From assembly GCF_016278385.1 (NCBI RefSeq), contig NZ_JADQBY010000004.1, forward strand, positions 26,298 to 90,297: 64,000 bases of DNA, written 5' to 3'. Numbering within the stretch: position 1 is the stretch's first letter; the number at the start of each line of letters is the position of its first letter. Source of the stretch: Methanolobus sp. (GTDB lineage: Archaea > Halobacteriota > Methanosarcinia > Methanosarcinales > Methanosarcinaceae). A model generated the notes under the pieces. It worked only from the letters and a program-made list of their open reading frames with translations. It searched no databases and was not told where the DNA came from. Positions 1-64,000 of this stretch are shown piece by piece. A program made the position numbers and the translations under genes.

Positions 1-279
1 ATCAAAATCCGAAGCCTTCCTCATTGCTCTTGTAAGCTGGGCTAACAAGTCATCGTCTGATGGAGCGGTATGTGCACTATCATAGACATAGCCACACATG
101 GTGCAGCCTCCTGCCTTACCCCACCAGCATCCGGATGTCTTAAAAATTATAGTAATGGTGTCTACCTGCTCAGTACCGAGAAGGTCTTTCCCGGCCCACA
201 CAGCAGCAGGCTCGTTGGTACGAGAGGGTTTTATCCTCTGGCGATTACGGATATCAAGAACTTCTTTATTTAATGACAT
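1..279 (-). CDS. N-terminal part of a radical SAM protein, RaSEA-like (archaeosine biosynthesis); truncated by the window edge
   Basis: Reverse strand from ATG at 279 reads MSLNKEVLDIRNRQRIKPSRTNEPAAVWAGKDLLGTEQVDTITIIFKTSGCWWGKAGGCTMCGYVYDS... with a CX7CX2C radical-SAM-type motif. Absent from the ORF track because it runs off the window. Confidence 0.75.
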   Translation of the reverse strand, partial: MSLNKEVLDIRNRQRIKPSRTNEPAAVWAGKDLLGTEQVDTITIIFKTSGCWWGKAGGCTMCGYVYDSAHTAPSDDDLLAQLTRAMRKASDFD

Positions 280-309
280 TTGCCTGAACTCTTAGTATAA
301 ATGTAATAT

Positions 310-1224
310 TCACTCGAACTCTATTGTAGCTGGTGGTTTGGGGGTCAGATCATACAGAACCCTCGCAACTGAAGGGATCTCTGCAGTGATACGCGATTCT
401 ATAGTTCTAAGAACACTCCATGGAAGCTCCATTGCTTCTGCAGTCATGCCGTCCCTTGAACCTACTGCCCTTACAGCAACTATCCAGCCATGTACTCTCA
501 CATCACCCTTGACTCCTGTGCCCTTGCCCACAATTGCGGCAAAGGTCTGCCAGGGATGGAATTGCTCTACAAGCTCTTCTTCAACAATTGCATTTGCTTC
601 CCTTACAGCATCTACAAGCTCCTCAGTGACCTTGCCGACGATCCTTACTGATAAACCGGGACCAGGGAAAGGCATCCTCTCAGATATCTCATGAGGGAGT
701 TCCAGTGCACGGGCAACCTCGCGGACCTCATCCTTGTACAGGTCATCTATTGGTTCCACAATTGCCTTAAAATCCATAACTGAAGGAAGACCACCGACGT
801 TGTGGTGTGATTTTATGCCACCTTCGGATTCTATCCGGTCAGGGTAAATGGTACCCTGAATCAGATATTCGGCTTTCAGTAACTTTGCCTCATCCTCAAA
901 GACACGTATAAAAGCCTCACCGACTGCCTTGCGTTTCTCCTCAGGATCCTCTATACCTGCAAGGGCTGAGAGAAAACGATCCTTTGCATCTACTACCTGA
1001 AGGTTCATGTCGGAGAATATTTCCTTTATTCTCTCGGTCTCACCCTTGCGCATAAGCCCGGTGTCAATGTATATAGGTGTCAGTTTGTCACCAATAGCAC
1101 GGTGTGCAAGGATTGCACATACTGAACTGTCTACACCTCCGGAAAGTGCAATAATGGCTCTGCCATCTATCTGCTGCTGAATCTTATCTATTGCCTTAGG
1201 AATGAATTTGTCTACTTTTACCAT
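310..1224 (-). CDS. guaAB: GMP synthase (glutamine-hydrolyzing) subunit B, ATP-pyrophosphatase
   Basis: [12 protein letters not shown]-loop, [11 protein letters not shown]-terminal KPPATIEFE; start reassigned to [10 protein letters not shown] at 1224. Confidence 0.93.
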
Positions 1225-1483
1225 GAATGATAACTCCAAATATGAGATTTTTATGGGAATTTTTAGGGATTTTACCCTGAAATAGTATTTCGTACATATT
1301 AATGCTCGCCCGGACATAAGAGCCTTGCCGGAAAGAATAATCAAAAAACAGTCCTATTTGAGCACCAATCACTCACATCTCCCCAGAAAGAGGTTTGGAA
1401 GATATAGAATACTTTCACCCTGCATACAAGACAATTAAATACCTCAGTTAGATATATGCAGTAAAAGCAAGTATGGTCAAAAG

Positions 1484-3562
1484 ATGCACGAAACTCTCCG
1501 GAAGTATTTTGGATATTCTGATTTTCGTCCCCTTCAGGAAGACATAATTAACGATGTGCTCAATGACCGGGATACTTTTGTGCTAATGCCCACCGGAGGA
1601 GGGAAATCCCTTTGTTACCAGCTTCCTGCCCTTCTGAGGGATGGCATTACAGTAGTCGTATCTCCCCTTATATCACTCATGAAAGACCAGGTGGACAGCC
1701 TGAAAGAGAACGGCGTTGATGCGGCCTACCTGAATAGCACGCTGAAGCCTGCCGAGTCAAAGCGCATATATGAAGAACTGAAAAGGGGAGAGATAAAGAT
1801 ACTGTATGTTGCGCCTGAAAGACTGAATATGTCAAGCACTATTACGCTGCTCAAAGGTTTGAATGTAACTCTTTTTGCAATTGATGAGAGCCATTGTATT
1901 TCCGAATGGGGACATGACTTCAGACCGGAGTATCGCAAGCTCAATTACCTTAAGAAAAAATTCCCAAATGTCCCCATCATTGCACTTACTGCAACTGCTA
2001 CGCCAAAGGTCAGGGAAGATACGATTCAGCAGCTTGGTATTGCAGAAGGAAAAACATATGTTGCAAGTTTTAATCGCAAAAACCTGTTTTATCGGGTCAG
2101 GGCAAAAAAAGACACATATGACAATTTACTCCAGTACCTGAGAAAGAAAAAAGGAGATAGCGGCATAATCTATTGTCAAAGCCGCAAGACAGTTGACAGC
2201 CTTAGCACCAAACTAAGGAAAGCCGGCTTCAACGCACTTCCATACCATGCGGGCCTTACAGACAATCAGAGAGAAAAGAACCAGGATCTGTTCATTAAAG
2301 ACAGGACAGACATCATTGTCGCTACTATTGCCTTTGGAATGGGAATCGACAAGCCTAATGTTCGTTTTGTAATCCATTACGACCTTCCCAAAAACCTTGA
2401 GGGCTATTATCAGGAAACCGGACGAGGTGGCAGGGATGGTTTGGAATGCGAGTGTGTTCTTTTCTTCAGTCGTGGTGACAAATACAAAATAGAGTATTTC
2501 ATCAAACAGAAAGATAAGAAAGAAGAAAGAGACATCGCCCTCAAACAGCTCAATGACATGGTAGATTACTGCGAAACCAATGTATGTCGCCGGAAAGTAT
2601 TGCTTGGGTATTTTGGGGAAGAAGTGTTAGAAGAGAATTGCGGGAAATGTGACGTTTGCCTGCAACCACGCATTGAAGTTGATGGAACAGGTGATGCAAA
2701 GCTGCTAATTAATTGCATAAAGGAACTTGACCAGAGATTTGGAATGAACCATGTGATTGATGTGCTCACCGGCAGCCGGGCAAAGAAGATCACTGACAAG
2801 AAACACCACCTTCTCAAAAACTTCGGACAGGGAGACATGCATCTAAAAGCAGTCTGGCTGGACATGGCAAGAGAAATGGTGCGACAGGATGTTATAAAAG
2901 TAGAGGGTGCGCGTTACCCCCTGCTAAAATTGAACCGGAAGAGTGAGGAAGTCCTCGCTGGTGAAAGAATGGTAACCTTCACACGAAAAGTAAGTGAGGA
3001 CTGCCAGGAAGATTATGAGCCAGTTTCTTCTTCACCCATCAGAGAAGAAAACTTTGGATCACCATCTCCGACCCTACACAGGAAAGTAAGTGATGACCCC
3101 GATAAAGATCTTTTCAACAAACTGAAGGAACTGCGTATATCACTGGCCCAGATGCAGGACGTACCCCCATATATCGTGTTTGCGGACACCAGTCTTCGTC
3201 AGATGGCTGCTAAAAAGCCGCAAGATAAAGCAGAACTCTTGAAAATAACCGGTGTAGGAGAATACAAACTCAAGAAATATGGAGACATGTTCCTTAAGGA
3301 AATAGCAAAGCATTGTGACGGACCTGAGGGTAAACAAACAATCGATAAAAAGAATGCTTCCAAAGCAGTTGTCAAAAAAGAAAATAGTGCTAAAACAAGT
3401 TCTTTGACAAGCCCAAAACCTGCGCTCAAAAAAGAAATGGTACTCAGAGCATTGAGTGAACTGGAAAATGACCTCCTCATAGCAATAAAAGACAAACTGG
3501 GCGGCACATATTCCGATGAGGAAATAAGGAATATATATCAATCACTTATCAAAAATAAATGA
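1484..3562 (+). CDS. recQ: RecQ family ATP-dependent DNA helicase with HRDC-like C-terminal domain
   Basis: GGGKSLCYQLPAL, DESHCISEWGHDFRPEY, ALTATATP, QETGRGGRDG; Cys-rich zinc region. Confidence 0.93.
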   Translation: MHETLRKYFGYSDFRPLQEDIINDVLNDRDTFVLMPTGGGKSLCYQLPALLRDGITVVVSPLISLMKDQVDSLKENGVDAAYLNSTLKPAESKRIYEELKRGEIKILYVAPERLNMSSTITLLKGLNVTLFAIDESHCISEWGHDFRPEYRKLNYLKKKFPNVPIIALTATATPKVREDTIQQLGIAEGKTYVASFNRKNLFYRVRAKKDTYDNLLQYLRKKKGDSGIIYCQSRKTVDSLSTKLRKAGFNALPYHAGLTDNQREKNQDLFIKDRTDIIVATIAFGMGIDKPNVRFVIHYDLPKNLEGYYQETGRGGRDGLECECVLFFSRGDKYKIEYFIKQKDKKEERDIALKQLNDMVDYCETNVCRRKVLLGYFGEEVLEENCGKCDVCLQPRIEVDGTGDAKLLINCIKELDQRFGMNHVIDVLTGSRAKKITDKKHHLLKNFGQGDMHLKAVWLDMAREMVRQDVIKVEGARYPLLKLNRKSEEVLAGERMVTFTRKVSEDCQEDYEPVSSSPIREENFGSPSPTLHRKVSDDPDKDLFNKLKELRISLAQMQDVPPYIVFADTSLRQMAAKKPQDKAELLKITGVGEYKLKKYGDMFLKEIAKHCDGPEGKQTIDKKNASKAVVKKENSAKTSSLTSPKPALKKEMVLRALSELENDLLIAIKDKLGGTYSDEEIRNIYQSLIKNK

Positions 3563-3585
3563 TAATGATCGAATTTTCAAATTCA

Positions 3586-3711
3586 TTATTCACATGTATC
3601 CAGCAGATGCCTTTTAGGGCGAACCCTCTGGTCACCCGGATGAATAGGATTTACTTTTGCTTCCTTTTCGTATTTTTTCTGCGTTTTATCTTCAGGATTT
3701 TTCTCTGTCAT
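3586..3711 (-). CDS. small charged protein, 41 aa, unknown function
   Basis: ATG at 3711 gives MTEKNPEDKTQKKYEKEAKVNPIHPGDQRVRPKRHLLDTCE*; SD-like AGAGGTG just upstream. Below the ORF track length cutoff. Confidence 0.55.
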   Translation of the reverse strand: MTEKNPEDKTQKKYEKEAKVNPIHPGDQRVRPKRHLLDTCE

Positions 3712-3779
3712 ATAACCCACCTCTAATTAGTAATTTGTAAGCCCGGCTATTAAAAGTTAATGAAAAGAAAAAGAGCAAT

Positions 3780-4538
3780 TCACATCATCATGAATTGCAG
3801 TGTTATATAAAAAATAAGGTCCCCGAATACCACTGCGGTGATAAAACCTGCGGTGATAGGAATCATAAATGGAAGACCGGGAGTTATCCACACACCACCC
3901 TTTACTTTTCCAGCTTTCTGGTAGCCTTTCAATTCAGATATCACTTCAGAACTAAGTTCAGTACCTGACCTTGAAAATTTGAACTTAACACCATCCTTGG
4001 TTTTACTGTAAGCATCTATCATGCGAAAATGTCCTTTTTCCAGTTTGGAAATAGGCATGATGTAACCGATGAACATGTAGTATGGCCGCTTTAATGACTC
4101 TGTGGGATTTTTAAGCAGGTTGTATAGGAAAAGTCCTATAGGCACTATGATCGTGAGTATTACAGAATTTCCAAATACACTAAAAGCAAAGATATTGAAA
4201 AGTGGAACTCCATATACAGGAAGTGATGTTGAACCTATCATAATTGCCGGAAACGTGGGGATTATCAGAGAAATAACCATTAGAACCTTAGCATCAGCAC
4301 CACCAAACGCCCCTAGCTGGAAAAGCACATACACAAAGGCGAAGATGAAAAGGAATGTAAGTATGTTGCGTATGAGATATGGAAAACCATAGGTCATAAG
4401 GTCGTACATTATAAAGATGAATCCAACGCCAAACATCATGATCCATACTTCATTGACAACACGGCGGGTTTTGATATCAGCATAGCAGGCATACAGTAAA
4501 AAAGGCATGCATGCAAGTACTTTGAGTATTTCTATCAT
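3780..4538 (-). CDS. A24 family (type IV prepilin/preflagellin-like) peptidase, membrane protein
   Basis: YADIKTRRVVNEVW and GAFGGADAKVLM (GxGD-type aspartate motif); multiple TM segments. Confidence 0.85.
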   Translation of the reverse strand: MIEILKVLACMPFLLYACYADIKTRRVVNEVWIMMFGVGFIFIMYDLMTYGFPYLIRNILTFLFIFAFVYVLFQLGAFGGADAKVLMVISLIIPTFPAIMIGSTSLPVYGVPLFNIFAFSVFGNSVILTIIVPIGLFLYNLLKNPTESLKRPYYMFIGYIMPISKLEKGHFRMIDAYSKTKDGVKFKFSRSGTELSSEVISELKGYQKAGKVKGGVWITPGLPFMIPITAGFITAVVFGDLIFYITLQFMMM

Positions 4539-4539
4539 T

Positions 4540-5820
4540 TCAGTGTTTCTCCCATTTTTTCAGTTTCATGACCTCTGAGAGGGTTGATCCTCTGCGTATC
4601 TCTTCAAAAAGGCGCTGTTCGGTCTTTTCGACTTCCTTTGCACGCCTTGCAATCTCATAAGCACGTTCCTTTGGGATTACCACGACACCATTATCATCTC
4701 CGATGATATAATCACCCGGATTTACGGACTGGTTTCCACAGACTATTTCAGAATTTATTTCACCAAACCCTTTGGGCTCTCCGGCATTAGGAACATTACA
4801 GGTTGCAAAAACAGGTAACCCTATTTTACGAATTTCATCTATATCCCTCACTGCCCCATCGACGACAACTCCTGCTATACCCCTGTTAAGACAGCTTAGG
4901 GTTGCAAGGCCACCCCAGGGCGCAACATGCCTGCTGCCGTTATAAATAACAATCACGTCCCCTTCCTTTGCCCCATCTATGGCTTCCACAGCCTTGGCCC
5001 AATCACCTTTGAAGGTCTGGACCGTAACCGCAGTACCAACCATTTTTTTACCAGCCACCATGGAGAATATATCCTGCATGGCCCCTTTACGATGCATGGA
5101 ATCTGAAATATTGGGAGTGGAAACACCTTCCAGTATCTTACGGATCTCTTCGTCATGTGATGTTTTCAATACAGGTGCAACAGAAGGAAAATCAACACTT
5201 TGCCGGATGGCATTTGCTGAGGCGGTCACATTGGATGAGCGAATAATATTTCCCCCAACAATCACAATGTTCGCGCCAGAGGTCACAGCTTCCGAGCATG
5301 AATCTGCGTCCAGCCCGCCTGCTATGGCAACAGGAATACTCACGTGTTTCACGACTTCTTTCATTATGGCAAGTGAATCCTGACCTCCCATCTGCTGGTC
5401 TATGCCCGCATGCACATTAATGTAATCAACCCCCATCTTTTCCAGTTCGATACTACGGGAAACAGGGTCATTGACAGATATCAGGTCTGCCATTATCTTC
5501 ACACCATATTTTTTTGCGGCACGTATCGCTTCCTGAATGGTGGAATCATCGGCACTGGCAAGTACAACAACAATGTCTGCACCTGCTTTTGCACCCATTT
5601 CAACTTCTATAGAGCCGGTATCCGCTATTTTCATATCTGCGATAATTGTCCTGCCAGGAAAATTTTTCCGGATTTCCCTAATGGCATCCATGCCATCGCT
5701 TTTTATGAGCGGCGTTCCGACCTCGATCCAGTCCACACCCCCTTCAAGAGATTCTTTTGCTATCTGTATTGCTCGGTCCGTTTCTAAAATGTCAAGAGCT
5801 ACCTGAATGATTGGTTTGAT
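4540..5820 (-). CDS. Fusion of 3-hexulose-6-phosphate synthase-like domain (N) with RraA-like domain (C)
   Basis: N-terminal [50 protein letters not shown]-terminal RraA-type ([27 protein letters not shown]). The conserved N-terminus extends to 5820, beyond the first canonical start (GTG 5736). Confidence 0.88.
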
Positions 5821-5918
5821 ATGATCACCTTTGGAAATACTTACACTACTAAAATACTTGAAAACCTATAAATTTAATCACGCAAAACTAATATCTTGTG
5901 AAATAATCCGGGAGAAAA

Positions 5919-6365
5919 ATGACTGAAAATGAAGAGATATCCGATCAGGAACGACAAATATTGCTGAACAGACTCCATAAGTGTCTTTTCTGGGTAGGAG
6001 AACAGATTCCCAATAAGATATACATCAAAGGAAAAGAGGTAAACCTTCATGAAGTTGTCTGGGAGATAGTCAATAAAACTAAGCTGGACGAGGATGACCT
6101 GAAAAACATTGATTATTTTTTAGAGCTCTTGTGCGATAAAGAAAAAGAATACGACGACTGCCTTGAACATGATCATCTAAATTGCGAGGAAGCAAAAGAA
6201 CTCTTTGATCAAGCAGCGGGTGTTATGCGGGCGATTATGGACCTTAAGGAACTGACAATATCCTCAAAAAGAAAAGTCATTTTCAAAAACCGGCAAATAT
6301 GCAATGATGTGAATACAGATGAATGGGATACGCTGACAGAAGATATAAAGCAAAATGAACTCTGA
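5919..6365 (+). CDS. conserved archaeal hypothetical protein (DUF5788-like)
   Basis: 148-aa acidic ORF, MTENEEISDQERQILLNRLHKCLFWVGEQIP...; SD-like GGGAGA upstream. Confidence 0.6.
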   Translation: MTENEEISDQERQILLNRLHKCLFWVGEQIPNKIYIKGKEVNLHEVVWEIVNKTKLDEDDLKNIDYFLELLCDKEKEYDDCLEHDHLNCEEAKELFDQAAGVMRAIMDLKELTISSKRKVIFKNRQICNDVNTDEWDTLTEDIKQNEL

Positions 6366-6424
6366 ATACATATATCCCCATTATCAGGCAAATATTATAT
6401 CCCATGTAATGCCTCTAGTAGTCA

Positions 6425-7351
6425 ATGAAATTCAAGGACCAACATATCATTTCCATGAGAGAATTCCCAAGGGAAATGATCGATCATATCCTCAATGCTG
6501 CTGAAAAGATGGAGCCCATTGCACATGGGAAACAGAAATCAGACATGCTTGCCGGAAAAGTTCTTGCAGTCCTCTTTTTTGAACCAAGTACCAGAACCAG
6601 GATGTCTTTTGAGACTGCAATGTTGCGGCTTGGAGGAGATGTACTGAATTTGGGATCGGTGGATGCAAGTTCCATAGCCAAAGGAGAAACATTGGCGGAT
6701 ACCATTAGGGTTGTCGATGGCTACGTAGATGCTATTGTGTTACGTCACCCTAAAGAAGGTGCAGCGCAGCTTGCCTCTGAATTCTCAATAGTGCCTATTC
6801 TTAATGCAGGAGACGGTGCAGGCCACCATCCAACACAGACACTGCTTGACCTTTACACCATTAAGCGTGAGAGCCACCTTGAAGGATTAAAGATTGCACT
6901 TGCAGGTGACCTGAAATACGGAAGGACCGTGCATTCTCTTTGTTATGCGTTATCCCTATATGGCGCACAAATAACACTGATATCCCCAAAAGAACTTCGT
7001 ATGCCGGAAGAGATAATCAGCGACATAATAGCAAGGGGTGCAAAAATCATTGAAACTGATTCAATTGAGGATGCCATCAATGATGTTGATGTGCTTTATA
7101 TGACGCGCATACAAAAGGAAAGATTCCCGGATGCTGCAGAATATCAGAAAGTTGCAAATAAGCTTAAGATAACAATTGAAACATTAAAAGATGTGAAACC
7201 TGAATTAAAAATCATGCATCCGTTGCCAAGGGTTAACGAGATAGATACAAAAATTGATGATACACCCCATGCATGTTACTTCAAGCAGGCATTCTATGGA
7301 GTACCTGTACGCATGGCACTTTTAGGACTGGTTTTGGGGGCTATAGAATGA
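6425..7351 (+). CDS. pyrB: Aspartate carbamoyltransferase catalytic subunit
   Basis: FFEPSTRTRMSFETAM, GDGAGHHPTQTLLDLYTI, HPLPRVNEI. Confidence 0.97.
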   Translation: MKFKDQHIISMREFPREMIDHILNAAEKMEPIAHGKQKSDMLAGKVLAVLFFEPSTRTRMSFETAMLRLGGDVLNLGSVDASSIAKGETLADTIRVVDGYVDAIVLRHPKEGAAQLASEFSIVPILNAGDGAGHHPTQTLLDLYTIKRESHLEGLKIALAGDLKYGRTVHSLCYALSLYGAQITLISPKELRMPEEIISDIIARGAKIIETDSIEDAINDVDVLYMTRIQKERFPDAAEYQKVANKLKITIETLKDVKPELKIMHPLPRVNEIDTKIDDTPHACYFKQAFYGVPVRMALLGLVLGAIE

Positions 7352-7818
7352 CTGACATCGAAACAGAACTAAGGGTGCGCAGGATAGAGAATGGAACTGT
7401 TATAGACCACATCACTGCAGGAAAAGCATTAAATGTGCTAAAGATACTCGGACTGCCTGATTCATCCCACGGAGTCGTAAGTGTCCTGATCAACTCCCAT
7501 GGAAAATATGGGGAAAAAGATGTCGTGAAGATCGAGAATCGTGAACTTAAGGTTGAAGAGGTTGACAGAATAGCGCTTATTGCACCTAACGCAACTATCA
7601 ACATCATACGCAACTTCAATGTAACAAGCAAGAACAAGGTGCATATACCATCTTTTGTAGAGAACGTTGTAGGATGTATAAACCCTAATTGTATTTCCAA
7701 TAGTGATGAACCCATCACCTCGAAGTTCAAAGTGGATACTGAAGATACATGCCTGAAACTCAGATGTTTTTACTGTGGCCGGATGATATCAGAGAATATT
7801 GCAGAGCATCTGCTCTAG
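7348..7818 (+). CDS. pyrI: Aspartate carbamoyltransferase regulatory subunit
   Basis: MTDIETELRVRRIENGTVIDHITAGKAL; zinc domain CINPNCI...LRCFYC; ATGA overlap with pyrB; ends in TAG. Confidence 0.95.
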   Translation: MTDIETELRVRRIENGTVIDHITAGKALNVLKILGLPDSSHGVVSVLINSHGKYGEKDVVKIENRELKVEEVDRIALIAPNATINIIRNFNVTSKNKVHIPSFVENVVGCINPNCISNSDEPITSKFKVDTEDTCLKLRCFYCGRMISENIAEHLL

Positions 7819-7866
7819 AGTAGAGTTAAATAAATAAAAAGGAAGAAACGGTTGGAGGTAGAAATC

Positions 7867-7899
7867 ATGGCACCAAAATACACATGCTACAATTTATAA
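7867..7899 (+). pseudogene. 10-codon mini-ORF (MAPKYTCYNL*) with strong SD, possible truncated gene start or leader peptide
   Basis: GGAGGT 6 nt upstream of ATG, stop after 10 codons, then AT-rich non-coding sequence. Confidence 0.3.
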
Positions 7900-8024
7900 T
7901 ATATAATAACACATATATATAATTGATGGCCATTGTTAATGATTTAACATGAACTTTTATGCAAATAAATCACTCGAACTATGCCACAAATGAACACGTC
8001 TGTTCCAAAAAAAAGGTTTTGCCA

Positions 8025-8816
8025 TTAAAGGCCAAGAATATCCTGCATGGTATAAAGCCCGGGTTCAGCATTACCAATCCATGCAGCTGCTTTTACCGCA
8101 CCGCCTGCAAATGCCTGCCTTGAATGAGCCTGGTGTTTTATTTCGATCCTTTCACCATCACCTGCAAAGAGGACTGTATGATCACCTACAATATCCCCGC
8201 CACGAACAGCATGAATACCTATTTCTTTTCCACGTGGAGCAAGACCCTCACGGCCATAGACATAATCTTTGCCGCCAAGAACCTTGCTGATAACTTCAGC
8301 AGCTCCTTTGGCGGTGCCACTTGGAGCATCTTTCTTCTGATTATGGTGGGCTTCAATGATCTCAATATCAACATCATCAAGATACTTTGCTGCTTCACCA
8401 AGGAGCTTGAAGAACACATACACACCAACTGAGTAGTTAGGTGAGATAATTCCTGCTACATTGTTGCTGGTAATTGAATCCTCTATGGATTTTTTCTGCT
8501 CAGGAGTCAGACCGGTAGTACCTACCACTAGACTCACACCACATGCTGCTGCCCTTGGGGCATTGACCGCTGTAGCATTCGCAATGGTAAAATCAATAAG
8601 CACCTGAGTGCCGGTGTTTTTCAAAACAGATTCCATGTCATCAACATGGGACAATGGGACGTTCAAAGTACCTATATGAGCTACCTCGCCCACATCCTCA
8701 CCGATGTTCATAAGATCGAAAGCTGCTGTTAAGCAAACATCTTCAGACCTGATGATATTGTCAATGAGGAGTCTGCCCATTCTTCCCGAAGCACCGGTAA
8801 CTCCAACGTTTATCAT
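8025..8816 (-). CDS. dapB: 4-hydroxy-tetrahydrodipicolinate reductase
   Basis: GVTGASGRMGRLL, EAHHNQKKDAPSGTA; ATGA overlap with dapA. Confidence 0.96.
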   Translation of the reverse strand: MINVGVTGASGRMGRLLIDNIIRSEDVCLTAAFDLMNIGEDVGEVAHIGTLNVPLSHVDDMESVLKNTGTQVLIDFTIANATAVNAPRAAACGVSLVVGTTGLTPEQKKSIEDSITSNNVAGIISPNYSVGVYVFFKLLGEAAKYLDDVDIEIIEAHHNQKKDAPSGTAKGAAEVISKVLGGKDYVYGREGLAPRGKEIGIHAVRGGDIVGDHTVLFAGDGERIEIKHQAHSRQAFAGGAVKAAAWIGNAEPGLYTMQDILGL

Positions 8817-9688
8817 AAGATGCACCCCATGCTGCGAAGAACCTTTTCGAGTTCAACGCTGTTCCCTTCACTTAGAGGCGCAAGAGGGAGTCTCATAGCT
8901 CCACTTGACAGACCGAGAAGTTCCACAGCGCGCTTCACAGGAATTGGATTGGTCTCTGTGAATAATTCACGGATAAGAGGTGCCATTTCAAAATGAAGTT
9001 TTTTTGCAGTTTCGAAATCACTGGCTTTTACAGCATCATAGAGCTTTACCATCATTTCAGGAACAATGTTGGCAACAACAGATATCACACCTGCTCCGCC
9101 CATAGCAAGTATTGGAAATGTAAGTCCGTCCTCACCTGAGAGAACTACAAAATCTTCATCGACAGTCTGTTCAAGTATCTGTGACACTTTTCCAATATTG
9201 CCACTTGCCTCTTTTACAGCCACAATGTTCCCTACTTTTGAAAGCTCAATAATTACTTCCAAAGGCATATCCTGTCCTGTTCTGGAAGGTACGTTATATA
9301 GTACAATAGGGATATCAGCAGATTCCGCTATTTTCTTAAAATGAGCAATTAGTCCTGCATTATTGGGTTTAATGTAATAGGGGGATATAATAAGAACACC
9401 ATCTGCCCCGGAGTCCGCCGCATGTTTTGTGAGTTCAACTGCTTCAACAGTGTTGTTAGAACCAGTACCTGCCATGACAGGAACCTTCGCACAATCAACA
9501 CAAAGGTTGATCAGCTGTTTATGCTCCCCTGTTGACAGGGTAGCAGATTCACCGGTCGTGCCACTGACAACAACTCCGGAAACGCCACCTTCTTCAACAT
9601 AATTGACAATATTTCTGAAACTTTCCTCATCAATGCTATTATCACTAGAGAATGGCGTTACAAGAGCAGGCAAAACTCCTTTGAACAT
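8813..9688 (-). CDS. dapA: 4-hydroxy-tetrahydrodipicolinate synthase
   Basis: ALVTPF, GTTGESATLS, YNVPSRTG, VAVKEASGN. Confidence 0.97.
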   Translation of the reverse strand: MFKGVLPALVTPFSSDNSIDEESFRNIVNYVEEGGVSGVVVSGTTGESATLSTGEHKQLINLCVDCAKVPVMAGTGSNNTVEAVELTKHAADSGADGVLIISPYYIKPNNAGLIAHFKKIAESADIPIVLYNVPSRTGQDMPLEVIIELSKVGNIVAVKEASGNIGKVSQILEQTVDEDFVVLSGEDGLTFPILAMGGAGVISVVANIVPEMMVKLYDAVKASDFETAKKLHFEMAPLIRELFTETNPIPVKRAVELLGLSSGAMRLPLAPLSEGNSVELEKVLRSMGCIL

Positions 9689-9712
9689 GGGAATATCCCC
9701 TCTCCAAATAAA

Positions 9713-9907
9713 TTACTGTAATGGCTTATGTGTCATCTTTCTTGTCACGTAACCAGCTACACGGTTTCTGATAACCTTGCTCTCAATGGTGGTGTACTTT
9801 GACACAAGTGGCTTATTCTTATCGAAGTCAGTTGTAAATACATCACCATGCTTTTCTACTAAGCGAATTGAAATTCTCTTGATATTGGTTTGTCTAATAT
9901 TTCCCAT
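9713..9907 (-). CDS. rps17e: 30S ribosomal protein S17e
   Basis: [48 protein letters not shown]. Confidence 0.95.
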
Positions 9908-10022
9908 GATAATTCTCCATTATTATTAAAATGAAACTCTATGATAGTAACTTGTATCGGGTTATAATAAATACCCTTACATTTATACCTTTTGGAATAC
10001 TGAAATGCACCTGAAGACTTAA

Positions 10023-10316
10023 TTATATATCTGTTTTTCCCAGAAGACGGTCAATTGCTTTTGCGTCTTTGAAAACTGGCTCTCTTGTGCCTTTTTGATT
10101 AAAAAAGAGAGCAATGAGCACAATTAGAAGGCCGATATTGGGATTTAAGTATGCAATAAATATTCCCAGAAGAATAAGTGTTGATGCCAGAATACCTTTT
10201 ATGACACCTTTGCGGTAAGAGCCAAGACGAGTTCTTTTATAGATGCGAATATCCCGCAAGGTAAGGAAAAGGACAACAACATATGCCAGCATCGCTATAT
10301 AAACGTACATTTTCAC
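10023..10316 (-). CDS. small membrane protein, unknown function
   Basis: 97 aa with hydrophobic helices; plausible coding composition. Confidence 0.55.
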   Translation of the reverse strand: MKMYVYIAMLAYVVVLFLTLRDIRIYKRTRLGSYRKGVIKGILASTLILLGIFIAYLNPNIGLLIVLIALFFNQKGTREPVFKDAKAIDRLLGKTDI

Positions 10317-10436
10317 ACCTGTACCCTTTAACTAGCTATTAACTTGATAACACTTGCCCATGGTCCGGGATATTATACCAGGGTTCTGTTGAGGCAGGCA
10401 TAATTAGTTAAATCCGGAAATATACATAAGGTTTGA

Positions 10437-11525
10437 ATGAAAAGCTCACCCAGGGAACGGATAACACTGCATCTGGACATGGACAGTTTTTACTCTTCTG
10501 TGGAAGTAAGAGAAAGACCGGAACTGAAAGGATTACCGGTTGTTGTGGGTTCAGACCCGAAGGGCGGCAGCGGAAGAGGAGTTGTAAGTACATGCTCCTA
10601 CGAGGCAAGGGAATTTGGAATACATTCCGCAATGCCCATATCAAAAGCCTACCGGCTCTGCCCTGATGCAGTTTTCCTTCAGGTCAACATGAATCTTTAC
10701 AAAGATGCTTCTGAAAAAATAATGAATATCATACGTATTTTTGCAGACAAATTCCAGCAGGTAAGTGTGGATGAGGCTTACATCGATATTGGGGATTCGA
10801 TAAGTGATTATGAGTCTGCGACTCTGCTTGCAAGAAAGATCAAAAGCGAAGTCAAGCGATTGCAGGGACTTACATGCTCCATAGGAGTCGCACCCAACAA
10901 GGTCATTGCAAAAATAGCATCTGATTTCAATAAACCCGACGGACTTACAATTGTAAGACCGGAAGATATACAGGATTTTCTATTTCCCCTTCATGTATCA
11001 AAGATACCGGGCATAGGAAAGAAGACACAACCCATTCTTCAGGAAATGGGAATAGAAACTGTGGGACAGCTTGCATCATGTGATGTCCAGCTTCTTATAG
11101 CGCGTTTCGGGAAGTTCGGAGTAGTAATGCACCAGCTTGCAAACGGTGTAGACATGCGCGAAGTAAAGGAACGCGAAGAAGTGAAATCCATCAGCACTGA
11201 GGATACTTTTGATGAAGACCTATCAGATGCCGAAGATATCGAAAAATCACTTACCAGCCTTTCAGAGAAGGTCTATGTATCACTCCTCAAAAAGCGTTTC
11301 AGGTTCAGGACTGTGACCCTCAAGGTGCGTTTTGAAGATTTCAGGACATACACAAGGGCAAGGACATTACATGCAGCCACTACGGACAAAGAGGCAATCA
11401 GAAAAACATCCTGCAGCCTTATGGAAGAGTTTCTTGGAAAAGGGAGATTCCGATTACTGGGAGTCGGGGTCACTAAACTTGAAAAACTTGATGAGAGACA
11501 GACTTATCTTAGCGATTTCCTGTAA
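10437..11525 (+). CDS. dinB: DNA polymerase IV (Y-family)
   Basis: LHLDMDSFYSSVEVRE, SVDEAYIDIGD, GVAPNKVIAKIASDFNKPDGLT. Confidence 0.96.
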   Translation: MKSSPRERITLHLDMDSFYSSVEVRERPELKGLPVVVGSDPKGGSGRGVVSTCSYEAREFGIHSAMPISKAYRLCPDAVFLQVNMNLYKDASEKIMNIIRIFADKFQQVSVDEAYIDIGDSISDYESATLLARKIKSEVKRLQGLTCSIGVAPNKVIAKIASDFNKPDGLTIVRPEDIQDFLFPLHVSKIPGIGKKTQPILQEMGIETVGQLASCDVQLLIARFGKFGVVMHQLANGVDMREVKEREEVKSISTEDTFDEDLSDAEDIEKSLTSLSEKVYVSLLKKRFRFRTVTLKVRFEDFRTYTRARTLHAATTDKEAIRKTSCSLMEEFLGKGRFRLLGVGVTKLEKLDERQTYLSDFL

Positions 11526-11827
11526 GTGAATGCCTATCTTTAATACTGCCACATTCTTTGAAAAACAAGACAAACGATACATAAACACAATATATAAGAG
11601 ATTTAAAAGACTATAAGAGATTTATTTGAGCTTTAATTAAGTAAATAAGCTTATTTTAAAGAAAAAACCAGTATCAACATTTATATTCATTTTTTAAACG
11701 AATTCAAGCACTATAAGTGAACTAATACTGCAATAAAAGATTTTATCACAGGTTTTTTATTCTTATAACCCCTATCGAGCGTTGGTTGCATATATTATAC
11801 ATTCCGAAAATTAGAGGGTTATACCTG

Positions 11828-13744
11828 ATGAAAGATAGATCTAAAGATTACCAGAACAAAGAAAAACAAAAACCAAGGACATTGGGACCTGTACCGCACC
11901 TTGAAGAGCATGTGAACCCGGACTGGTGGAAGAAAATATTCAATTCACTCTACCTGAAAACCGATGCAGATATCGTTGATGATGCATCCATCACCAGACA
12001 GGAAATAGATACATTCTCTTCAATTCTCAATATTAATCCTGAAAGCCATGTACTTGACCTGTGCTGTGGGCAGGGCAGGCATTCACTTGAGCTTGCAAGA
12101 AGGGGATTTAAAAATGTTGAAGGACTTGACAGGTCACACTATCTCATACAAAGGGCAAAGAACTCTGCAAAGAAGGAGAGTCTTGGAGTCAGGTTCAAAG
12201 AAGGGGATGCAAGGAAAACACCCCATCCAACAGACACCTTTGATGCTGTAATGCTCCTTGGAAACAGTTTTGGTTATTTTGAGACATCTGATGAAGACCT
12301 GAGAGTACTGAAAGAAGTAAAAAGGGTCCTCAAACCGTGGGGAAAGATCTTACTGGATGTTGCCGACGGATCATATCTAAAAGAAAAATACCAGCCACGT
12401 TCGTGGGAATGGATAGATAAACATAACTTCGTCTGCAGGGAACGCTCCATATCCACAGACGGACAGAAACTGATATCAAGAGAAGTAATTGTTAACGATA
12501 CCTCAGGAGTTATTGCAGACCAGTTCTATGCAGAACGCCTCTACACCACCGAATCAATGATAGAGCTTCTGAAAAAGGCAGAGTTCGTCGACATAGAGAT
12601 GGTAGACTCCATCGATTCCCAGACACTTAGAAACCAGGATCTCGGAATGATGGAGAAACGCATATTGGTCACTGCATCTGTGAGGAAAGACTGGACGCCT
12701 AAGAAGAAAAAAGTGAAGGATATTGAAAAGAATGTTGTTGTGGTCTTCGGTGACCCGAGGAAAAATGATTCACTAAAACCATGTGGCATCTTTGATGACG
12801 ACGACATATACACCATTGACCAGCTAAAAGGCAGCCTCAACGAGATAGAAGGTTATTCTGTCAAATACCTAGACAACCATGATACGCTTATTAGCGACCT
12901 TTCAAAACTGAGAGGAAAGATAGATTTCATTTTAAACCTCTGTGATGAAGGATTCGGGAATGACCCCAAGAAAGAGCTGCATGTACCTGCCATTATGGAG
13001 ATGCTGAACATCCCGTACACAGGTTCAGGCCCACAGTGCCTGGCTTTCTGTTACGATAAAGCACTTGTGATAGGTATTGCCAAAGACCTTGGAGTTCCGG
13101 TGCCAGAGGGAATCGTTGTAAAAGGAGAGGACAACCTGTTCGAACTGCCAATGGATTTCCCAGTCATTGTGAAACCAAACTTCGGAGACTCAAGTTTTGG
13201 CTTGAACCAGCACAGCGTATGTAACAACCGTGATGAGGTTGTCAGGGCTATTTACGACATCAGGGAAGGACTGGGGTACGATAAACCCATACTTGTAGAG
13301 GAATTCCTTACAGGACAGGACCTGAGCATCGGCATAATAGGAAATCCTCCTGAAAACTACACAGTCCTGCCGCTTACAAAGGAAGATTACTCGGAACTGC
13401 CCGGTGATCTCCCCAGATTATGCGGTTACGAGGCTAAATGGATACCTGATTCACCATACTGGAAAATCAAATCCGCACCAGCAGACCTTCCAAAAGAAAC
13501 AGAAGAACTCATAGTTGAGTGCAGTCTGAAACTTATCAACAGGCTTGAATGCAGGGACTACACCCGTCTGGACTGGAGAGTTGACTCATCAGGAACGCCT
13601 AAACTGCTGGAAGTCAACCCCAACCCAGGATGGTGCTGGGACGGGCATCTGGCAAAGATGGCGAAGATAGCCGGCATCTCATACACTGAGATGATAAGGA
13701 TGATCCTTAAAAGTGCGGATGAAAGGATATCTGCACAGAGGTAA
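11828..13744 (+). CDS. Fusion: class I SAM-dependent methyltransferase (N) and D-Ala-D-Ala-ligase-like ATP-grasp ligase (C)
   Basis: N: VLDLCCGQGRHSLELARRG; C: LNIPYTGSGPQCLAFCYDKALV, PVIVKPNFGDSSFGL, LEVNPNPGW. Confidence 0.85.
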   Translation: MKDRSKDYQNKEKQKPRTLGPVPHLEEHVNPDWWKKIFNSLYLKTDADIVDDASITRQEIDTFSSILNINPESHVLDLCCGQGRHSLELARRGFKNVEGLDRSHYLIQRAKNSAKKESLGVRFKEGDARKTPHPTDTFDAVMLLGNSFGYFETSDEDLRVLKEVKRVLKPWGKILLDVADGSYLKEKYQPRSWEWIDKHNFVCRERSISTDGQKLISREVIVNDTSGVIADQFYAERLYTTESMIELLKKAEFVDIEMVDSIDSQTLRNQDLGMMEKRILVTASVRKDWTPKKKKVKDIEKNVVVVFGDPRKNDSLKPCGIFDDDDIYTIDQLKGSLNEIEGYSVKYLDNHDTLISDLSKLRGKIDFILNLCDEGFGNDPKKELHVPAIMEMLNIPYTGSGPQCLAFCYDKALVIGIAKDLGVPVPEGIVVKGEDNLFELPMDFPVIVKPNFGDSSFGLNQHSVCNNRDEVVRAIYDIREGLGYDKPILVEEFLTGQDLSIGIIGNPPENYTVLPLTKEDYSELPGDLPRLCGYEAKWIPDSPYWKIKSAPADLPKETEELIVECSLKLINRLECRDYTRLDWRVDSSGTPKLLEVNPNPGWCWDGHLAKMAKIAGISYTEMIRMILKSADERISAQR

Positions 13745-13757
13745 TACTTTTTTTATC

Positions 13758-13785
13758 AGAGGGATTTAACATCCCTCTTTTTTTA
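13758..13785 (+). terminator. intrinsic-like terminator after the methyltransferase/ATP-grasp gene
   Basis: AGAGGGAT-TTAAC-ATCCCTCT followed by a T run. Confidence 0.7.
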
Positions 13786-13921
13786 ATAGGTTCCGGCTAA
13801 TTTAAGTAATCTGACTAACCATGGATAAATGGGAGTGAATATGGATGTTTGGATAGAAGATATCGAAACGACCAATTCTATTTTTATAAATACAAATGCG
13901 GAGTAAACGGAGTGTGTAAAA

Positions 13922-14206
13922 GTGTTTTCAAAAGTACCTATCGATATTGCAAAGATGAGCAAGGAAGACATAAATAAAGAAATGCTCAGGGCTGCACTGA
14001 TCGCAGAATTGGATGCCATCAATCTTTATGAGCAGATGGCAGGCATGACCGAGAACGATGAAGTCAGGAGAGTTCTCCTTGATGTTGCAAAGGAAGAAAA
14101 GACCCACATAGGTGAGTTCCAGACACTCCTGCTGAGGATGGACAAAGAGCAGGTTGAGGAACTTGAAGCTGGCAGGGAAGAAGTGGACGAAGAGTTACAT
14201 AAATAA
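13922..14206 (+). CDS. encapsulin-associated-ferritin-like (EncFtn-type) protein, copy 1
   Basis: GTG start; AELDAINLYEQMAGMT...VAKEEKTHIGEFQTLLL (ExxH). Confidence 0.75.
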   Translation: MFSKVPIDIAKMSKEDINKEMLRAALIAELDAINLYEQMAGMTENDEVRRVLLDVAKEEKTHIGEFQTLLLRMDKEQVEELEAGREEVDEELHK

Positions 14207-14224
14207 TATCAAGGAGAGGGTAAT

Positions 14225-14497
14225 TTGTTCTCAGAAGTTCCAATTGATATTGAAAAAGTAAGTAAAGAAGACCTTGACAAAGAGATTATGAGAGTGGCCA
14301 TCATGGCAGAGTTCGATGCAATAAATATGTATGAACAGATGGCAAATCTTACCGATGACGAGGATCTTAAGATCATCCTGCTGGACATAGCCAAAGAAGA
14401 GAAAGTACATGCTGCTATGTTCCAGACAGTGCTCATGGAAGTGGATCACGAATACCTGAAGGTCATGGCAAGTTATGCACTGGTAAAAGATAAGTGA
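14225..14497 (+). CDS. EncFtn-like ferritin protein, copy 2
   Basis: TTG start after AAGGAGAGGG; AEFDAINMYEQMANLT...IAKEEKVHAAMFQ; paralog of preceding gene. Confidence 0.72.
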   Translation: MFSEVPIDIEKVSKEDLDKEIMRVAIMAEFDAINMYEQMANLTDDEDLKIILLDIAKEEKVHAAMFQTVLMEVDHEYLKVMASYALVKDK

Positions 14498-14606
14498 CTT
14501 ACATTTATTCGCCAAACGATATTGAATACTTTTCTTTTTTTCATTGACATGCCGGTACTAAAAACACTTAATATGACCTGAAGACAATATCCCATTAGGG
14601 AATATT

Positions 14607-15509
14607 ATGGGAAACATCAGAAAGGTCAGAAAGATACTGAAGAGCATGCCAACCATTGAAGGTGCAGGAGTACACCTCAAAAGGGCATTCGGGTTTAACC
14701 ACGTACCACAACTTGATCCGTTCTTACTGCTTGACGATTTTCATTCAGATAATCCAAAGGAGTACACCATGGGTTTCCCCTGGCACCCGCACAGAGGTAT
14801 GGAAACTATAACCTACGTGCTTCAAGGCAACGTGGAGCATGGAGACAGCATGAACAATAAAGGTGCCACCGGACCCGGAGATGTGCAATGGATGACAGCA
14901 GGCAGCGGGATAATCCATCAGGAAATGCCAAAAGGTGACAACAACGGAAACCTGTGGGGCTTCCAGCTATGGGCCAACCTCCCTGCATCCCGGAAGATGA
15001 TGGTTCCACGTTATCAGGAAGTAAAAAGCAGCCAGATACCAGAAGTCACCATGGACAACGGCACCCGCATCAAGATAATATGCGGAAAAATAAACGGAGT
15101 TCAGGGCCCTGTAAAAGACATTGTCACAGACCCCGAATACCTCGACGTAACTGTTCCTGCAAAAACCTCTTTCGAGTATCCGACAAAACCCGGATACACC
15201 GTAGTAGCCTACGTCATAGAAGGAGACGGACACTTCGACCCTGAGAACGACCAGTACTCATACGAGGTAGATGGAGCAAAGTATTTCGACCTTGAAGGCG
15301 GCTCATCCACCAAAAAAGATAATCTCGTCATGTTCGACGACGGTGAAAAGATAGCCATCAATGCCGGAGAGAATGGAGTCCGTTTCCTGCTGATGACCGG
15401 CAAGCCCATCGGAGAGCCTGTTGCCTGGTACGGACCGGTAGTCATGAACACCCAGGAAGAATTACAGCAGGCTTTTGAGGATTACAGAAACGGGACATTT
15501 GTTAAGTGA
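14607..15509 (+). CDS. Pirin family protein
   Basis: FPWHPHRGMETITYVLQGNVEHGDSMNNKGATGPGDVQWMTAGSGIIHQEMP. Confidence 0.95.
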   Translation: MGNIRKVRKILKSMPTIEGAGVHLKRAFGFNHVPQLDPFLLLDDFHSDNPKEYTMGFPWHPHRGMETITYVLQGNVEHGDSMNNKGATGPGDVQWMTAGSGIIHQEMPKGDNNGNLWGFQLWANLPASRKMMVPRYQEVKSSQIPEVTMDNGTRIKIICGKINGVQGPVKDIVTDPEYLDVTVPAKTSFEYPTKPGYTVVAYVIEGDGHFDPENDQYSYEVDGAKYFDLEGGSSTKKDNLVMFDDGEKIAINAGENGVRFLLMTGKPIGEPVAWYGPVVMNTQEELQQAFEDYRNGTFVK

Positions 15510-15648
15510 AAATAAGATGAAAAGCCTTACAATTCCCTGCCACACGAATCTCCGCAGTCCTGATGCCACAGGCTTTTAGATCAAGCTTTTCCACAGCCCC
15601 TGCTACTACAGTCGATTTGCCAACATCCGGTTTTCCAGTTACATCTAT
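15502..15648 (-). pseudogene. remnant of a THEP1-type nucleoside-triphosphatase (N-terminal Walker A region only)
   Basis: Reverse frame reads IDVTGKPDVGKSTVVAGAVEKLDLKACGIRTAEIRVAGNCKAFHLIFT*; in-frame TGA immediately upstream and no canonical start. Confidence 0.65.
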
Positions 15649-15739
15649 TCAAAGCACCTGAAATCTCCTTTCAGATTAGCCACAAAAATTACAAATAAAT
15701 AAACCGAGAGTGAATCCCGGCCATTATCACTAATTCCAA

Positions 15740-16024
15740 TCAGACTGATATGTCTTCTATCTTGTCCAGGAAGATGATTTCTGGTTTGCTGATTACGCCC
15801 ACTTCTCCCATTTTCTTTTTTAATTCTGCAGATTCTGTGAACTTGCGTGCGTTCTCAATAGAATCCCACTCGAAAAGGATTGCCAGAGAATTAGGATCTT
15901 CTGATGTGCGGAAAACCATTCCACCTTTGGAACCATTCGCTTTTCGAGTAGAACCGTTCTCGTCAAATCCTTGTTTCCATTTAGAAAAATCTTCGACTCT
16001 ATGTTTGATAAGTACGTATACCAT
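15740..16024 (-). CDS. antibiotic-biosynthesis-monooxygenase (ABM)-like dimeric alpha/beta barrel protein
   Basis: 94 aa, MVYVLIKHRVEDFSKWKQGFDENG...LAILFEWDSIENARKF. Confidence 0.65.
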   Translation of the reverse strand: MVYVLIKHRVEDFSKWKQGFDENGSTRKANGSKGGMVFRTSEDPNSLAILFEWDSIENARKFTESAELKKKMGEVGVISKPEIIFLDKIEDISV

Positions 16025-16188
16025 TGTTTATAACCCCAATATTCCTCTGGCTTACATCTATATAGTGTTTTACAATCAAATTAATATTACTTCTAAACAG
16101 AACTCTTTGTTAGAACCAGTTAACTTTGAACCTATTCATAGAATTCTCAAAATATTGAGGATTTCTATACATACAGAATACGATCAAT

Positions 16189-16932
16189 TCAAATTGAAGC
16201 AAACAAAAACAAAATCCCTACAATCACCGGCTGATGCACCAGATAGATCAGCAACGACTTTTTGCCCAGATACTCCAGCAACCTTACGACAGCATTGCTC
16301 TCACACTCACACATCCTGAAGCTCCGCTGATAATCAGGATACAAGCTGTTCCCTGTGAAAACACCCAGCAGGACCACGCCAAACCATGGGATCAGTGGAA
16401 AGTAGTCAAGGGTATAGAAACCGTAGGGTTTGATGCCAAGCCAGAGCAGCCAGGGGAAATCTGCATAGGCTCTATCCATGACCACACCTGCAAACAGGAA
16501 CATAATACCTGCAATCAGGCTGAACTTCCTGTATTTCAGGAATGGATAGGCAAGGATTATAGAAACACCGATGAGGTGCAGGATTCCAAAATAGATAGTA
16601 CCTCGTTCAAGGGCGGTTGCTGTGACAACTGTGATTACAAGACCCCATGCAAAAATACCTGCACCTCTTTTGAGAAAATGAGAGAACTGGTTCTGTGTGC
16701 CATGTATGGATAATGCGCGGGAATAACTTAGCGTAAGGGAAACACCCGCAAGGAATATGAAGAGAATTGCGGCACTGCGTCCTATTATCAGGAGAATACC
16801 GGAATGCGTGTTAAATTCATGAATCCCGAGAAAATCAAGATCAAAAAAGAAATGATAGATAACCATCAGAAAGATGGCGATACCACGGAAGGCATCAACT
16901 TCAAAGAATCGTTTGTTCTGGCTCTTATCCAT
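16189..16932 (-). CDS. heparan-alpha-glucosaminide N-acetyltransferase-like / DUF1624 membrane protein
   Basis: RFFEVDAFRGIAIFLMVIYHFFFDLDFL, multi-TM. Confidence 0.8.
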   Translation of the reverse strand: MDKSQNKRFFEVDAFRGIAIFLMVIYHFFFDLDFLGIHEFNTHSGILLIIGRSAAILFIFLAGVSLTLSYSRALSIHGTQNQFSHFLKRGAGIFAWGLVITVVTATALERGTIYFGILHLIGVSIILAYPFLKYRKFSLIAGIMFLFAGVVMDRAYADFPWLLWLGIKPYGFYTLDYFPLIPWFGVVLLGVFTGNSLYPDYQRSFRMCECESNAVVRLLEYLGKKSLLIYLVHQPVIVGILFLFASI

Positions 16933-16955
16933 TGTCTGCCCCTAAAAGAAAATGC

Positions 16956-17423
16956 TCACCTTTTCTTCTTTTTCTTGTCCCTCTTATCATTATCCTTAAA
17001 TACGGAAGCAAGGTGCAATGCGTAAGCACCATCCTCTTTAATGGCCATGACTATTTCCTTGCGACCAAGTAGGGAATCAAGGTTCAGCTCATAGGAACCG
17101 GGGCCAAGAATGCGCACGGATTCAACACGCTCACCTTCCTCTTCAATAACACAGGGAGGGGATTTTTCAACACCCAGAATATCATCTATCTCCCGGATAA
17201 TCTTTTCAGATGGTCCTTTAGAATTACCTTCATGGGATGTTTCGTCAATAATAGTGTGCTTTTCCTCATTTTCAGTGCCTTCGCCACCCTTCGCGACAGA
17301 GCCGGCAGCCTCCTCCTCACTTACGTAAAGGAATTTATTCCAGCCACATTTAGGGCATCCGCTCAATATTACTGAAGCACCGTCTACAAAGATAGATTCG
17401 CATCTTGTACACTTATGAGGCAT
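16956..17423 (-). CDS. Zn-ribbon containing archaeal protein
   Basis: MPHKCTRCESIFVDGASVILSGCPKCGWNKF; conserved C-terminal domain with lysine-rich tail. Confidence 0.75.
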   Translation of the reverse strand: MPHKCTRCESIFVDGASVILSGCPKCGWNKFLYVSEEEAAGSVAKGGEGTENEEKHTIIDETSHEGNSKGPSEKIIREIDDILGVEKSPPCVIEEEGERVESVRILGPGSYELNLDSLLGRKEIVMAIKEDGAYALHLASVFKDNDKRDKKKKKR

Positions 17424-17497
17424 TGATCCACCGAATTAAATAAGCACAACGATATATTAAAACACTTGCGATATGTCTGTAACAGACAGCAAGCTCA

Positions 17498-18373
17498 TCA
17501 ATCATTGAGATACCTGCCAATAAAAGGATCAAGACGCCTTTTGGTATCAGAGGGAATCATGGACGGGACTGTGGTTATGGCACCCATCAGGGCATCCTTG
17601 CACATACAATGCTGCTTAAGGCTGAGTTTGTCAAGTGATTGCACAATTATATCTTTTACAGCAGTCTCGTTCTTCATGGCATTCTCAATGATAGCTTCAA
17701 TGGTCACATCTTCCTCATGCCACACATCATAATCTGTCACCGTAGCTATCATGGAATAGCAGATCTCTGCTTCCCTGGCAAGTTTAGCCTCAGGGATTGC
17801 AGTCATACCAATAATGTCAAAGCCAAGTGCCTGATATACACGGGATTCTGCACGGGTTGAAAACTGCGGACCTTCCATACAAACGTATGTACCGCCTTCT
17901 TTCACAGCATAACCTCTGGACCTGGCAACATCAACTATGGTCTTTGAAGTTTCAGGACAGAACGGGTCTGCAAATCCCATGTGCACTACGATCCCGTCCT
18001 CGAAGAACGTAGATGGTCTGGATTTAGTATTATCATATATCTGGTTTGGAATCACTATGTCCAGCGGTTTGAACTCTTCCCTAAGGCTGCCAACTGCTGA
18101 TGCCGCAATTATGCGTTTCACACCGAGTTTTTTAAGCGCGAAGATATTGGCCCTGGAATTCAGTTCAGATGGAGATATCCTGTGCCCTACCCCATGCCTT
18201 GGCAGGAAACAAACGGTCTTATCCCCGAGTTCCCCTATTGTTATGGAGTCGGAAGGTTTACCAAAAGGCGTATCAACATCCACATCACGTACTTTGTCCA
18301 GCAGATTTGCATCATATATGCCGCTTCCGCCAATTATTGCAATGTCAGCTTTTTCCTGCATTATATCCCTCAT
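17498..18373 (-). CDS. S-methyl-5'-thioadenosine/thioinosine phosphorylase family
   Basis: IAIIGGSGIYD, FLPRHGVGHRISPSELNSRANIFALK, MEGPQFSTRAES. Confidence 0.9.
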   Translation of the reverse strand: MRDIMQEKADIAIIGGSGIYDANLLDKVRDVDVDTPFGKPSDSITIGELGDKTVCFLPRHGVGHRISPSELNSRANIFALKKLGVKRIIAASAVGSLREEFKPLDIVIPNQIYDNTKSRPSTFFEDGIVVHMGFADPFCPETSKTIVDVARSRGYAVKEGGTYVCMEGPQFSTRAESRVYQALGFDIIGMTAIPEAKLAREAEICYSMIATVTDYDVWHEEDVTIEAIIENAMKNETAVKDIIVQSLDKLSLKQHCMCKDALMGAITTVPSMIPSDTKRRLDPFIGRYLND

Positions 18374-18378
18374 TTTAT

Positions 18379-19077
18379 TCAGATAAGTTTCCAGTATTGC
18401 TTTCCGTCTTCGCTAACAGAGCTTACGACACCCCGACGGTGCATTTCGTCCATTATTTCAGGAAGACGACCAGGTTGTGCAATCTCAAATGCAAATGAAT
18501 CCAGTGAATGATAAATATAGAGACCATGCCTGATAGCAGGAATGTCCCACTGTACTCTGCCCTCTTTTTTCATAAGCGTTGAAATCAGATCGATCATGTC
18601 CTCGATGAAATTCCAGGGGAAAACAACCCATGCCCATTCCTCAAGGCGCTCACCACAATAATCCGGATCAAATTCGGAAGAATTCAGATACTGAAGGGTT
18701 GCTGTCCTCACTTCTTTTGGACCCTGTTTATTTACATATTCAACAGAATGTATGAGACTCTTGCCCGTATCAGCAATATCATCAACAATAAGTATGTTCT
18801 TCCCAGAAACAGACTTATCAGCAAGAGGATATTTTATCAGTGGCTCATCACCGGCAAGTGCAGTGCCCAGGTAGTGCTCTATCTTCAGGCTTGTCAAATC
18901 ATCAAGACCCAGGAAATCACACAGCACACGTCCTGCAAACCATCCACCTCTTGCAAGAGCTATTATCATATCAGGTTCATAACCTGAAGCTTTCACTTCA
19001 TTTGCAACTTCCCTGCAAAGGTCGTAAATGTAATCCCAGTTTGTAACAACGCATTTGAATTTATCAGGTAAGGCCAT
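18379..19077 (-). CDS. phosphoribosyltransferase (purine PRTase-like)
   Basis: MIIALARGGWFAGRVLCDFL and NILIVDDIADTGKSL PRPP motif; start reassigned to MALPDKFK. Confidence 0.85.
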   Translation of the reverse strand: MALPDKFKCVVTNWDYIYDLCREVANEVKASGYEPDMIIALARGGWFAGRVLCDFLGLDDLTSLKIEHYLGTALAGDEPLIKYPLADKSVSGKNILIVDDIADTGKSLIHSVEYVNKQGPKEVRTATLQYLNSSEFDPDYCGERLEEWAWVVFPWNFIEDMIDLISTLMKKEGRVQWDIPAIRHGLYIYHSLDSFAFEIAQPGRLPEIMDEMHRRGVVSSVSEDGKQYWKLI

Positions 19078-19217
19078 TTTATCTCTCCAATGCACCTTAT
19101 TTGTAGAGACAAGATATATATTTATTTCACATCGAAAATTACCACTAGACGAAATGCATATATACTATGTAGATGTTGAAGGGGGAGTACCTTTCCAAAA
19201 CAAACATCAATCAACGA

Positions 19218-19292
19218 AGCGGGGTGGGGTAGCCAGGAGATCCCGACGGGCTCATAACCCGTAGACCGATAGTTCGAATCTATCCCCCGCTA
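19218..19292 (+). tRNA. tRNA-Met(CAT), initiator type, copy 1
   Basis: AGCGGGG/CCCCGCT acceptor with A1-U72, GGG/CCC anticodon stem around CTCATAA, GTTCGAATC T-loop. Confidence 0.95.
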
Positions 19293-19416
19293 CTTTTCTA
19301 ACATTCATTTTTGGTTTTACCATCAATTAGTGTGTTAGAGACGTGTTTTGGAAACATACATATATAGTATGGAAACATAGTGAGATTATATTTCTAAATT
19401 AAAAAGCAAACTCCGA

Positions 19417-19491
19417 AGCGGGGTGGGGTAGCCAGGAGATCCCGACGGGCTCATAACCCGTAGACCGATAGTTCGAATCTATCCCCCGCTA
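19417..19491 (+). tRNA. tRNA-Met(CAT), initiator type, copy 2
   Basis: identical to copy at 19218..19292. Confidence 0.95.
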
Positions 19492-19570
19492 CTTTTCTAA
19501 CATTCATTTTTGGTTTTACCATCAATGGTGCATTAAAACATTTTTTTTTCAAGCAACCGGAGTAAACGAG

Positions 19571-20404
19571 GTGGAATTATCTATTGCCATATTCGGACTC
19601 GCAGCGGCAGCCTGTTGGGGAGCCGGGGATTTTAGCGGAGGAATTGCAACAAAACGCAGTGGAGTATTGATAGTTGCAATAATTTCTCACATCCTGGAAA
19701 TAGTAATACTTATTTCTGCTGCATTGCTGTTCACAGAAAACGTACCGCCTACAACGGATTTCCTATGGGGTGCAATCGCCGGACTTGCAGGAGGAATAGG
19801 AATCCTTGCCCTTTACCATGCACTATCTATTGAAAAAATGGGCATTGTAGCCCCTATTACAGCGGTTTTAAGTGCAATTGTGCCCATGACATACGGAATA
19901 ATAACAGAAGGACTTCCTACTACAAGTCAACTTATCGGTTTTCTTTTTGCGTTCATCGGAGTATGGATGATATCAAGAGAAGAGAACAATCCGAAGATAG
20001 AGTTGGAAAAACTGAAGCTTCCGATTATTGCAGGACTTGGTTTCGGGCTTTTTATGATACTTATCGATCAGGTACAGTCAAGTAGTGTATTCTGGCCACT
20101 TGTCGGAGCGAGGATGGCAACCATCCCGACGTTCATACTTGTAGCCTCCTACAAAAAGCAAATTAAGATACCGAACCTTAAATTTTTACCACTCATAGCA
20201 CTCGCCAGTTTGCTGGATACGAGCGGAACCGTATTCTATGTCCTTGCCTCAAAGACCGGAAGACTGGATATTGCTGCCATCCTTACTTCAATGTACCCTG
20301 CAATAACCGTACTTCTTGCATGGGTACTTCTGAAAGAGAGATTGAAGAACAGGCAGTGGGTTGGCGTATTTGCCGTCATGGTAGCAGTAGTATTAATAGC
20401 ATAA
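19571..20404 (+). CDS. EamA/DMT family transporter
   Basis: ten-TM pattern, ACWGAGDFSGGIATKR..., two-fold repeat ending AWVLLKERLKNRQWVGV. Confidence 0.85.
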   Translation: MELSIAIFGLAAAACWGAGDFSGGIATKRSGVLIVAIISHILEIVILISAALLFTENVPPTTDFLWGAIAGLAGGIGILALYHALSIEKMGIVAPITAVLSAIVPMTYGIITEGLPTTSQLIGFLFAFIGVWMISREENNPKIELEKLKLPIIAGLGFGLFMILIDQVQSSSVFWPLVGARMATIPTFILVASYKKQIKIPNLKFLPLIALASLLDTSGTVFYVLASKTGRLDIAAILTSMYPAITVLLAWVLLKERLKNRQWVGVFAVMVAVVLIA

Positions 20405-20556
20405 ATGTCCCAATGAGCCATATTTTGAAAATATATTTTTGATTAGTGATATTTTGTGAAAATATTGAGTGTACTGACAGGTTAAGTTCATATCTATTGT
20501 GATGGAATAGATAGTTATCCTAAAATAGTTTTATTTGAAAACAAGGAGGTTTTGAA

Positions 20557-20784
20557 ATGAAAGGAGAAGTTATTGAAAAATTGGCTGCACTTATGACCGC
20601 AGCATTCGGGCTGGTAGCAGCTCTTGCATGGAACGGAGCTATCCAATCACTGTTTGCAGAAGGAGGACCATTTTATTTCCTTGCTGCCTGGGGAGTCTGG
20701 GCATATGCAATCTTTGTTACTATCCTTGCAGTCGTAGCTACAATTTGGATAGGCAGGATGGCTGAAAATACAACGAAAGAATGA
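20557..20784 (+). CDS. small membrane protein (DUF5654-like)
   Basis: MKGEVIEKLAALMTAAFGLVAALAWNGAIQSLF; AAGGAGG SD. Confidence 0.75.
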   Translation: MKGEVIEKLAALMTAAFGLVAALAWNGAIQSLFAEGGPFYFLAAWGVWAYAIFVTILAVVATIWIGRMAENTTKE

Positions 20785-20976
20785 TTTTTAATTCTTTCCA
20801 TTTATTTTTTAGTTTCTTTTTATCCTAGTTAATTATCCTAATAGAAACCATGCACTTGCTTTTGGCTATTTTTGATTTGTATCTGTTTTATGAGATGGAC
20901 TACATTCCCACTAGGATTAAATATGAACTGCCCATTTAATAGAGCAAAAGAGAGATTTGAAAAGGATGATCCTTAA

Positions 20977-22296
20977 ATGGTAATGGATAAACTCGGGAAT
21001 TCCCTGCAGGATGCCCTAAAAAAACTGGTGAAATCAGGACGTATCGATGAAAATACCGTAAATGAGGTTGTCAAGGATATACAGAGAGCTTTGCTTCAGT
21101 CTGATGTTAACGTTAAGCTGGTCATGCAGATGTCCCAGCACATCAAAGAGCGTGCACTGAAGGAAGAAGTCCCCTCCGGAATGAGTCCCAGAGAACATAT
21201 AATAAGGATAGTCTATCAGGAACTCATCAATATCATTGGAAAGAGTACAGACATTCCCCTTAAAGCACAGACCATTATGATGGTCGGTCTGCAGGGTAGT
21301 GGTAAGACAACCACTTCCTCAAAGCTCGCACGCTATTTCCAGAGAAAGGGACTGAAACCCGCAGTAGTTTGTGCCGACACATTCAGACCTGGTGCTTACC
21401 AGCAGCTTAAGACTCTCTGTGCCAAACTCAACGTCCCATTCTATGGGGAAGAAGGAAACCCTGATGCAGTAGGAATTGTAGAGAGAGGCCTGAAAGAACT
21501 TGAAAAGAATGACATACTCATTGTGGACACCGCCGGTCGCCACTCACTCGAGAGTGATCTCATCACCGAGATGGAAGAAATACACGCCATTGCCAAACCT
21601 GATTACAAACTTCTTGTGCTTGACGGTGCAATTGGTCAGCAGGCAAGCGAACAGGCACGTGCATTCAATGATTCCATAGGAATATCAGGAGTCATAATCT
21701 CCAAACTTGACGGTACAGCAAAAGGAGGTGGTGCACTTTCTGCAGTATCTGAGACAAATTCATCCATCGCTTTTATTGGTGTAGGAGAGACACCGGATGA
21801 CCTTGAGAGATTCGAAGCTGACAGGTTCATTTCAAGACTTCTGGGAATGGGCGACATCAAGAGTCTTATCGAAAAAGCGGAAGAAGCCCTTGGAGAAGAA
21901 GACTTTGACATGGAAGCAATGCTTCGTGGAAGATTCACGCTCAAGGATATGTACAAGCAACTTGAAAGTCTCAATAAAATGGGACCAATGAAACAGATCA
22001 TGCAGATGTTGCCACTGGGAGGTCTTGGCGCCAAGATTCCCGAAGATGCATACAAGGTTACCGGTGACAAGCTTGGACGTTACAGAGTACTCATGGATTC
22101 CATGACAGAGGAAGAAATGCTAAATCCAAGAATTATTGGTAGTGCTCGCATCAAGCGAATTTCCAGAGGTTCTGGCTCCAGTCCGGAAGATGTAAGGGAA
22201 CTACTAAAGTATCATAAAATGATGCAAACCGCCATGAAAGGATTCCGTGGTGGGAAATTCAATATGCAAAAAATGATGAAGAAAATGGGAATGTGA
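20977..22296 (+). CDS. srp54: Signal recognition particle protein SRP54
   Basis: [38 protein letters not shown], Met-rich C-terminal M domain. Confidence 0.98.
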
Positions 22297-22330
22297 GAAC
22301 TAATAAGTCTCATGTAGGAGAATGCTAGAC

Positions 22331-22900
22331 TTAATAAGTCTCGCATATCTCAAAGAAATTCATCAAAAGTTTTTCTCCTTTTTCTGTGTGTGCCACCTCA
22401 GGGTGCCACTGAACACCAAATATAGGCCTGTCCACATGCCTCATTGCCTCATATTCACAGACATTGGACCTTGCAAGCTGTATGAAGTCCTCAGGCATAC
22501 TTAAAACTTCATCGGCATGTGATGCCCATACAGAGGTTTTTGGACCAAGTCCTTTCAAAAGCTCATCCTCGTCAATGATCTCAACTTCAATATCAGCATA
22601 GCCACCTGAAGTACCTGGACCAATCTCACCACCAAATGTTTTTGCGATAAGCTGATGCCCAAGACAAATGCCAAGAATCGGAATGTCAATGCTTTCAACA
22701 TATTCAGCACATATACCAGCCCTTTCCATTGTCGGACCACCACTCAGTATAAGCCCGTCAGGACCTTCATCAAGAATATCATCAACCGGTGTTGTGTTGG
22801 CAATTATCTTTGTATCCATATCCAGATCCCTGACTGCACGGTGGATAAGATGACAGAACTGCCCGTAGTTATTGATTACAATAATCTTTTGTTCCCTCAT
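22331..22900 (-). CDS. guaAA: GMP synthase subunit A, glutamine amidotransferase
   Basis: [46 protein letters not shown]. Confidence 0.95.
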
Positions 22901-23163
22901 AAATTATTTCCTTAATAGATTTGTTTAACATTTGTATTAATGCCATAATAGTAATTAACCATATAAGAGCGTTTCATACTTGCTTCAACACCAAATAGTA
23001 TGTGTTCAAAATAGACTAAATAATATTTTTGACATGATAACTAATGAATAATGTTAAGTAAAAGTACAAACAAAACTACTAAATAAAGAGGAAATTAGAT
23101 ATAAATATAGAACATAAGTAAATTCCCTTTGTTCCCATACTAGCGATAAGGTGAGGTACCATA

Positions 23164-24531
23164 TTGGAAACTAAATTTACAGGAATACCAGGCTTAGACG
23201 AGGTATTTGGCGGAGGCATCATTTTGCCATCCACAATACTGATAGCAGGAAATCCAGGCAGTGGGAGGACCATACTTGGAATACAGAGCTTATGCGAAGC
23301 ATCCAGAAACGGAGAAAAGACTCTTTTTATCAGCGTCACCACGAAATCCGAAGCTGCGATACGTGAAAACCTTTCAAGCTATGATTTTTACGACGAGTCA
23401 ATAAATGTACATACATTCAGCATTAGCTCCGTGGAAAGAGATCCACTTACAATGCTTGTCGAGCTGGGAAATATTGTGATGTCCCTTAAACCTGACAGGG
23501 TATTGATAGATTCGGTCACACCAATTGGATTTGGCTTTGCTGAAGCTGAAAGAAGAAGATTTATGTATTCTCTTAATTCTGCAATTGGAGAATGGAATGC
23601 CATTGTCTATCTTACAGGAACAATGTCACAGTCAGATGTTTGTAGATTAGTTATCAGTGACATAGTAGATGGAATTGTTTACCTTTCACAGGATATCCAG
23701 AGAAGGGGAAGCAAACGCATAATTAAGATAATGAAAATGAACAATTCCAGCTATATCGAAGGAGAACACACTTTCGATATTTCAAGTGCTGGAATAAACG
23801 TATATCCAAGAATAATCGCCCCTAATACTGAGCAATTATCAGAAGTTAGCAGAATAGACGTAGGGATACCTAAATTCAATGAATTAAGCCGTGGCGGACT
23901 TTTTGAACTTTCATCAACCCTCATAGCAGGAAATACAGGCACTGGCAAAACATTGTTCGGGCTTTATTTTATTGTTCAGGGGGCAAGGAATGGAGAACCA
24001 GGAATAATAAGCACTTTTGAAGATAACCCCACTGAACTACGGCGCTATGCTGCAAGCCTTGGACTTGAGCTTGAAGAACTGGAAGATAAGGGACTTATAA
24101 AAATAATATATACCCCTCCGTCGGAGATCAATGCTTGCAGACACACAGTTCACCTCAGGAAGAACATTGAGGAAATTGGAGCAAAAAGGGTACTTCTTGA
24201 TGACATATCAGGGTTTGATTACGTGTTTGAAAACCCTGTTGCAAAAAGGGAACACATTTCCAATCTAATGAGAGTTTTCAAAAATATGGGCCTTACATCC
24301 ATGTTAATCAGTGGTAACAGTGCAGCAGGTAACAACGTGCTTGTAACTGAGATACCTTTATCGTCACTTGTAGATGTTTTGATACTTCTAAAACATATGG
24401 AAATAGATAAGGAGATCAAAAAGACAATGTCCATTCTGAAAATGCATGGCAGTGATCATGAGAAACATCTTATCAGCTATGATATTAACTCTGAAGGAAT
24501 AAGCATTGGCAAATTCCTGAAGGACATATAA
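23164..24531 (+). CDS. KaiC/RadA-superfamily dual ATPase-domain protein
   Basis: TTG start; two Walker A motifs, AGNPGSGRTILG and AGNTGTGKTLFG; GIPGLDEVFGGGI and GIPKFNELSRGGL. Confidence 0.85.
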   Translation: METKFTGIPGLDEVFGGGIILPSTILIAGNPGSGRTILGIQSLCEASRNGEKTLFISVTTKSEAAIRENLSSYDFYDESINVHTFSISSVERDPLTMLVELGNIVMSLKPDRVLIDSVTPIGFGFAEAERRRFMYSLNSAIGEWNAIVYLTGTMSQSDVCRLVISDIVDGIVYLSQDIQRRGSKRIIKIMKMNNSSYIEGEHTFDISSAGINVYPRIIAPNTEQLSEVSRIDVGIPKFNELSRGGLFELSSTLIAGNTGTGKTLFGLYFIVQGARNGEPGIISTFEDNPTELRRYAASLGLELEELEDKGLIKIIYTPPSEINACRHTVHLRKNIEEIGAKRVLLDDISGFDYVFENPVAKREHISNLMRVFKNMGLTSMLISGNSAAGNNVLVTEIPLSSLVDVLILLKHMEIDKEIKKTMSILKMHGSDHEKHLISYDINSEGISIGKFLKDI

Positions 24532-24683
24532 TTTTTTTAATCTTTTTTTGTAAAGGTACATAAAAACATTTAAATAATAAACCGTGCTACTATGTCACAC
24601 AGTAACACAGATAATATAAATACATTGATGCTCATTATAGCACATTAATACACACTTATTTACATACACAGAAGGCAAACAAA

Positions 24684-25481
24684 ATGGCAGAAATAGGCAA
24701 GAAGATCCGCATCGAAAGAATCATGCACAGAGAAAGCAGGAACATAGTAATAATACCCATGGATCACGGAATCTCAGACGGACCTATAAAAGGTCTGATC
24801 AATGTGACAGATACCATCAACAAAGTTGCAGACGGGGGAGCAGATGCTGTCCTCATGCAGAAAGGGATTGTCAACCATGGACACAGAGGATACGGACACG
24901 ATGTAGGACTCATAGTTCACATCAGTGCATCCACCATCCTTGGACCTGACCCGAATAACAAGGTCCAGGTCTGTTCTGTTGAAGAGGTAATGAAAATGGG
25001 CGCAGATGCAGTTTCAATACATGTGAACGTAGGATCAGAAACTGAAGCGGACCAGCTTCAACAACTAGGAAACGTATCCGAGGAATGTAACTACTGGGGA
25101 ATGCCACTTCTTGCAATGATGTACCCACGAGGTAAAGACATCAGCAACCCACATGACTCCGAGCTCATAGCTCATGTTGCCAGAGTCGGTGCTGAACTTG
25201 GAGCAGATGTCGTTAAAACACTATACACTGGTGATATTGATACATTCAAAGACGTTGTCCAGGGATGCCCTGTACCAATTGTTATTGCAGGTGGACCAAA
25301 GACAAACACTGATGAGGAATTCCTGCAGATGATCGAGGGTGCAATGGAAGGCGGTGCAAGGGGCGTTGCGATTGGAAGGAATGTGTTCCAGCACGAGAAC
25401 CCTACAAAAATTACAAAAGCCATAACAGAGATAGTGCACTACAAAAAGTCAGTTGAAGAAGCACTGGAAATGCTGAAATAA
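24684..25481 (+). CDS. aroA': 2-amino-3,7-dideoxy-D-threo-hept-6-ulosonate synthase, copy 1
   Basis: [43 protein letters not shown]; adjacent to DHQ synthase II. Confidence 0.93.
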
Positions 25482-25518
25482 GCTAAGATTGTTTCCTGTG
25501 CTTGCGGACGTGCTCATT

Positions 25519-26661
25519 ATGAATAACAAGATAATCTGGATAAAAGCCGATGAAGGCAACTGGGATGAACGCAAGGCTGTAATTACAACCGGAATGGAAT
25601 CCGGCGTAGATGCCATTATGGTTGATGCTGCTGATGTTGGAAAAGTAAAAGAGCTTGGAAATGTTAAAATAGCAGCCTTTTCCACAAATCCTGTAGAAGG
25701 AGCGGATATTATCGTAGTAGGAAAGGGAGGAGAAGGAGACGGAACAAAACCATTACCACCTGACTATGGCGGTTCCCTTGATATTACAACAGCCCTTCGC
25801 CTGAAAGATAAAGGATTCAAGGTTGCAGGATACGTAATCATTCGCAACAAGGATTACGAGAACTTTGCAGCAGAAATGGGAAGTGTCTGCGATTATCTTG
25901 TAACCATAGGCACAGACTGGCAGGTCATACCTCTGGAAAATCTCATCGCAGGACTGCAGAAGGAGAATGTTATGCTCCTGTCCGGCGTTCAGAATTCAGA
26001 ACAGGCAAAGCTTGCCTTTGAAACAATGGAACACGGTACCGACGGAGTAATGCTTGACACTAAGGACCTGAGCCAGATCAAAAAGACAGCAGAAGTAGCT
26101 GAAACTGCAGGTGTTGATAACCTTGAGATCAAAACAGCTGTTGTTACAAAAGTAGAGTCCATAGGAATGGGCGACAGGGTTTGTGTAGACACATGCAACC
26201 TCATGGTCAGAGGAGAAGGCATGCTTGTAGGATCACAGGCAAACGGTATGTTCCTGGTGCACTCCGAATCAGAGGAGAGTCCATACGTTGCATCCCGTCC
26301 GTTCAGGGTTAACGCAGGTGCAGTACACGCCTACATCAAAGTAGGAGAAAAGACCCGCTACCTTTCCGAGCTTAAAGCAGGCGACGAAGTAACAATAGTA
26401 AACGGTGATGGAAAGCAGAGAACAGGTGTAGTTGGAAGAGTAAAGATAGAAAGAAGACCACTCATCCTTGTTGAAGCAGACATTAACGGCAAGATAATCA
26501 AGAACATACTGCAGAATGCAGAAACCATTAAACTCGTTACAAAGAACAAGGACCCGATAGCTGTTACTGACCTCAAGGTTGGCGACGAGATACTTGTCCA
26601 TTCAGAAGATATTGGCCGCCATTTCGGAATGAAGATCGAAGAGACCATTATCGAAAAGTAA
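25519..26661 (+). CDS. aroB': 3-dehydroquinate synthase II
   Basis: IIWIKADEGNWDERKAVITTGMESGVDA; GSQANGMFLVHSESEESPYVASRPFRVNAGAVHAY. Confidence 0.96.
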   Translation: MNNKIIWIKADEGNWDERKAVITTGMESGVDAIMVDAADVGKVKELGNVKIAAFSTNPVEGADIIVVGKGGEGDGTKPLPPDYGGSLDITTALRLKDKGFKVAGYVIIRNKDYENFAAEMGSVCDYLVTIGTDWQVIPLENLIAGLQKENVMLLSGVQNSEQAKLAFETMEHGTDGVMLDTKDLSQIKKTAEVAETAGVDNLEIKTAVVTKVESIGMGDRVCVDTCNLMVRGEGMLVGSQANGMFLVHSESEESPYVASRPFRVNAGAVHAYIKVGEKTRYLSELKAGDEVTIVNGDGKQRTGVVGRVKIERRPLILVEADINGKIIKNILQNAETIKLVTKNKDPIAVTDLKVGDEILVHSEDIGRHFGMKIEETIIEK

Positions 26662-26677
26662 ACAGGAGGTATTGCTA

Positions 26678-27382
26678 ATGGTTAAGATAGGAATCTTTGA
26701 CCTTGAAAAGAAACCTGCAATCGTTTCAGTGATAGACGAAGACCCGGCAGAGAATGCAAAGGCTGCAAACTGGCTGGGTGCCAATGTCCTTGAACTGAGA
26801 CTTGATCTCCTTAATTTTCCAGATATTGAGGAAGCTAAAAAGACCATTGGCAGGATCAAAGTGAATACCAGCCTTCCGTGTATTGCTACCAATAGGTTAC
26901 AATCTGATGGCGGCAAATGGGAAGGTTCAGAAGATGACAGGATCAAATTATTAATTGACATTATGCCTTTTGTGGAAGCTGTAGATATCGAGCTTAGCGC
27001 AGATGAAGAGCAGCGAAAAAAGGTAATAGCAGCGGCAAAAGCAGCAGGTATAACAGTTATTGTATCAGCCCATGACTTTGACAAGACACCCTCAGTTGAG
27101 GAAATGAAAAAAATACTCAACAGCGCACATGAAGCAGGTGCCGATATTGCAAAGCTGGCAGTCATGGCAAAGTCAAAGCAGGATGTACTTGACGTTCTTC
27201 AGGCAACTGCTGATATGGAAAAACCGGTATGTACCATCGCAATGGGAGATGTCGGCAAACACAGCCGCATTGTTGCTCCTTGCTACGGTTCACGTCTCAC
27301 ATACGGAGCAATTGCAAAAGCAGTTGCCCCTGGACAGATCAAGATACACGAACTCAAATCAGCTCTGGAGATTCTCTTTTGA
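26678..27382 (+). CDS. aroD: 3-dehydroquinate dehydratase type I
   Basis: ELRLDLL, VIVSAHDFDKTPS, IAKLAVMAKS, PGQIKIHEL. Confidence 0.95.
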   Translation: MVKIGIFDLEKKPAIVSVIDEDPAENAKAANWLGANVLELRLDLLNFPDIEEAKKTIGRIKVNTSLPCIATNRLQSDGGKWEGSEDDRIKLLIDIMPFVEAVDIELSADEEQRKKVIAAAKAAGITVIVSAHDFDKTPSVEEMKKILNSAHEAGADIAKLAVMAKSKQDVLDVLQATADMEKPVCTIAMGDVGKHSRIVAPCYGSRLTYGAIAKAVAPGQIKIHELKSALEILF

Positions 27383-28200
27383 ACACAGTATACGGTGTAT
27401 ACGGAGACCCAATAGCACATTCATTATCCCCGAATATGCATAATGCTGCTTTCAGGGAACTTGGCATGGAATCCACATACCAGGCATTCAGGGTCAGTTC
27501 TGAGAACCTCAAGGATGCACTCCTTGGAGCTAAAGCCATGGGTTTTGGCGGAGTTAACCTTACAGTGCCACTAAAGCAGGAAGCCCTGGGAATAGTAGAC
27601 GCAGACCCGCTGGCTGAGAGTATTGGCGCCATTAATACAGTTGATTTTAAAGATGGAATGATAGGCTACAACACCGATGGCATCGGTGCAAAACGCGCCA
27701 TTGAGGAACAGGAGATCAAGATAAAGGGTTCAAAAGTACTCATTGTAGGTGCAGGAGGCGCTGCAAGAGCCATTGCATTCCAGTTTGCAAGGGATGGAGC
27801 AAACATTACCATTGCAAACAGGACAGAACAAAAAGCACTTGACCTTTCCATGGAAGTCTCAAGTGTTGGCCTTGCTACCGGATGCGGAATTGATTGCATT
27901 AAAGACATGATCGCCGACAGTGATATCCTTGTAAATTGCACGACACTTGGCATGAAACCAAATCCAGAAGGAACTATTGCAACTGCTGAAGATATGCACC
28001 CGGACCTTACAGTATTTGACATTGTTTACAACCCGCTGGAAACCAGATTGCTAAAGGAAACAAAGAAAGCTGGTGCAAAGGCTATTACAGGTGAGATGAT
28101 GCTTGTCTACCAGGGTGCTGAGGCATTCCGAATATGGACAGGTGTTGAGCCACCTATTGAAGTTATGAAACAAGCGGTACTGGAGGGCCTTGGAATTTGA
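27379..28200 (+). CDS. aroE: Shikimate dehydrogenase
   Basis: TTG start overlapping aroD stop; VYGVYGDPIAHSLSPNMHNAAF, VNLTVPLKQEAL, VGAGGAARAI. Confidence 0.95.
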   Translation: MNTVYGVYGDPIAHSLSPNMHNAAFRELGMESTYQAFRVSSENLKDALLGAKAMGFGGVNLTVPLKQEALGIVDADPLAESIGAINTVDFKDGMIGYNTDGIGAKRAIEEQEIKIKGSKVLIVGAGGAARAIAFQFARDGANITIANRTEQKALDLSMEVSSVGLATGCGIDCIKDMIADSDILVNCTTLGMKPNPEGTIATAEDMHPDLTVFDIVYNPLETRLLKETKKAGAKAITGEMMLVYQGAEAFRIWTGVEPPIEVMKQAVLEGLGI

Positions 28201-29513
28201 AAGTCCTCATCATAGGCGGTACCGGCGAAATGGGACAGTGGTTCACACCTTTTTTCAAGAACCACGGTTACGAAGTTGTCGTGTGGGGCAGCAGCGGGAA
28301 GATTGAGGTTGCCGAACGAATGGGAGTCGAGTTTGCCAATGACCTTGATGCTGCAATAAGCACCGGCGATATTGTTATTGTAACAGTACCCATCAATATT
28401 ACCGAGAAGATCATCAGTGAAACTGCACCTAAAATGAAGAGTGGAAGCCTGCTTATGGATTTCACATCACTTAAGGTCGGACCCACTGATGCCATGAAGA
28501 AGTATGCTCCCAAAGACGTGGAGATACTCGGCACCCACCCAATGTTCGGACCTTCGATACCAAGTCTGCACGGACAGATCTTCATTTTAACACCAATTAA
28601 CGGACGATGTGAAAAATGGTTCCCTGTGATGCGCTCACTTTTTGAGGATAACGGGGCACACATCGAAGTTATCACCCCCGCAGAGCACGACAGATTTGTT
28701 TCCGTAGTGCAGGGACTAACTCACTTTGCTTACATTACCATAGGAACCACATTTGACAGTCTTGATTTCAGTGTGAACGAATCAAGGAGGTTCATGAGTC
28801 CGGTTTACGACATCATGCTTGATTTCGTTGGCAGGATACTGGGACAAAATCCATACCTCTACGCATACATCCAGATGGAGAATCCTGAAGTCCTTAAAGT
28901 GCATGATGCTTTCATGCAACAGTGCAAGGAAATGTCCGCAATTGTCAGAAAAAAGGATGTTGAAGCATTCACAACTAAAATGAGAGATGCTGCCATTCAT
29001 TTTGGAGATACGGCATCAGCACTTCGCCGCTCGGACAAGCTAATAAACTCGAAAATAGCCGAGTTCGACGAACTGATCGATTCCATTGGTATGGAAAGAG
29101 GACTCAAACACATATACTCCAATATTGTACACGTAGGAATAGTAAAAAAAGTCACTCCAAGAAGTGTAGTCCTCTTCATAGGTAATCGGCTAGTGCCCCT
29201 AAAAATGGAGAATTTGCGCCTCCTTTCCACAGAGGAACTCAAAAGATGGAAAAAAGAGATATTGAGACACCATACAAGAGATATCTCAGTACTTATCCCA
29301 CAAGGGTCAAACCCCGAGACTATTTGTAATATAATCGCCTGCAATGATAATATTATTTCTGTAAGGAAAATCGACACATACACCGGAGTGAAAGGAACAG
29401 ACAAGATCAGTGTAACTTACCGTGTCAACATAACCGGAGATTCTGACGCAGGAAAGGTGAACGATAAGATCGTGGAGCAGCTTTGCGGCATAGGCTGTAA
29501 ACTCAGAACTTAA
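28197..29513 (+). CDS. tyrA: Prephenate dehydrogenase with C-terminal extension
   Basis: TTG start overlapping aroE stop; IIGGTGEMGQWFTPFFKNHGYEVVVWG, GTHPMFGPS, VVQGLTHFAY. Confidence 0.93.
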   Translation: MKVLIIGGTGEMGQWFTPFFKNHGYEVVVWGSSGKIEVAERMGVEFANDLDAAISTGDIVIVTVPINITEKIISETAPKMKSGSLLMDFTSLKVGPTDAMKKYAPKDVEILGTHPMFGPSIPSLHGQIFILTPINGRCEKWFPVMRSLFEDNGAHIEVITPAEHDRFVSVVQGLTHFAYITIGTTFDSLDFSVNESRRFMSPVYDIMLDFVGRILGQNPYLYAYIQMENPEVLKVHDAFMQQCKEMSAIVRKKDVEAFTTKMRDAAIHFGDTASALRRSDKLINSKIAEFDELIDSIGMERGLKHIYSNIVHVGIVKKVTPRSVVLFIGNRLVPLKMENLRLLSTEELKRWKKEILRHHTRDISVLIPQGSNPETICNIIACNDNIISVRKIDTYTGVKGTDKISVTYRVNITGDSDAGKVNDKIVEQLCGIGCKLRT

Positions 29514-29615
29514 TGCGCCTTATAAATGAATTTTAGGTTAATTGCTTCCATTTTCTAACAATTTATCAGGGTAAACGTTATCAGGCATCTGAACCTACAT
29601 CAAGTAAGTGATAAC

Positions 29616-29906
29616 GTGAAAGGTTCATCCCCAAGCCCCCAACAATATAACCTGGTCTATAAGATTGGTATCTTTTTTACCGCTGCTTTCGGACTGTACC
29701 TTGGAATATCGGGGCTTTACCTCATAATAACGGATAGGAACTTCATAGCTGGCATACCACTCTTCATTGCCGCAATACTGATAGCACCCCCGCCAATAGG
29801 CATATACAAAATGGTGAAAGATAAATTCAATGTAGACCTTTCAATGGCCTTACGGATGATAATTGCAACCCTGATGCTGTTCATTGCATGGTTGAATCTG
29901 CGCTGA
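29616..29906 (+). CDS. small membrane protein, unknown function
   Basis: 96 aa, three hydrophobic segments. Confidence 0.6.
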   Translation: MKGSSPSPQQYNLVYKIGIFFTAAFGLYLGISGLYLIITDRNFIAGIPLFIAAILIAPPPIGIYKMVKDKFNVDLSMALRMIIATLMLFIAWLNLR

Positions 29907-29928
29907 AAAACAAGTAAGAAAAAAATAA

Positions 29929-30597
29929 TCAGACCTTGCTCACAAGGTCCTCAAGCGCAGCCTTAGGATCTGCTGCCTTCACAATACCCGACGCCAGCAG
30001 GACACCGACTGAACCAAGTTCAAGAGCTGCTGCAAGGTCTTCCCCTTTTGAGATACCTGCGCCACAGAGAACCTGTACTGCCGGGTTGATTCTCTTGACC
30101 GCTTCAACAGAACCCGTTACAACCCCAGGGTCTGCTTGTGATACAGGAATACCGGAACCGATGAGCTCGGGCGGTTCAACTGCTACATAGTCAGGACCAA
30201 GGGCTGCTGCTGCTGCTGAAGTTGCAATGTTGTTGGTACAGACTATTGTTTTAAGGCCTGCGCCTTTTGCAATAGTGATGGATGCATCGATGTTTGCAAG
30301 TGTAAGACGGCATTCTGAATGATTGATGAGGGTTCCAACTGCGCCTGCGTCTTTGATCGACTGAACAAATGCGCTTCCTGTAAAGCTGCCCGCACCTACA
30401 GGGTCAAGGCTCTGGGAATAGACCGGCAGGTCAACCTGTGACGCAACACGGTAGATATCACAGAATTGAGGTGCAACACCAATCTCGATACCTGAATCAT
30501 CTGCAACTTCTTTACATGCCTGTGCAACCTTTACGGCGCCTTCGCCTGTACTCTCAAGATATGTCTTGAGGTTTAGGACTATCAATGTAGAACTCAA
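29929..30597 (-). CDS. tpiA: Triosephosphate isomerase
   Basis: LIVLNLKTYLES, LINHSECRLTLA, AVEPPELIGSG, VLCGAGISKGED. Confidence 0.96.
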   Translation of the reverse strand: MSSTLIVLNLKTYLESTGEGAVKVAQACKEVADDSGIEIGVAPQFCDIYRVASQVDLPVYSQSLDPVGAGSFTGSAFVQSIKDAGAVGTLINHSECRLTLANIDASITIAKGAGLKTIVCTNNIATSAAAAALGPDYVAVEPPELIGSGIPVSQADPGVVTGSVEAVKRINPAVQVLCGAGISKGEDLAAALELGSVGVLLASGIVKAADPKAALEDLVSKV

Positions 30598-30720
30598 ACT
30601 CTATCACTCCAATATGAATACCACTATACGTGCAATAAATGTAGAAGTATAGATGTAAGTTCAACTATAAATATAAAAGGCAAGTGAACAGGTCAAAATA
30701 AAAGCAAAGAATAAAAGAAA

Positions 30721-30760
30721 CTGAAAAGAAAAAAGAAAAACGTGTGATATCACACGTTTT
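30721..30760 (-). terminator. intrinsic-like terminator of fae-hps
   Basis: 24-bp perfect palindrome AAAACGTGTGATATCACACGTTTT (30737..30760) followed on the minus strand by TTTTTCTTTTTTCTTTTC; overlaps the stop codon. Confidence 0.75.
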
Positions 30761-31937
30761 AGAAGTCAGTCATTACTCTGAACTGGTCAATCTCAGGGTT
30801 GTTAAGACCTTCAATGAACTTCTCTGCGACCTGCCTTACATCCTTTGCATTGGTGATTGCTCTTCCAACTACAAGAACGTCAGCACCTGCTTTGAGTGCT
30901 GCTGGCATTGTATCGATACGCACGCCACCAGCTACTGCCACAAGGATCTTTGGTGAGAGTGCCTTGATATCCTCAATGCTTCCCCATGCGTGTTCTGAGG
31001 TCTCTACATCGATACCACGGTGCAGTTCAACTACATCAGGGAATACGTCAAGCTGCTTGAGTACAGCTACAGGATCAGCACAGTTGAGTGTGTCCATGAT
31101 AGCATAGATACCTGTCTTGTGAGCTTCCTCAATCACTTTGTTCATGGTTGCTATTGGTGCAAGTGCTGAAACAACGATTGCGTCTGCGGTTGCGTCTGCC
31201 ACCATACGTGCCTCGAGGTTTCCTGTGTCCAGGGTCTTAAGGTCAGCAACTATGAATGCATCCGGGCGGACCTCTCTGAGCTTTGAGATTACGTCAACAC
31301 CATAGCGTTTGATAAGAGGTGTGCCTGCTTCAAGAATAACGTGGTCACTCTTTGGAATCTGGTTGACGATGCTAAGAATCGCACTGATGTTCGGGTTGTC
31401 AAGTGCAACCTGAAGATATGGCGGGTTCCAGAGTCTGGATACCTTAAATCCCATGATAGCATGGCCCATTCTGTCCTTCTCCTTGAGTACAGTGTCAACA
31501 TCCGGGAAACCAGCTACTGCGCGATTTACAGCGAGTTTTGCTGCTCCATAGTTGTATCTGTAGATCTTGTTGTAGTCCTTTGCATCAGGGTGGATGAACA
31601 CACTTGCAACAATAACTAGGTCTTCAATATCCATGTCACCAAATACTCCCTCTTCAAGAGCATCTGCAACAGCTTTGGATACAGCAGCCTGTGCAGGACC
31701 GAATATCAGTGCAGCCTGATCCATGTTCTTTACTGTGACTTTAGGCACAATAAGTGTTGCTGGCTTTGCAGGAAGGTTTGGACGAATAACTGAAAGCAGA
31801 GGTGTGTGACCTACTGACAATTGCGTAAAACCATTTGCGAATGCCTGGCCCACTGGACCATCTTTATTGCCGACCATAACGTCAACGTGTGCGAGTTCTG
31901 GTGCCTCGCCAATTAATGCTTCTCCGATTAGTAACAT
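30759..31937 (-). CDS. fae-hps: Bifunctional formaldehyde-activating enzyme / 3-hexulose-6-phosphate synthase
   Basis: [40 protein letters not shown] domain [40 protein letters not shown]. Confidence 0.96.
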
Positions 31938-32152
31938 GATTCTCACTCGTATATATATATAGTAAATATCAATTTGTTTACAATTTATTTATTAGTTAAT
32001 TAATGCTATTTGCTGGTATGAAATTTATCAGTTCTCGTGCAAAACCAGCACTTTTTATATTAGAGTTACGGCATAAAACACAAGATTTGTGCTTTATATA
32101 GTATATGGCAATAAATAGTTTGTTGAAACTGTGGTTTTTAGCTTTAAAAGAG

Positions 32153-32764
32153 TCAGATAATCTTTGGACAGATATCGTCCATAATACACCCATCACATTT
32201 CGGACCCACCGGACGACACACATTCTGCCCGAACAGAACCATAAGCCCATTTATGTCCTTCCAGTCATCCTTTGAAACCACTTTTTCAAGCTCTTTTTCC
32301 GTTTCATCAGGCTCCGAGGTTTCAACCAGACCCATACGATTGGATATCCGGTGTACATGTGTATCCACTGCAATGACATCCTGCTCAAATCCATACCCAA
32401 GCACGCAGTTGGCAGTCTTCCTGCCCACGCCGGGAAGTTTGAGAAGCTCATTCATACTGTCGGGGACAACTCCACTATAATCCTGTAAAACGATGCGGGA
32501 AATATCAATGATACGCTGGGCTTTCACCCTGTAGAAACCCACATTCCTTATCAGTTCCTGTATCTCATCCACGTCTGCCTCTGCCATTTGCTGAACTGTG
32601 CCAAATACACTGAAAAGCTTCTTCGTTGTCGGGATAGTCACATCATCACGGGTACGCTGAGACAGGACAGTGGATATCAGAAGATAGAAAGGATCACGGT
32701 TAATGTGAAAATAACCATTCGGATACAGTTCCCTGAGGCGTGAGACTACATCTTCGACGTACAT
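32153..32764 (-). CDS. nth: Endonuclease III
   Basis: LLISTVLSQRTRDD, LPGVGRKTANCVLGYGF, VDTHVHRISNRMGLV, CRPVGPKCDGCIMDDIC Fe-S cluster. Confidence 0.96.
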   Translation of the reverse strand: MYVEDVVSRLRELYPNGYFHINRDPFYLLISTVLSQRTRDDVTIPTTKKLFSVFGTVQQMAEADVDEIQELIRNVGFYRVKAQRIIDISRIVLQDYSGVVPDSMNELLKLPGVGRKTANCVLGYGFEQDVIAVDTHVHRISNRMGLVETSEPDETEKELEKVVSKDDWKDINGLMVLFGQNVCRPVGPKCDGCIMDDICPKII

Positions 32765-32860
32765 CAAATGAGTGAAAAACGTCAGGATATAAAATGCTTT
32801 GCAATGGAGTATTGAAAAATGAAAAACAGGGACCAATAATTAAAAAAGAGCAGCAAGACA

Positions 32861-34849
32861 CTATTCACCTGGAACTATACTTTTGTTCATATCTTCAATA
32901 TTAGTTATGGAGCACGGAGGTAATATCACATGGACAGTTGTTCCTGAACTCTCTTCACTTTCGATCCATATTTTACCACCATGGATTTCAGCAATGGTTT
33001 TGCTCACATATAGCCCAAGCCCGCTTCCACCATACTTTCTTGACATGGACCCATCTATCTGATAAAAACGCCTGAAAATATTAGACAATTCATGCTTGGG
33101 TATGCCTATACCTGAATCTTTGACAATGATATGGACATTGTCCTGATCCTTAAATGCACTCACCAGAACTTTTGACCCATCAGGACTGAACTTGATAGCA
33201 TTATCAATTATGGACCTGAAAAGATAAGGTATGTACTCCACATCCCCGTTTATCAGGGGCAAGTTATCCTCAATATCAACCAGAAGAATCAAATCCTTGT
33301 CCTGTGACCTGAATTTGAAATAATCGATCACTTTGTTCAAACTGTCAACTATTCTGATAGGTTCCAGCCTGTAATGCACCTTGCCGGATTTTACAATGCT
33401 CATGTATATCATTGAATCCATCAGAAAGCTCAGCTGGTCATATTTTTCAAGGACTGTTTTCATAGCATTTTTCTGTTTGGAGTTAAGCGGCCCCAGAACT
33501 TCATCATAAACAAGTTCACTGTAACCTTTTATCGAGATAAGGGGAGTTTTTATTTCATGACTTAAGTTAGAGATGAATTCATTTTTCATCTGATCAAGGG
33601 ATTTGAGTGCCTCATTCTTGTCTGCCAGTTCTTCGACATACACACCGATTTCCTTTTCAGCTTTTTTCCTATCAGAAATATCACGGGAAACTCCAAGAAA
33701 AAACTGGAAATTGCCATCATCATCATAAACAGGGTTCGCAACCGTTTCCGTCCACACACGGTGCCCGTCCCTGTGAAACTGCTCTATCTCATAAATCTCA
33801 GAATATTGACCTGCGCCAGCTTCTAATTTACTATAAAACCTGTTCATTGCCTCAACGATCGTCTTCTTGTGCTCTGGTGGGAAGATATCATCAAATGTCT
33901 GCTGAGCGACTTCTTGAGGTGTGTACCCGCGCAATTTGAAAACAGAAGGACTGGTATAGTTGAACTTACCATCCGGAGTGAGAGTCCATATCACATCATT
34001 TGCACTTTCAGTGAGAAGACGGAACTTCTCCTCTGAGGCTTTTAGTTTCATTGTTGCCAGCCTCTCATCAGTTACATCTGAACCAGAACTCAGGATCTCT
34101 AAAATATCACCATTAACGTCTCTGAAATAATTATTATTCCAGCAAATAATCCTTTTTTCTCCTTTTTTTGTGAGGATGCAGCTTTCAAACTCTTTAACCT
34201 CATCGATGTTATCTCCCATTGCATTGATGAACACAGAGGAAAAAAGGTCTCTGTTTTCCGGTGGGACGACCTTTTTAATCCAATTATTACCAATTAGTTC
34301 GGATTCTTCGTATCCAAGCACCTGACAGCATTTTCTGTTCACAAGTTTTACTGTACAATCATTGTTAAAAGCAACAATCATAGAGCCCGCTATATCAAGA
34401 TAATTTTGTGCCCTGTCCCTCTCAAAGATAAGCTCATCATATAGCTGCTTATTTTTTATCAGGGTATTTACGCGAGTAAGTACTTCCAATCTCTCAATTG
34501 GTTTTACAAGAAATTCATCAGCACCTGCTTCAAGCCCTATTATCTTGTCATCCAGTGTTGAAAGAGCAGTAACCATAACAACTGGTAAAAACTGAGTAGA
34601 ACGGGAGGATTTAATCCTGCGGCACACTTCATAGCCATTCATACCAGGCATCATTACGTCAAGTAAAACAAGGTCGATGTGTTCAGAGTTCAGAATAGCA
34701 AGCGCATCTTTCCCATTATAGGCTGCGAATGTAATGTATTTATCCGAAAGAATCGTTTCCAAGAGATTGACGTTAAGATAATCATCATCAACGACCAATA
34801 TTGTATGCACAGGTTTGTTGTCCATGAATTGAGAAAACTTGTATGCCAC
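32861..34849 (-). CDS. Receiver-PAS-PAS hybrid histidine kinase
   Basis: N-terminal VVDDDYLNVNLLE...DLVLLDVMMPGMNG receiver; PAS domains; FISNLSHEIKTPL HisKA; GSGLGLYVSKTIAE HATPase. Confidence 0.93.
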   Translation of the reverse strand: MAYKFSQFMDNKPVHTILVVDDDYLNVNLLETILSDKYITFAAYNGKDALAILNSEHIDLVLLDVMMPGMNGYEVCRRIKSSRSTQFLPVVMVTALSTLDDKIIGLEAGADEFLVKPIERLEVLTRVNTLIKNKQLYDELIFERDRAQNYLDIAGSMIVAFNNDCTVKLVNRKCCQVLGYEESELIGNNWIKKVVPPENRDLFSSVFINAMGDNIDEVKEFESCILTKKGEKRIICWNNNYFRDVNGDILEILSSGSDVTDERLATMKLKASEEKFRLLTESANDVIWTLTPDGKFNYTSPSVFKLRGYTPQEVAQQTFDDIFPPEHKKTIVEAMNRFYSKLEAGAGQYSEIYEIEQFHRDGHRVWTETVANPVYDDDGNFQFFLGVSRDISDRKKAEKEIGVYVEELADKNEALKSLDQMKNEFISNLSHEIKTPLISIKGYSELVYDEVLGPLNSKQKNAMKTVLEKYDQLSFLMDSMIYMSIVKSGKVHYRLEPIRIVDSLNKVIDYFKFRSQDKDLILLVDIEDNLPLINGDVEYIPYLFRSIIDNAIKFSPDGSKVLVSAFKDQDNVHIIVKDSGIGIPKHELSNIFRRFYQIDGSMSRKYGGSGLGLYVSKTIAEIHGGKIWIESEESSGTTVHVILPPCSITNIEDMNKSIVPGE

Positions 34850-35007
34850 GACTAAAGTATACTTTTTGGTTAGCGATTCAATTTAATTCCAATAGCACAT
34901 AAGAATGTATTATTTCAACACAGAAACATAGAATGTATTAATATATAAATTTCATTAAGCGAATGTTAATAGTTGCTGTGGACAAAACATAAAAAAGGAC
35001 CTTAAAA

Positions 35008-35472
35008 ATGATTGATTTTCTTTTAGAGTTGATAGATGAACACGCTTTTATGGGTCTGTTTATAGCGAGCTTTCTTGCCTCTACAATCCTGCCATTGGGT
35101 TCTGAAGCTTTTGTTGTGTTATTAATTAGCAGGGGATTTGATGCTTTTCCAGTTGTAATGGTAGCTTCAATTGGCAATTATCTGGGAGCATGCACCACAT
35201 ATTATATAGGGCTGCGAGGAAGAACTGATATTATCGAAAGGTTCTTTTCGATATCCAAAGAGCAACTTCAAAAAACGGATGAATTGTTTTCAAAATACGG
35301 ATCATTTTTGCTGTTTTTCACATGGCTACCCCTGATAGGAGATGCAATTGCAGCAGTCGGAGGAGTGCTTAAACTGGATTTCAAGGTGTTTTCATTTTAT
35401 GTGTTCCTGGGAAAACTGGCAAGATATATTATACTTACATATATTACAATAAATACATTGTCATTTTTTTAA
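35008..35472 (+). CDS. DedA/YqaA-like (VTT/SNARE-associated) membrane protein
   Basis: FIASFLASTILPLGSEAFVVLLISRGF, GNYLGACTTYYIGLRG. Confidence 0.8.
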   Translation: MIDFLLELIDEHAFMGLFIASFLASTILPLGSEAFVVLLISRGFDAFPVVMVASIGNYLGACTTYYIGLRGRTDIIERFFSISKEQLQKTDELFSKYGSFLLFFTWLPLIGDAIAAVGGVLKLDFKVFSFYVFLGKLARYIILTYITINTLSFF

Positions 35473-35614
35473 TATTAATGCCAATAGAATTAGATTTATG
35501 GTAACTGAATTGTCCGAACAATTAGAGTAAAAAGGATTAACTATATATACTTCACACGTGCATATAAATAAATATATATTACCAAAGATAGTAAAACCAT
35601 TTAAAGGAATGAAA

Positions 35615-35815
35615 ATGGCACAACTAGATCTTGATGAAAAGTCACTGAAGAAAAACTCTTTGCTTATACCTGCCGCAGTGATTCTTGGAACTCTGCTGGC
35701 AATCACCGCATATACTTATCTGCCACCAACAACTGCACTAATAGGTATATTCGTAGGAACTATAGTAGTAGCATTGATTACGTATGCAGTCCTAAAAAAA
35801 AAATACCACCAGTAA
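35615..35815 (+). CDS. small two-TM membrane protein
   Basis: MAQLDLDEKSLKKNSLLIPAAVILGTLLAITAYTYLPPTTALIGIFVGTIVVALITYAVLKKKYHQ; AAAGGA SD. Confidence 0.6.
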   Translation: MAQLDLDEKSLKKNSLLIPAAVILGTLLAITAYTYLPPTTALIGIFVGTIVVALITYAVLKKKYHQ

Positions 35816-35873
35816 CCTAACAGAAAAAACAACGACAGATTTATAGACCCATACACCATTTTCTCCCTGCAAA

Positions 35874-35947
35874 GGGCTCGTGGTCTAGCTGGTCATGACG
35901 TTGCCTTCACACGGCAGAGGTCGGGTGTTCGAATCTCCCCGGGCCCA
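35874..35947 (+). tRNA. tRNA-Val(CAC)
   Basis: GGGCTCG/CGGGCCC acceptor, anticodon loop TTCACAC in TTGCC/GGCAG stem, GTTCGAATC T-loop. Confidence 0.95.
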
Positions 35948-36046
35948 TCATACTTATTTTGTGATTCCAAGACGGTTATATATTATACACATATCTGGCC
36001 ATATCATGTGTCTTAAGAAAAGATTGAATGATCACTCTACTGCAGA

Positions 36047-37999
36047 CTAACCCATTTTCCCCACAGGAATGGAAAAAGTAAAAGTGCTCCCCTCACCAAC
36101 CTTGCTTTCAACCCATATCCTGCCTTCATGAAGTTCAACGAACTTCTTTGCAAGGGCAAGACCAAGACCGGTGCCTACATACTCGTTAGTAAGATAGGAA
36201 TTCAATTGTTTGAAAGGATGAAACCGTTTATCGAGATCCTCATCAGAGATACCAAATCCGGTGTCCTTCACACTAACGAGGATGACACCATCCGAGCATC
36301 TTGCATCAATCGTTACATAGCCATTCTCATGAGTGAACTTGATAGCATTACTTCCCAGATTGTACAGAATCTGCTTGAACTTGATTCTGTCTGCATTGAT
36401 AGTATCAACCTGAGAGTCGACCTTGGCATCTACTTTGATATGCTTATTCATTGAAAGAGGGGACAGCAACGTCTGAACCTCGTCAACAGCATCCGAAACA
36501 GAGAATATTTCATATTGAAGCTCCATTTTACCAGCTTCGACCTTGGATAGATCCAGTACATCATTAATAAGCTTCAGCAGATGTTTTCCAGCATCTGAGA
36601 TGTGATTTACATAACGAACCTGTCTTTCATCAAGAACACCAAAGCCCTCATCGAGAAGGATATCAGAAAAACCTATAACAGAAGTAAGTGGAGTCTTCAG
36701 TTCATGGCTCATGGTTGCCATAAACTCATCCTTACTTCTATTGGCAGCCTCTGCAACCATCTTTGCATGAAGCAGTGTATCCTCTGCCTTTTTACGCTCA
36801 CTTATATCCTCAATGGTACCTACAACAGAATTCCTTGCGGCATAATATTCTGCAATTGAATGGATGTCACGGATAGCACCATCATTTGGTCTTTTTATTT
36901 TGAACTGGATATCATATGGTATTCTTTCCCGGATAAGACTCTTCAAAGCCTCATTCATCATTGGCCGGTATTCAGGCAGTGTTACTTTTTGTATGTCGTC
37001 TATTATGAGAGTTTTTACATCCATGAGAGTTTTTACATCCAGACCATATATTCGAAAGGCCTCCTCAGAAGCAAAAACCTCACCTGAATTCAGATCAATG
37101 CTCCAACTTCCTACATGCCCTATCTTTTGTGCAGTCCTCAGTTGCATTTCTCTGGTTTTTAATTCATCTTCGGCCAGCTTACGCTCAGTAATATCGTGAA
37201 TAACAGAATACAACAGGTTTTTTGAATCAACTGTAACCGGACTGCTATAGACCTCTACATCACGGATATCCCCGTTAGCAAGCCGATGCCTGAAAATGAA
37301 ATAATTGCGTTTCTCACGGACTGCTTTTTGCATTTCAGCCTGTACTTTTTCCGAAGAGAGGATGTTAATTTCATATATTTTCTTGCCGGTCATCTCATCC
37401 TGCGACCATCCGTAATATGCACATGCCGCAATATTAGCATCGATAATGTCAGAGTTTTCAGGATCAATCAAGAGCATAACTGCCTTATTATGCTTGAATA
37501 AAGACCTGTAGGTATCTCCATTTACCTGAATGAGTTTATCAGCCCGGTTAATACCTGTAATATCCTTCAAAATAAAAATAAAAAGCTTATTTGGAGATTC
37601 TACACAAGTTGCGCTTACCTCCAGATTAAAAAGTCTGCCATCTTTTGAACGGTGAGTTAACTCAAAACGATCTTTACTCTGTTTAATGAGATCTGGTAGA
37701 GTATCAACAAAATCATCCCGGTGATCGCTTGCATCAAGATCTTTTAACGTCATCCCGAGGAGTTCAGCCCTGGAATAGCCAATTAGCTGGCAGTATGCCT
37801 CGTTTACATCCAGTATTTGTCCGTGCATGGATATACACAAATAGCCATCAATTCCATGCTCCATAACATCTTCATTGCAGGAATCAGTATCAAATTCATT
37901 TGATACTGATGATGAATCACAATCAACCGAATCTTCATTTGTCCTGACAGAGCATACATCGCCCCCATTTAGAACAGAACACTTCCCCTCTTTTTTCAT
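36047..37999 (-). CDS. Multi-PAS sensor histidine kinase
   Basis: several PAS domains, FMATMSHELKTPLTSVIGFSDIL, GTGLGLALAKKFVELHEGRIWVES. Confidence 0.92.
   Translation of the reverse strand: MKKEGKCSVLNGGDVCSVRTNEDSVDCDSSSVSNEFDTDSCNEDVMEHGIDGYLCISMHGQILDVNEAYCQLIGYSRAELLGMTLKDLDASDHRDDFVDTLPDLIKQSKDRFELTHRSKDGRLFNLEVSATCVESPNKLFIFILKDITGINRADKLIQVNGDTYRSLFKHNKAVMLLIDPENSDIIDANIAACAYYGWSQDEMTGKKIYEINILSSEKVQAEMQKAVREKRNYFIFRHRLANGDIRDVEVYSSPVTVDSKNLLYSVIHDITERKLAEDELKTREMQLRTAQKIGHVGSWSIDLNSGEVFASEEAFRIYGLDVKTLMDVKTLIIDDIQKVTLPEYRPMMNEALKSLIRERIPYDIQFKIKRPNDGAIRDIHSIAEYYAARNSVVGTIEDISERKKAEDTLLHAKMVAEAANRSKDEFMATMSHELKTPLTSVIGFSDILLDEGFGVLDERQVRYVNHISDAGKHLLKLINDVLDLSKVEAGKMELQYEIFSVSDAVDEVQTLLSPLSMNKHIKVDAKVDSQVDTINADRIKFKQILYNLGSNAIKFTHENGYVTIDARCSDGVILVSVKDTGFGISDEDLDKRFHPFKQLNSYLTNEYVGTGLGLALAKKFVELHEGRIWVESKVGEGSTFTFSIPVGKMG
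37005..37040. repeat. 18-bp perfect in-frame tandem duplication inside the PAS kinase
   Basis: ATGAGAGTTTTTACATCC x2; protein ...DVKTLMDVKTLI... Confidence 0.9.
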
Positions 38000-38258
38000 T
38001 CGAACAAAACCCCGCTTTAGCAATATGTAACATTTCTGCCAGATAAAACCTTTAACTACTTGAGTCATCGTGGCAAGATTGAAAGAATTATGAAATTAAT
38101 GTATATCCACTCCATAAGGAAACTACATTCCTTGCAAGAATCTATGCAGTTGGTGTATTAAATTTGTTTTGTTTAGCACGCAAACTCAGAGCATAATAAA
38201 AATAAAATAAAACCGGATAAAACTGAAACAAATACAAGAATAGATACTAACGGAATGA

Positions 38259-38296
38259 TCAAAAAGAAAAAAGAAGAGGATTAAAATCAATCCTCT
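38259..38296 (-). terminator. intrinsic-like terminator
   Basis: minus strand AGAGGATT-GATTTT-AATCCTCT followed by TCTTTTTTCTTTTT; overlaps end of 38287..38502. Confidence 0.65.
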
Positions 38297-38502
38297 GCGC
38301 TAAAATGCCACTGACAATCATCTGAAATATTGTCCTGGGCCAAGGGCATATATTCTTCTTTGTAACGGGGCAGATCTGCACTTGCATATTTAGGGAAAAC
38401 AAGAGACACTTCTTTCTGGTAGGTAGTTCCATCAGGGCTTAAACTAACCCTAAACATAATCTCAGGCCTGCCGCCATTCTTTACTAGATCCGTACTACTC
38501 AC
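38287..38502 (-). CDS. small hypothetical protein (71 aa)
   Basis: MSSTDLVKNGGRPEIMFRVSLSPDGTTYQKEVSLVFPKYAS...; followed by terminator-like hairpin. Confidence 0.55.
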   Translation of the reverse strand: MSSTDLVKNGGRPEIMFRVSLSPDGTTYQKEVSLVFPKYASADLPRYKEEYMPLAQDNISDDCQWHFSAED

Positions 38503-38738
38503 ATTAATTCACTCCTTCAAATTACCTCATTTAGATTGTCTTTGTGATTTTCCACACCCATACCTAAAATACAACAGGATAATGAGAAATGGAAACATCC
38601 TCAAACTCACCACAATACACATTATCAATAACACATATAAACTGATTGGTTTACAATAATATGTGTGATAGATAACACACCACACACCCAGTCTGCGACT
38701 TGCCAAACAGATATATCCAATAAGGAAAACCTAGAACC

Positions 38739-39251
38739 ATGACACTCTTATCAAGAAACGAGCTCAGAGACATAATTAACAGCGATACACCACTCGTAGA
38801 GAATATGATTGATACTGAAACCCAGCTCCAGCCAAACAGCGTGGAACTCACCCTCAAAAACATAGAGAAATATGTAGACGCAGGAGCAGTTGATTTTGAC
38901 AATAGCGAAAGAAAAACACCATCCACAGAAACGATAGAGTTTGATGATAAAGACTGGGCACATCTTGATCAGGGTGCATATAAAATAACATTCAACGAAA
39001 TTGTGAATATTCCACTTGACCTTGCAGCCATCGCAAGACCCAGATCAACATTACTCAGGTGTGGAGCAAATATCGGAACTGCCGTATGGGATTCAGGATA
39101 CAGAGGCAGAAGCGAATCAATGCTTGTAGTACACAATCCCCATGGATTCGGGCTGAAAAGAAATGCCAGGGTTATGCAACTATTATTCTTCAATCTTCAT
39201 AGTGAACTTACAGAAGGATACAGTGGTAAATACCAGCATGAGAACCTATGA
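38739..39251 (+). CDS. dCTP deaminase / deoxyuridine 5'-triphosphate nucleotidohydrolase family
   Basis: TQLQPNSVELTL, AIARPRSTLLRCGANIGTAVWDSGYRGRSE. Confidence 0.88.
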   Translation: MTLLSRNELRDIINSDTPLVENMIDTETQLQPNSVELTLKNIEKYVDAGAVDFDNSERKTPSTETIEFDDKDWAHLDQGAYKITFNEIVNIPLDLAAIARPRSTLLRCGANIGTAVWDSGYRGRSESMLVVHNPHGFGLKRNARVMQLLFFNLHSELTEGYSGKYQHENL

Positions 39252-39305
39252 CACGACAATCTATTTTACGTTAGGATTATCTATAATTAAATCAATGACC
39301 CAATC

Positions 39306-40100
39306 ATGAGTGAAATTGGTAAATCTGTCAGGATGGAAAGGATCTTCGACCGTAATACAGGTAATACTATTATTATCCCCATGGATCATGGAGTAGGAGC
39401 AGGACCGATAAAAGGCATAATTGATCTGCCCACCGCTGTGAACAAAGTTGCAGATGGAGGAGCAAATGCAGTACTCGGACATATGGGACTTCCAAAACAT
39501 GGCCACCGTGGATATGGCAGAGACATAGGACTTATCATACACCTCTCAGCTTCAACTTCTCTGGGGCCTGATCCAAATCACAAGGTAATCGTCACAGACA
39601 TTGAAGAGGCTATTAAAATAGGAGCAGATGCAGTATCCATCCACGTTAATGTTGGTGCTGAGGATGAAGCAGAGATGCTTCAGGATATGGGACATATTGC
39701 CCGCAAATGTGACGAATGGGGAATGCCATTGCTTGCTATGATGTACCCAAGGGGACCTAAAGTAACTTCCGAACACGATGTGGAATACGTCAAACACGCA
39801 GCAAGAATCGGAGCAGAACTAGGTGCGGATATTGTCAAGACAAACTACACAGGAGACATAGATACTTTCAAAGAGGTAGTCAGGGGATGTCCCGTACCTG
39901 TCGTTATTGCAGGCGGACCAAGAATGGACACTGAAAAGGAACTTCTTGAAATGGTATACGATTCCCTTGAAGCCGGTGGCAAAGGTGTTGCAATAGGAAG
40001 AAACGTATTCCAGTCAGATAATCCTACAAAGCTTGTATCACATATTTCAAAGATTGCACACAAGGGTATGACTCCAGAAGAGGCACTTGGATCAGAGTAA
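39306..40100 (+). CDS. 2-amino-3,7-dideoxy-D-threo-hept-6-ulosonate synthase / DhnA-type aldolase, copy 2
   Basis: [38 protein letters not shown]; paralog of 24684..25481. Confidence 0.88.
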
Positions 40101-40513
40101 TATTTATATAGTACATCGTTTCCAGTGGAAATCAGGGGGTTTTGCCTAAATCCCACTAAGTTCTTTTTTTTGTGTATCACAGAGTTTAATGTGTAATGTA
40201 GTTGAAAATACATCTACAAAGTAATTATAGTAAAAACCAGAAAAAGATAGGAAGAACAAGGCCAGTGTTGAAATGACCAATTGAATCATATAAAGATGGT
40301 GGTACGATATGATATGATTTGATTTAATTCGGCCTTGCTCACACAGTAAAAGTATGAACATGCATATAAACATAATGAACCCGATTTTATCAAAAAACTA
40401 CATGATTTAAGATTGTTGTGAGCATCGCTTTTTTCTAAGAACTTTCGTTACTATTAAATGCAATGGGCATATCGATGGATTCATAATAATTACAAATATT
40501 CAGAGGATAATCT

Positions 40514-42259
40514 ATGGATAAATATGAACAGGTAATAGAACTGGCAAAGCGCCGGGGATTCCTATGGAACTCTTTCGAACTCTACGGAGGAACCGCCGGA
40601 TTTTACGATTACGGACCTCTTGGAAGCACCCTCAAACGTAGAATAGAACAGATTTGGCGTGAAACCTATGTAGTCCAGGAAGGCTACATGGAGATTGAAG
40701 CACCAACCATCGGTATCGAAGAAGTTTTTGTAGCATCCGGTCACGTAGGTGGTTTCTCAGATCCTCTTTGTGAATGCAAATGCTGCGGAGAAGCTTTCAG
40801 GGCAGACCATCTTGTGGACAAGATAGTAGCTGTAGCAGATTCATTAAACAACGAGGAACTTGACAAAGTAATAAAAGAAAACAACGTGAAGTGCCCCGAG
40901 TGTGAAGGCGATCTTGGAGAGACATACGAGTTCAACCTCATGTTCAAGACAAACATAGGACCTGGTGCAGGCAGACAGGGATACATGCGCCCCGAAACCG
41001 CACAGGGAATGTTTGTGGACTTTTTAAGACTTGCACGTTTCTACCGGGAAAAGCTCCCCTTCGGTGCAACACAAATTGGAAAATCCTACCGTAACGAGAT
41101 ATCTCCAAGACAAGGAGTAATAAGACTCAGGGAATTCACCCAGGCAGAAGCTGAGATATTTATTGATCCCAATGACAAGAAACATGCCAACTTCAGCAGA
41201 TTTGCCAACACTGTGATCAACCTCTATTCGGATGAGGGGCAAGACAGGGAAGAAGTAGAGAAGATGCCCCTTGGCGAAGCAGTCAAAAATGGTATAATTG
41301 CCCATGAGTTTCTGGCATATCAGATAGGACTTACCAATCACTTCCTCCAGCGCGTAGGAATAACAGCGGATAAACTGAGATTCAGACAGCATAAGAAAGA
41401 TGAGATGGCACATTACGCCATTGACTGCTGGGATGCTGAGATCGAGACCGACAGGTTCGGTTGGGTAGAAGTGGTCGGAATTGCAGACAGAACAGACTAT
41501 GACCTGAAAGCCCATGCAGGAGTTAGCAAGACCGAGCTCTCAATCTATAGAGAGTACAGTGAACCTAAGATAGTTACACAGTTTGTAGTCAAACCCAATA
41601 TGGGAAAACTCGGACCACTTTTTAAAGGTAAGGCAAAGGCTGTGGCTGATGCACTGAAAGCCCTTGGTCAGGCTGAACTTGAACAGGATAACATCACAGT
41701 TGTAGTAGATGGTGAAGAGTTCACAGTTCCCGGAGAGATTGTAGAGTTTGCAGACGAAACTGTAAAGATCAGTGGCGAAAACATCATACCTCACGTTATA
41801 GAGCCTTCCTACGGTATTGACAGGATATTCTACTCAACAATGGAACATGCTTTTGAAGAGGAAATGGTCGCCGGAAAGGAAGACACTGAAGAAGAAGCAA
41901 GGATTGTGATGAGACTCAGAAAAGAGGTCGCTCCTGTACAGGTAGCCATCCTTCCGCTCCTTACACGAGAAGAGCTCATCAACCCTGCAAAAAGCATTGA
42001 AATACAGTTGAAGCAGAAAGGACTACTCGTATCCTATGACGATTCCGGTACCATTGGAAGACGTTACAGGAGAAATGATGAGATTGGAACACCATATTCT
42101 GTTACCATCGACTACGATACACTTGAAGACAATTCTGTGACCATCAGGGACAGGGACAACATGAAACAGATCCGTGCTCCAATGGAAGGTATTGCAGACC
42201 TGCTCCATGAGCTTATATACATGGGCAAAGACTTTGAGAGTGCCGGAAAGGCACTCTGA
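40514..42259 (+). CDS. glyS: Glycyl-tRNA synthetase (archaeal/eukaryal type)
   Basis: KRRGFLWNSFELYGGTAGFYDYGPLG, RPETAQGMF, EISPRQGVIRLREFTQAE, PSYGIDRIFY. Confidence 0.97.
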   Translation: MDKYEQVIELAKRRGFLWNSFELYGGTAGFYDYGPLGSTLKRRIEQIWRETYVVQEGYMEIEAPTIGIEEVFVASGHVGGFSDPLCECKCCGEAFRADHLVDKIVAVADSLNNEELDKVIKENNVKCPECEGDLGETYEFNLMFKTNIGPGAGRQGYMRPETAQGMFVDFLRLARFYREKLPFGATQIGKSYRNEISPRQGVIRLREFTQAEAEIFIDPNDKKHANFSRFANTVINLYSDEGQDREEVEKMPLGEAVKNGIIAHEFLAYQIGLTNHFLQRVGITADKLRFRQHKKDEMAHYAIDCWDAEIETDRFGWVEVVGIADRTDYDLKAHAGVSKTELSIYREYSEPKIVTQFVVKPNMGKLGPLFKGKAKAVADALKALGQAELEQDNITVVVDGEEFTVPGEIVEFADETVKISGENIIPHVIEPSYGIDRIFYSTMEHAFEEEMVAGKEDTEEEARIVMRLRKEVAPVQVAILPLLTREELINPAKSIEIQLKQKGLLVSYDDSGTIGRRYRRNDEIGTPYSVTIDYDTLEDNSVTIRDRDNMKQIRAPMEGIADLLHELIYMGKDFESAGKAL

Positions 42260-42350
42260 ATCCTTTTTTGATCATACAACACTTTCACCCCACTTAGCTC
42301 AGGTTTAAAAGTCTGAAGAGTGTATATATGGCAAACTAAGGGCCATAGAC

Positions 42351-44621
42351 ATGCCAGAATACATCAGACATCCCTTGATTAAAGCAGATGCTGTTGAGCA
42401 GAGGCTCTACCAGCTTGATCTGGCAGGCAAGGCACTTGATACATCAACATTAGTAGTCCTTCCAACAGGTCTTGGTAAAACGGTCATTTCCCTGCTCGTT
42501 ATGGCATCCCGACTCGAAAAATATGGGGGGAAAGTGGTAGTCCTCTCACCAACCAAACCACTTGTTGAGCAACATGCTTCTTTTTTCAAAAATGTATTTC
42601 AACTCCCGGAAGGCGAGGTCCTGACATTCACAGGCAGTGTGAACCCTGAAAAAAGGGCAGAGTTATGGGAGAGAGGTAAAGTTATTGTATCCACACCCCA
42701 GGTCATTGAGAATGATATCCTGACAAAGAGAATAAGCCTTGAGAATGTCACACACATAACATTTGATGAGGCACATAGGGCTGTTGGCAATTACGCTTAC
42801 ACATACATTGCAGAGAAATATTATGAAACTGCAAAGAATCCCCTTTGTCTTGGCATCACTGCAAGTCCCGGAAGTTCAGATGAGAAGATAGCAGAGGTTT
42901 GTGAGTCATTACACATAGAATCCGTTGCAGTGAAAACAGAATCCGATAAAGATGTCATGCCTTACATTCACAAAAAAGATGTAGAATGGAGACGCATCGA
43001 CCTCCCGGATGGAATGAAAGAGATAAAGGACCTGCTTAACAACGTGCTTGTGGACCGGTTCAAAAAACTGACAGAACTTGGATATCCCATATATAACCAG
43101 AAATACGTCTCAAAAAAGGACCTGCTTGGACTTCAGGGAAAACTGCAAGGAGAGTTAAGAGGTGGTATGCCAGACTCTTCGGTTTACAGTGCAATATCCC
43201 TCCTTGCAGAGATTATGAAAGTGAACCATGCAGTTGAGATCACGGAGACGCAAGGTATTGAATCACTGCGCATGTACATGGAGAGACTTGACAATGAGGC
43301 ATACTCAAAAAACGGCAGTAAGGCATCCAAGCGTCTTGCAGAAGACCTGTACATCAGACAGGTAGTACGGTGCCTGAAAGACTGCGATATAGAGCATCCT
43401 AAACTGGAGTATGTAAAAAGTATAGTGCTTGATGAACTGGAAAATAAGCCACATTCCAGAGTTATTGTTTTTGCAAACTATCGTGATACTGCCGAGATGA
43501 TCACAAACGCACTATCAGAAATAGAGGGAATAAGACCTGTAAGATTTGTTGGCCAGGCATCTAAATACAAGGACAAGGGTCTGACACAGAAACAACAGGT
43601 TGAGATCATCGAACAGTTCAAAACCGGAGATTATAATGTTCTTGTGGCAACGTCTGTTGCAGAGGAAGGACTTGATATACCATCCACTGACCTTGTTCTT
43701 TTTTATGAACCAATCCCTTCAGAAATCAGAAGTATCCAGAGGAAAGGCAGGACCGGAAGGAAGCACGAAGGACGTGTGGTTGTTCTTGTAACCAAAGGAA
43801 CCAGAGATGAAGGCTACTACTGGAGCAGTCTTTCCAGGGAAAGGAAGATGCAAAGCAACATGAAAGAGCTTCAGGCATCCATGCCTGCAAAGAAAAATAG
43901 TGCCATTGCAGAAGAGTTTGCAGCGGAATTTCCGGATGAAGAACAGAAAACGCTGTTTGAGTATGAACACAATGATGATAAAATAAGAATAGTTGTGGAC
44001 CAAAGAGAGATTCGCAGCTCAGTTGCCCGAAACCTTGACAGGAGCGGAGCGGAGATCATTGTCAAAACCCTGGAGGTTGCAGATTACATCCTCAGTGACC
44101 GTATAGCTGTTGAAAGGAAAGAAACACAGGACTTCATCAGCTCACTCATTGAACAGAAGTTGTTCGAACAAATTGCAAACCTTTCCAGAACGTATGAAAA
44201 ACCCGTACTTATTGTTGAAGGTGAAAGCCTTTTTAATTGCAGAGGAATGAATCCTAATGCAATACAGGGTGCATTGTCCTCAATCTCCCTTGATTTTGGA
44301 GTTTCTGTTTTTTACACCCGTGACGCAGAAGACACTGCTTCCATGCTGATACAAATAGCAAAAAGGGAGCAAGTTGATGAGAAGAGAGAAGTAAACATGC
44401 ACGGGAAGAAATCTGCACCCATGTTGCCCCAACAGCAGGAATATGTGATATCATCTATCTCAGATATCGGACCAAAGGCTGCACGTAATCTATTGCATCA
44501 TTTCCACACGGTTGAAAACATTATGAAAGCGAGTTACGAAGAACTATTGGAAGTTAACAACATAGGCCCGAAGACTGCAGCCAGGATTAGAGAAATAGTA
44601 GGCAGTGAGTACAAGAATTGA
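42351..44621 (+). CDS. hef: Hef: SF2 helicase fused to XPF-family nuclease and HhH
   Basis: LPTGLGKTVISLLV, DEAHRAVGNYAY, QRKGRTGRKHEG; VDQREIRSSVARNL...VERKETQDFISSL (ERKxxxD); C-terminal HhH. Confidence 0.96.
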   Translation: MPEYIRHPLIKADAVEQRLYQLDLAGKALDTSTLVVLPTGLGKTVISLLVMASRLEKYGGKVVVLSPTKPLVEQHASFFKNVFQLPEGEVLTFTGSVNPEKRAELWERGKVIVSTPQVIENDILTKRISLENVTHITFDEAHRAVGNYAYTYIAEKYYETAKNPLCLGITASPGSSDEKIAEVCESLHIESVAVKTESDKDVMPYIHKKDVEWRRIDLPDGMKEIKDLLNNVLVDRFKKLTELGYPIYNQKYVSKKDLLGLQGKLQGELRGGMPDSSVYSAISLLAEIMKVNHAVEITETQGIESLRMYMERLDNEAYSKNGSKASKRLAEDLYIRQVVRCLKDCDIEHPKLEYVKSIVLDELENKPHSRVIVFANYRDTAEMITNALSEIEGIRPVRFVGQASKYKDKGLTQKQQVEIIEQFKTGDYNVLVATSVAEEGLDIPSTDLVLFYEPIPSEIRSIQRKGRTGRKHEGRVVVLVTKGTRDEGYYWSSLSRERKMQSNMKELQASMPAKKNSAIAEEFAAEFPDEEQKTLFEYEHNDDKIRIVVDQREIRSSVARNLDRSGAEIIVKTLEVADYILSDRIAVERKETQDFISSLIEQKLFEQIANLSRTYEKPVLIVEGESLFNCRGMNPNAIQGALSSISLDFGVSVFYTRDAEDTASMLIQIAKREQVDEKREVNMHGKKSAPMLPQQQEYVISSISDIGPKAARNLLHHFHTVENIMKASYEELLEVNNIGPKTAARIREIVGSEYKN

Positions 44622-44665
44622 TTTGAAATTAGTAAACAGTGGGCGGATTTCCACCCACATCAATA

Positions 44666-45136
44666 TTAATTACGCATTTTTCCAGCTATGTCCATGCAAC
44701 GGTCGATAAGATCAAGATACTCAGCTATTCTCCTGCCATCGGCCTCTCCCTGCATCTCGCGCGCCATGGAAGTCATCTTACTGATCAGCAGAGACTCCAG
44801 TTCAGAAAATGAACCCGACACAGAAGCAGAATCCACTGCTGACCTGACTGTCGTTTTTTCCAGAGAGACAGATTTCTCAGAACTTGCCGCAACCGAGTTT
44901 TCTTTTTCTTTCATAGAAGATAGTTCATTTTTTCCAGAGGAAGATTGAACTGGAGCGGGAGCAGGACTGACAGCTCTGCGAGGGTCACGAATATCCTCAC
45001 AAACAGGACATAATACACGCCCCTGGTACCTGAAGAGAGGGGCACCACAACTATCACAATGTTGTGCCAGCATAGTGCCTCCTATCTCAAGCATTTTAGA
45101 TATCTTCTGTATATTTTCATCATCTGTGTTTGACAT
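44666..45136 (-). CDS. Sjogren's syndrome/scleroderma autoantigen 1 (SSSCA1)-type Zn-ribbon protein
   Basis: MLEIGGTMLAQHCDSCGAPLFRYQGRVLCPVC. Confidence 0.85.
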   Translation of the reverse strand: MSNTDDENIQKISKMLEIGGTMLAQHCDSCGAPLFRYQGRVLCPVCEDIRDPRRAVSPAPAPVQSSSGKNELSSMKEKENSVAASSEKSVSLEKTTVRSAVDSASVSGSFSELESLLISKMTSMAREMQGEADGRRIAEYLDLIDRCMDIAGKMRN

Positions 45137-45254
45137 ATTATCTCCTTTTTCTCAAAACCTATAATACCAATGAAAGTCTTTTTATAGAATATAATTATTT
45201 AGGAATAAATTGAGCAACCCTATTTTGATTTTAAGCTTATCAAGGTGATCCCAT

Positions 45255-45521
45255 ATGTCAAATTTTGAACAAGTCATTGTAGAATGTAAACAAAAGTTAG
45301 AATATATCGCAAACGATAATTCAGTACCAAGAAATATAAGGCGTTCTGCAAATGAAATTCTGGAAACATTGAGCAAAAAAGATGAACCACTCTTCTTGAG
45401 AACCTCATCCAGCATATCTATTCTCGAAGATATTAGCAACGATCCTAACATCCCTGTCCACACAAGGACACTCATATGGGATGTTGCAAGCCAGCTCGAA
45501 ACCATCCCGGTTGACGAGTAG
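45255..45521 (+). CDS. UPF0147 family protein
   Basis: [46 protein letters not shown]; stop is TAG. Confidence 0.88.
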
Positions 45522-45668
45522 AATAATCGAACAGCATTATTTGTTCGTTTTTAACCTTTTTTTGATATTTAAACCAACTTAATTATTTTTCTCACACATT
45601 TAGCTCTGTTTATACTGTGCTTTTGAAAAACTGTTTATACCAAGCTGCAAATTAACTAAAGGGTTGGA

Positions 45669-46304
45669 ATGATCAATAACATATCCTGTAGTATCAAAAA
45701 CAACTTTGAAGAAAAAGATAAAGCAAGAGAGAGTACTCTGGCGATTTCCAGAGATGTTGTACGTAATTGCAGAGCAGCAATGTACAAAATACATAACAAG
45801 GATTTCAGCAAGGCGTTCATGTTAATTGGAAAAGCAGAAGAGATGCTTAAAAAAATTGACGGGCTGCTGCAAAATTACCCCGACATATACTACTCAGGTT
45901 ACCTGGAACATGCACAACAAGAATTTGTGGAATGCATAGTCGTTTACAATATCCTTAAAAAAGACAGCGAAGGAGATAAAATGCCAGGTCCTGGTGATCT
46001 TAATGTTAGTGATGTTGCATATCTGAACGGACTCGGGGACGTAAGCGGGGAACTCAGGAGACATACACTGGACCTCATCAGGAAAGGCACTCCTGAAGAG
46101 GGCGAAACATACCTTCAATTGATGGAAGAGATACACAATTGTCTTATGATGTTCGACTACCCGGATGCAATGACCCATGGACTCAGGCATAAAACCGATG
46201 TAACAAGATCTATCATAGAAAAGACCCGAGGAGACCTAACCAATGCAATACGCCAACAGATGCTGGAAAGGGCCATGAAGGATTTTGAAAATAAAATTAA
46301 TTAG
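45669..46304 (+). CDS. archaeal translin family protein
   Basis: DKARESTLAISRDVVRNCRAAMYKIH...EYVE-like ECIVVYNIL, GDVSGELRRHTLDLIRKG; stop is TAG. Confidence 0.85.
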   Translation: MINNISCSIKNNFEEKDKARESTLAISRDVVRNCRAAMYKIHNKDFSKAFMLIGKAEEMLKKIDGLLQNYPDIYYSGYLEHAQQEFVECIVVYNILKKDSEGDKMPGPGDLNVSDVAYLNGLGDVSGELRRHTLDLIRKGTPEEGETYLQLMEEIHNCLMMFDYPDAMTHGLRHKTDVTRSIIEKTRGDLTNAIRQQMLERAMKDFENKIN

Positions 46305-46332
46305 TTCACTATCAATATTACGAGGAAAATAC

Positions 46333-47952
46333 ATGAAATTCAATCCTGATGATATCAAAAAAGCGGTAAACGAGGATTTTGACGCTGCATGGAACAATGG
46401 AAAGTACTACATCAGTGAAACAAAACTGAATGACCAGTACCCACATATGAAAATCAAATATGGAAAACCACATCCCGTATATGACACTATCTCAAAGCTT
46501 CGTGATGCATACCTTAGAATGGGATTCGGAGAAATGATGAACCCCCTCATAGTTGATGAGAAAGAGGTTCATAAACAGTTCAGCCACGAGGCACTTGCCG
46601 TCCTTGACAGGTGTTTCTACCTTGCAGGACTTCCACGTCCAAATGTAGGCATATCAGATGAACGCATTGCCACCATCAAGGAAATTCTAGGTGACATCGA
46701 TGATGAGGCGATTGAAACTATCAGAAAAGTATTACATTCATACAAAAAAGGCGAGGTTGAAGGAGATGACCTCGTACCTGAGATGGCAGCAGGCATTAAT
46801 GTGTCTGACTCACTGATTGTTGAAATGATAGATCAGGTCTTCCCAGAGTTCAAAGAACTTATACCCCAGGCAACAAAGAAGACACTCAGAAGTCACATGA
46901 CATCAGGTTGGTTCATAAGTCTTGCATCGCTCATTGAGCGTGAAAACCCACCTTTCAATTTATTCTCCATTGACCGTTGCTTCAGGAGAGAACAGGATGA
47001 GGATGCAGCACGTCTTATGACATACTACTCAGCATCCTGTGTCATTATGGATGAGAACGTGACCATCGACCATGGAAAAGCAGTTGCTCAGGGACTATTA
47101 TCACAATTCGGTTTTGAGAAGTTCATGTTCAGGCCTGATGACAAACGCAGCAAATATTACGTACCTGACACCCAAATAGAGGTCTTTGCATATCATCCAA
47201 ATCTGGTGGGTTCTAAGACCAAATATTCCGATGGATGGATAGAGATAGCAACCTTCGGAATTTATTCGCCTACAGCCCTCTCACAGTACAATATACCCTA
47301 TCCTGTGATGAACCTCGGCCTTGGCGTAGAGAGACTTGCAATGATACTCCACGATGCAACCGACATACGCTCACTCACCTACCCGCAGATCACGCAATAC
47401 TCCGAATGGAAGATGACTGATAATGAGCTTTCAAGAATGACCTATGTGGAAAATGTTCCGGAGACTGCAGAAGGCAAGGAAATAGTAAAGGCTATCACAG
47501 CTATATGCGAAAAATATTCTGCAACCCCAAGTCCATGTCAGTTCCCTGCATGGGAAGGAACCATCAACGGAAAGACTGTGAAAGTCTCAGTTATCGAGCC
47601 TGAAGAGGAAACAAAACTTTGTGGACCTGCTGTGTTCAATGAAGTGGTTGCATACAACAGTGATATCCTAGGAGTGCCTGACAACAAGAAGTGGAAAGAA
47701 GTACTTGAGAACCATTCCGCAAGGACCGGTGTCAGATTCCTTGACGCATTCGCATGCCAGGCTGCAAAGGATATAGAGGATGCCGTTGCAAACGGTGAGA
47801 CTGAAGTTGAGACAAGAGTAAGGATAGTAAAGGTACCTTCGGAGATCAACATTCGTCTTGAGCCTCTTGCACAGCGTTTCATTACAAGCAACAAGAAGAA
47901 GATAGACATCCGTGGACCTGTATTCACAACAGTAAGGGCAACTATTGAATAA
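46333..47952 (+). CDS. sepS: O-phosphoserine--tRNA(Cys) ligase (SepRS)
   Basis: MKFNPDDIKKAVNEDFDAAWNNGKYYI, HMTSGWFISLASLIERENPPFNLFSIDRCFRREQDEDAARLMTY, LGLGVERLAMI. Confidence 0.96.
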   Translation: MKFNPDDIKKAVNEDFDAAWNNGKYYISETKLNDQYPHMKIKYGKPHPVYDTISKLRDAYLRMGFGEMMNPLIVDEKEVHKQFSHEALAVLDRCFYLAGLPRPNVGISDERIATIKEILGDIDDEAIETIRKVLHSYKKGEVEGDDLVPEMAAGINVSDSLIVEMIDQVFPEFKELIPQATKKTLRSHMTSGWFISLASLIERENPPFNLFSIDRCFRREQDEDAARLMTYYSASCVIMDENVTIDHGKAVAQGLLSQFGFEKFMFRPDDKRSKYYVPDTQIEVFAYHPNLVGSKTKYSDGWIEIATFGIYSPTALSQYNIPYPVMNLGLGVERLAMILHDATDIRSLTYPQITQYSEWKMTDNELSRMTYVENVPETAEGKEIVKAITAICEKYSATPSPCQFPAWEGTINGKTVKVSVIEPEEETKLCGPAVFNEVVAYNSDILGVPDNKKWKEVLENHSARTGVRFLDAFACQAAKDIEDAVANGETEVETRVRIVKVPSEINIRLEPLAQRFITSNKKKIDIRGPVFTTVRATIE

Positions 47953-48330
47953 GAGCGAACTTGACTACTGGTTCAACCCCTCTTCCCGCACATTGGAGGA
48001 ACTCAGAAAGCTTCAAAGCAAAGCCATCAAAAATCATAGTGTTGGAGATGGCTATGGGAAAATAGACAGAATAGCTTACGCAGAAGCACATTTTTGGATA
48101 TAGATCATCTGTGAAATGGCTATTCTGGACTATAACACTCTTGAAGTCGCTGAGAAGACAATGCATCTGTTTTTATGGAGTTTGAAATTGAGCAGGATAC
48201 CATTATGTTTGACTCCTGACATTTGCCTGGAAATGGTGAAACATTGTCTGAAAGGACATCATCTTCCAAAAACCAGGAGACTTTCCTTATGTATACAGCT
48301 GAAGAAAAAAAATGTGCAATAGAAAAGCAA
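47945..48330 (+). pseudogene. decayed or TAG-interrupted coding region downstream of sepS
   Basis: TTG at 47945 opens NKSELDYWFNPSSRTLEELRKLQSKAIKNHSVGDGYGKIDRIAYAEAHFWI, then TAG (48101..48103), then same frame IICEMAILDYNTLEVAEKT; coding-like text then shifts frame (ASVFMEFEIEQDTIMFDS*HLPGNGETLSERTSSSKNQETFLMYTAEEKKCAIEKQRVK*). Confidence 0.5.
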
Positions 48331-48968
48331 AGAGTGAAATGATGAGTTCATGTGTGTACCCAAATATTGAAGCACTTATTGACGAAGGTGAACCTGTATG
48401 TATTACCCTTTGCCAGGATGAAGGTGAAACATCAGACCTTCTATACTGTGAACTTGTACACAAGGCAAGGTCAGGAGAGTCGTTCCATATAGAACACCAA
48501 CGATGCATGCCTGGAGATTATATATTAGGCATTAGTGAAACAAGCCCTGTAGATTATTATCTGAAATCCAATAGGTACAAAGATATGGAAAATGCACAGA
48601 AAGCAGCCATTTCCCTCCCTCGAATCGAAAAGGTTTTTAGATCCATAAGAATCGAGCCCTTGAAAGAAAACAAAGAGAAATTCGACGTATTACTGCTTTA
48701 CCTTAAACCGGAAAGGGCCATGAGGATAATACAGGCATATGCATATCATTACGGCGAAGGCATTCCGTCAAAATCCATAGGTGCAGCCTCCATATGTGGT
48801 GATTGTACTGCAAGAACACTTAAAATGGGAATTGGAATATCCTACGGATGCAAGGGTTCAAGAAAACATAGTGGCTATGCAAATGAAGAAGTGCCTATAG
48901 GCATCAGTTATGAATTACTGAAAATAATAGAAGAGGGATTAAAAAATATCCCTGCAACCTTTGATTAA
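48312..48968 (+). CDS. DUF169 family protein
   Basis: EGEPVCITL, YLKPERAMRIIQAYAYHYG, GAASICGDCTARTL; real start may be the internal ATG (MSSCVYPNIEAL). Confidence 0.75.
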   Translation: MCNRKAKSEMMSSCVYPNIEALIDEGEPVCITLCQDEGETSDLLYCELVHKARSGESFHIEHQRCMPGDYILGISETSPVDYYLKSNRYKDMENAQKAAISLPRIEKVFRSIRIEPLKENKEKFDVLLLYLKPERAMRIIQAYAYHYGEGIPSKSIGAASICGDCTARTLKMGIGISYGCKGSRKHSGYANEEVPIGISYELLKIIEEGLKNIPATFD

Positions 48969-48976
48969 GATAGTTC

Positions 48977-49366
48977 TTACCTGGCATTATAGACCGGCAT
49001 CTCTTCCGCATCCACCTTTGTAGTTTCTCCAAGAGCGCTATTCAGCACTTTACGCACACGTGCAACGCACTTCAGATCGAGCTGCAACCTGAGACTTGTA
49101 GTCTCACGTTCTTCATAGTAGATCTCATTACTTTGCGTCACGCGATGAGTTGACACCTGATGCCTGAGCAGCTTTACAACTAGCCCCATACTTCCACCTG
49201 TGAGATCTTCGGGACTTGTGTGTGTGAGGAATAACATATCGCCCACATTAAGATGTAAAGCAGCCATGAAATTATAAGGGCTTCGAATTTCAATCGTGAG
49301 GAGACGGTTCTGCCTCAATTCAGAGACAACGCGTTCAGATATTCCTGTCAAAGCAACATATTCCAT
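48977..49366 (-). CDS. DUF473 family protein
   Basis: MEYVALTGISERVVSELRQNRLLTIEIRSPYNFMAALHLNVGDMLFLT. Confidence 0.8.
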   Translation of the reverse strand: MEYVALTGISERVVSELRQNRLLTIEIRSPYNFMAALHLNVGDMLFLTHTSPEDLTGGSMGLVVKLLRHQVSTHRVTQSNEIYYEERETTSLRLQLDLKCVARVRKVLNSALGETTKVDAEEMPVYNAR

Positions 49367-49370
49367 GCTA

Positions 49371-50117
49371 TCACCCGTACATTGGGAACTCTTTCCTGGC
49401 ACCTACTGGTTGTTCAGTAGTCCTTACATCTTCGGCAAGTTTCTGAAGTTCAATCTCTATCTTTTCAGCCTGCTCAATAAGACTTTCTGTGTTAATATTA
49501 AAATCATACAGAAGGTTCAATACGTCAATAACCACTGCTGCTGCCCTCGGATCGGGGTTCTGGCTCATTGTTGAGCCAAGAAGACTTATTGCAGGCATCT
49601 CGCGTACAAGGCATTCTCCCATGATGCTGCCAGATATTCCGGAAATTGTACCCATCTGGAAAAGTTCTACCTTATCCCTGATCCTATCCAGCATTTCAAG
49701 AGTGGTTGCAGCACCAAATACCTTATGATCCTCACTCATGGTTGCAATACCTGCGAGGGAAACTATTTCCTTTGCATTGATGGATTTTGCCCATGTGAGA
49801 AGAGCCTTGCTGATGTCATAGGCCACCACAGGATTAATAGGAATATCCGATACGATCATCACCATTTTATGCTCAATACTTTCATAAATACGTACAGGCA
49901 TGTTTATGAGTCCTTCATAGAGAACTGCAATAGGAGGGAAATGCCTCGAATCAATAGAGCCCACATATTCCATCTTCAATTCATCAATAATCTGCTGACT
50001 GGCAATGTTACCTACCAGACCAATTCCTGGAAAACCTTCAATTAATACCGGATTTTCAGATTGTATCTCGGTTGTAATGATCTTTACATTGTTATTATCA
50101 TAATCTGTTTCAGCCAA
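49371..50117 (-). CDS. Proteasome assembly chaperone (PAC2) family protein
   Basis: NPVLIEGFPGIGLVGNIASQQIIDEL, FPPIAVLYEGLINMPVRIYE. Confidence 0.92.
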   Translation of the reverse strand: MAETDYDNNNVKIITTEIQSENPVLIEGFPGIGLVGNIASQQIIDELKMEYVGSIDSRHFPPIAVLYEGLINMPVRIYESIEHKMVMIVSDIPINPVVAYDISKALLTWAKSINAKEIVSLAGIATMSEDHKVFGAATTLEMLDRIRDKVELFQMGTISGISGSIMGECLVREMPAISLLGSTMSQNPDPRAAAVVIDVLNLLYDFNINTESLIEQAEKIEIELQKLAEDVRTTEQPVGARKEFPMYG

Positions 50118-50265
50118 ACGACCACCTCATAAAATATGACGTACTTAACTCCCTTATATTAATATAACTGCCGTCTTATAGATAAGCGCATCGTTTACAA
50201 TCATAAATTAAACTTATATGCGATAAGCGGAGCAATTGTTTATTCTAAAATTAAAAGGCGATAAT

Positions 50266-50859
50266 ATGGATAAGACAATCACATACTTTGACGATGTAGG
50301 TAAAGCAAATACAGAAGAAGTAATGAGAGTATCTGCTAAAAGAGCAGCAGAACTTGGAATAAAATACGTGGTCATGGCAAGTACAAGTGGAGAGACCGCA
50401 CTTATAGCTGCAGAAGAATTCAAGGATCAGGATGTGAAACTGATTGCTATAACCCACCAGTACGGACTAAAAGAAGGCGGCAAATGGGAAGTTGATGAGG
50501 AAAAACTAAAGAAACTCAATGAGCTTGGTGTTGTAATGACCACACAGTCCCACATGTTCTCAGGTGTCGAGCGTGCCATCCAGAAGCGCATTGGTGGTGC
50601 AAGCCGTGCAGATGTCATTTCTGACACGCTTCGTGCAGTATTCGGTAAGGGTTTCAAAGTAGCCATCGAATGCGTAATGATGGCAGCAGACTCAGGCCAT
50701 ATACCGGTATCCCCGGATACAGAAATAATAGCCATTGGAGGAACAAGACAGGGTGCCGATGTGTCCGTAGTGGTCAGACCTGCGCATTCCTTTGATTTCT
50801 TCGGCCTTCAGGTAAGAGAAATAATAGCAATGCCAAGGGCTAAGGAAGAACCAAAATAA
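50266..50859 (+). CDS. pyruvate kinase alpha/beta-like domain protein
   Basis: MDKTITYFDDVGKANTEEVMRVSAKRAAELGIKYVVMASTSGETALIAAEEF. Confidence 0.85.
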   Translation: MDKTITYFDDVGKANTEEVMRVSAKRAAELGIKYVVMASTSGETALIAAEEFKDQDVKLIAITHQYGLKEGGKWEVDEEKLKKLNELGVVMTTQSHMFSGVERAIQKRIGGASRADVISDTLRAVFGKGFKVAIECVMMAADSGHIPVSPDTEIIAIGGTRQGADVSVVVRPAHSFDFFGLQVREIIAMPRAKEEPK

Positions 50860-50884
50860 CATTTTATTTTAGAATAGATATAAT

Positions 50885-50908
50885 GCCGGACCATCCGGCT
50901 CTTTTTTA
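50885..50908 (+). terminator. intrinsic-like terminator
   Basis: GCCGGA-CCA-TCCGGC followed by TCTTTTTT, 25 nt after the 50266..50859 gene. Confidence 0.65.
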
Positions 50909-50909
50909 A

Positions 50910-51089
50910 TTACTTCTGCCCATCCATTTCAGCAATAACAGAAGATTCCTCTTTATTCAATGACTCATTCTCCTCGCCTGCATTACCACTGGAATTCATG
51001 ACAATGTAACTCTTAAGGAAATAAGCAGTGAAGAGGACAAATAACACAAAGAGACCAATCGCGCTCAGAATTACAGAAAGAGTATCCAT
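50910..51089 (-). CDS. 59-aa single-TM protein, unknown function
   Basis: ATG at 51089: MDTLSVILSAIGLFVLFVLFTAYFLKSYIVMNSSGNAGEENESLNKEESSVIAEMDGQK*; just below the ORF track cutoff. Confidence 0.6.
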   Translation of the reverse strand: MDTLSVILSAIGLFVLFVLFTAYFLKSYIVMNSSGNAGEENESLNKEESSVIAEMDGQK

Positions 51090-51102
51090 AAAAAGAAAAA
51101 GT

Positions 51103-51121
51103 AAGTACCTTGAAGGTACTT
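51103..51121 (-). terminator. palindrome at the mtd stop codon with T-rich tract on the minus strand
   Basis: AAGTACCTT-G-AAGGTACTT; minus strand continues ACTTTTTCTTTTT. Confidence 0.5.
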
Positions 51122-51942
51122 TACTGTGGCTTCTCGTAGAGAGCGGTCTTGGTCATCAAGTGGCCTTTCTTTGCGTGTGGCTGCCTGAAGACACTGTTGT
51201 TTGCTTTCTCGATCTCTCTTGCGTCGATTGCCAGCTGTGCTGCTGCGCGCATCATCTCATGACCTGCTGCTGTTGTGAGGGTGACCTGCTCGATCTCCTT
51301 CATCATGAAGCATGCAGGGAAGTTGATCTTTGCGACCATGTCAGCCATGTGAAGAGCTGCAAGAGCTTTTGCCTTTGCGTATGGGTTGTTGAAACCTGCC
51401 CTCTCGATACATTTCTCTGGCTTTGCGAGAATGTGTGGAAGTTCGAGTGCCTTGCCTTCGTCTGCCATTGCGGCAACTTTGTCAAGCTCTTCCTGAATGA
51501 GTCTTACAACACCACATGTTGAAAGTACTTTCATTGCGTCAGAGTTGAATGATGCCATCTCTACAGCGTCAAGGAATTCGGTCTTTGCGCCGATGAGTGG
51601 GTCAACGGTCATGATAATATAACCAAAGCCTGCTGCCTGGAGTGCCTCACGGTCTTCCTTCTTGGTTGGACCGTCTGAGATAACTATACATGGAACATCC
51701 TTGTATATCTCACGAGCTGCTGTTGGACCAGGTGCACTGGAATTTGGGCTGATCATGACGTAGAAATCAGCATCGAATTTTTTAAGTTCTTCTGTTGCTG
51801 CTGCTTCGTCTTTGCCCATTTTAGGACCGGTTCCGAAAGAACGGATAGTAATTCCTTCTCTTGCTGCGATCTCATCCTGAACGAGGTCTATTACCTGGCT
51901 CATACCTAAGTTACCGAGTTTAATAAATCCAATCTTTGCCAT
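51121..51942 (-). CDS. mtd: F420-dependent methylenetetrahydromethanopterin dehydrogenase
   Basis: MAKIGFIKLGNLGMSQVIDLVQDEIAAREGI, SPNSSAPGPTAAREI, DGPTKKEDREAL. Confidence 0.97.
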   Translation of the reverse strand: MAKIGFIKLGNLGMSQVIDLVQDEIAAREGITIRSFGTGPKMGKDEAAATEELKKFDADFYVMISPNSSAPGPTAAREIYKDVPCIVISDGPTKKEDREALQAAGFGYIIMTVDPLIGAKTEFLDAVEMASFNSDAMKVLSTCGVVRLIQEELDKVAAMADEGKALELPHILAKPEKCIERAGFNNPYAKAKALAALHMADMVAKINFPACFMMKEIEQVTLTTAAGHEMMRAAAQLAIDAREIEKANNSVFRQPHAKKGHLMTKTALYEKPQ

Positions 51943-52027
51943 GTAAAATCACAGTAGTGCAATGGGCAGTGTAGCATATATTATTTTTGGAATAACACTT
52001 CCATCACACAATCTGGATAAATACATT

Positions 52028-52138
52028 CTAACAATAAAAATCAGGAGCTTCTGCCATTATTACACATGGTAGCTGATCAAGTATATTTTTAGTAGAAAAA
52101 TAATCATGTACGACAGTAATTTCTGTTTCTGTTTTCAT
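52028..52138 (-). CDS. possible small protein, 36 aa, ending in TAG
   Basis: ATG at 52138 after GAGAGGC: MKTETEITVVHDYFSTKNILDQLPCVIMAEAPDFYC then TAG. Confidence 0.35.
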   Translation of the reverse strand: MKTETEITVVHDYFSTKNILDQLPCVIMAEAPDFYC

Positions 52139-52376
52139 ATAAAGCCTCTCGAATCCTCGCCTACTGGAAATCTACCATTATATTTTACATAATTACTATC
52201 ATATTACAAATCAAACCGTCTTTTTGCGATATTCTTTAGAGAAAGTCTACAAAAAATATAACTGCCATGGACACTGCATCCTATCCGAAAGCCTTAAAAA
52301 CAATGTAGCGTATTTCAACACAATCTCGGCACTTAAATACTGTTTAATACGGGATTCAAATTCCAGGTTTGATGAA

Positions 52377-53075
52377 GTGAGTCGTACTAGCAACAATTCT
52401 GATAAGGTTAAGCTAATAGTTTTTGATATGGACAGCACCCTTATAGATGCTGAAACCATTGATGAGCTTGCACATGCCGCAGGTGTGGGAGACGAGGTAG
52501 CTGCTATTACAGAAAGGGCAATGCAAGGAGAATTAGATTTTTCTGAAGCGCTTCTGGAAAGAGTAAAGCTGCTAAAGGGCCTTCCACTCGATAAGGCCCA
52601 TGGTGCTCTTGACAAAATGCCCTTTATGCCCGGTGCGAAAGAACTTGTCAAATACCTGAAATCCCGTGGTTATAAAACTGCAATGATATCCGGAGGGTTT
52701 ACCATGGCTGCTGAGCGTATTGGTGGAGCTTTGGATATTGATTCTGTGGTCGCAAATGAACTTCTGATAGACAATGGCCATCTGACAGGAAAGGTGAAGG
52801 GTCCTCTTACAGAACATGGTTCAAAGGAATCTGTTCTTGAGGAAATATGCCTTAAATATGGAATCAAACCCAATGAGTGCATAGTAGTTGGCGACGGTGC
52901 TAATGACATATGTATATTCAAAAGGGCAAGATATGCCATAGCATTTAATTCCAAACCAATCCTTCATGAATATGCTGATATTGTTATAACAGAAAAGAAT
53001 TTGGAAGCAGTTATACCGATTATCCAATTGCTGGAATCGGAAAAAGGCCAAGTATCGTGCATTAGAGATGCATGA
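52377..53075 (+). CDS. serB: Phosphoserine phosphatase (HAD family)
   Basis: KLIVFDMDSTLIDAETIDELAHAAGVGDEV, GDGANDICIFKRARYAIAFNSKP; start reassigned to GTG at 52377 with upstream AGG. Confidence 0.9.
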   Translation: MSRTSNNSDKVKLIVFDMDSTLIDAETIDELAHAAGVGDEVAAITERAMQGELDFSEALLERVKLLKGLPLDKAHGALDKMPFMPGAKELVKYLKSRGYKTAMISGGFTMAAERIGGALDIDSVVANELLIDNGHLTGKVKGPLTEHGSKESVLEEICLKYGIKPNECIVVGDGANDICIFKRARYAIAFNSKPILHEYADIVITEKNLEAVIPIIQLLESEKGQVSCIRDA

Positions 53076-53115
53076 AATGCCAGCTCTTTTGCTGGATCGG
53101 GAGGACAATAAAGAA

Positions 53116-53976
53116 ATGATAAAAGAACTGAATGACAAGAAGACTGAACTTAAGAACCAGTCTGAAGAATACAAACAGAAACGTAATGAGCTTAATGCAG
53201 AGGCAAGTACACTTGCATCAAAGCGCAATGATCTGAACAAGAAGACCAAGGACCTTATCAACGAAGCTCAGGAATACAAAGTACTCCGTGACGAGAATAA
53301 TGAGAAGGTAAAGGAAAACAAGGTACTCCGCGATGGGGTCAATGAGAAGGCAAACGATGTATTCGCCAAGATAGACCTGATACGCAATGAGAACAACCTT
53401 GGTGGCCCCTCGATCAAAGACATCCGCAAAGAGATTGACAGGCTTGAATTCGCACAACAGACAGAAGTTCTCACAACCAACAAGGAAAGAGAGCTAGTCA
53501 GCAAGATCACTGACCTCCAGAAGCAATATGTCCAGAAGAAGCAGCAGCTTGAAGGCAATGAAGAGCTCAAGAACCTGCTTACAGAAGCACAGGAGATCAG
53601 GGACGAAGCTTCACAATTCCACAATACACTTTCAGAGTACGCACAGAAGGCTCAGGAATATCATGACAAGATGATTATCACCTTCAAAGAGGCTGACAAA
53701 ATACGTGCAGAATCAGATGCGGCTCATAAAGAATTTGTTCAATTCCAGGAAAAAGCCGATGAACAGCACAAGCTATTCATTGCAGCACAGAAAGAGATCC
53801 GTGATATTGACAAAGAACTCCGCAAGATGAAGAAGGGAGATGTCGATGGAAAGAAGGAAGCTGCAAGAGCAGATGCACGCAAGGATGCGGAAGACATCAT
53901 GGACAAGTTCAAGTCCGGAGAAAAGCTCACTATGGAGAACCTAATGGCACTCCAGAGATCAGGTGTCCTGAAATAA
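53116..53976 (+). CDS. coiled-coil protein (COG1340-like)
   Basis: extended Lys/Glu-rich heptad sequence; GGGAGG SD before ATG 53116. Confidence 0.8.
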   Translation: MIKELNDKKTELKNQSEEYKQKRNELNAEASTLASKRNDLNKKTKDLINEAQEYKVLRDENNEKVKENKVLRDGVNEKANDVFAKIDLIRNENNLGGPSIKDIRKEIDRLEFAQQTEVLTTNKERELVSKITDLQKQYVQKKQQLEGNEELKNLLTEAQEIRDEASQFHNTLSEYAQKAQEYHDKMIITFKEADKIRAESDAAHKEFVQFQEKADEQHKLFIAAQKEIRDIDKELRKMKKGDVDGKKEAARADARKDAEDIMDKFKSGEKLTMENLMALQRSGVLK

Positions 53977-53986
53977 TCAAAATCAT

Positions 53987-54009
53987 GAGGGTGACACTCA
54001 CCCTCTTTT
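53987..54009 (+). terminator. intrinsic-like terminator
   Basis: GAGGGTGA-CAC-TCACCCTC followed by TTTTC. Confidence 0.7.
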
Positions 54010-54145
54010 CAACTGTTTTTTTTAGTTGATTTTATTAATCTTTTTAGAGAACAAAATTATTGTTCACGTCCAAGACGGACTTATAATTATACATATATAG
54101 TTTCATCTCATTTTGTACCGCCATAAAAGCACGTGGAGAAAATCA

Positions 54146-54163
54146 TCTACAATATATTGTAGA
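54146..54163. other. perfect 18-bp palindrome in non-coding region
   Basis: TCTACAATATATTGTAGA. Confidence 0.85.
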
Positions 54164-54278
54164 GCTTACGCCTTGCAAAATAAAGAGAAACAATGATAGG
54201 CAAAAAACATTTTTGTAGTATGTCTTTGGAAGTTACAAAAGTGTTACTGCAAGATAGTTTTATAAACATCTGGTCAAG

Positions 54279-54292
54279 CACTTGGCCAAGTG
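54279..54292. other. perfect 14-bp palindrome in non-coding region, TATAAA just downstream
   Basis: CACTTGGCCAAGTG. Confidence 0.85.
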
Positions 54293-54356
54293 TGTATAAA
54301 TAACCTGTCAAGGTATTGAATGATTACAATCTTTTTCATTTGGCAGTTTGTGAGAT

Positions 54357-54722
54357 TTATATTTTATTCGATTTGAGCAAAAGATGTGATGCAATAACTA
54401 CACAAAATAGACTCACAAATGTGTAAGAAATAGACATAAACAAATCAGAAAAATTAATTGTAATGGCAAATGCAAAAAGACCAGCTGCAATCATATTGAA
54501 CATATTACCTACAATAAAAAACAAATTCAGTTTCTTGTTCTCATCTTTTATATATCGTAATGCTTCATGGAAGAGGAACCAGATACCACTCAACATCAAA
54601 AAGGCACCAAAAACAAACATCATTATGGGAATGCCGTTTAGGAAAATCGATTCTAACAATTTATCATACTGAGGATAAACAAAAGTAATTCCAATAAAAA
54701 TCGCTGCAATCCCCATAATCAA
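54357..54722 (-). CDS. membrane protein, unknown function (121 aa)
   Basis: four hydrophobic segments, coding-like composition. Confidence 0.55.
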   Translation of the reverse strand: MIMGIAAIFIGITFVYPQYDKLLESIFLNGIPIMMFVFGAFLMLSGIWFLFHEALRYIKDENKKLNLFFIVGNMFNMIAAGLFAFAITINFSDLFMSISYTFVSLFCVVIASHLLLKSNKI

Positions 54723-54965
54723 AAGTGACAGTCCTAGAAACCAAAGATTGCCTATTTAGTGGGTTTTAGGATTACTACCTAATGCTTTTTTATCAGTTCC
54801 CATTAAAGATTAATAGTTTTTTTCTAATATGTATTTTTCTTTTAGAAAAATAGTTGTATATAACATCATTTCTTTCTTTTATATGGGTTCCCGAGTATTC
54901 CCGGCTCCGTGGGTAATTTCCGTTATTATGGGTTATCTTCGTTCTGTTTTCCTTTATTTGGCAAT

Positions 54966-55237
54966 TTAAGTAAATACGCTTTTAAACAACGTTAATAATA
55001 AAAAAAATAGACCAGTAAGTACTAAAACGGCAATTGCAGCAAATGTTAAAAGTATCATCTTCTCTAGTTTTTTAAGTCTATTTACCTTCTCAAAATATCC
55101 ATTTAAAAAAGAATTACTATTTCTTTTTTAGTATTTGCAACAAACCAAGCATTCAATAGAACACCCAGATAGAATGCAACAAACAAAAGTATAACACTAA
55201 AAGCAATACTTAGAATAAATGAAAAAATATTATCCAT
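54966..55237 (-). pseudogene. small two-TM membrane protein interrupted by a -1 frameshift at an A6/T6 run
   Basis: ATG 55237: MDNIFSFILSIAFSVILLFVAFYLGVLLNAWFVANTKKEIVILF*; in the -1 frame FLNGYFEKVNRLKKLEKMILLTFAAIAVLVLTGLFFLLLTLFKSVFT*. Confidence 0.55.
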
Positions 55238-55470
55238 AGTTGCATATATGCCTTCGTTCTTTATCTTCATTCTTTAGGGGTTATCTTCGTCCTATTTGGC
55301 TTATCAATGAATGTGATTTTTGGGCACTCATAACTCACCGACGTCCATCAATCAGCAACTTAAGAGTCCCACGTCCAAGGACACACACATCAGTATCAAA
55401 ATATCAAAAAAGTAGACTCATCCACATTGCGAGTCATCACATTGTAAAATATAGTCTAGGACTATACATC

Positions 55471-56616
55471 TTAGCGGTCAAGCTCAAGGTGAATCTTTCT
55501 GAACTCAGAATCCCTCATTAAACACGGGCCTGAAGTGAAAACAGGATCTTTGTATATCTTTTTCCATATGGATGCAAGAGGTTGATCGTTAATATTCCCG
55601 TATGATTTTGGCATGCATGCACAAGGCAGAACGTTGCCTTCAGGAGTGACATGGAGCCATTTTCTTCCTGCAAAGCAGCCCATTTTCCTTATAATCTGAG
55701 GTATAGGGAAAACACGAGGACCTTCTGCATGAGATGCACGCTCTACAAAATCATCGAACTTTTTCAGGCCTTCGGATGAGAGGACTTCCTTTTCATGACC
55801 CTGCCACCGTCCTGTTGGAACAATCTCATAGAAAGATAGTTCGTGAACACCAAGATCCTTTGCAAGCTCATAGAAAGCATCGAGTTCATCAACATTCCTT
55901 GGAGACAGGACAACATAAATACCGACTAAAATACCTGCATCCAGACCATATTTTATGGCATTGACAGCATCTCTAAACACCCCGGGCCTTCCACGCATGA
56001 AATCGTGACCTTCTTCATTTGCACTATCAAGACTTACACTGAGCATGGAAAGACCTGCATCTTTCAGGCTTGATGCACGCTCAGGAGTCATCCCTACACC
56101 AGACGTGAAAAGACCCGGAATTGCCCTGGACTGGTCAACATAACTGATGAGGTCTTCAAGACCATCATATAGCAGGGGCTCCCCACCATCGAATATTATG
56201 AGAGTTGTACCCATATCCAGAGTCTGATCGATGACACTCTTCACAACATCCGGACTGAGCCTTGCCTTATTCTTAGTGTCCGGGAGAGCACAGTGTAAAC
56301 ACCTGTTAGGACACTCCTCTGTAATTGAAATCGTTATTTGCTCAGGAACAAATTTGCCCCTCATAGCACTCATCTGGCTTGATACAAGCCTGTCAAAAGC
56401 CTTGCTGGGTATGGGAGGCATCCAGGTGGAATATATCAACTGGTTATTTTCCACCTTTGAAGGTTTTGTATCCTCAAATATCTCCATCATATCCGATACA
56501 AAAGAACCCATTACAGAAGATGCAATACCAGAGGTCTTCATCTTCACCCGATCATTTTCGATCTGGGCATATACTTTAAAAAATGGGTTTTTGTAAAAGT
56601 AATATTTGTGTTTCAT
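55471..56616 (-). CDS. Radical SAM protein with partial SPASM-like C-terminus
   Basis: TEECPNRCLHC CX3CX2C motif, FDGGEPLLY; C-terminal GCFAGRKWLHVTPEGNVLPCACMPKSYGNI...GPC. Confidence 0.88.
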   Translation of the reverse strand: MKHKYYFYKNPFFKVYAQIENDRVKMKTSGIASSVMGSFVSDMMEIFEDTKPSKVENNQLIYSTWMPPIPSKAFDRLVSSQMSAMRGKFVPEQITISITEECPNRCLHCALPDTKNKARLSPDVVKSVIDQTLDMGTTLIIFDGGEPLLYDGLEDLISYVDQSRAIPGLFTSGVGMTPERASSLKDAGLSMLSVSLDSANEEGHDFMRGRPGVFRDAVNAIKYGLDAGILVGIYVVLSPRNVDELDAFYELAKDLGVHELSFYEIVPTGRWQGHEKEVLSSEGLKKFDDFVERASHAEGPRVFPIPQIIRKMGCFAGRKWLHVTPEGNVLPCACMPKSYGNINDQPLASIWKKIYKDPVFTSGPCLMRDSEFRKIHLELDR

Positions 56617-56619
56617 TGC

Positions 56620-57777
56620 TCACTTCATCCTGAAGATAGCCCTGTATGAAAATATTGAAGACGGGTTATTTTTCAATATCATCTTTGATACCTGTAATGC
56701 CTGGTTAAAAGGACTACCGCCAAGTACCGTAAGATCCTCCCCTTCAAAGACTTTCATCATTCCATTGATCTCCCAGTCACTCATTTTCCTGAGAGTCTCC
56801 ATGGCAAATCGTCCAAGGTAGTACTCGGTCCTGTATTCATTATTCCAGAGTCTCCTGTATTCTGAAAGGAATCTCTTTGAAGTATCATCTTTTGAGATGG
56901 CTGCGGCTGCAACATCACCGCACATCTGTCCCGCATGCATGCCATATCCTATGCCGGACTGAGCAGCAGAACCACCTACAACCATAACACCATCGGCAAT
57001 TATCTCACCGGGAATGGCAACTATTGGATCACCACCCACGGATTTACTGATAATCTTCACATCGTCGAGCCCTTTAAGTTTCTTGAACCTTTCAAGCCAT
57101 GCATCGAAAAAATCGGAAACATCCATTCCATGCCTGCGGACATACATACCCAAGGTAGCCCTGTTGCCACCGCAAGGAGAATATGTGGATTTCCAGCCAG
57201 GTGCATGATTACCAATATAATATTCAAACAGGTCAGGTTCACCGATGCCTTCAGCCTCTATCTCTGCTTCCAGCGACCAGGCAATATCCTTAGGATATTT
57301 AATAGGTTTCAGACCTAAAAGACCACTTATTCTGGAGTTTATCCCATCTGAAACGATTACGAGCTTACATTTGATCTTACCTTTTGAGGTGCTCACTATG
57401 AAGCCGCCCTCAGTCCTGAGAACATTAAGGACCTCGATTCCGAAACGAACATCTGTACCGGCATCCATTGCCTGTTTAATGTAGAATTCATCGAACTTCT
57501 TACGGTCAAGGAAGTAAGCATCACCTTCAAAAATAACATTCTTACCAGAGGGTGCGATTATATAGGCACCTTTGAGGTTCTTAATAACATAGCTCTGATC
57601 TACTTCTTCGCCGGTCCTATCAAACATTCCTTTGAAAAAAGTGTTTGCAGGATGAGTAGGAACTCCCGCTGCCTCCTTTTTGTCAAGAAGAAGAACTTTG
57701 CAGCCTTTTGCTGATGCATTCCGTGCTGCCATAACTCCTGCAGGAGAAGCTCCTATTACTAAAATATCTGCATCCAT
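56620..57777 (-). CDS. Geranylgeranyl-reductase-like FAD flavoprotein
   Basis: ILVIGASPAGVMAARNASAKGCKVLLLDKK Rossmann motif; APGWKSTYSPCGGNRATLGMYV; VMVVGGSAAQSGIGYGMHAGQMCGDVAA. Confidence 0.85.
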   Translation of the reverse strand: MDADILVIGASPAGVMAARNASAKGCKVLLLDKKEAAGVPTHPANTFFKGMFDRTGEEVDQSYVIKNLKGAYIIAPSGKNVIFEGDAYFLDRKKFDEFYIKQAMDAGTDVRFGIEVLNVLRTEGGFIVSTSKGKIKCKLVIVSDGINSRISGLLGLKPIKYPKDIAWSLEAEIEAEGIGEPDLFEYYIGNHAPGWKSTYSPCGGNRATLGMYVRRHGMDVSDFFDAWLERFKKLKGLDDVKIISKSVGGDPIVAIPGEIIADGVMVVGGSAAQSGIGYGMHAGQMCGDVAAAAISKDDTSKRFLSEYRRLWNNEYRTEYYLGRFAMETLRKMSDWEINGMMKVFEGEDLTVLGGSPFNQALQVSKMILKNNPSSIFSYRAIFRMK

Positions 57778-57802
57778 TTTGAACCTCGTGACTACCTAAT
57801 TA

Positions 57803-58759
57803 TTACCATAAAATACCGGAATATGCCGGAACAAGTATGCAAAGTATTACATCAAGTATGAGAGAACCAAACATGACACCTCTGTATCTGGAGCCCTGGA
57901 GGAACAGTTGTCCACCACGTTTCTGTGTTGGGTTCTTTATAAAATCAAATGACTGTATGAGCATCCATCCACCTGCAAGCAGCGCACCTGCAAAGTATAT
58001 GGGACCAATCTTTGCAGTAATCCCAATGGCTATGGAAGCGATAATCCCTACTGCCCACATAAAAGTTACAAACTTTGATGTTGCCGGGATACCGAATGTT
58101 ACAGGAAATGTGGGTGCACCCCTTGCCCTGTCACCTTCTACGTCCCTTGCCACACCAGATAGTGTGAAACCCCAGTCAGTGAAGCACATCATCAGACCAA
58201 GGAATATTGCAGGAAGCGGAAGAATGGAACCATATGAAGGGTCCTTGAGAATTCCTGCCGGGTCAAATGCCAACCAGATACCAATAGGTACAAGTCCATA
58301 GGCAATTCCCACAGGCACAAAACTAAGAAAAGTCATTCTCTTTGCGAGTTTTGAGTATATACTGATGGTGACAACAGCTATCACAAGAACCACAAAGGAT
58401 TCAGGATTCAGGTAAAGTGCTGCCAAACTGGCTATCAGGAACAGGAATCCCGCATACTTCAATGCCTGATCCCTTCTAAGTTTGTTGGATACAAGCGGAC
58501 GATCTGGAAGGTTTATCTGATCAATATCAATATCACAGCAGTCATTAAATACATAGGAACTTGTGATCGCTGCATAACCTCCGATAACTGCTATTATGAA
58601 CAATATCGGGTCCGGCAGTACTCCTATTGTAAGATAGGATGCCAACAGAGCACTGGCTGCAGGAAGGGCAAGATCCATATCCGCTATCTCCGGTCTTAAC
58701 ATTTCAAGATAGGGATTTCTCGTTTTTGAACCTGAAGTGGAAACCAAGTATATCACCAA
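57803..58759 (-). CDS. UbiA-family prenyltransferase
   Basis: SSYVFNDCCDIDIDQINLPDRPLVSNKL (NDxxDxxxD) and DWGFTLSGVARDVEGDRARGAPTFPVTFG; multi-TM. Confidence 0.92.
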   Translation of the reverse strand: MVIYLVSTSGSKTRNPYLEMLRPEIADMDLALPAASALLASYLTIGVLPDPILFIIAVIGGYAAITSSYVFNDCCDIDIDQINLPDRPLVSNKLRRDQALKYAGFLFLIASLAALYLNPESFVVLVIAVVTISIYSKLAKRMTFLSFVPVGIAYGLVPIGIWLAFDPAGILKDPSYGSILPLPAIFLGLMMCFTDWGFTLSGVARDVEGDRARGAPTFPVTFGIPATSKFVTFMWAVGIIASIAIGITAKIGPIYFAGALLAGGWMLIQSFDFIKNPTQKRGGQLFLQGSRYRGVMFGSLILDVILCILVPAYSGILW

Positions 58760-58910
58760 TAGATTATAGTTTGTAATCCCCGGTATCGTATATTAGTATT
58801 AGGGTTGTGTGGATTAAAAATGGACCAATTGATTTGAAGAAAATATTGAGAATAATACCTGAATATCTGCAGAATAGGTTAGATATCTAGGTATATTAGT
58901 AAAAACTATA

Positions 58911-60380
58911 TCACTCGTTTTGTGGAGGAACTACAGTGACGTTGTCCATTACCCCAAGTTTCTCCACCAGAGGATGCTCGAACCTTTCATTCATCAGGAA
59001 AGTGTAGGTTGCATCCCGGTTCAGCTCCACTAGCTTGATGGTGTTCTGATAGGCAGTTTCCAGTGACTCGTAATCAGGTGATCTTACAACTTCCGCATTG
59101 AAAGGATATACCTCTGCGAGTTCCTGTGGATAGGAGCCAAATGGCGGCTTGAACACCATGACATTGTCATACTCTTTGTCTATCTTCGTAGGGTATGCTC
59201 TTATGAGTACAGTACCTTCGATGGTAAGCCTTTCAAGCTGTTTGTTGAAACGCAGGACCTCTGGCCTCTTTGAGGATTCCGGTCCGCAATAGAATAATGT
59301 GGATTTGGATGAAGGGTCACACTCTTCCAGCCATGTGGAATAAGTATACATCTGTTTCAATGCTTCCAGCATTCTTGGATGAGCACGGCAGCGCTGTTCT
59401 ACAAGCTCCAGAAGGTTGCCTTCCCAGATTGCCTGCTTGACCTCACGCATCTCTTCGAATGTGGCGTAGAGGTTATGCCTTGCAAGAAGCTCGGTACAGT
59501 TGTGTGCTTTTTTCAATTCTTCTGCTGTGTGAGCTATACATACAGGACAGGAGCACGGTAGGTATTTCAGTTTATCCACATGATAAGTGCCCCTTGAAGT
59601 GATGTAGCGTCTATCCTTTGCATAAAGTGCATAGGCTGCAGAGTCAAAGAGATCACATCCCAGAGCAACTGCTAGTGCGAACATCATTGGGTGTCCTGCA
59701 CCGAACAGATGGACAGGCGCTGTAGGATCAAGACCTTTTTTAGCGGAAGCAATTACATCTACAAGATCAGCGTAACGGTACGATTCCATCAAAGGAACAA
59801 CAGCTCCGAATGGATATACGTCAAAGCCTACTTCTGAAAGCTCGCGAGCACACTCCTCGCGAAGATCCTTGTAAGTAGCACCCTGCACCGGACCCGCCAG
59901 GAGCATATCGCCTTTCACAAGTTCCTTTGCGGCTTTTAAACGCTCTATTGTGATATCCATATCTTCCTTTGCCTTTTCGTAGGACACATCAGGATGTGTG
60001 GGAATATCCAGAGGAACGCCAATGTCAGAACCAATTTTCTGCTGGAAATCAATTATCATTTCATTGGTAACTTCGACCTCACCATAGACTGATAACTGAA
60101 AAGAACCTGAATCGGTCATAATAGGACCGTCAAAATCAAGTAATGCGTGCAGACCGTCCTTTAGTGCCTTTTCCCTTAGTTCATCCTTGCGATAGATAAT
60201 ATATGAATTGGTGATAAGTATCTCAGCACCGAACTCCCTCATTTCGGAGGGTTTTATTGTCTGGATATTAGGATTAATGACAGGCATTACAGTGGGTGTC
60301 TCGACAACTCCGTGTGGTGTGGTCAGTTTACCAATACGCCCTGCTGCATCCTTATGTATGATATCGAATTGTGATGACAT
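58911..60380 (-). CDS. tgtA: tRNA-guanine(15) transglycosylase
   Basis: PTVMPVINPNIQTIKPSEM, MTDSGSFQLSVYGEVEV, HLFGAGHPMMFALAVALGCDLFDSAAYALYA, CSCPVC. Confidence 0.96.
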   Translation of the reverse strand: MSSQFDIIHKDAAGRIGKLTTPHGVVETPTVMPVINPNIQTIKPSEMREFGAEILITNSYIIYRKDELREKALKDGLHALLDFDGPIMTDSGSFQLSVYGEVEVTNEMIIDFQQKIGSDIGVPLDIPTHPDVSYEKAKEDMDITIERLKAAKELVKGDMLLAGPVQGATYKDLREECARELSEVGFDVYPFGAVVPLMESYRYADLVDVIASAKKGLDPTAPVHLFGAGHPMMFALAVALGCDLFDSAAYALYAKDRRYITSRGTYHVDKLKYLPCSCPVCIAHTAEELKKAHNCTELLARHNLYATFEEMREVKQAIWEGNLLELVEQRCRAHPRMLEALKQMYTYSTWLEECDPSSKSTLFYCGPESSKRPEVLRFNKQLERLTIEGTVLIRAYPTKIDKEYDNVMVFKPPFGSYPQELAEVYPFNAEVVRSPDYESLETAYQNTIKLVELNRDATYTFLMNERFEHPLVEKLGVMDNVTVVPPQNE

Positions 60381-60515
60381 GAGCTTGTAGATGAGGTTAA
60401 GATATATTTAAGCTTCCTCTTGGGAAATTAAGCTCAAAGATATGATAATAGAGTAAAAATAGTAAACGAATAACTCACGACATAATTTATAATGTTGTAG
60501 GTATCTTTATAAGAT

Positions 60516-61973
60516 ATGTACGAACTGCACACTCCCGTTAATATAAAGGCTGTAGCTAAGTACATGGGATATTACCTTATAGCTTTTACATTCGTGCTCA
60601 TTGTCCCGATGATCGCTGCATTGATACTTAATAACACAGAAGCTGCTATTTATTATGGAGTCACTGCTATTGCAGTATTTATTTGTGGTTCTGCTATTTA
60701 TCGGGCTTTACCGGACTATGATCTTGAAACTAAAGATGCCTTAATAATTGTAGCACTGGTGTTTCCTGTTTCTGCTTTCCTAAGTGCGATCCCCATGTCC
60801 CTTTCAACAGGGATGCCTTTTTTCGATGCGTATTTTGAAAGCGTATCAGCAGTTACAACAACCGGACTGAGTGTTGCACCTGCAGACGTAGGACCTGTTT
60901 TCCTTTTTGCCCGTTCATGGGGGCAATGGGTCGGAGGAATAGGAATTATTCTAGTAGTACTTTCTGTTCTGATAAGTCCGGGAACTACAGCATTCCGGAT
61001 GTACAAGGCCAACTATGGAGACATGAAAATCAAACCAACTGTGGTATCCACTACGCGCACACTTGGTAAGGTCTATATACTTATTACACTAGTATCCATT
61101 ATTTTACTTCTATCAAGTGGCATGTCACTGTTCGATTCTATATGTCACGCATTGTGTTGTGTATCCACAGGAGGATTTTCAACCCGTTCTGACAGTATAG
61201 GAGCATATCAGGGAAGCCTGATACCTGCCGCCATTAGTATCTCGTGTCTGCTGGGCGCCGTGAGTTTTGTACTCTACCCATATCTGTTTAAAAAACCAGA
61301 AAAAATTTTCAATAATAAGGAACTAAAATTGTTTCTGTCACTTATTGCCCTTGCTTCGACAATATTTGCGTTTACCCTTTCAAGAGAGAATTTTCAATAT
61401 CATACTATTCAGGACAATCTGTTCCAGATAATCTCCGCAGTTACGACAGCAGGTTTCTCTACATTTGACCTGTCTATCCTGTCAGAGGCATCTAAAGCAG
61501 TGCTGATATTCATGATGTGGATAGGAGGAAATGTTGGATCAACGGCAGGCGGTATAAAGGTATTCAGAGTGCTTTTACTCTTCAAAGTGGTCCACAATGT
61601 ACTTCTGAGATTGTTCTTACCCAGAGAAACCATTACCCCCATAAAAATAGAAGAACAGGTGATCAAAAGTGAAGAAATCTACAATCTTGTAACATTTATG
61701 CTGCTTTATACATTAATACTGGTAGGCTCATCATTTATTTTCATACTCCATGGAGTGGATACAAATAATTCCGTATTTGAAGTATCAAGTGCTCTGAGTA
61801 CTGTGGGCCTTTCTTCAGGAGTAACGGGTTCTACAATGCCTTTTGTGTTAAAAGCAGTACTGATAATAGATATGTTGTTTGGAAGAATAGAGATAATACC
61901 ATTGATATTGCTTTTTATGCCTGGAACATGGATTAAAAGAAAAAGAAGCAGTAAAAGGAAGGTGAAAATATGA
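60516..61973 (+). CDS. trkH: TrkH family potassium uptake protein
   Basis: ESVSAVTTTGLSV, WGQWVGGIGIILVVLSVL, WIGGNVGSTAGGIKVFR. Confidence 0.95.
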   Translation: MYELHTPVNIKAVAKYMGYYLIAFTFVLIVPMIAALILNNTEAAIYYGVTAIAVFICGSAIYRALPDYDLETKDALIIVALVFPVSAFLSAIPMSLSTGMPFFDAYFESVSAVTTTGLSVAPADVGPVFLFARSWGQWVGGIGIILVVLSVLISPGTTAFRMYKANYGDMKIKPTVVSTTRTLGKVYILITLVSIILLLSSGMSLFDSICHALCCVSTGGFSTRSDSIGAYQGSLIPAAISISCLLGAVSFVLYPYLFKKPEKIFNNKELKLFLSLIALASTIFAFTLSRENFQYHTIQDNLFQIISAVTTAGFSTFDLSILSEASKAVLIFMMWIGGNVGSTAGGIKVFRVLLLFKVVHNVLLRLFLPRETITPIKIEEQVIKSEEIYNLVTFMLLYTLILVGSSFIFILHGVDTNNSVFEVSSALSTVGLSSGVTGSTMPFVLKAVLIIDMLFGRIEIIPLILLFMPGTWIKRKRSSKRKVKI

Positions 61974-62629
61974 GAGTGATTGTAGTAGGGGCCGGTTCAC
62001 TGGGAGTACATCTTACAAAAAATATGATAGAACAGGGAAGAGAGGTGATACTTATCGAGAAAGATGAGACGATAGCTAAGGAGCTTGCAGAAACTCTGGA
62101 TTGCACAGTGATTAATGCTGAGGGCACAAGACCAGATATTCTTGAAAAAGCAGATATTACCAATGCAAATGCTATTGTTGCCTGCACGAGCAATGATCAG
62201 AACAACATTCTAATTGGTTTAATCGCCAGAGATGCAAAAGTTGAAAAAATAATCCTCAAGATCGACGATAAGCAGTTTATGGATGTTGCCAGCAAACTTG
62301 GTTTTAATTATATGATCAATCCTTCAAGCATATCTTCCAGTTATATTTCAGATGTCCTCAGAGGAATAAATACAATTGAACTGAGTAATCTGGTACGTTC
62401 GAATGTCAGGTTCATGGGTATAATGGTCACAGATGACATTATTGATAAGAATTTGTCTGAAATCCCACTTCCAGAAGACAGTGCATTCATAGGAATTTAT
62501 CGTAAAAATGAATTTATCCTTGCAGAGAAGGATCCAAAATTGAAGGAGAAGGATGAAGTGATAATTGTTACAAAGGCAGAACTGATAGAAAATGTGAATG
62601 AGGCTTTGGGAAGAAATACTGAAAAATGA
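61970..62629 (+). CDS. trkA: Trk potassium uptake system protein TrkA
   Basis: MRVIVVGAGSLGVHLTKNMIEQGREVILIEKDE; RCK N and C domains; ATGA overlap with trkH. Confidence 0.94.
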   Translation: MRVIVVGAGSLGVHLTKNMIEQGREVILIEKDETIAKELAETLDCTVINAEGTRPDILEKADITNANAIVACTSNDQNNILIGLIARDAKVEKIILKIDDKQFMDVASKLGFNYMINPSSISSSYISDVLRGINTIELSNLVRSNVRFMGIMVTDDIIDKNLSEIPLPEDSAFIGIYRKNEFILAEKDPKLKEKDEVIIVTKAELIENVNEALGRNTEK

Positions 62630-62690
62630 AAAATCCAGGGAAATAGTACCTGGGCTGAAAAATGAACCCTACTATGTAGAAAATCCTCAA

Positions 62691-63830
62691 TCATTTTTCA
62701 GTAACATTCATTATATCTGCAAGTTCAAGACCCTCACTGCCGACATCTGAGAGTTGCCTGAATATTTCTGCTTTTGAGATATATTTCTCAGTTCTTGTTT
62801 CATCCGGGCGCTCCATTTTAATGGTAATCTCTTCCTTATTGTAGCCCTTATCAAGACATTCATTGATCAAGTCACCGTATTTTGCAGCGATTATTTTCAG
62901 ACAATCGAATACCCTATTCTCCGATATTGCGTCTTTTCCATCGAACAGTACCTTCGAAAGTGCGCGGGACTGGACAGCTACTAAAAAGTATTGCTTCATC
63001 TTTTTTATCAGCAGCAGGACTTCTTCCTCTTCAAGCGATTTTACTAATTCCTCGTCAACTGTGATGTCATTATCATTATGAAATATCATGAAGGTATTCT
63101 TATCGGCAACTACCCTGAATACATGTTCAGAGTCATCGTCCTTTAATAGAGCTTCAAGGTGTTCATCTCCATTATAATCCATGGAAACAACGCGGTGATT
63201 AGACAAGTCTATACTTTTCACTCTATCTTCCCTATGCAATAACCCGCCTGAAACCCATATCGGCAAAGAAAATTTTTTGTAGAAATCATCTACTTTTAGT
63301 GAGGTTGCATTGAAGTCCAGATTGAACCAGTATTCCATATTTTCAGCAAATGAAATCTGCTTGCCACTGATGCTTCCATCTTCCTGCTGGAGTAAGTATG
63401 TATCTATTGAATTGTAGATACTTTCTTCAAAGAAAGGATCCAGAAGGGATACTATTTTGGTGCTTAACTGATCCAGCTCAAACTCTACAGTTTTCACATT
63501 ATCGTCAAGCTCTTTTCCCAATTCCGTTTTCTTTTTGGAAGAAATAGAAACTATTGATGCAATTGACTCATCTTTCACAATTGCTAGACCCATGTCTTCT
63601 AGGTTTTTGTCTAGCTCCTGTATCATTTTTGTGACACCTGTTTCGAATTCATCAAGTATCTTAATCTTACTTTCCACCGCTACAGTGCTTTTTTTCTTCT
63701 TTTCGTTGAGAAGACGGGATGCCTTTTCAAGAGGTACTACCTCTTTGACAAGTTTTGTAAAGTCGTGCAAATCTGTTATGAAATCCCGTTGAACCGGCAA
63801 TTCCGTAGAATCTTGAAATGTATATTTCAT
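62691..63830 (-). CDS. hypothetical protein, 379 aa, coiled-coil N-terminal half
   Basis: MKYTFQDSTELPVQRDFITDLHDFTKLVKEV...; long ORF, no recognised domain. Confidence 0.7.
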   Translation of the reverse strand: MKYTFQDSTELPVQRDFITDLHDFTKLVKEVVPLEKASRLLNEKKKKSTVAVESKIKILDEFETGVTKMIQELDKNLEDMGLAIVKDESIASIVSISSKKKTELGKELDDNVKTVEFELDQLSTKIVSLLDPFFEESIYNSIDTYLLQQEDGSISGKQISFAENMEYWFNLDFNATSLKVDDFYKKFSLPIWVSGGLLHREDRVKSIDLSNHRVVSMDYNGDEHLEALLKDDDSEHVFRVVADKNTFMIFHNDNDITVDEELVKSLEEEEVLLLIKKMKQYFLVAVQSRALSKVLFDGKDAISENRVFDCLKIIAAKYGDLINECLDKGYNKEEITIKMERPDETRTEKYISKAEIFRQLSDVGSEGLELADIMNVTEK

Positions 63831-63945
63831 ATAATTAGCCCCACGGTAAATAGGCAGTCTATGGATAAATACTATTGTAATAATGTTAGCTTCCAATTAA
63901 ATGACAATAATAGTTTAATAGATTGATCTTCTAAGTTTATGTGCT

Positions 63946-63980
63946 TGAATGTGTGCCGCGCTTTGCGCGGGATACATTCA
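63946..63980. other. long GC-rich hairpin near window edge
   Basis: TGAATGT-GTG-CCGCGC-TTT-GCGCGG-GAT-ACATTCA. Confidence 0.75.
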
Positions 63981-64000
63981 TTTCTTATTTTACAAATTAA

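Follow-up and report, generated by a model that had tools for sequence, protein, structure and literature searches.

An operon of three genes in the genome of Methanolobus sp., located in the 64,000-nucleotide stretch analysed here ("the window"), is predicted to be part of the oxygen-independent biosynthesis of methanophenazine or, in distant lineages, of a methanophenazine-type membrane electron carrier, an assignment we consider probable. Methanophenazine is the electron carrier of energy conservation in cytochrome-containing methanogens and is predicted to serve most marine ANME archaea in the same way. Together with a scattered set of further genes (about seven in all), the operon genes are strong candidates for this pathway, since the set occurs in presumed methanophenazine lineages and is absent from close menaquinone-using relatives. 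The gene set, its families, linkage and distribution, and its exclusion from menaquinone producers are well supported by sequence comparison; that the product is methanophenazine, and what each enzyme does, we infer. The pathway beyond the synthase making the C25 chain has been described as unidentified (PMC6315138, PMC8546582, PMC3017947), and we found no published gene set for it in the literature examined.

The operon comprises three open reading frames encoding a UbiA-family prenyltransferase, a flavoprotein resembling geranylgeranyl reductases (GGRs) and a radical-SAM protein, rSAM-A (Table 1). An earlier note on this DNA had described a tightly packed trio on the minus strand with gaps of 26 and 3 nt; the trio, its strand and the 3-nt gap between the GGR-like and radical-SAM genes hold, and the gap between the UbiA and GGR-like genes is 25 nt. 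Of 80 loci, 42 share the order TGT-UbiA-GGR-rSAM and a further 11 the order UbiA-GGR-rSAM, and the operon proteins are 53–97% identical across at least three families; the arrangement is thus conserved and not due to chance. A promoter scan, with a bacterial consensus and an archaeal host, returned counts at chance level.

Table 1. Operon genes and motifs, with positions counted from the first nucleotide of the window.
Feature	Position	Strand	Evidence
UbiA-family prenyltransferase, 317–318 aa	57803..58759	-	PF01040; DGGGP-synthase models below cut-off; orthologues
First Asp-rich motif of UbiA, NDCCDIDID (NDxxDxxxD)	58520..58546	-	sequence; kept in orthologue set
GGR-like FAD protein, 385 aa, a separate subfamily	56620..57777	-	profile, structure comparison, AlphaFold2
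PTHPANTFFKG, in place of the PxxC catalytic-Cys motif of true GGRs	57628..57660	-	aligned to SPVRCGEGLS of 3oz2
APGWKSTYSPCG, in place of the YxWxFP isoprenoid-binding motif of GGRs	57169..57204	-	aligned to YIWVFPKGEG of 3oz2
Radical-SAM protein A (rSAM-A), 381 aa	55471..56616	-	PF04055, PF13186
CX3CX2C [4Fe-4S]/SAM motif of rSAM-A (C102, C106, C109)	56290..56313	-	sequence
Partial SPASM region of rSAM-A (conserved C314, C332, C365)	55522..55677	-	alignment

The UbiA reading frame opens with a TTG at 58759, but a GTG at 58756 agrees better with the N-termini of orthologues and is the likely start. The protein belongs to the UbiA superfamily (PF01040, E = 5.8e-42, 144 bits against a cut-off of 34.2), and with its first Asp-rich motif in place it is the NDxxDxxxD prenyltransferase that the earlier note had seen; the second motif, RDVEGD, is conserved in orthologues. 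Comparison with DGGGP synthase had been named in advance as a possible refutation. The operon protein is one of six UbiA copies in the host and falls below both DGGGP-synthase models (PRK12882, 84.8 bits against a cut-off of 296; PRK12883, 76.3 against 353). Another host copy passes with 369.8 bits against 296, and the two proteins are 21% identical. These model scores and the separate lipid copy rule out the operon protein as a DGGGP synthase. Its scores against MqnP models were 47–65 bits, with cut-offs of 375–430. Orthologues with 65–97% identity are present in 74 of 120 genomes of the order.

The GGR-like protein adopts the GGR fold with an FAD-binding N-terminus. Its AlphaFold2 model (pLDDT 87.8) matches the T. 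acidophilum DGGGPL reductase (3oz2), the closest solved structure, over its whole length with a TM score of 0.86, and Sulfolobus GGR (3ATQ) with 0.81; the FAD Rossmann motif is common to all. The GG-reductase superfamily is also the best NCBIfam match, at 118 bits and thus below the cut-off of 158.8, so that the GGR architecture claimed for this flavoprotein is borne out. Geranylgeranyl reductases, however, carry PxxC and YxWxFP, whereas the GGR-like protein carries PANTxF/PADTxF and PGWKxxxxPxG. The P(A)(N/D)(T/S)xF motif is kept in nearly all of 104 members and the Cys is almost always missing: in the alignment with SPVRC of 3oz2, the catalytic Cys is lacking from 72 of the 74 members that could be scored. 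PGWKxxxxPxG is found in 102 of the 104, without YxWxFP. Judged by these alignments, the protein lacks both GGR active-site motifs and forms a subfamily of its own; without the Cys and the aromatic motif, chain saturation is not assured.

rSAM-A matches PF04055 and PF13186, both over cut-off, and lies below all NCBIfam radical-SAM cut-offs. All but one of 55 aligned long paralogues retain its CX3CX2C motif. Despite the PF13186 match, the seven cysteines of a full SPASM domain with two auxiliary clusters were not found; as only three cysteines of this part are conserved, the "partial SPASM-like tail" of the earlier note was an apt description, and the cysteines would suffice for at most one auxiliary cluster. 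rSAM-A is one of four co-travelling genes, the long paralogues A, B and C and the shorter D, of which B, C and D lie elsewhere in the host genome. The best relatives of these proteins in profile and PDB comparisons are the radical-SAM/SPASM enzymes AhbD, NirJ2 and PqqE (AhbD and NirJ2 in NCBIfam), with which they share the radical-SAM core and a SPASM-type C-terminus. They differ in the three conserved auxiliary cysteines, in scores of at most 30% of the AhbD cut-off and in an N-terminal region of their own, which has an invariant SxxxPPxPxxxFxR signature and, in rSAM-A, no Pfam match over some 90 residues. At E ≤ 1e-30, rSAM-A has matches in 83 of 120 genomes of the order, 3 of which are background. 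Three other matches were rejected as members of the set: a radical-SAM gene near a UbiA gene in Methanothrix (L070, 4077–5063), which reads as MoaA-like; a solitary match of 33% identity in G250; and a match in G193 that looks like contamination.

The set is found in Methanosarcina, Methanolobus, Methanococcoides, Methanohalophilus, Methanomethylovorans, ANME-3, ANME-2, Methanothrix, Methanohalarchaeum and UBA148-type Methanocellales. MqnC, the marker of the futalosine menaquinone pathway, exceeds its cut-off in 33 of the 120 genomes of the order, all belonging to two families that lack the set, f4 and f5, the latter taken to be Methanoperedenaceae; set and MqnC do not overlap in any of the 120. 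The host's best MqnC score is 374.7 against a cut-off of 428.1, and no MqnC over cut-off was found in sampled Methanothrix, Methanonatronarchaeia or UBA148-type genomes. Across the class, GGR-like orthologues, counted at E < 1e-60 over a background of about 1e-30 to 1e-38, are present in 183 of the 199 remaining genomes and in none of 39 genomes of f4 and f5 (g13, g17). Shared ancestry confounds such profiles. Chemical proof of methanophenazine exists for few species, and for most lineages the compound is itself a genomic prediction. The phylogenetic profile, the other refutation set beforehand, thus confines the set to presumed methanophenazine-type lineages and excludes it from menaquinone-type relatives, and the list of hosts agrees with published predictions of methanophenazine versus menaquinone use (PMC9012536, PMC5244752). 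The futalosine pathway (MqnA–E, MqnP) resembles the set in that anaerobic radical-SAM enzymes (MqnE, MqnC) build an aromatic head group, which is then prenylated by a UbiA-family enzyme, and it would fill the same role in sister lineages, to the exclusion of the set. The radical-SAM proteins of the set are, however, SPASM/AhbD-like, not MqnC/MqnE-like. The set offers a genomic marker for predicting methanophenazine versus menaquinone use in uncultured archaea.

Linkage to prenyl-chain synthesis comes through rSAM-B; the window operon itself is not linked to it. In the host, rSAM-B directly adjoins one of only two PF00348 genes, whose product best matches, over its full length, NF040627 "geranylfarnesyl diphosphate synthase" (330.8 bits; strict cut-off 600), the enzyme that makes geranylfarnesyl diphosphate (GFPP). 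The same adjacency occurs in Methanosarcina, Methanothrix and a further genome, covering Methanosarcinaceae and Methanotrichaceae. The orthologue in Methanosarcina mazei, MM_0789, is the sole enzyme assigned to methanophenazine (PMC3017947). It makes the C25 chain only, and no gene had been assigned to formation of the ring, formation of the ether or the reduction. Cytochrome-b methanogens with a GFPP synthase are also reported outside this phylum, in Ca. Methylarchaeales of the Thermoproteota (PMC9478090). Distribution and this adjacency support the idea, put forward in the earlier note, that the operon builds or modifies a prenylated redox cofactor such as methanophenazine. The GFPP synthase is missing in two ANME-2a/b-type genomes (G001, G025), though rSAM-B is kept, and Methanohalarchaeum (G137) and Met33H (G172) each have a single prenyl synthase; the carrier of these four would thus need a different chain.

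In the pathway we propose, four radical-SAM enzymes and the GGR-like flavoprotein would form a core, completed by the dedicated UbiA and, in most Methanosarcinia, by the GFPP synthase beside rSAM-B. The 2,3-dihydropentaprenyl ether of methanophenazine needs a UbiA enzyme, a reductase for a single double bond and a C25 synthase. The radical-SAM enzymes would couple and tailor a chorismate-derived aromatic precursor to a hydroxyphenazine-like ring; UbiA would move the C25 chain of GFPP onto the ring hydroxyl, giving an ether; and the GGR-like protein may reduce the first prenyl double bond or, alternatively, perform a redox step on the ring. The bacterial PhzA–G pathway would also yield a phenazine ring from chorismate, but the families of the set are not Phz families, and a PhzF domain is found in only some methanophenazine methanogens (PMC5244752). 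The wider proposal would be that an archaeal phenazine or phenazine-like respiratory carrier is made without oxygen by four dedicated radical-SAM enzymes unrelated to PhzA–G. The gene set, carried by Methanosarcinia, Methanonatronarchaeia and UBA148-type Methanocellales, would have been exchanged as a whole for the futalosine pathway in Methanoperedenaceae and ethane oxidizers; we rate the chances of this proposal as about even. The set points to new radical-SAM chemistry, and its small size opens the question to Methanosarcina genetics.

The distant lineages raise the question of whether the product is a phenazine throughout. Four radical-SAM genes, GGR-like, UbiA-like and NMT1/THI5-like genes are clustered together in UBA148/Serpentinarchaeum-type Methanocellales and form two clusters in Methanonatronarchaeia, a linkage that favours the proposed pathway. 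The divergent protein is called no more than UbiA-like, because its AlphaFold2 model is of low confidence (pLDDT 49), its top PDB matches, UbiA proteins, have E values of about 0.02 and profile comparison gave 62.6% probability; the NMT1/THI5-like protein has no orthologue in the host (best identity 23%) and is placed outside the core set. This divergence and the extra protein, the missing second prenyl synthase in G172 and G137, and the fact that phenazine in these two groups is predicted from genes would fit a prenylated membrane redox carrier other than a phenazine, perhaps another quinone analogue, at least there, with Methanosarcinia using a derived version. One distant lineage also lacks HdrDE-type domains: in Met33H, which has the complete cluster, neither an Mcr signature nor a CCG domain of the HdrB/HdrD type was found, so HdrDE is not a necessary partner of the product. 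Candidate users of a membrane carrier in Met33H would be its Rnf and multihaem cytochromes. We nevertheless think such a carrier unlikely, as the four radical-SAM and GGR-like proteins are orthologues or co-paralogues in every lineage, and the identities of rSAM-D (46–64%) and the GGR-like protein (36–39%) and the clade support of 98 for rSAM-C favour a single product class.

Modification of a tetrapyrrole, such as a haem that is prenylated or otherwise altered for b-type cytochromes, would account for the kinship of the radical-SAM proteins with AhbD and NirJ2, for the 78.9 bits that UbiA scores against haem O synthase and for the neighbours of rSAM-B, which include ahb genes of haem synthesis and a gene for a CcmE-domain protein. 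We regard it as improbable to a high degree. True AhbD is a separate host gene (595.6 bits), and the set is missing from the presumed Methanoperedenaceae, a family rich in cytochromes, both of which weaken the haem reading; GFPP synthase adjacency and MqnC exclusion would also be left unexplained. ccmE is reported to be truncated in some Methanosarcina strains (PMC9084895), so its linkage to rSAM-B looks incidental. About as doubtful is an unusual lipid of the membrane, such as a C25 lipid or a modified archaeol or polyprenol, in place of a redox carrier, the second option of the earlier note, which has lost ground while the cofactor option has gained it. UbiA and GGR together are the hallmark of archaeal lipid synthesis, and the solved structure nearest to UbiA is DGGGP synthase 6m31, found with a profile that included the host's own DGGGP synthase. 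But the host has that synthase as well as background GGR paralogues, the isoprenoid-binding motif is missing from the GGR-like protein, and neither MqnC exclusion nor four radical-SAM enzymes would be explained by a need for lipid.

The gene neighbourhood in Methanothrix also speaks for the proposed pathway: downstream of the GGR-like gene come an uncharacterized gene of 174 aa and the genes for shikimate kinase and chorismate mutase, and those for HMG-CoA reductase and prephenate dehydratase are close by.

The operon consists of genes for a UbiA prenyltransferase, a flavoprotein resembling geranylgeranyl reductase (GGR) and a radical-SAM protein, rSAM-A. The earlier note had described three tightly packed minus-strand genes separated by 26 and 3 nt; the genes and the shorter gap stand, and the longer gap measures 25 nt. 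Judged against the N-termini of orthologues, translation of UbiA probably begins at the GTG at 58756. The host is a Methanolobus with a genome of 2.88 Mb in 52 contigs, and the window UbiA is 97% identical to its orthologue in the Methanolobus genome G089.

Locations of the operon genes and of the radical-SAM paralogues in the host genome
Feature	Location	Strand	Remark
UbiA	window, 57803-58759	minus	
GGR-like flavoprotein	window, 56620-57777	minus	
rSAM-A	window, 55471-56616	minus	
rSAM-B	contig 6		
rSAM-C	contig 39		
rSAM-D	contig 29		58% identical to D of distant clusters

Both Asp-rich motifs are present in the window UbiA, among them the NDxxDxxxD signature described in the earlier note. 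A role as the lipid enzyme, DGGGP synthase, is ruled out: the protein scores at most 105 bits on all NCBIfam UbiA models, and another copy, on contig 23, reaches 369.8 bits on the DGGGP-synthase model, above its cut-off of 296. Nor is it the sole UbiA, the host genome containing six matches. In the tree, where several deep branches are long and weakly supported, the window UbiA clusters with its orthologues, separate from the other host copies. One of the six copies (contig C49, locus L004) is broken by an in-frame TAA stop.

The AlphaFold2 model of the flavoprotein (pLDDT 87.8) bears out the proposed GGR architecture, its nearest solved structure being the T. acidophilum DGGGPL reductase (3OZ2; TM 0.86), followed by Sulfolobus GGR. 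In the profile alignment to 3OZ2, SPVRC is replaced by PHPANTFF and YIWVFP by WKSTYSP; the replaced motifs are those that define GGR activity in the Sulfolobus enzyme. PGWKxxxxPxG occurs in 102 of 104 family members, the Cys of the SPVRC stretch is absent from nearly all scorable members among these 104, and the signature is retained at 36-39% identity between Methanolobus and Methanonatronarchaeia or Methanocellales. Alignment and model describe a predicted GGR fold from which the active site of GGR is missing. Because the signature is kept across distant lineages while the GGR active-site motifs are replaced, these proteins form a distinct subfamily. From fold and context one might guess at prenyl-chain reduction; whether the protein acts on the chain is, in our estimate, evenly balanced.

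Searches with rSAM-A revealed three paralogues, A, B and C, in nearly all genomes carrying it. The claimed CX3CX2C motif and partial SPASM-like tail are confirmed in that CX3CX2C and three auxiliary Cys are common to all three, as is an N-terminal region not in Pfam with conserved S63, P67, P68, P70, F74 and R76. In the tree, rSAM-C and one of the distant-lineage paralogues fall together (support 98). The A and B proteins of Methanosarcinia pair with each other, as do the two paralogues left over from the distant lineages. A shorter fourth protein, rSAM-D, occurs in the distant clusters. All tested genomes carrying the set (the rSAM, GGR-like and UbiA genes) have an orthologue of it, apart from G094, whose completeness is 67%; in families f4 (G003) and f5 (G007) only background matches (~1e-19) were found. 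rSAM-D (L205 9325-10389; L060 10003-11079) is nearest the uncharacterised PTO1314 family of radical-SAM proteins (131-140 bits against a cut-off of 306), a likeness that may hint at a related pathway elsewhere in the archaea.

The distribution of the set separates it from menaquinone synthesis. In the order (120 genomes), rSAM-A has matches at E<=1e-30 in 83 genomes, or 80 once three f5 background matches (~1e-32) are dropped, and UbiA is present in 74; all carriers of either belong to f1 (Methanosarcinaceae) or the ANME-2-type f2 and f3, or are G094. The enzyme MqnC, from the futalosine route to menaquinone, exceeds its cut-off in 33 of the 120, all in f4 or f5, and in no genome together with the set. 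The check suggested in the earlier note thus places the set, G094 apart, in families without MqnC above its cut-off and finds it absent from MqnC-bearing f4 and f5 genomes. In the class (238 genomes; orthologues at E<1e-60, counted by hand), GGR-like orthologues occur in 108/112 f1, 14/17 f2, 14/17 f3, 44/50 f6 (the Methanothrix family) and 2/2 f39 genomes and in G094, and in none of 39 genomes of f4 and f5 genera g13 and g17. Elsewhere, most genomes lacking one are incomplete, and small f1 genomes (g138, g139) retain the GGR-like and three rSAM genes. Across the phylum (345 genomes; E<=1e-50), the only further families with rSAM matches are f11, f15, f17 and f21, leaving aside a likely contaminant (G193) and a lone, distant match (G250). 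Shared ancestry inflates this profile, and its informative contrasts are those offered by the two distant lineages and, within the order, by f4/f5. From position and MqnC, we tentatively identify f5 g13 with Methanoperedens and f4 with ethane oxidisers. Published predictions assign methanophenazine to ANME-2a, 2b, 2c and 3, whereas ANME-1 and Methanoperedens are predicted to use menaquinone (PMC9012536, PMC5244752). G094, placed in the menaquinone family f5, carries UbiA, GGR, rSAM-A to -C and a prenyl synthase (L056, L098) and no MqnC; it is either an early branch or a misplaced genome, and may mark the point of the swap.

The gene immediately upstream of rSAM-B encodes a polyprenyl synthase whose top match is NF040627, geranylfarnesyl diphosphate (GFPP, C25) synthase (model 2-282/285; 330.8, below the curated cut-off of 600). 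Because the host genome has just one other PF00348 gene, we take this synthase, by elimination, as the probable orthologue of MM_0789, an enzyme specific to methanophenazine synthesis according to the Methanohalophilus mahii genome paper (PMC3017947); later papers call the remainder of the pathway unknown (PMC6315138, PMC8546582). The adjacency recurs in Methanosarcina (G073, G081, G105), Methanothrix (G190, G306) and G094. In Methanolobus and Methanosarcina the synthase sits between rSAM-B and a CcmE-domain gene. In two ANME-2a/b-type genomes the C25 synthase is absent though rSAM-B and its CcmE-type neighbour are kept, now adjoining (G001, L079 9015-10607; G025, L087 8113-9714); a single prenyl synthase remains per genome, and the chain on their carrier may be of another length.

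This linkage and the exclusion of MqnC support the suggestion of a prenylated-cofactor operon, with methanophenazine as one hypothesis, and we consider it quite probable that the set makes a methanophenazine-type carrier. Most likely, rSAM-A to -D would convert an aromatic precursor into the hydroxyphenazine head group and tailor it. UbiA would form the ether between head group and GFPP, an assignment we favour somewhat less strongly, and the GGR-like flavoprotein would reduce the first prenyl double bond or perform a redox step on the ring. In the open-licence literature searched, no paper tying these genes to methanophenazine was found; a subscription paper or preprint may already have done so.

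After the GGR-like gene of Methanothrix come a 174-aa gene and the genes for shikimate kinase and chorismate mutase; HMG-CoA reductase and prephenate dehydratase are encoded close by. Such neighbours are in keeping with an isoprenoid whose partner is aromatic and derived from chorismate. The 174-aa protein (L177 7391-7915, L174 3422-3946) has no Pfam or NCBIfam match. In the ANME-2/Methanosarcinales MAGs WYZ-LMO14 and UBA261, a CofG-type F420-synthesis gene immediately precedes the GGR-like gene (L163 2904-3899, L171 3752-4747).

UBA148/Serpentinarchaeum-type Methanocellales carry NMT1/THI5-like, UbiA-like, rSAM, GGR-like, rSAM-D and two further rSAM genes in one region, and Methanonatronarchaeia split the same genes over two clusters. 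The UbiA-like protein has no Pfam match; its label is supported by an hhalign probability of 62.6%, by Asp-containing segments conserved at the expected positions, by a prediction of nine helices and by a fold that weakly matches UbiA structures. The neighbouring NMT1/THI5-like protein (~293 aa; L060 14373-15254 and relatives) has no orthologue found in the host genome. Met33H (G172; L100, L059-L064), of Methanocellales type, has the full cluster, and motif searches of its complete sequence found no Mcr signature and no HdrB/HdrD CCG domain; HdrDE therefore cannot serve to define the product. The same searches found RnfC-like proteins, a NiFe hydrogenase and multihaem cytochromes, in which it resembles the non-methanogenic Methanocellales genome Met12 (PMC11176372). 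The multihaem cytochrome and Rnf-like genes lie away from the cluster, and a carrier linking Rnf and cytochromes is plausible. A contig labelled Bathyarchaeota CSMAG_2017 (L105) carries the full UBA148-type cluster, with 66% GGR identity, and is probably a misnamed Methanocellales MAG.
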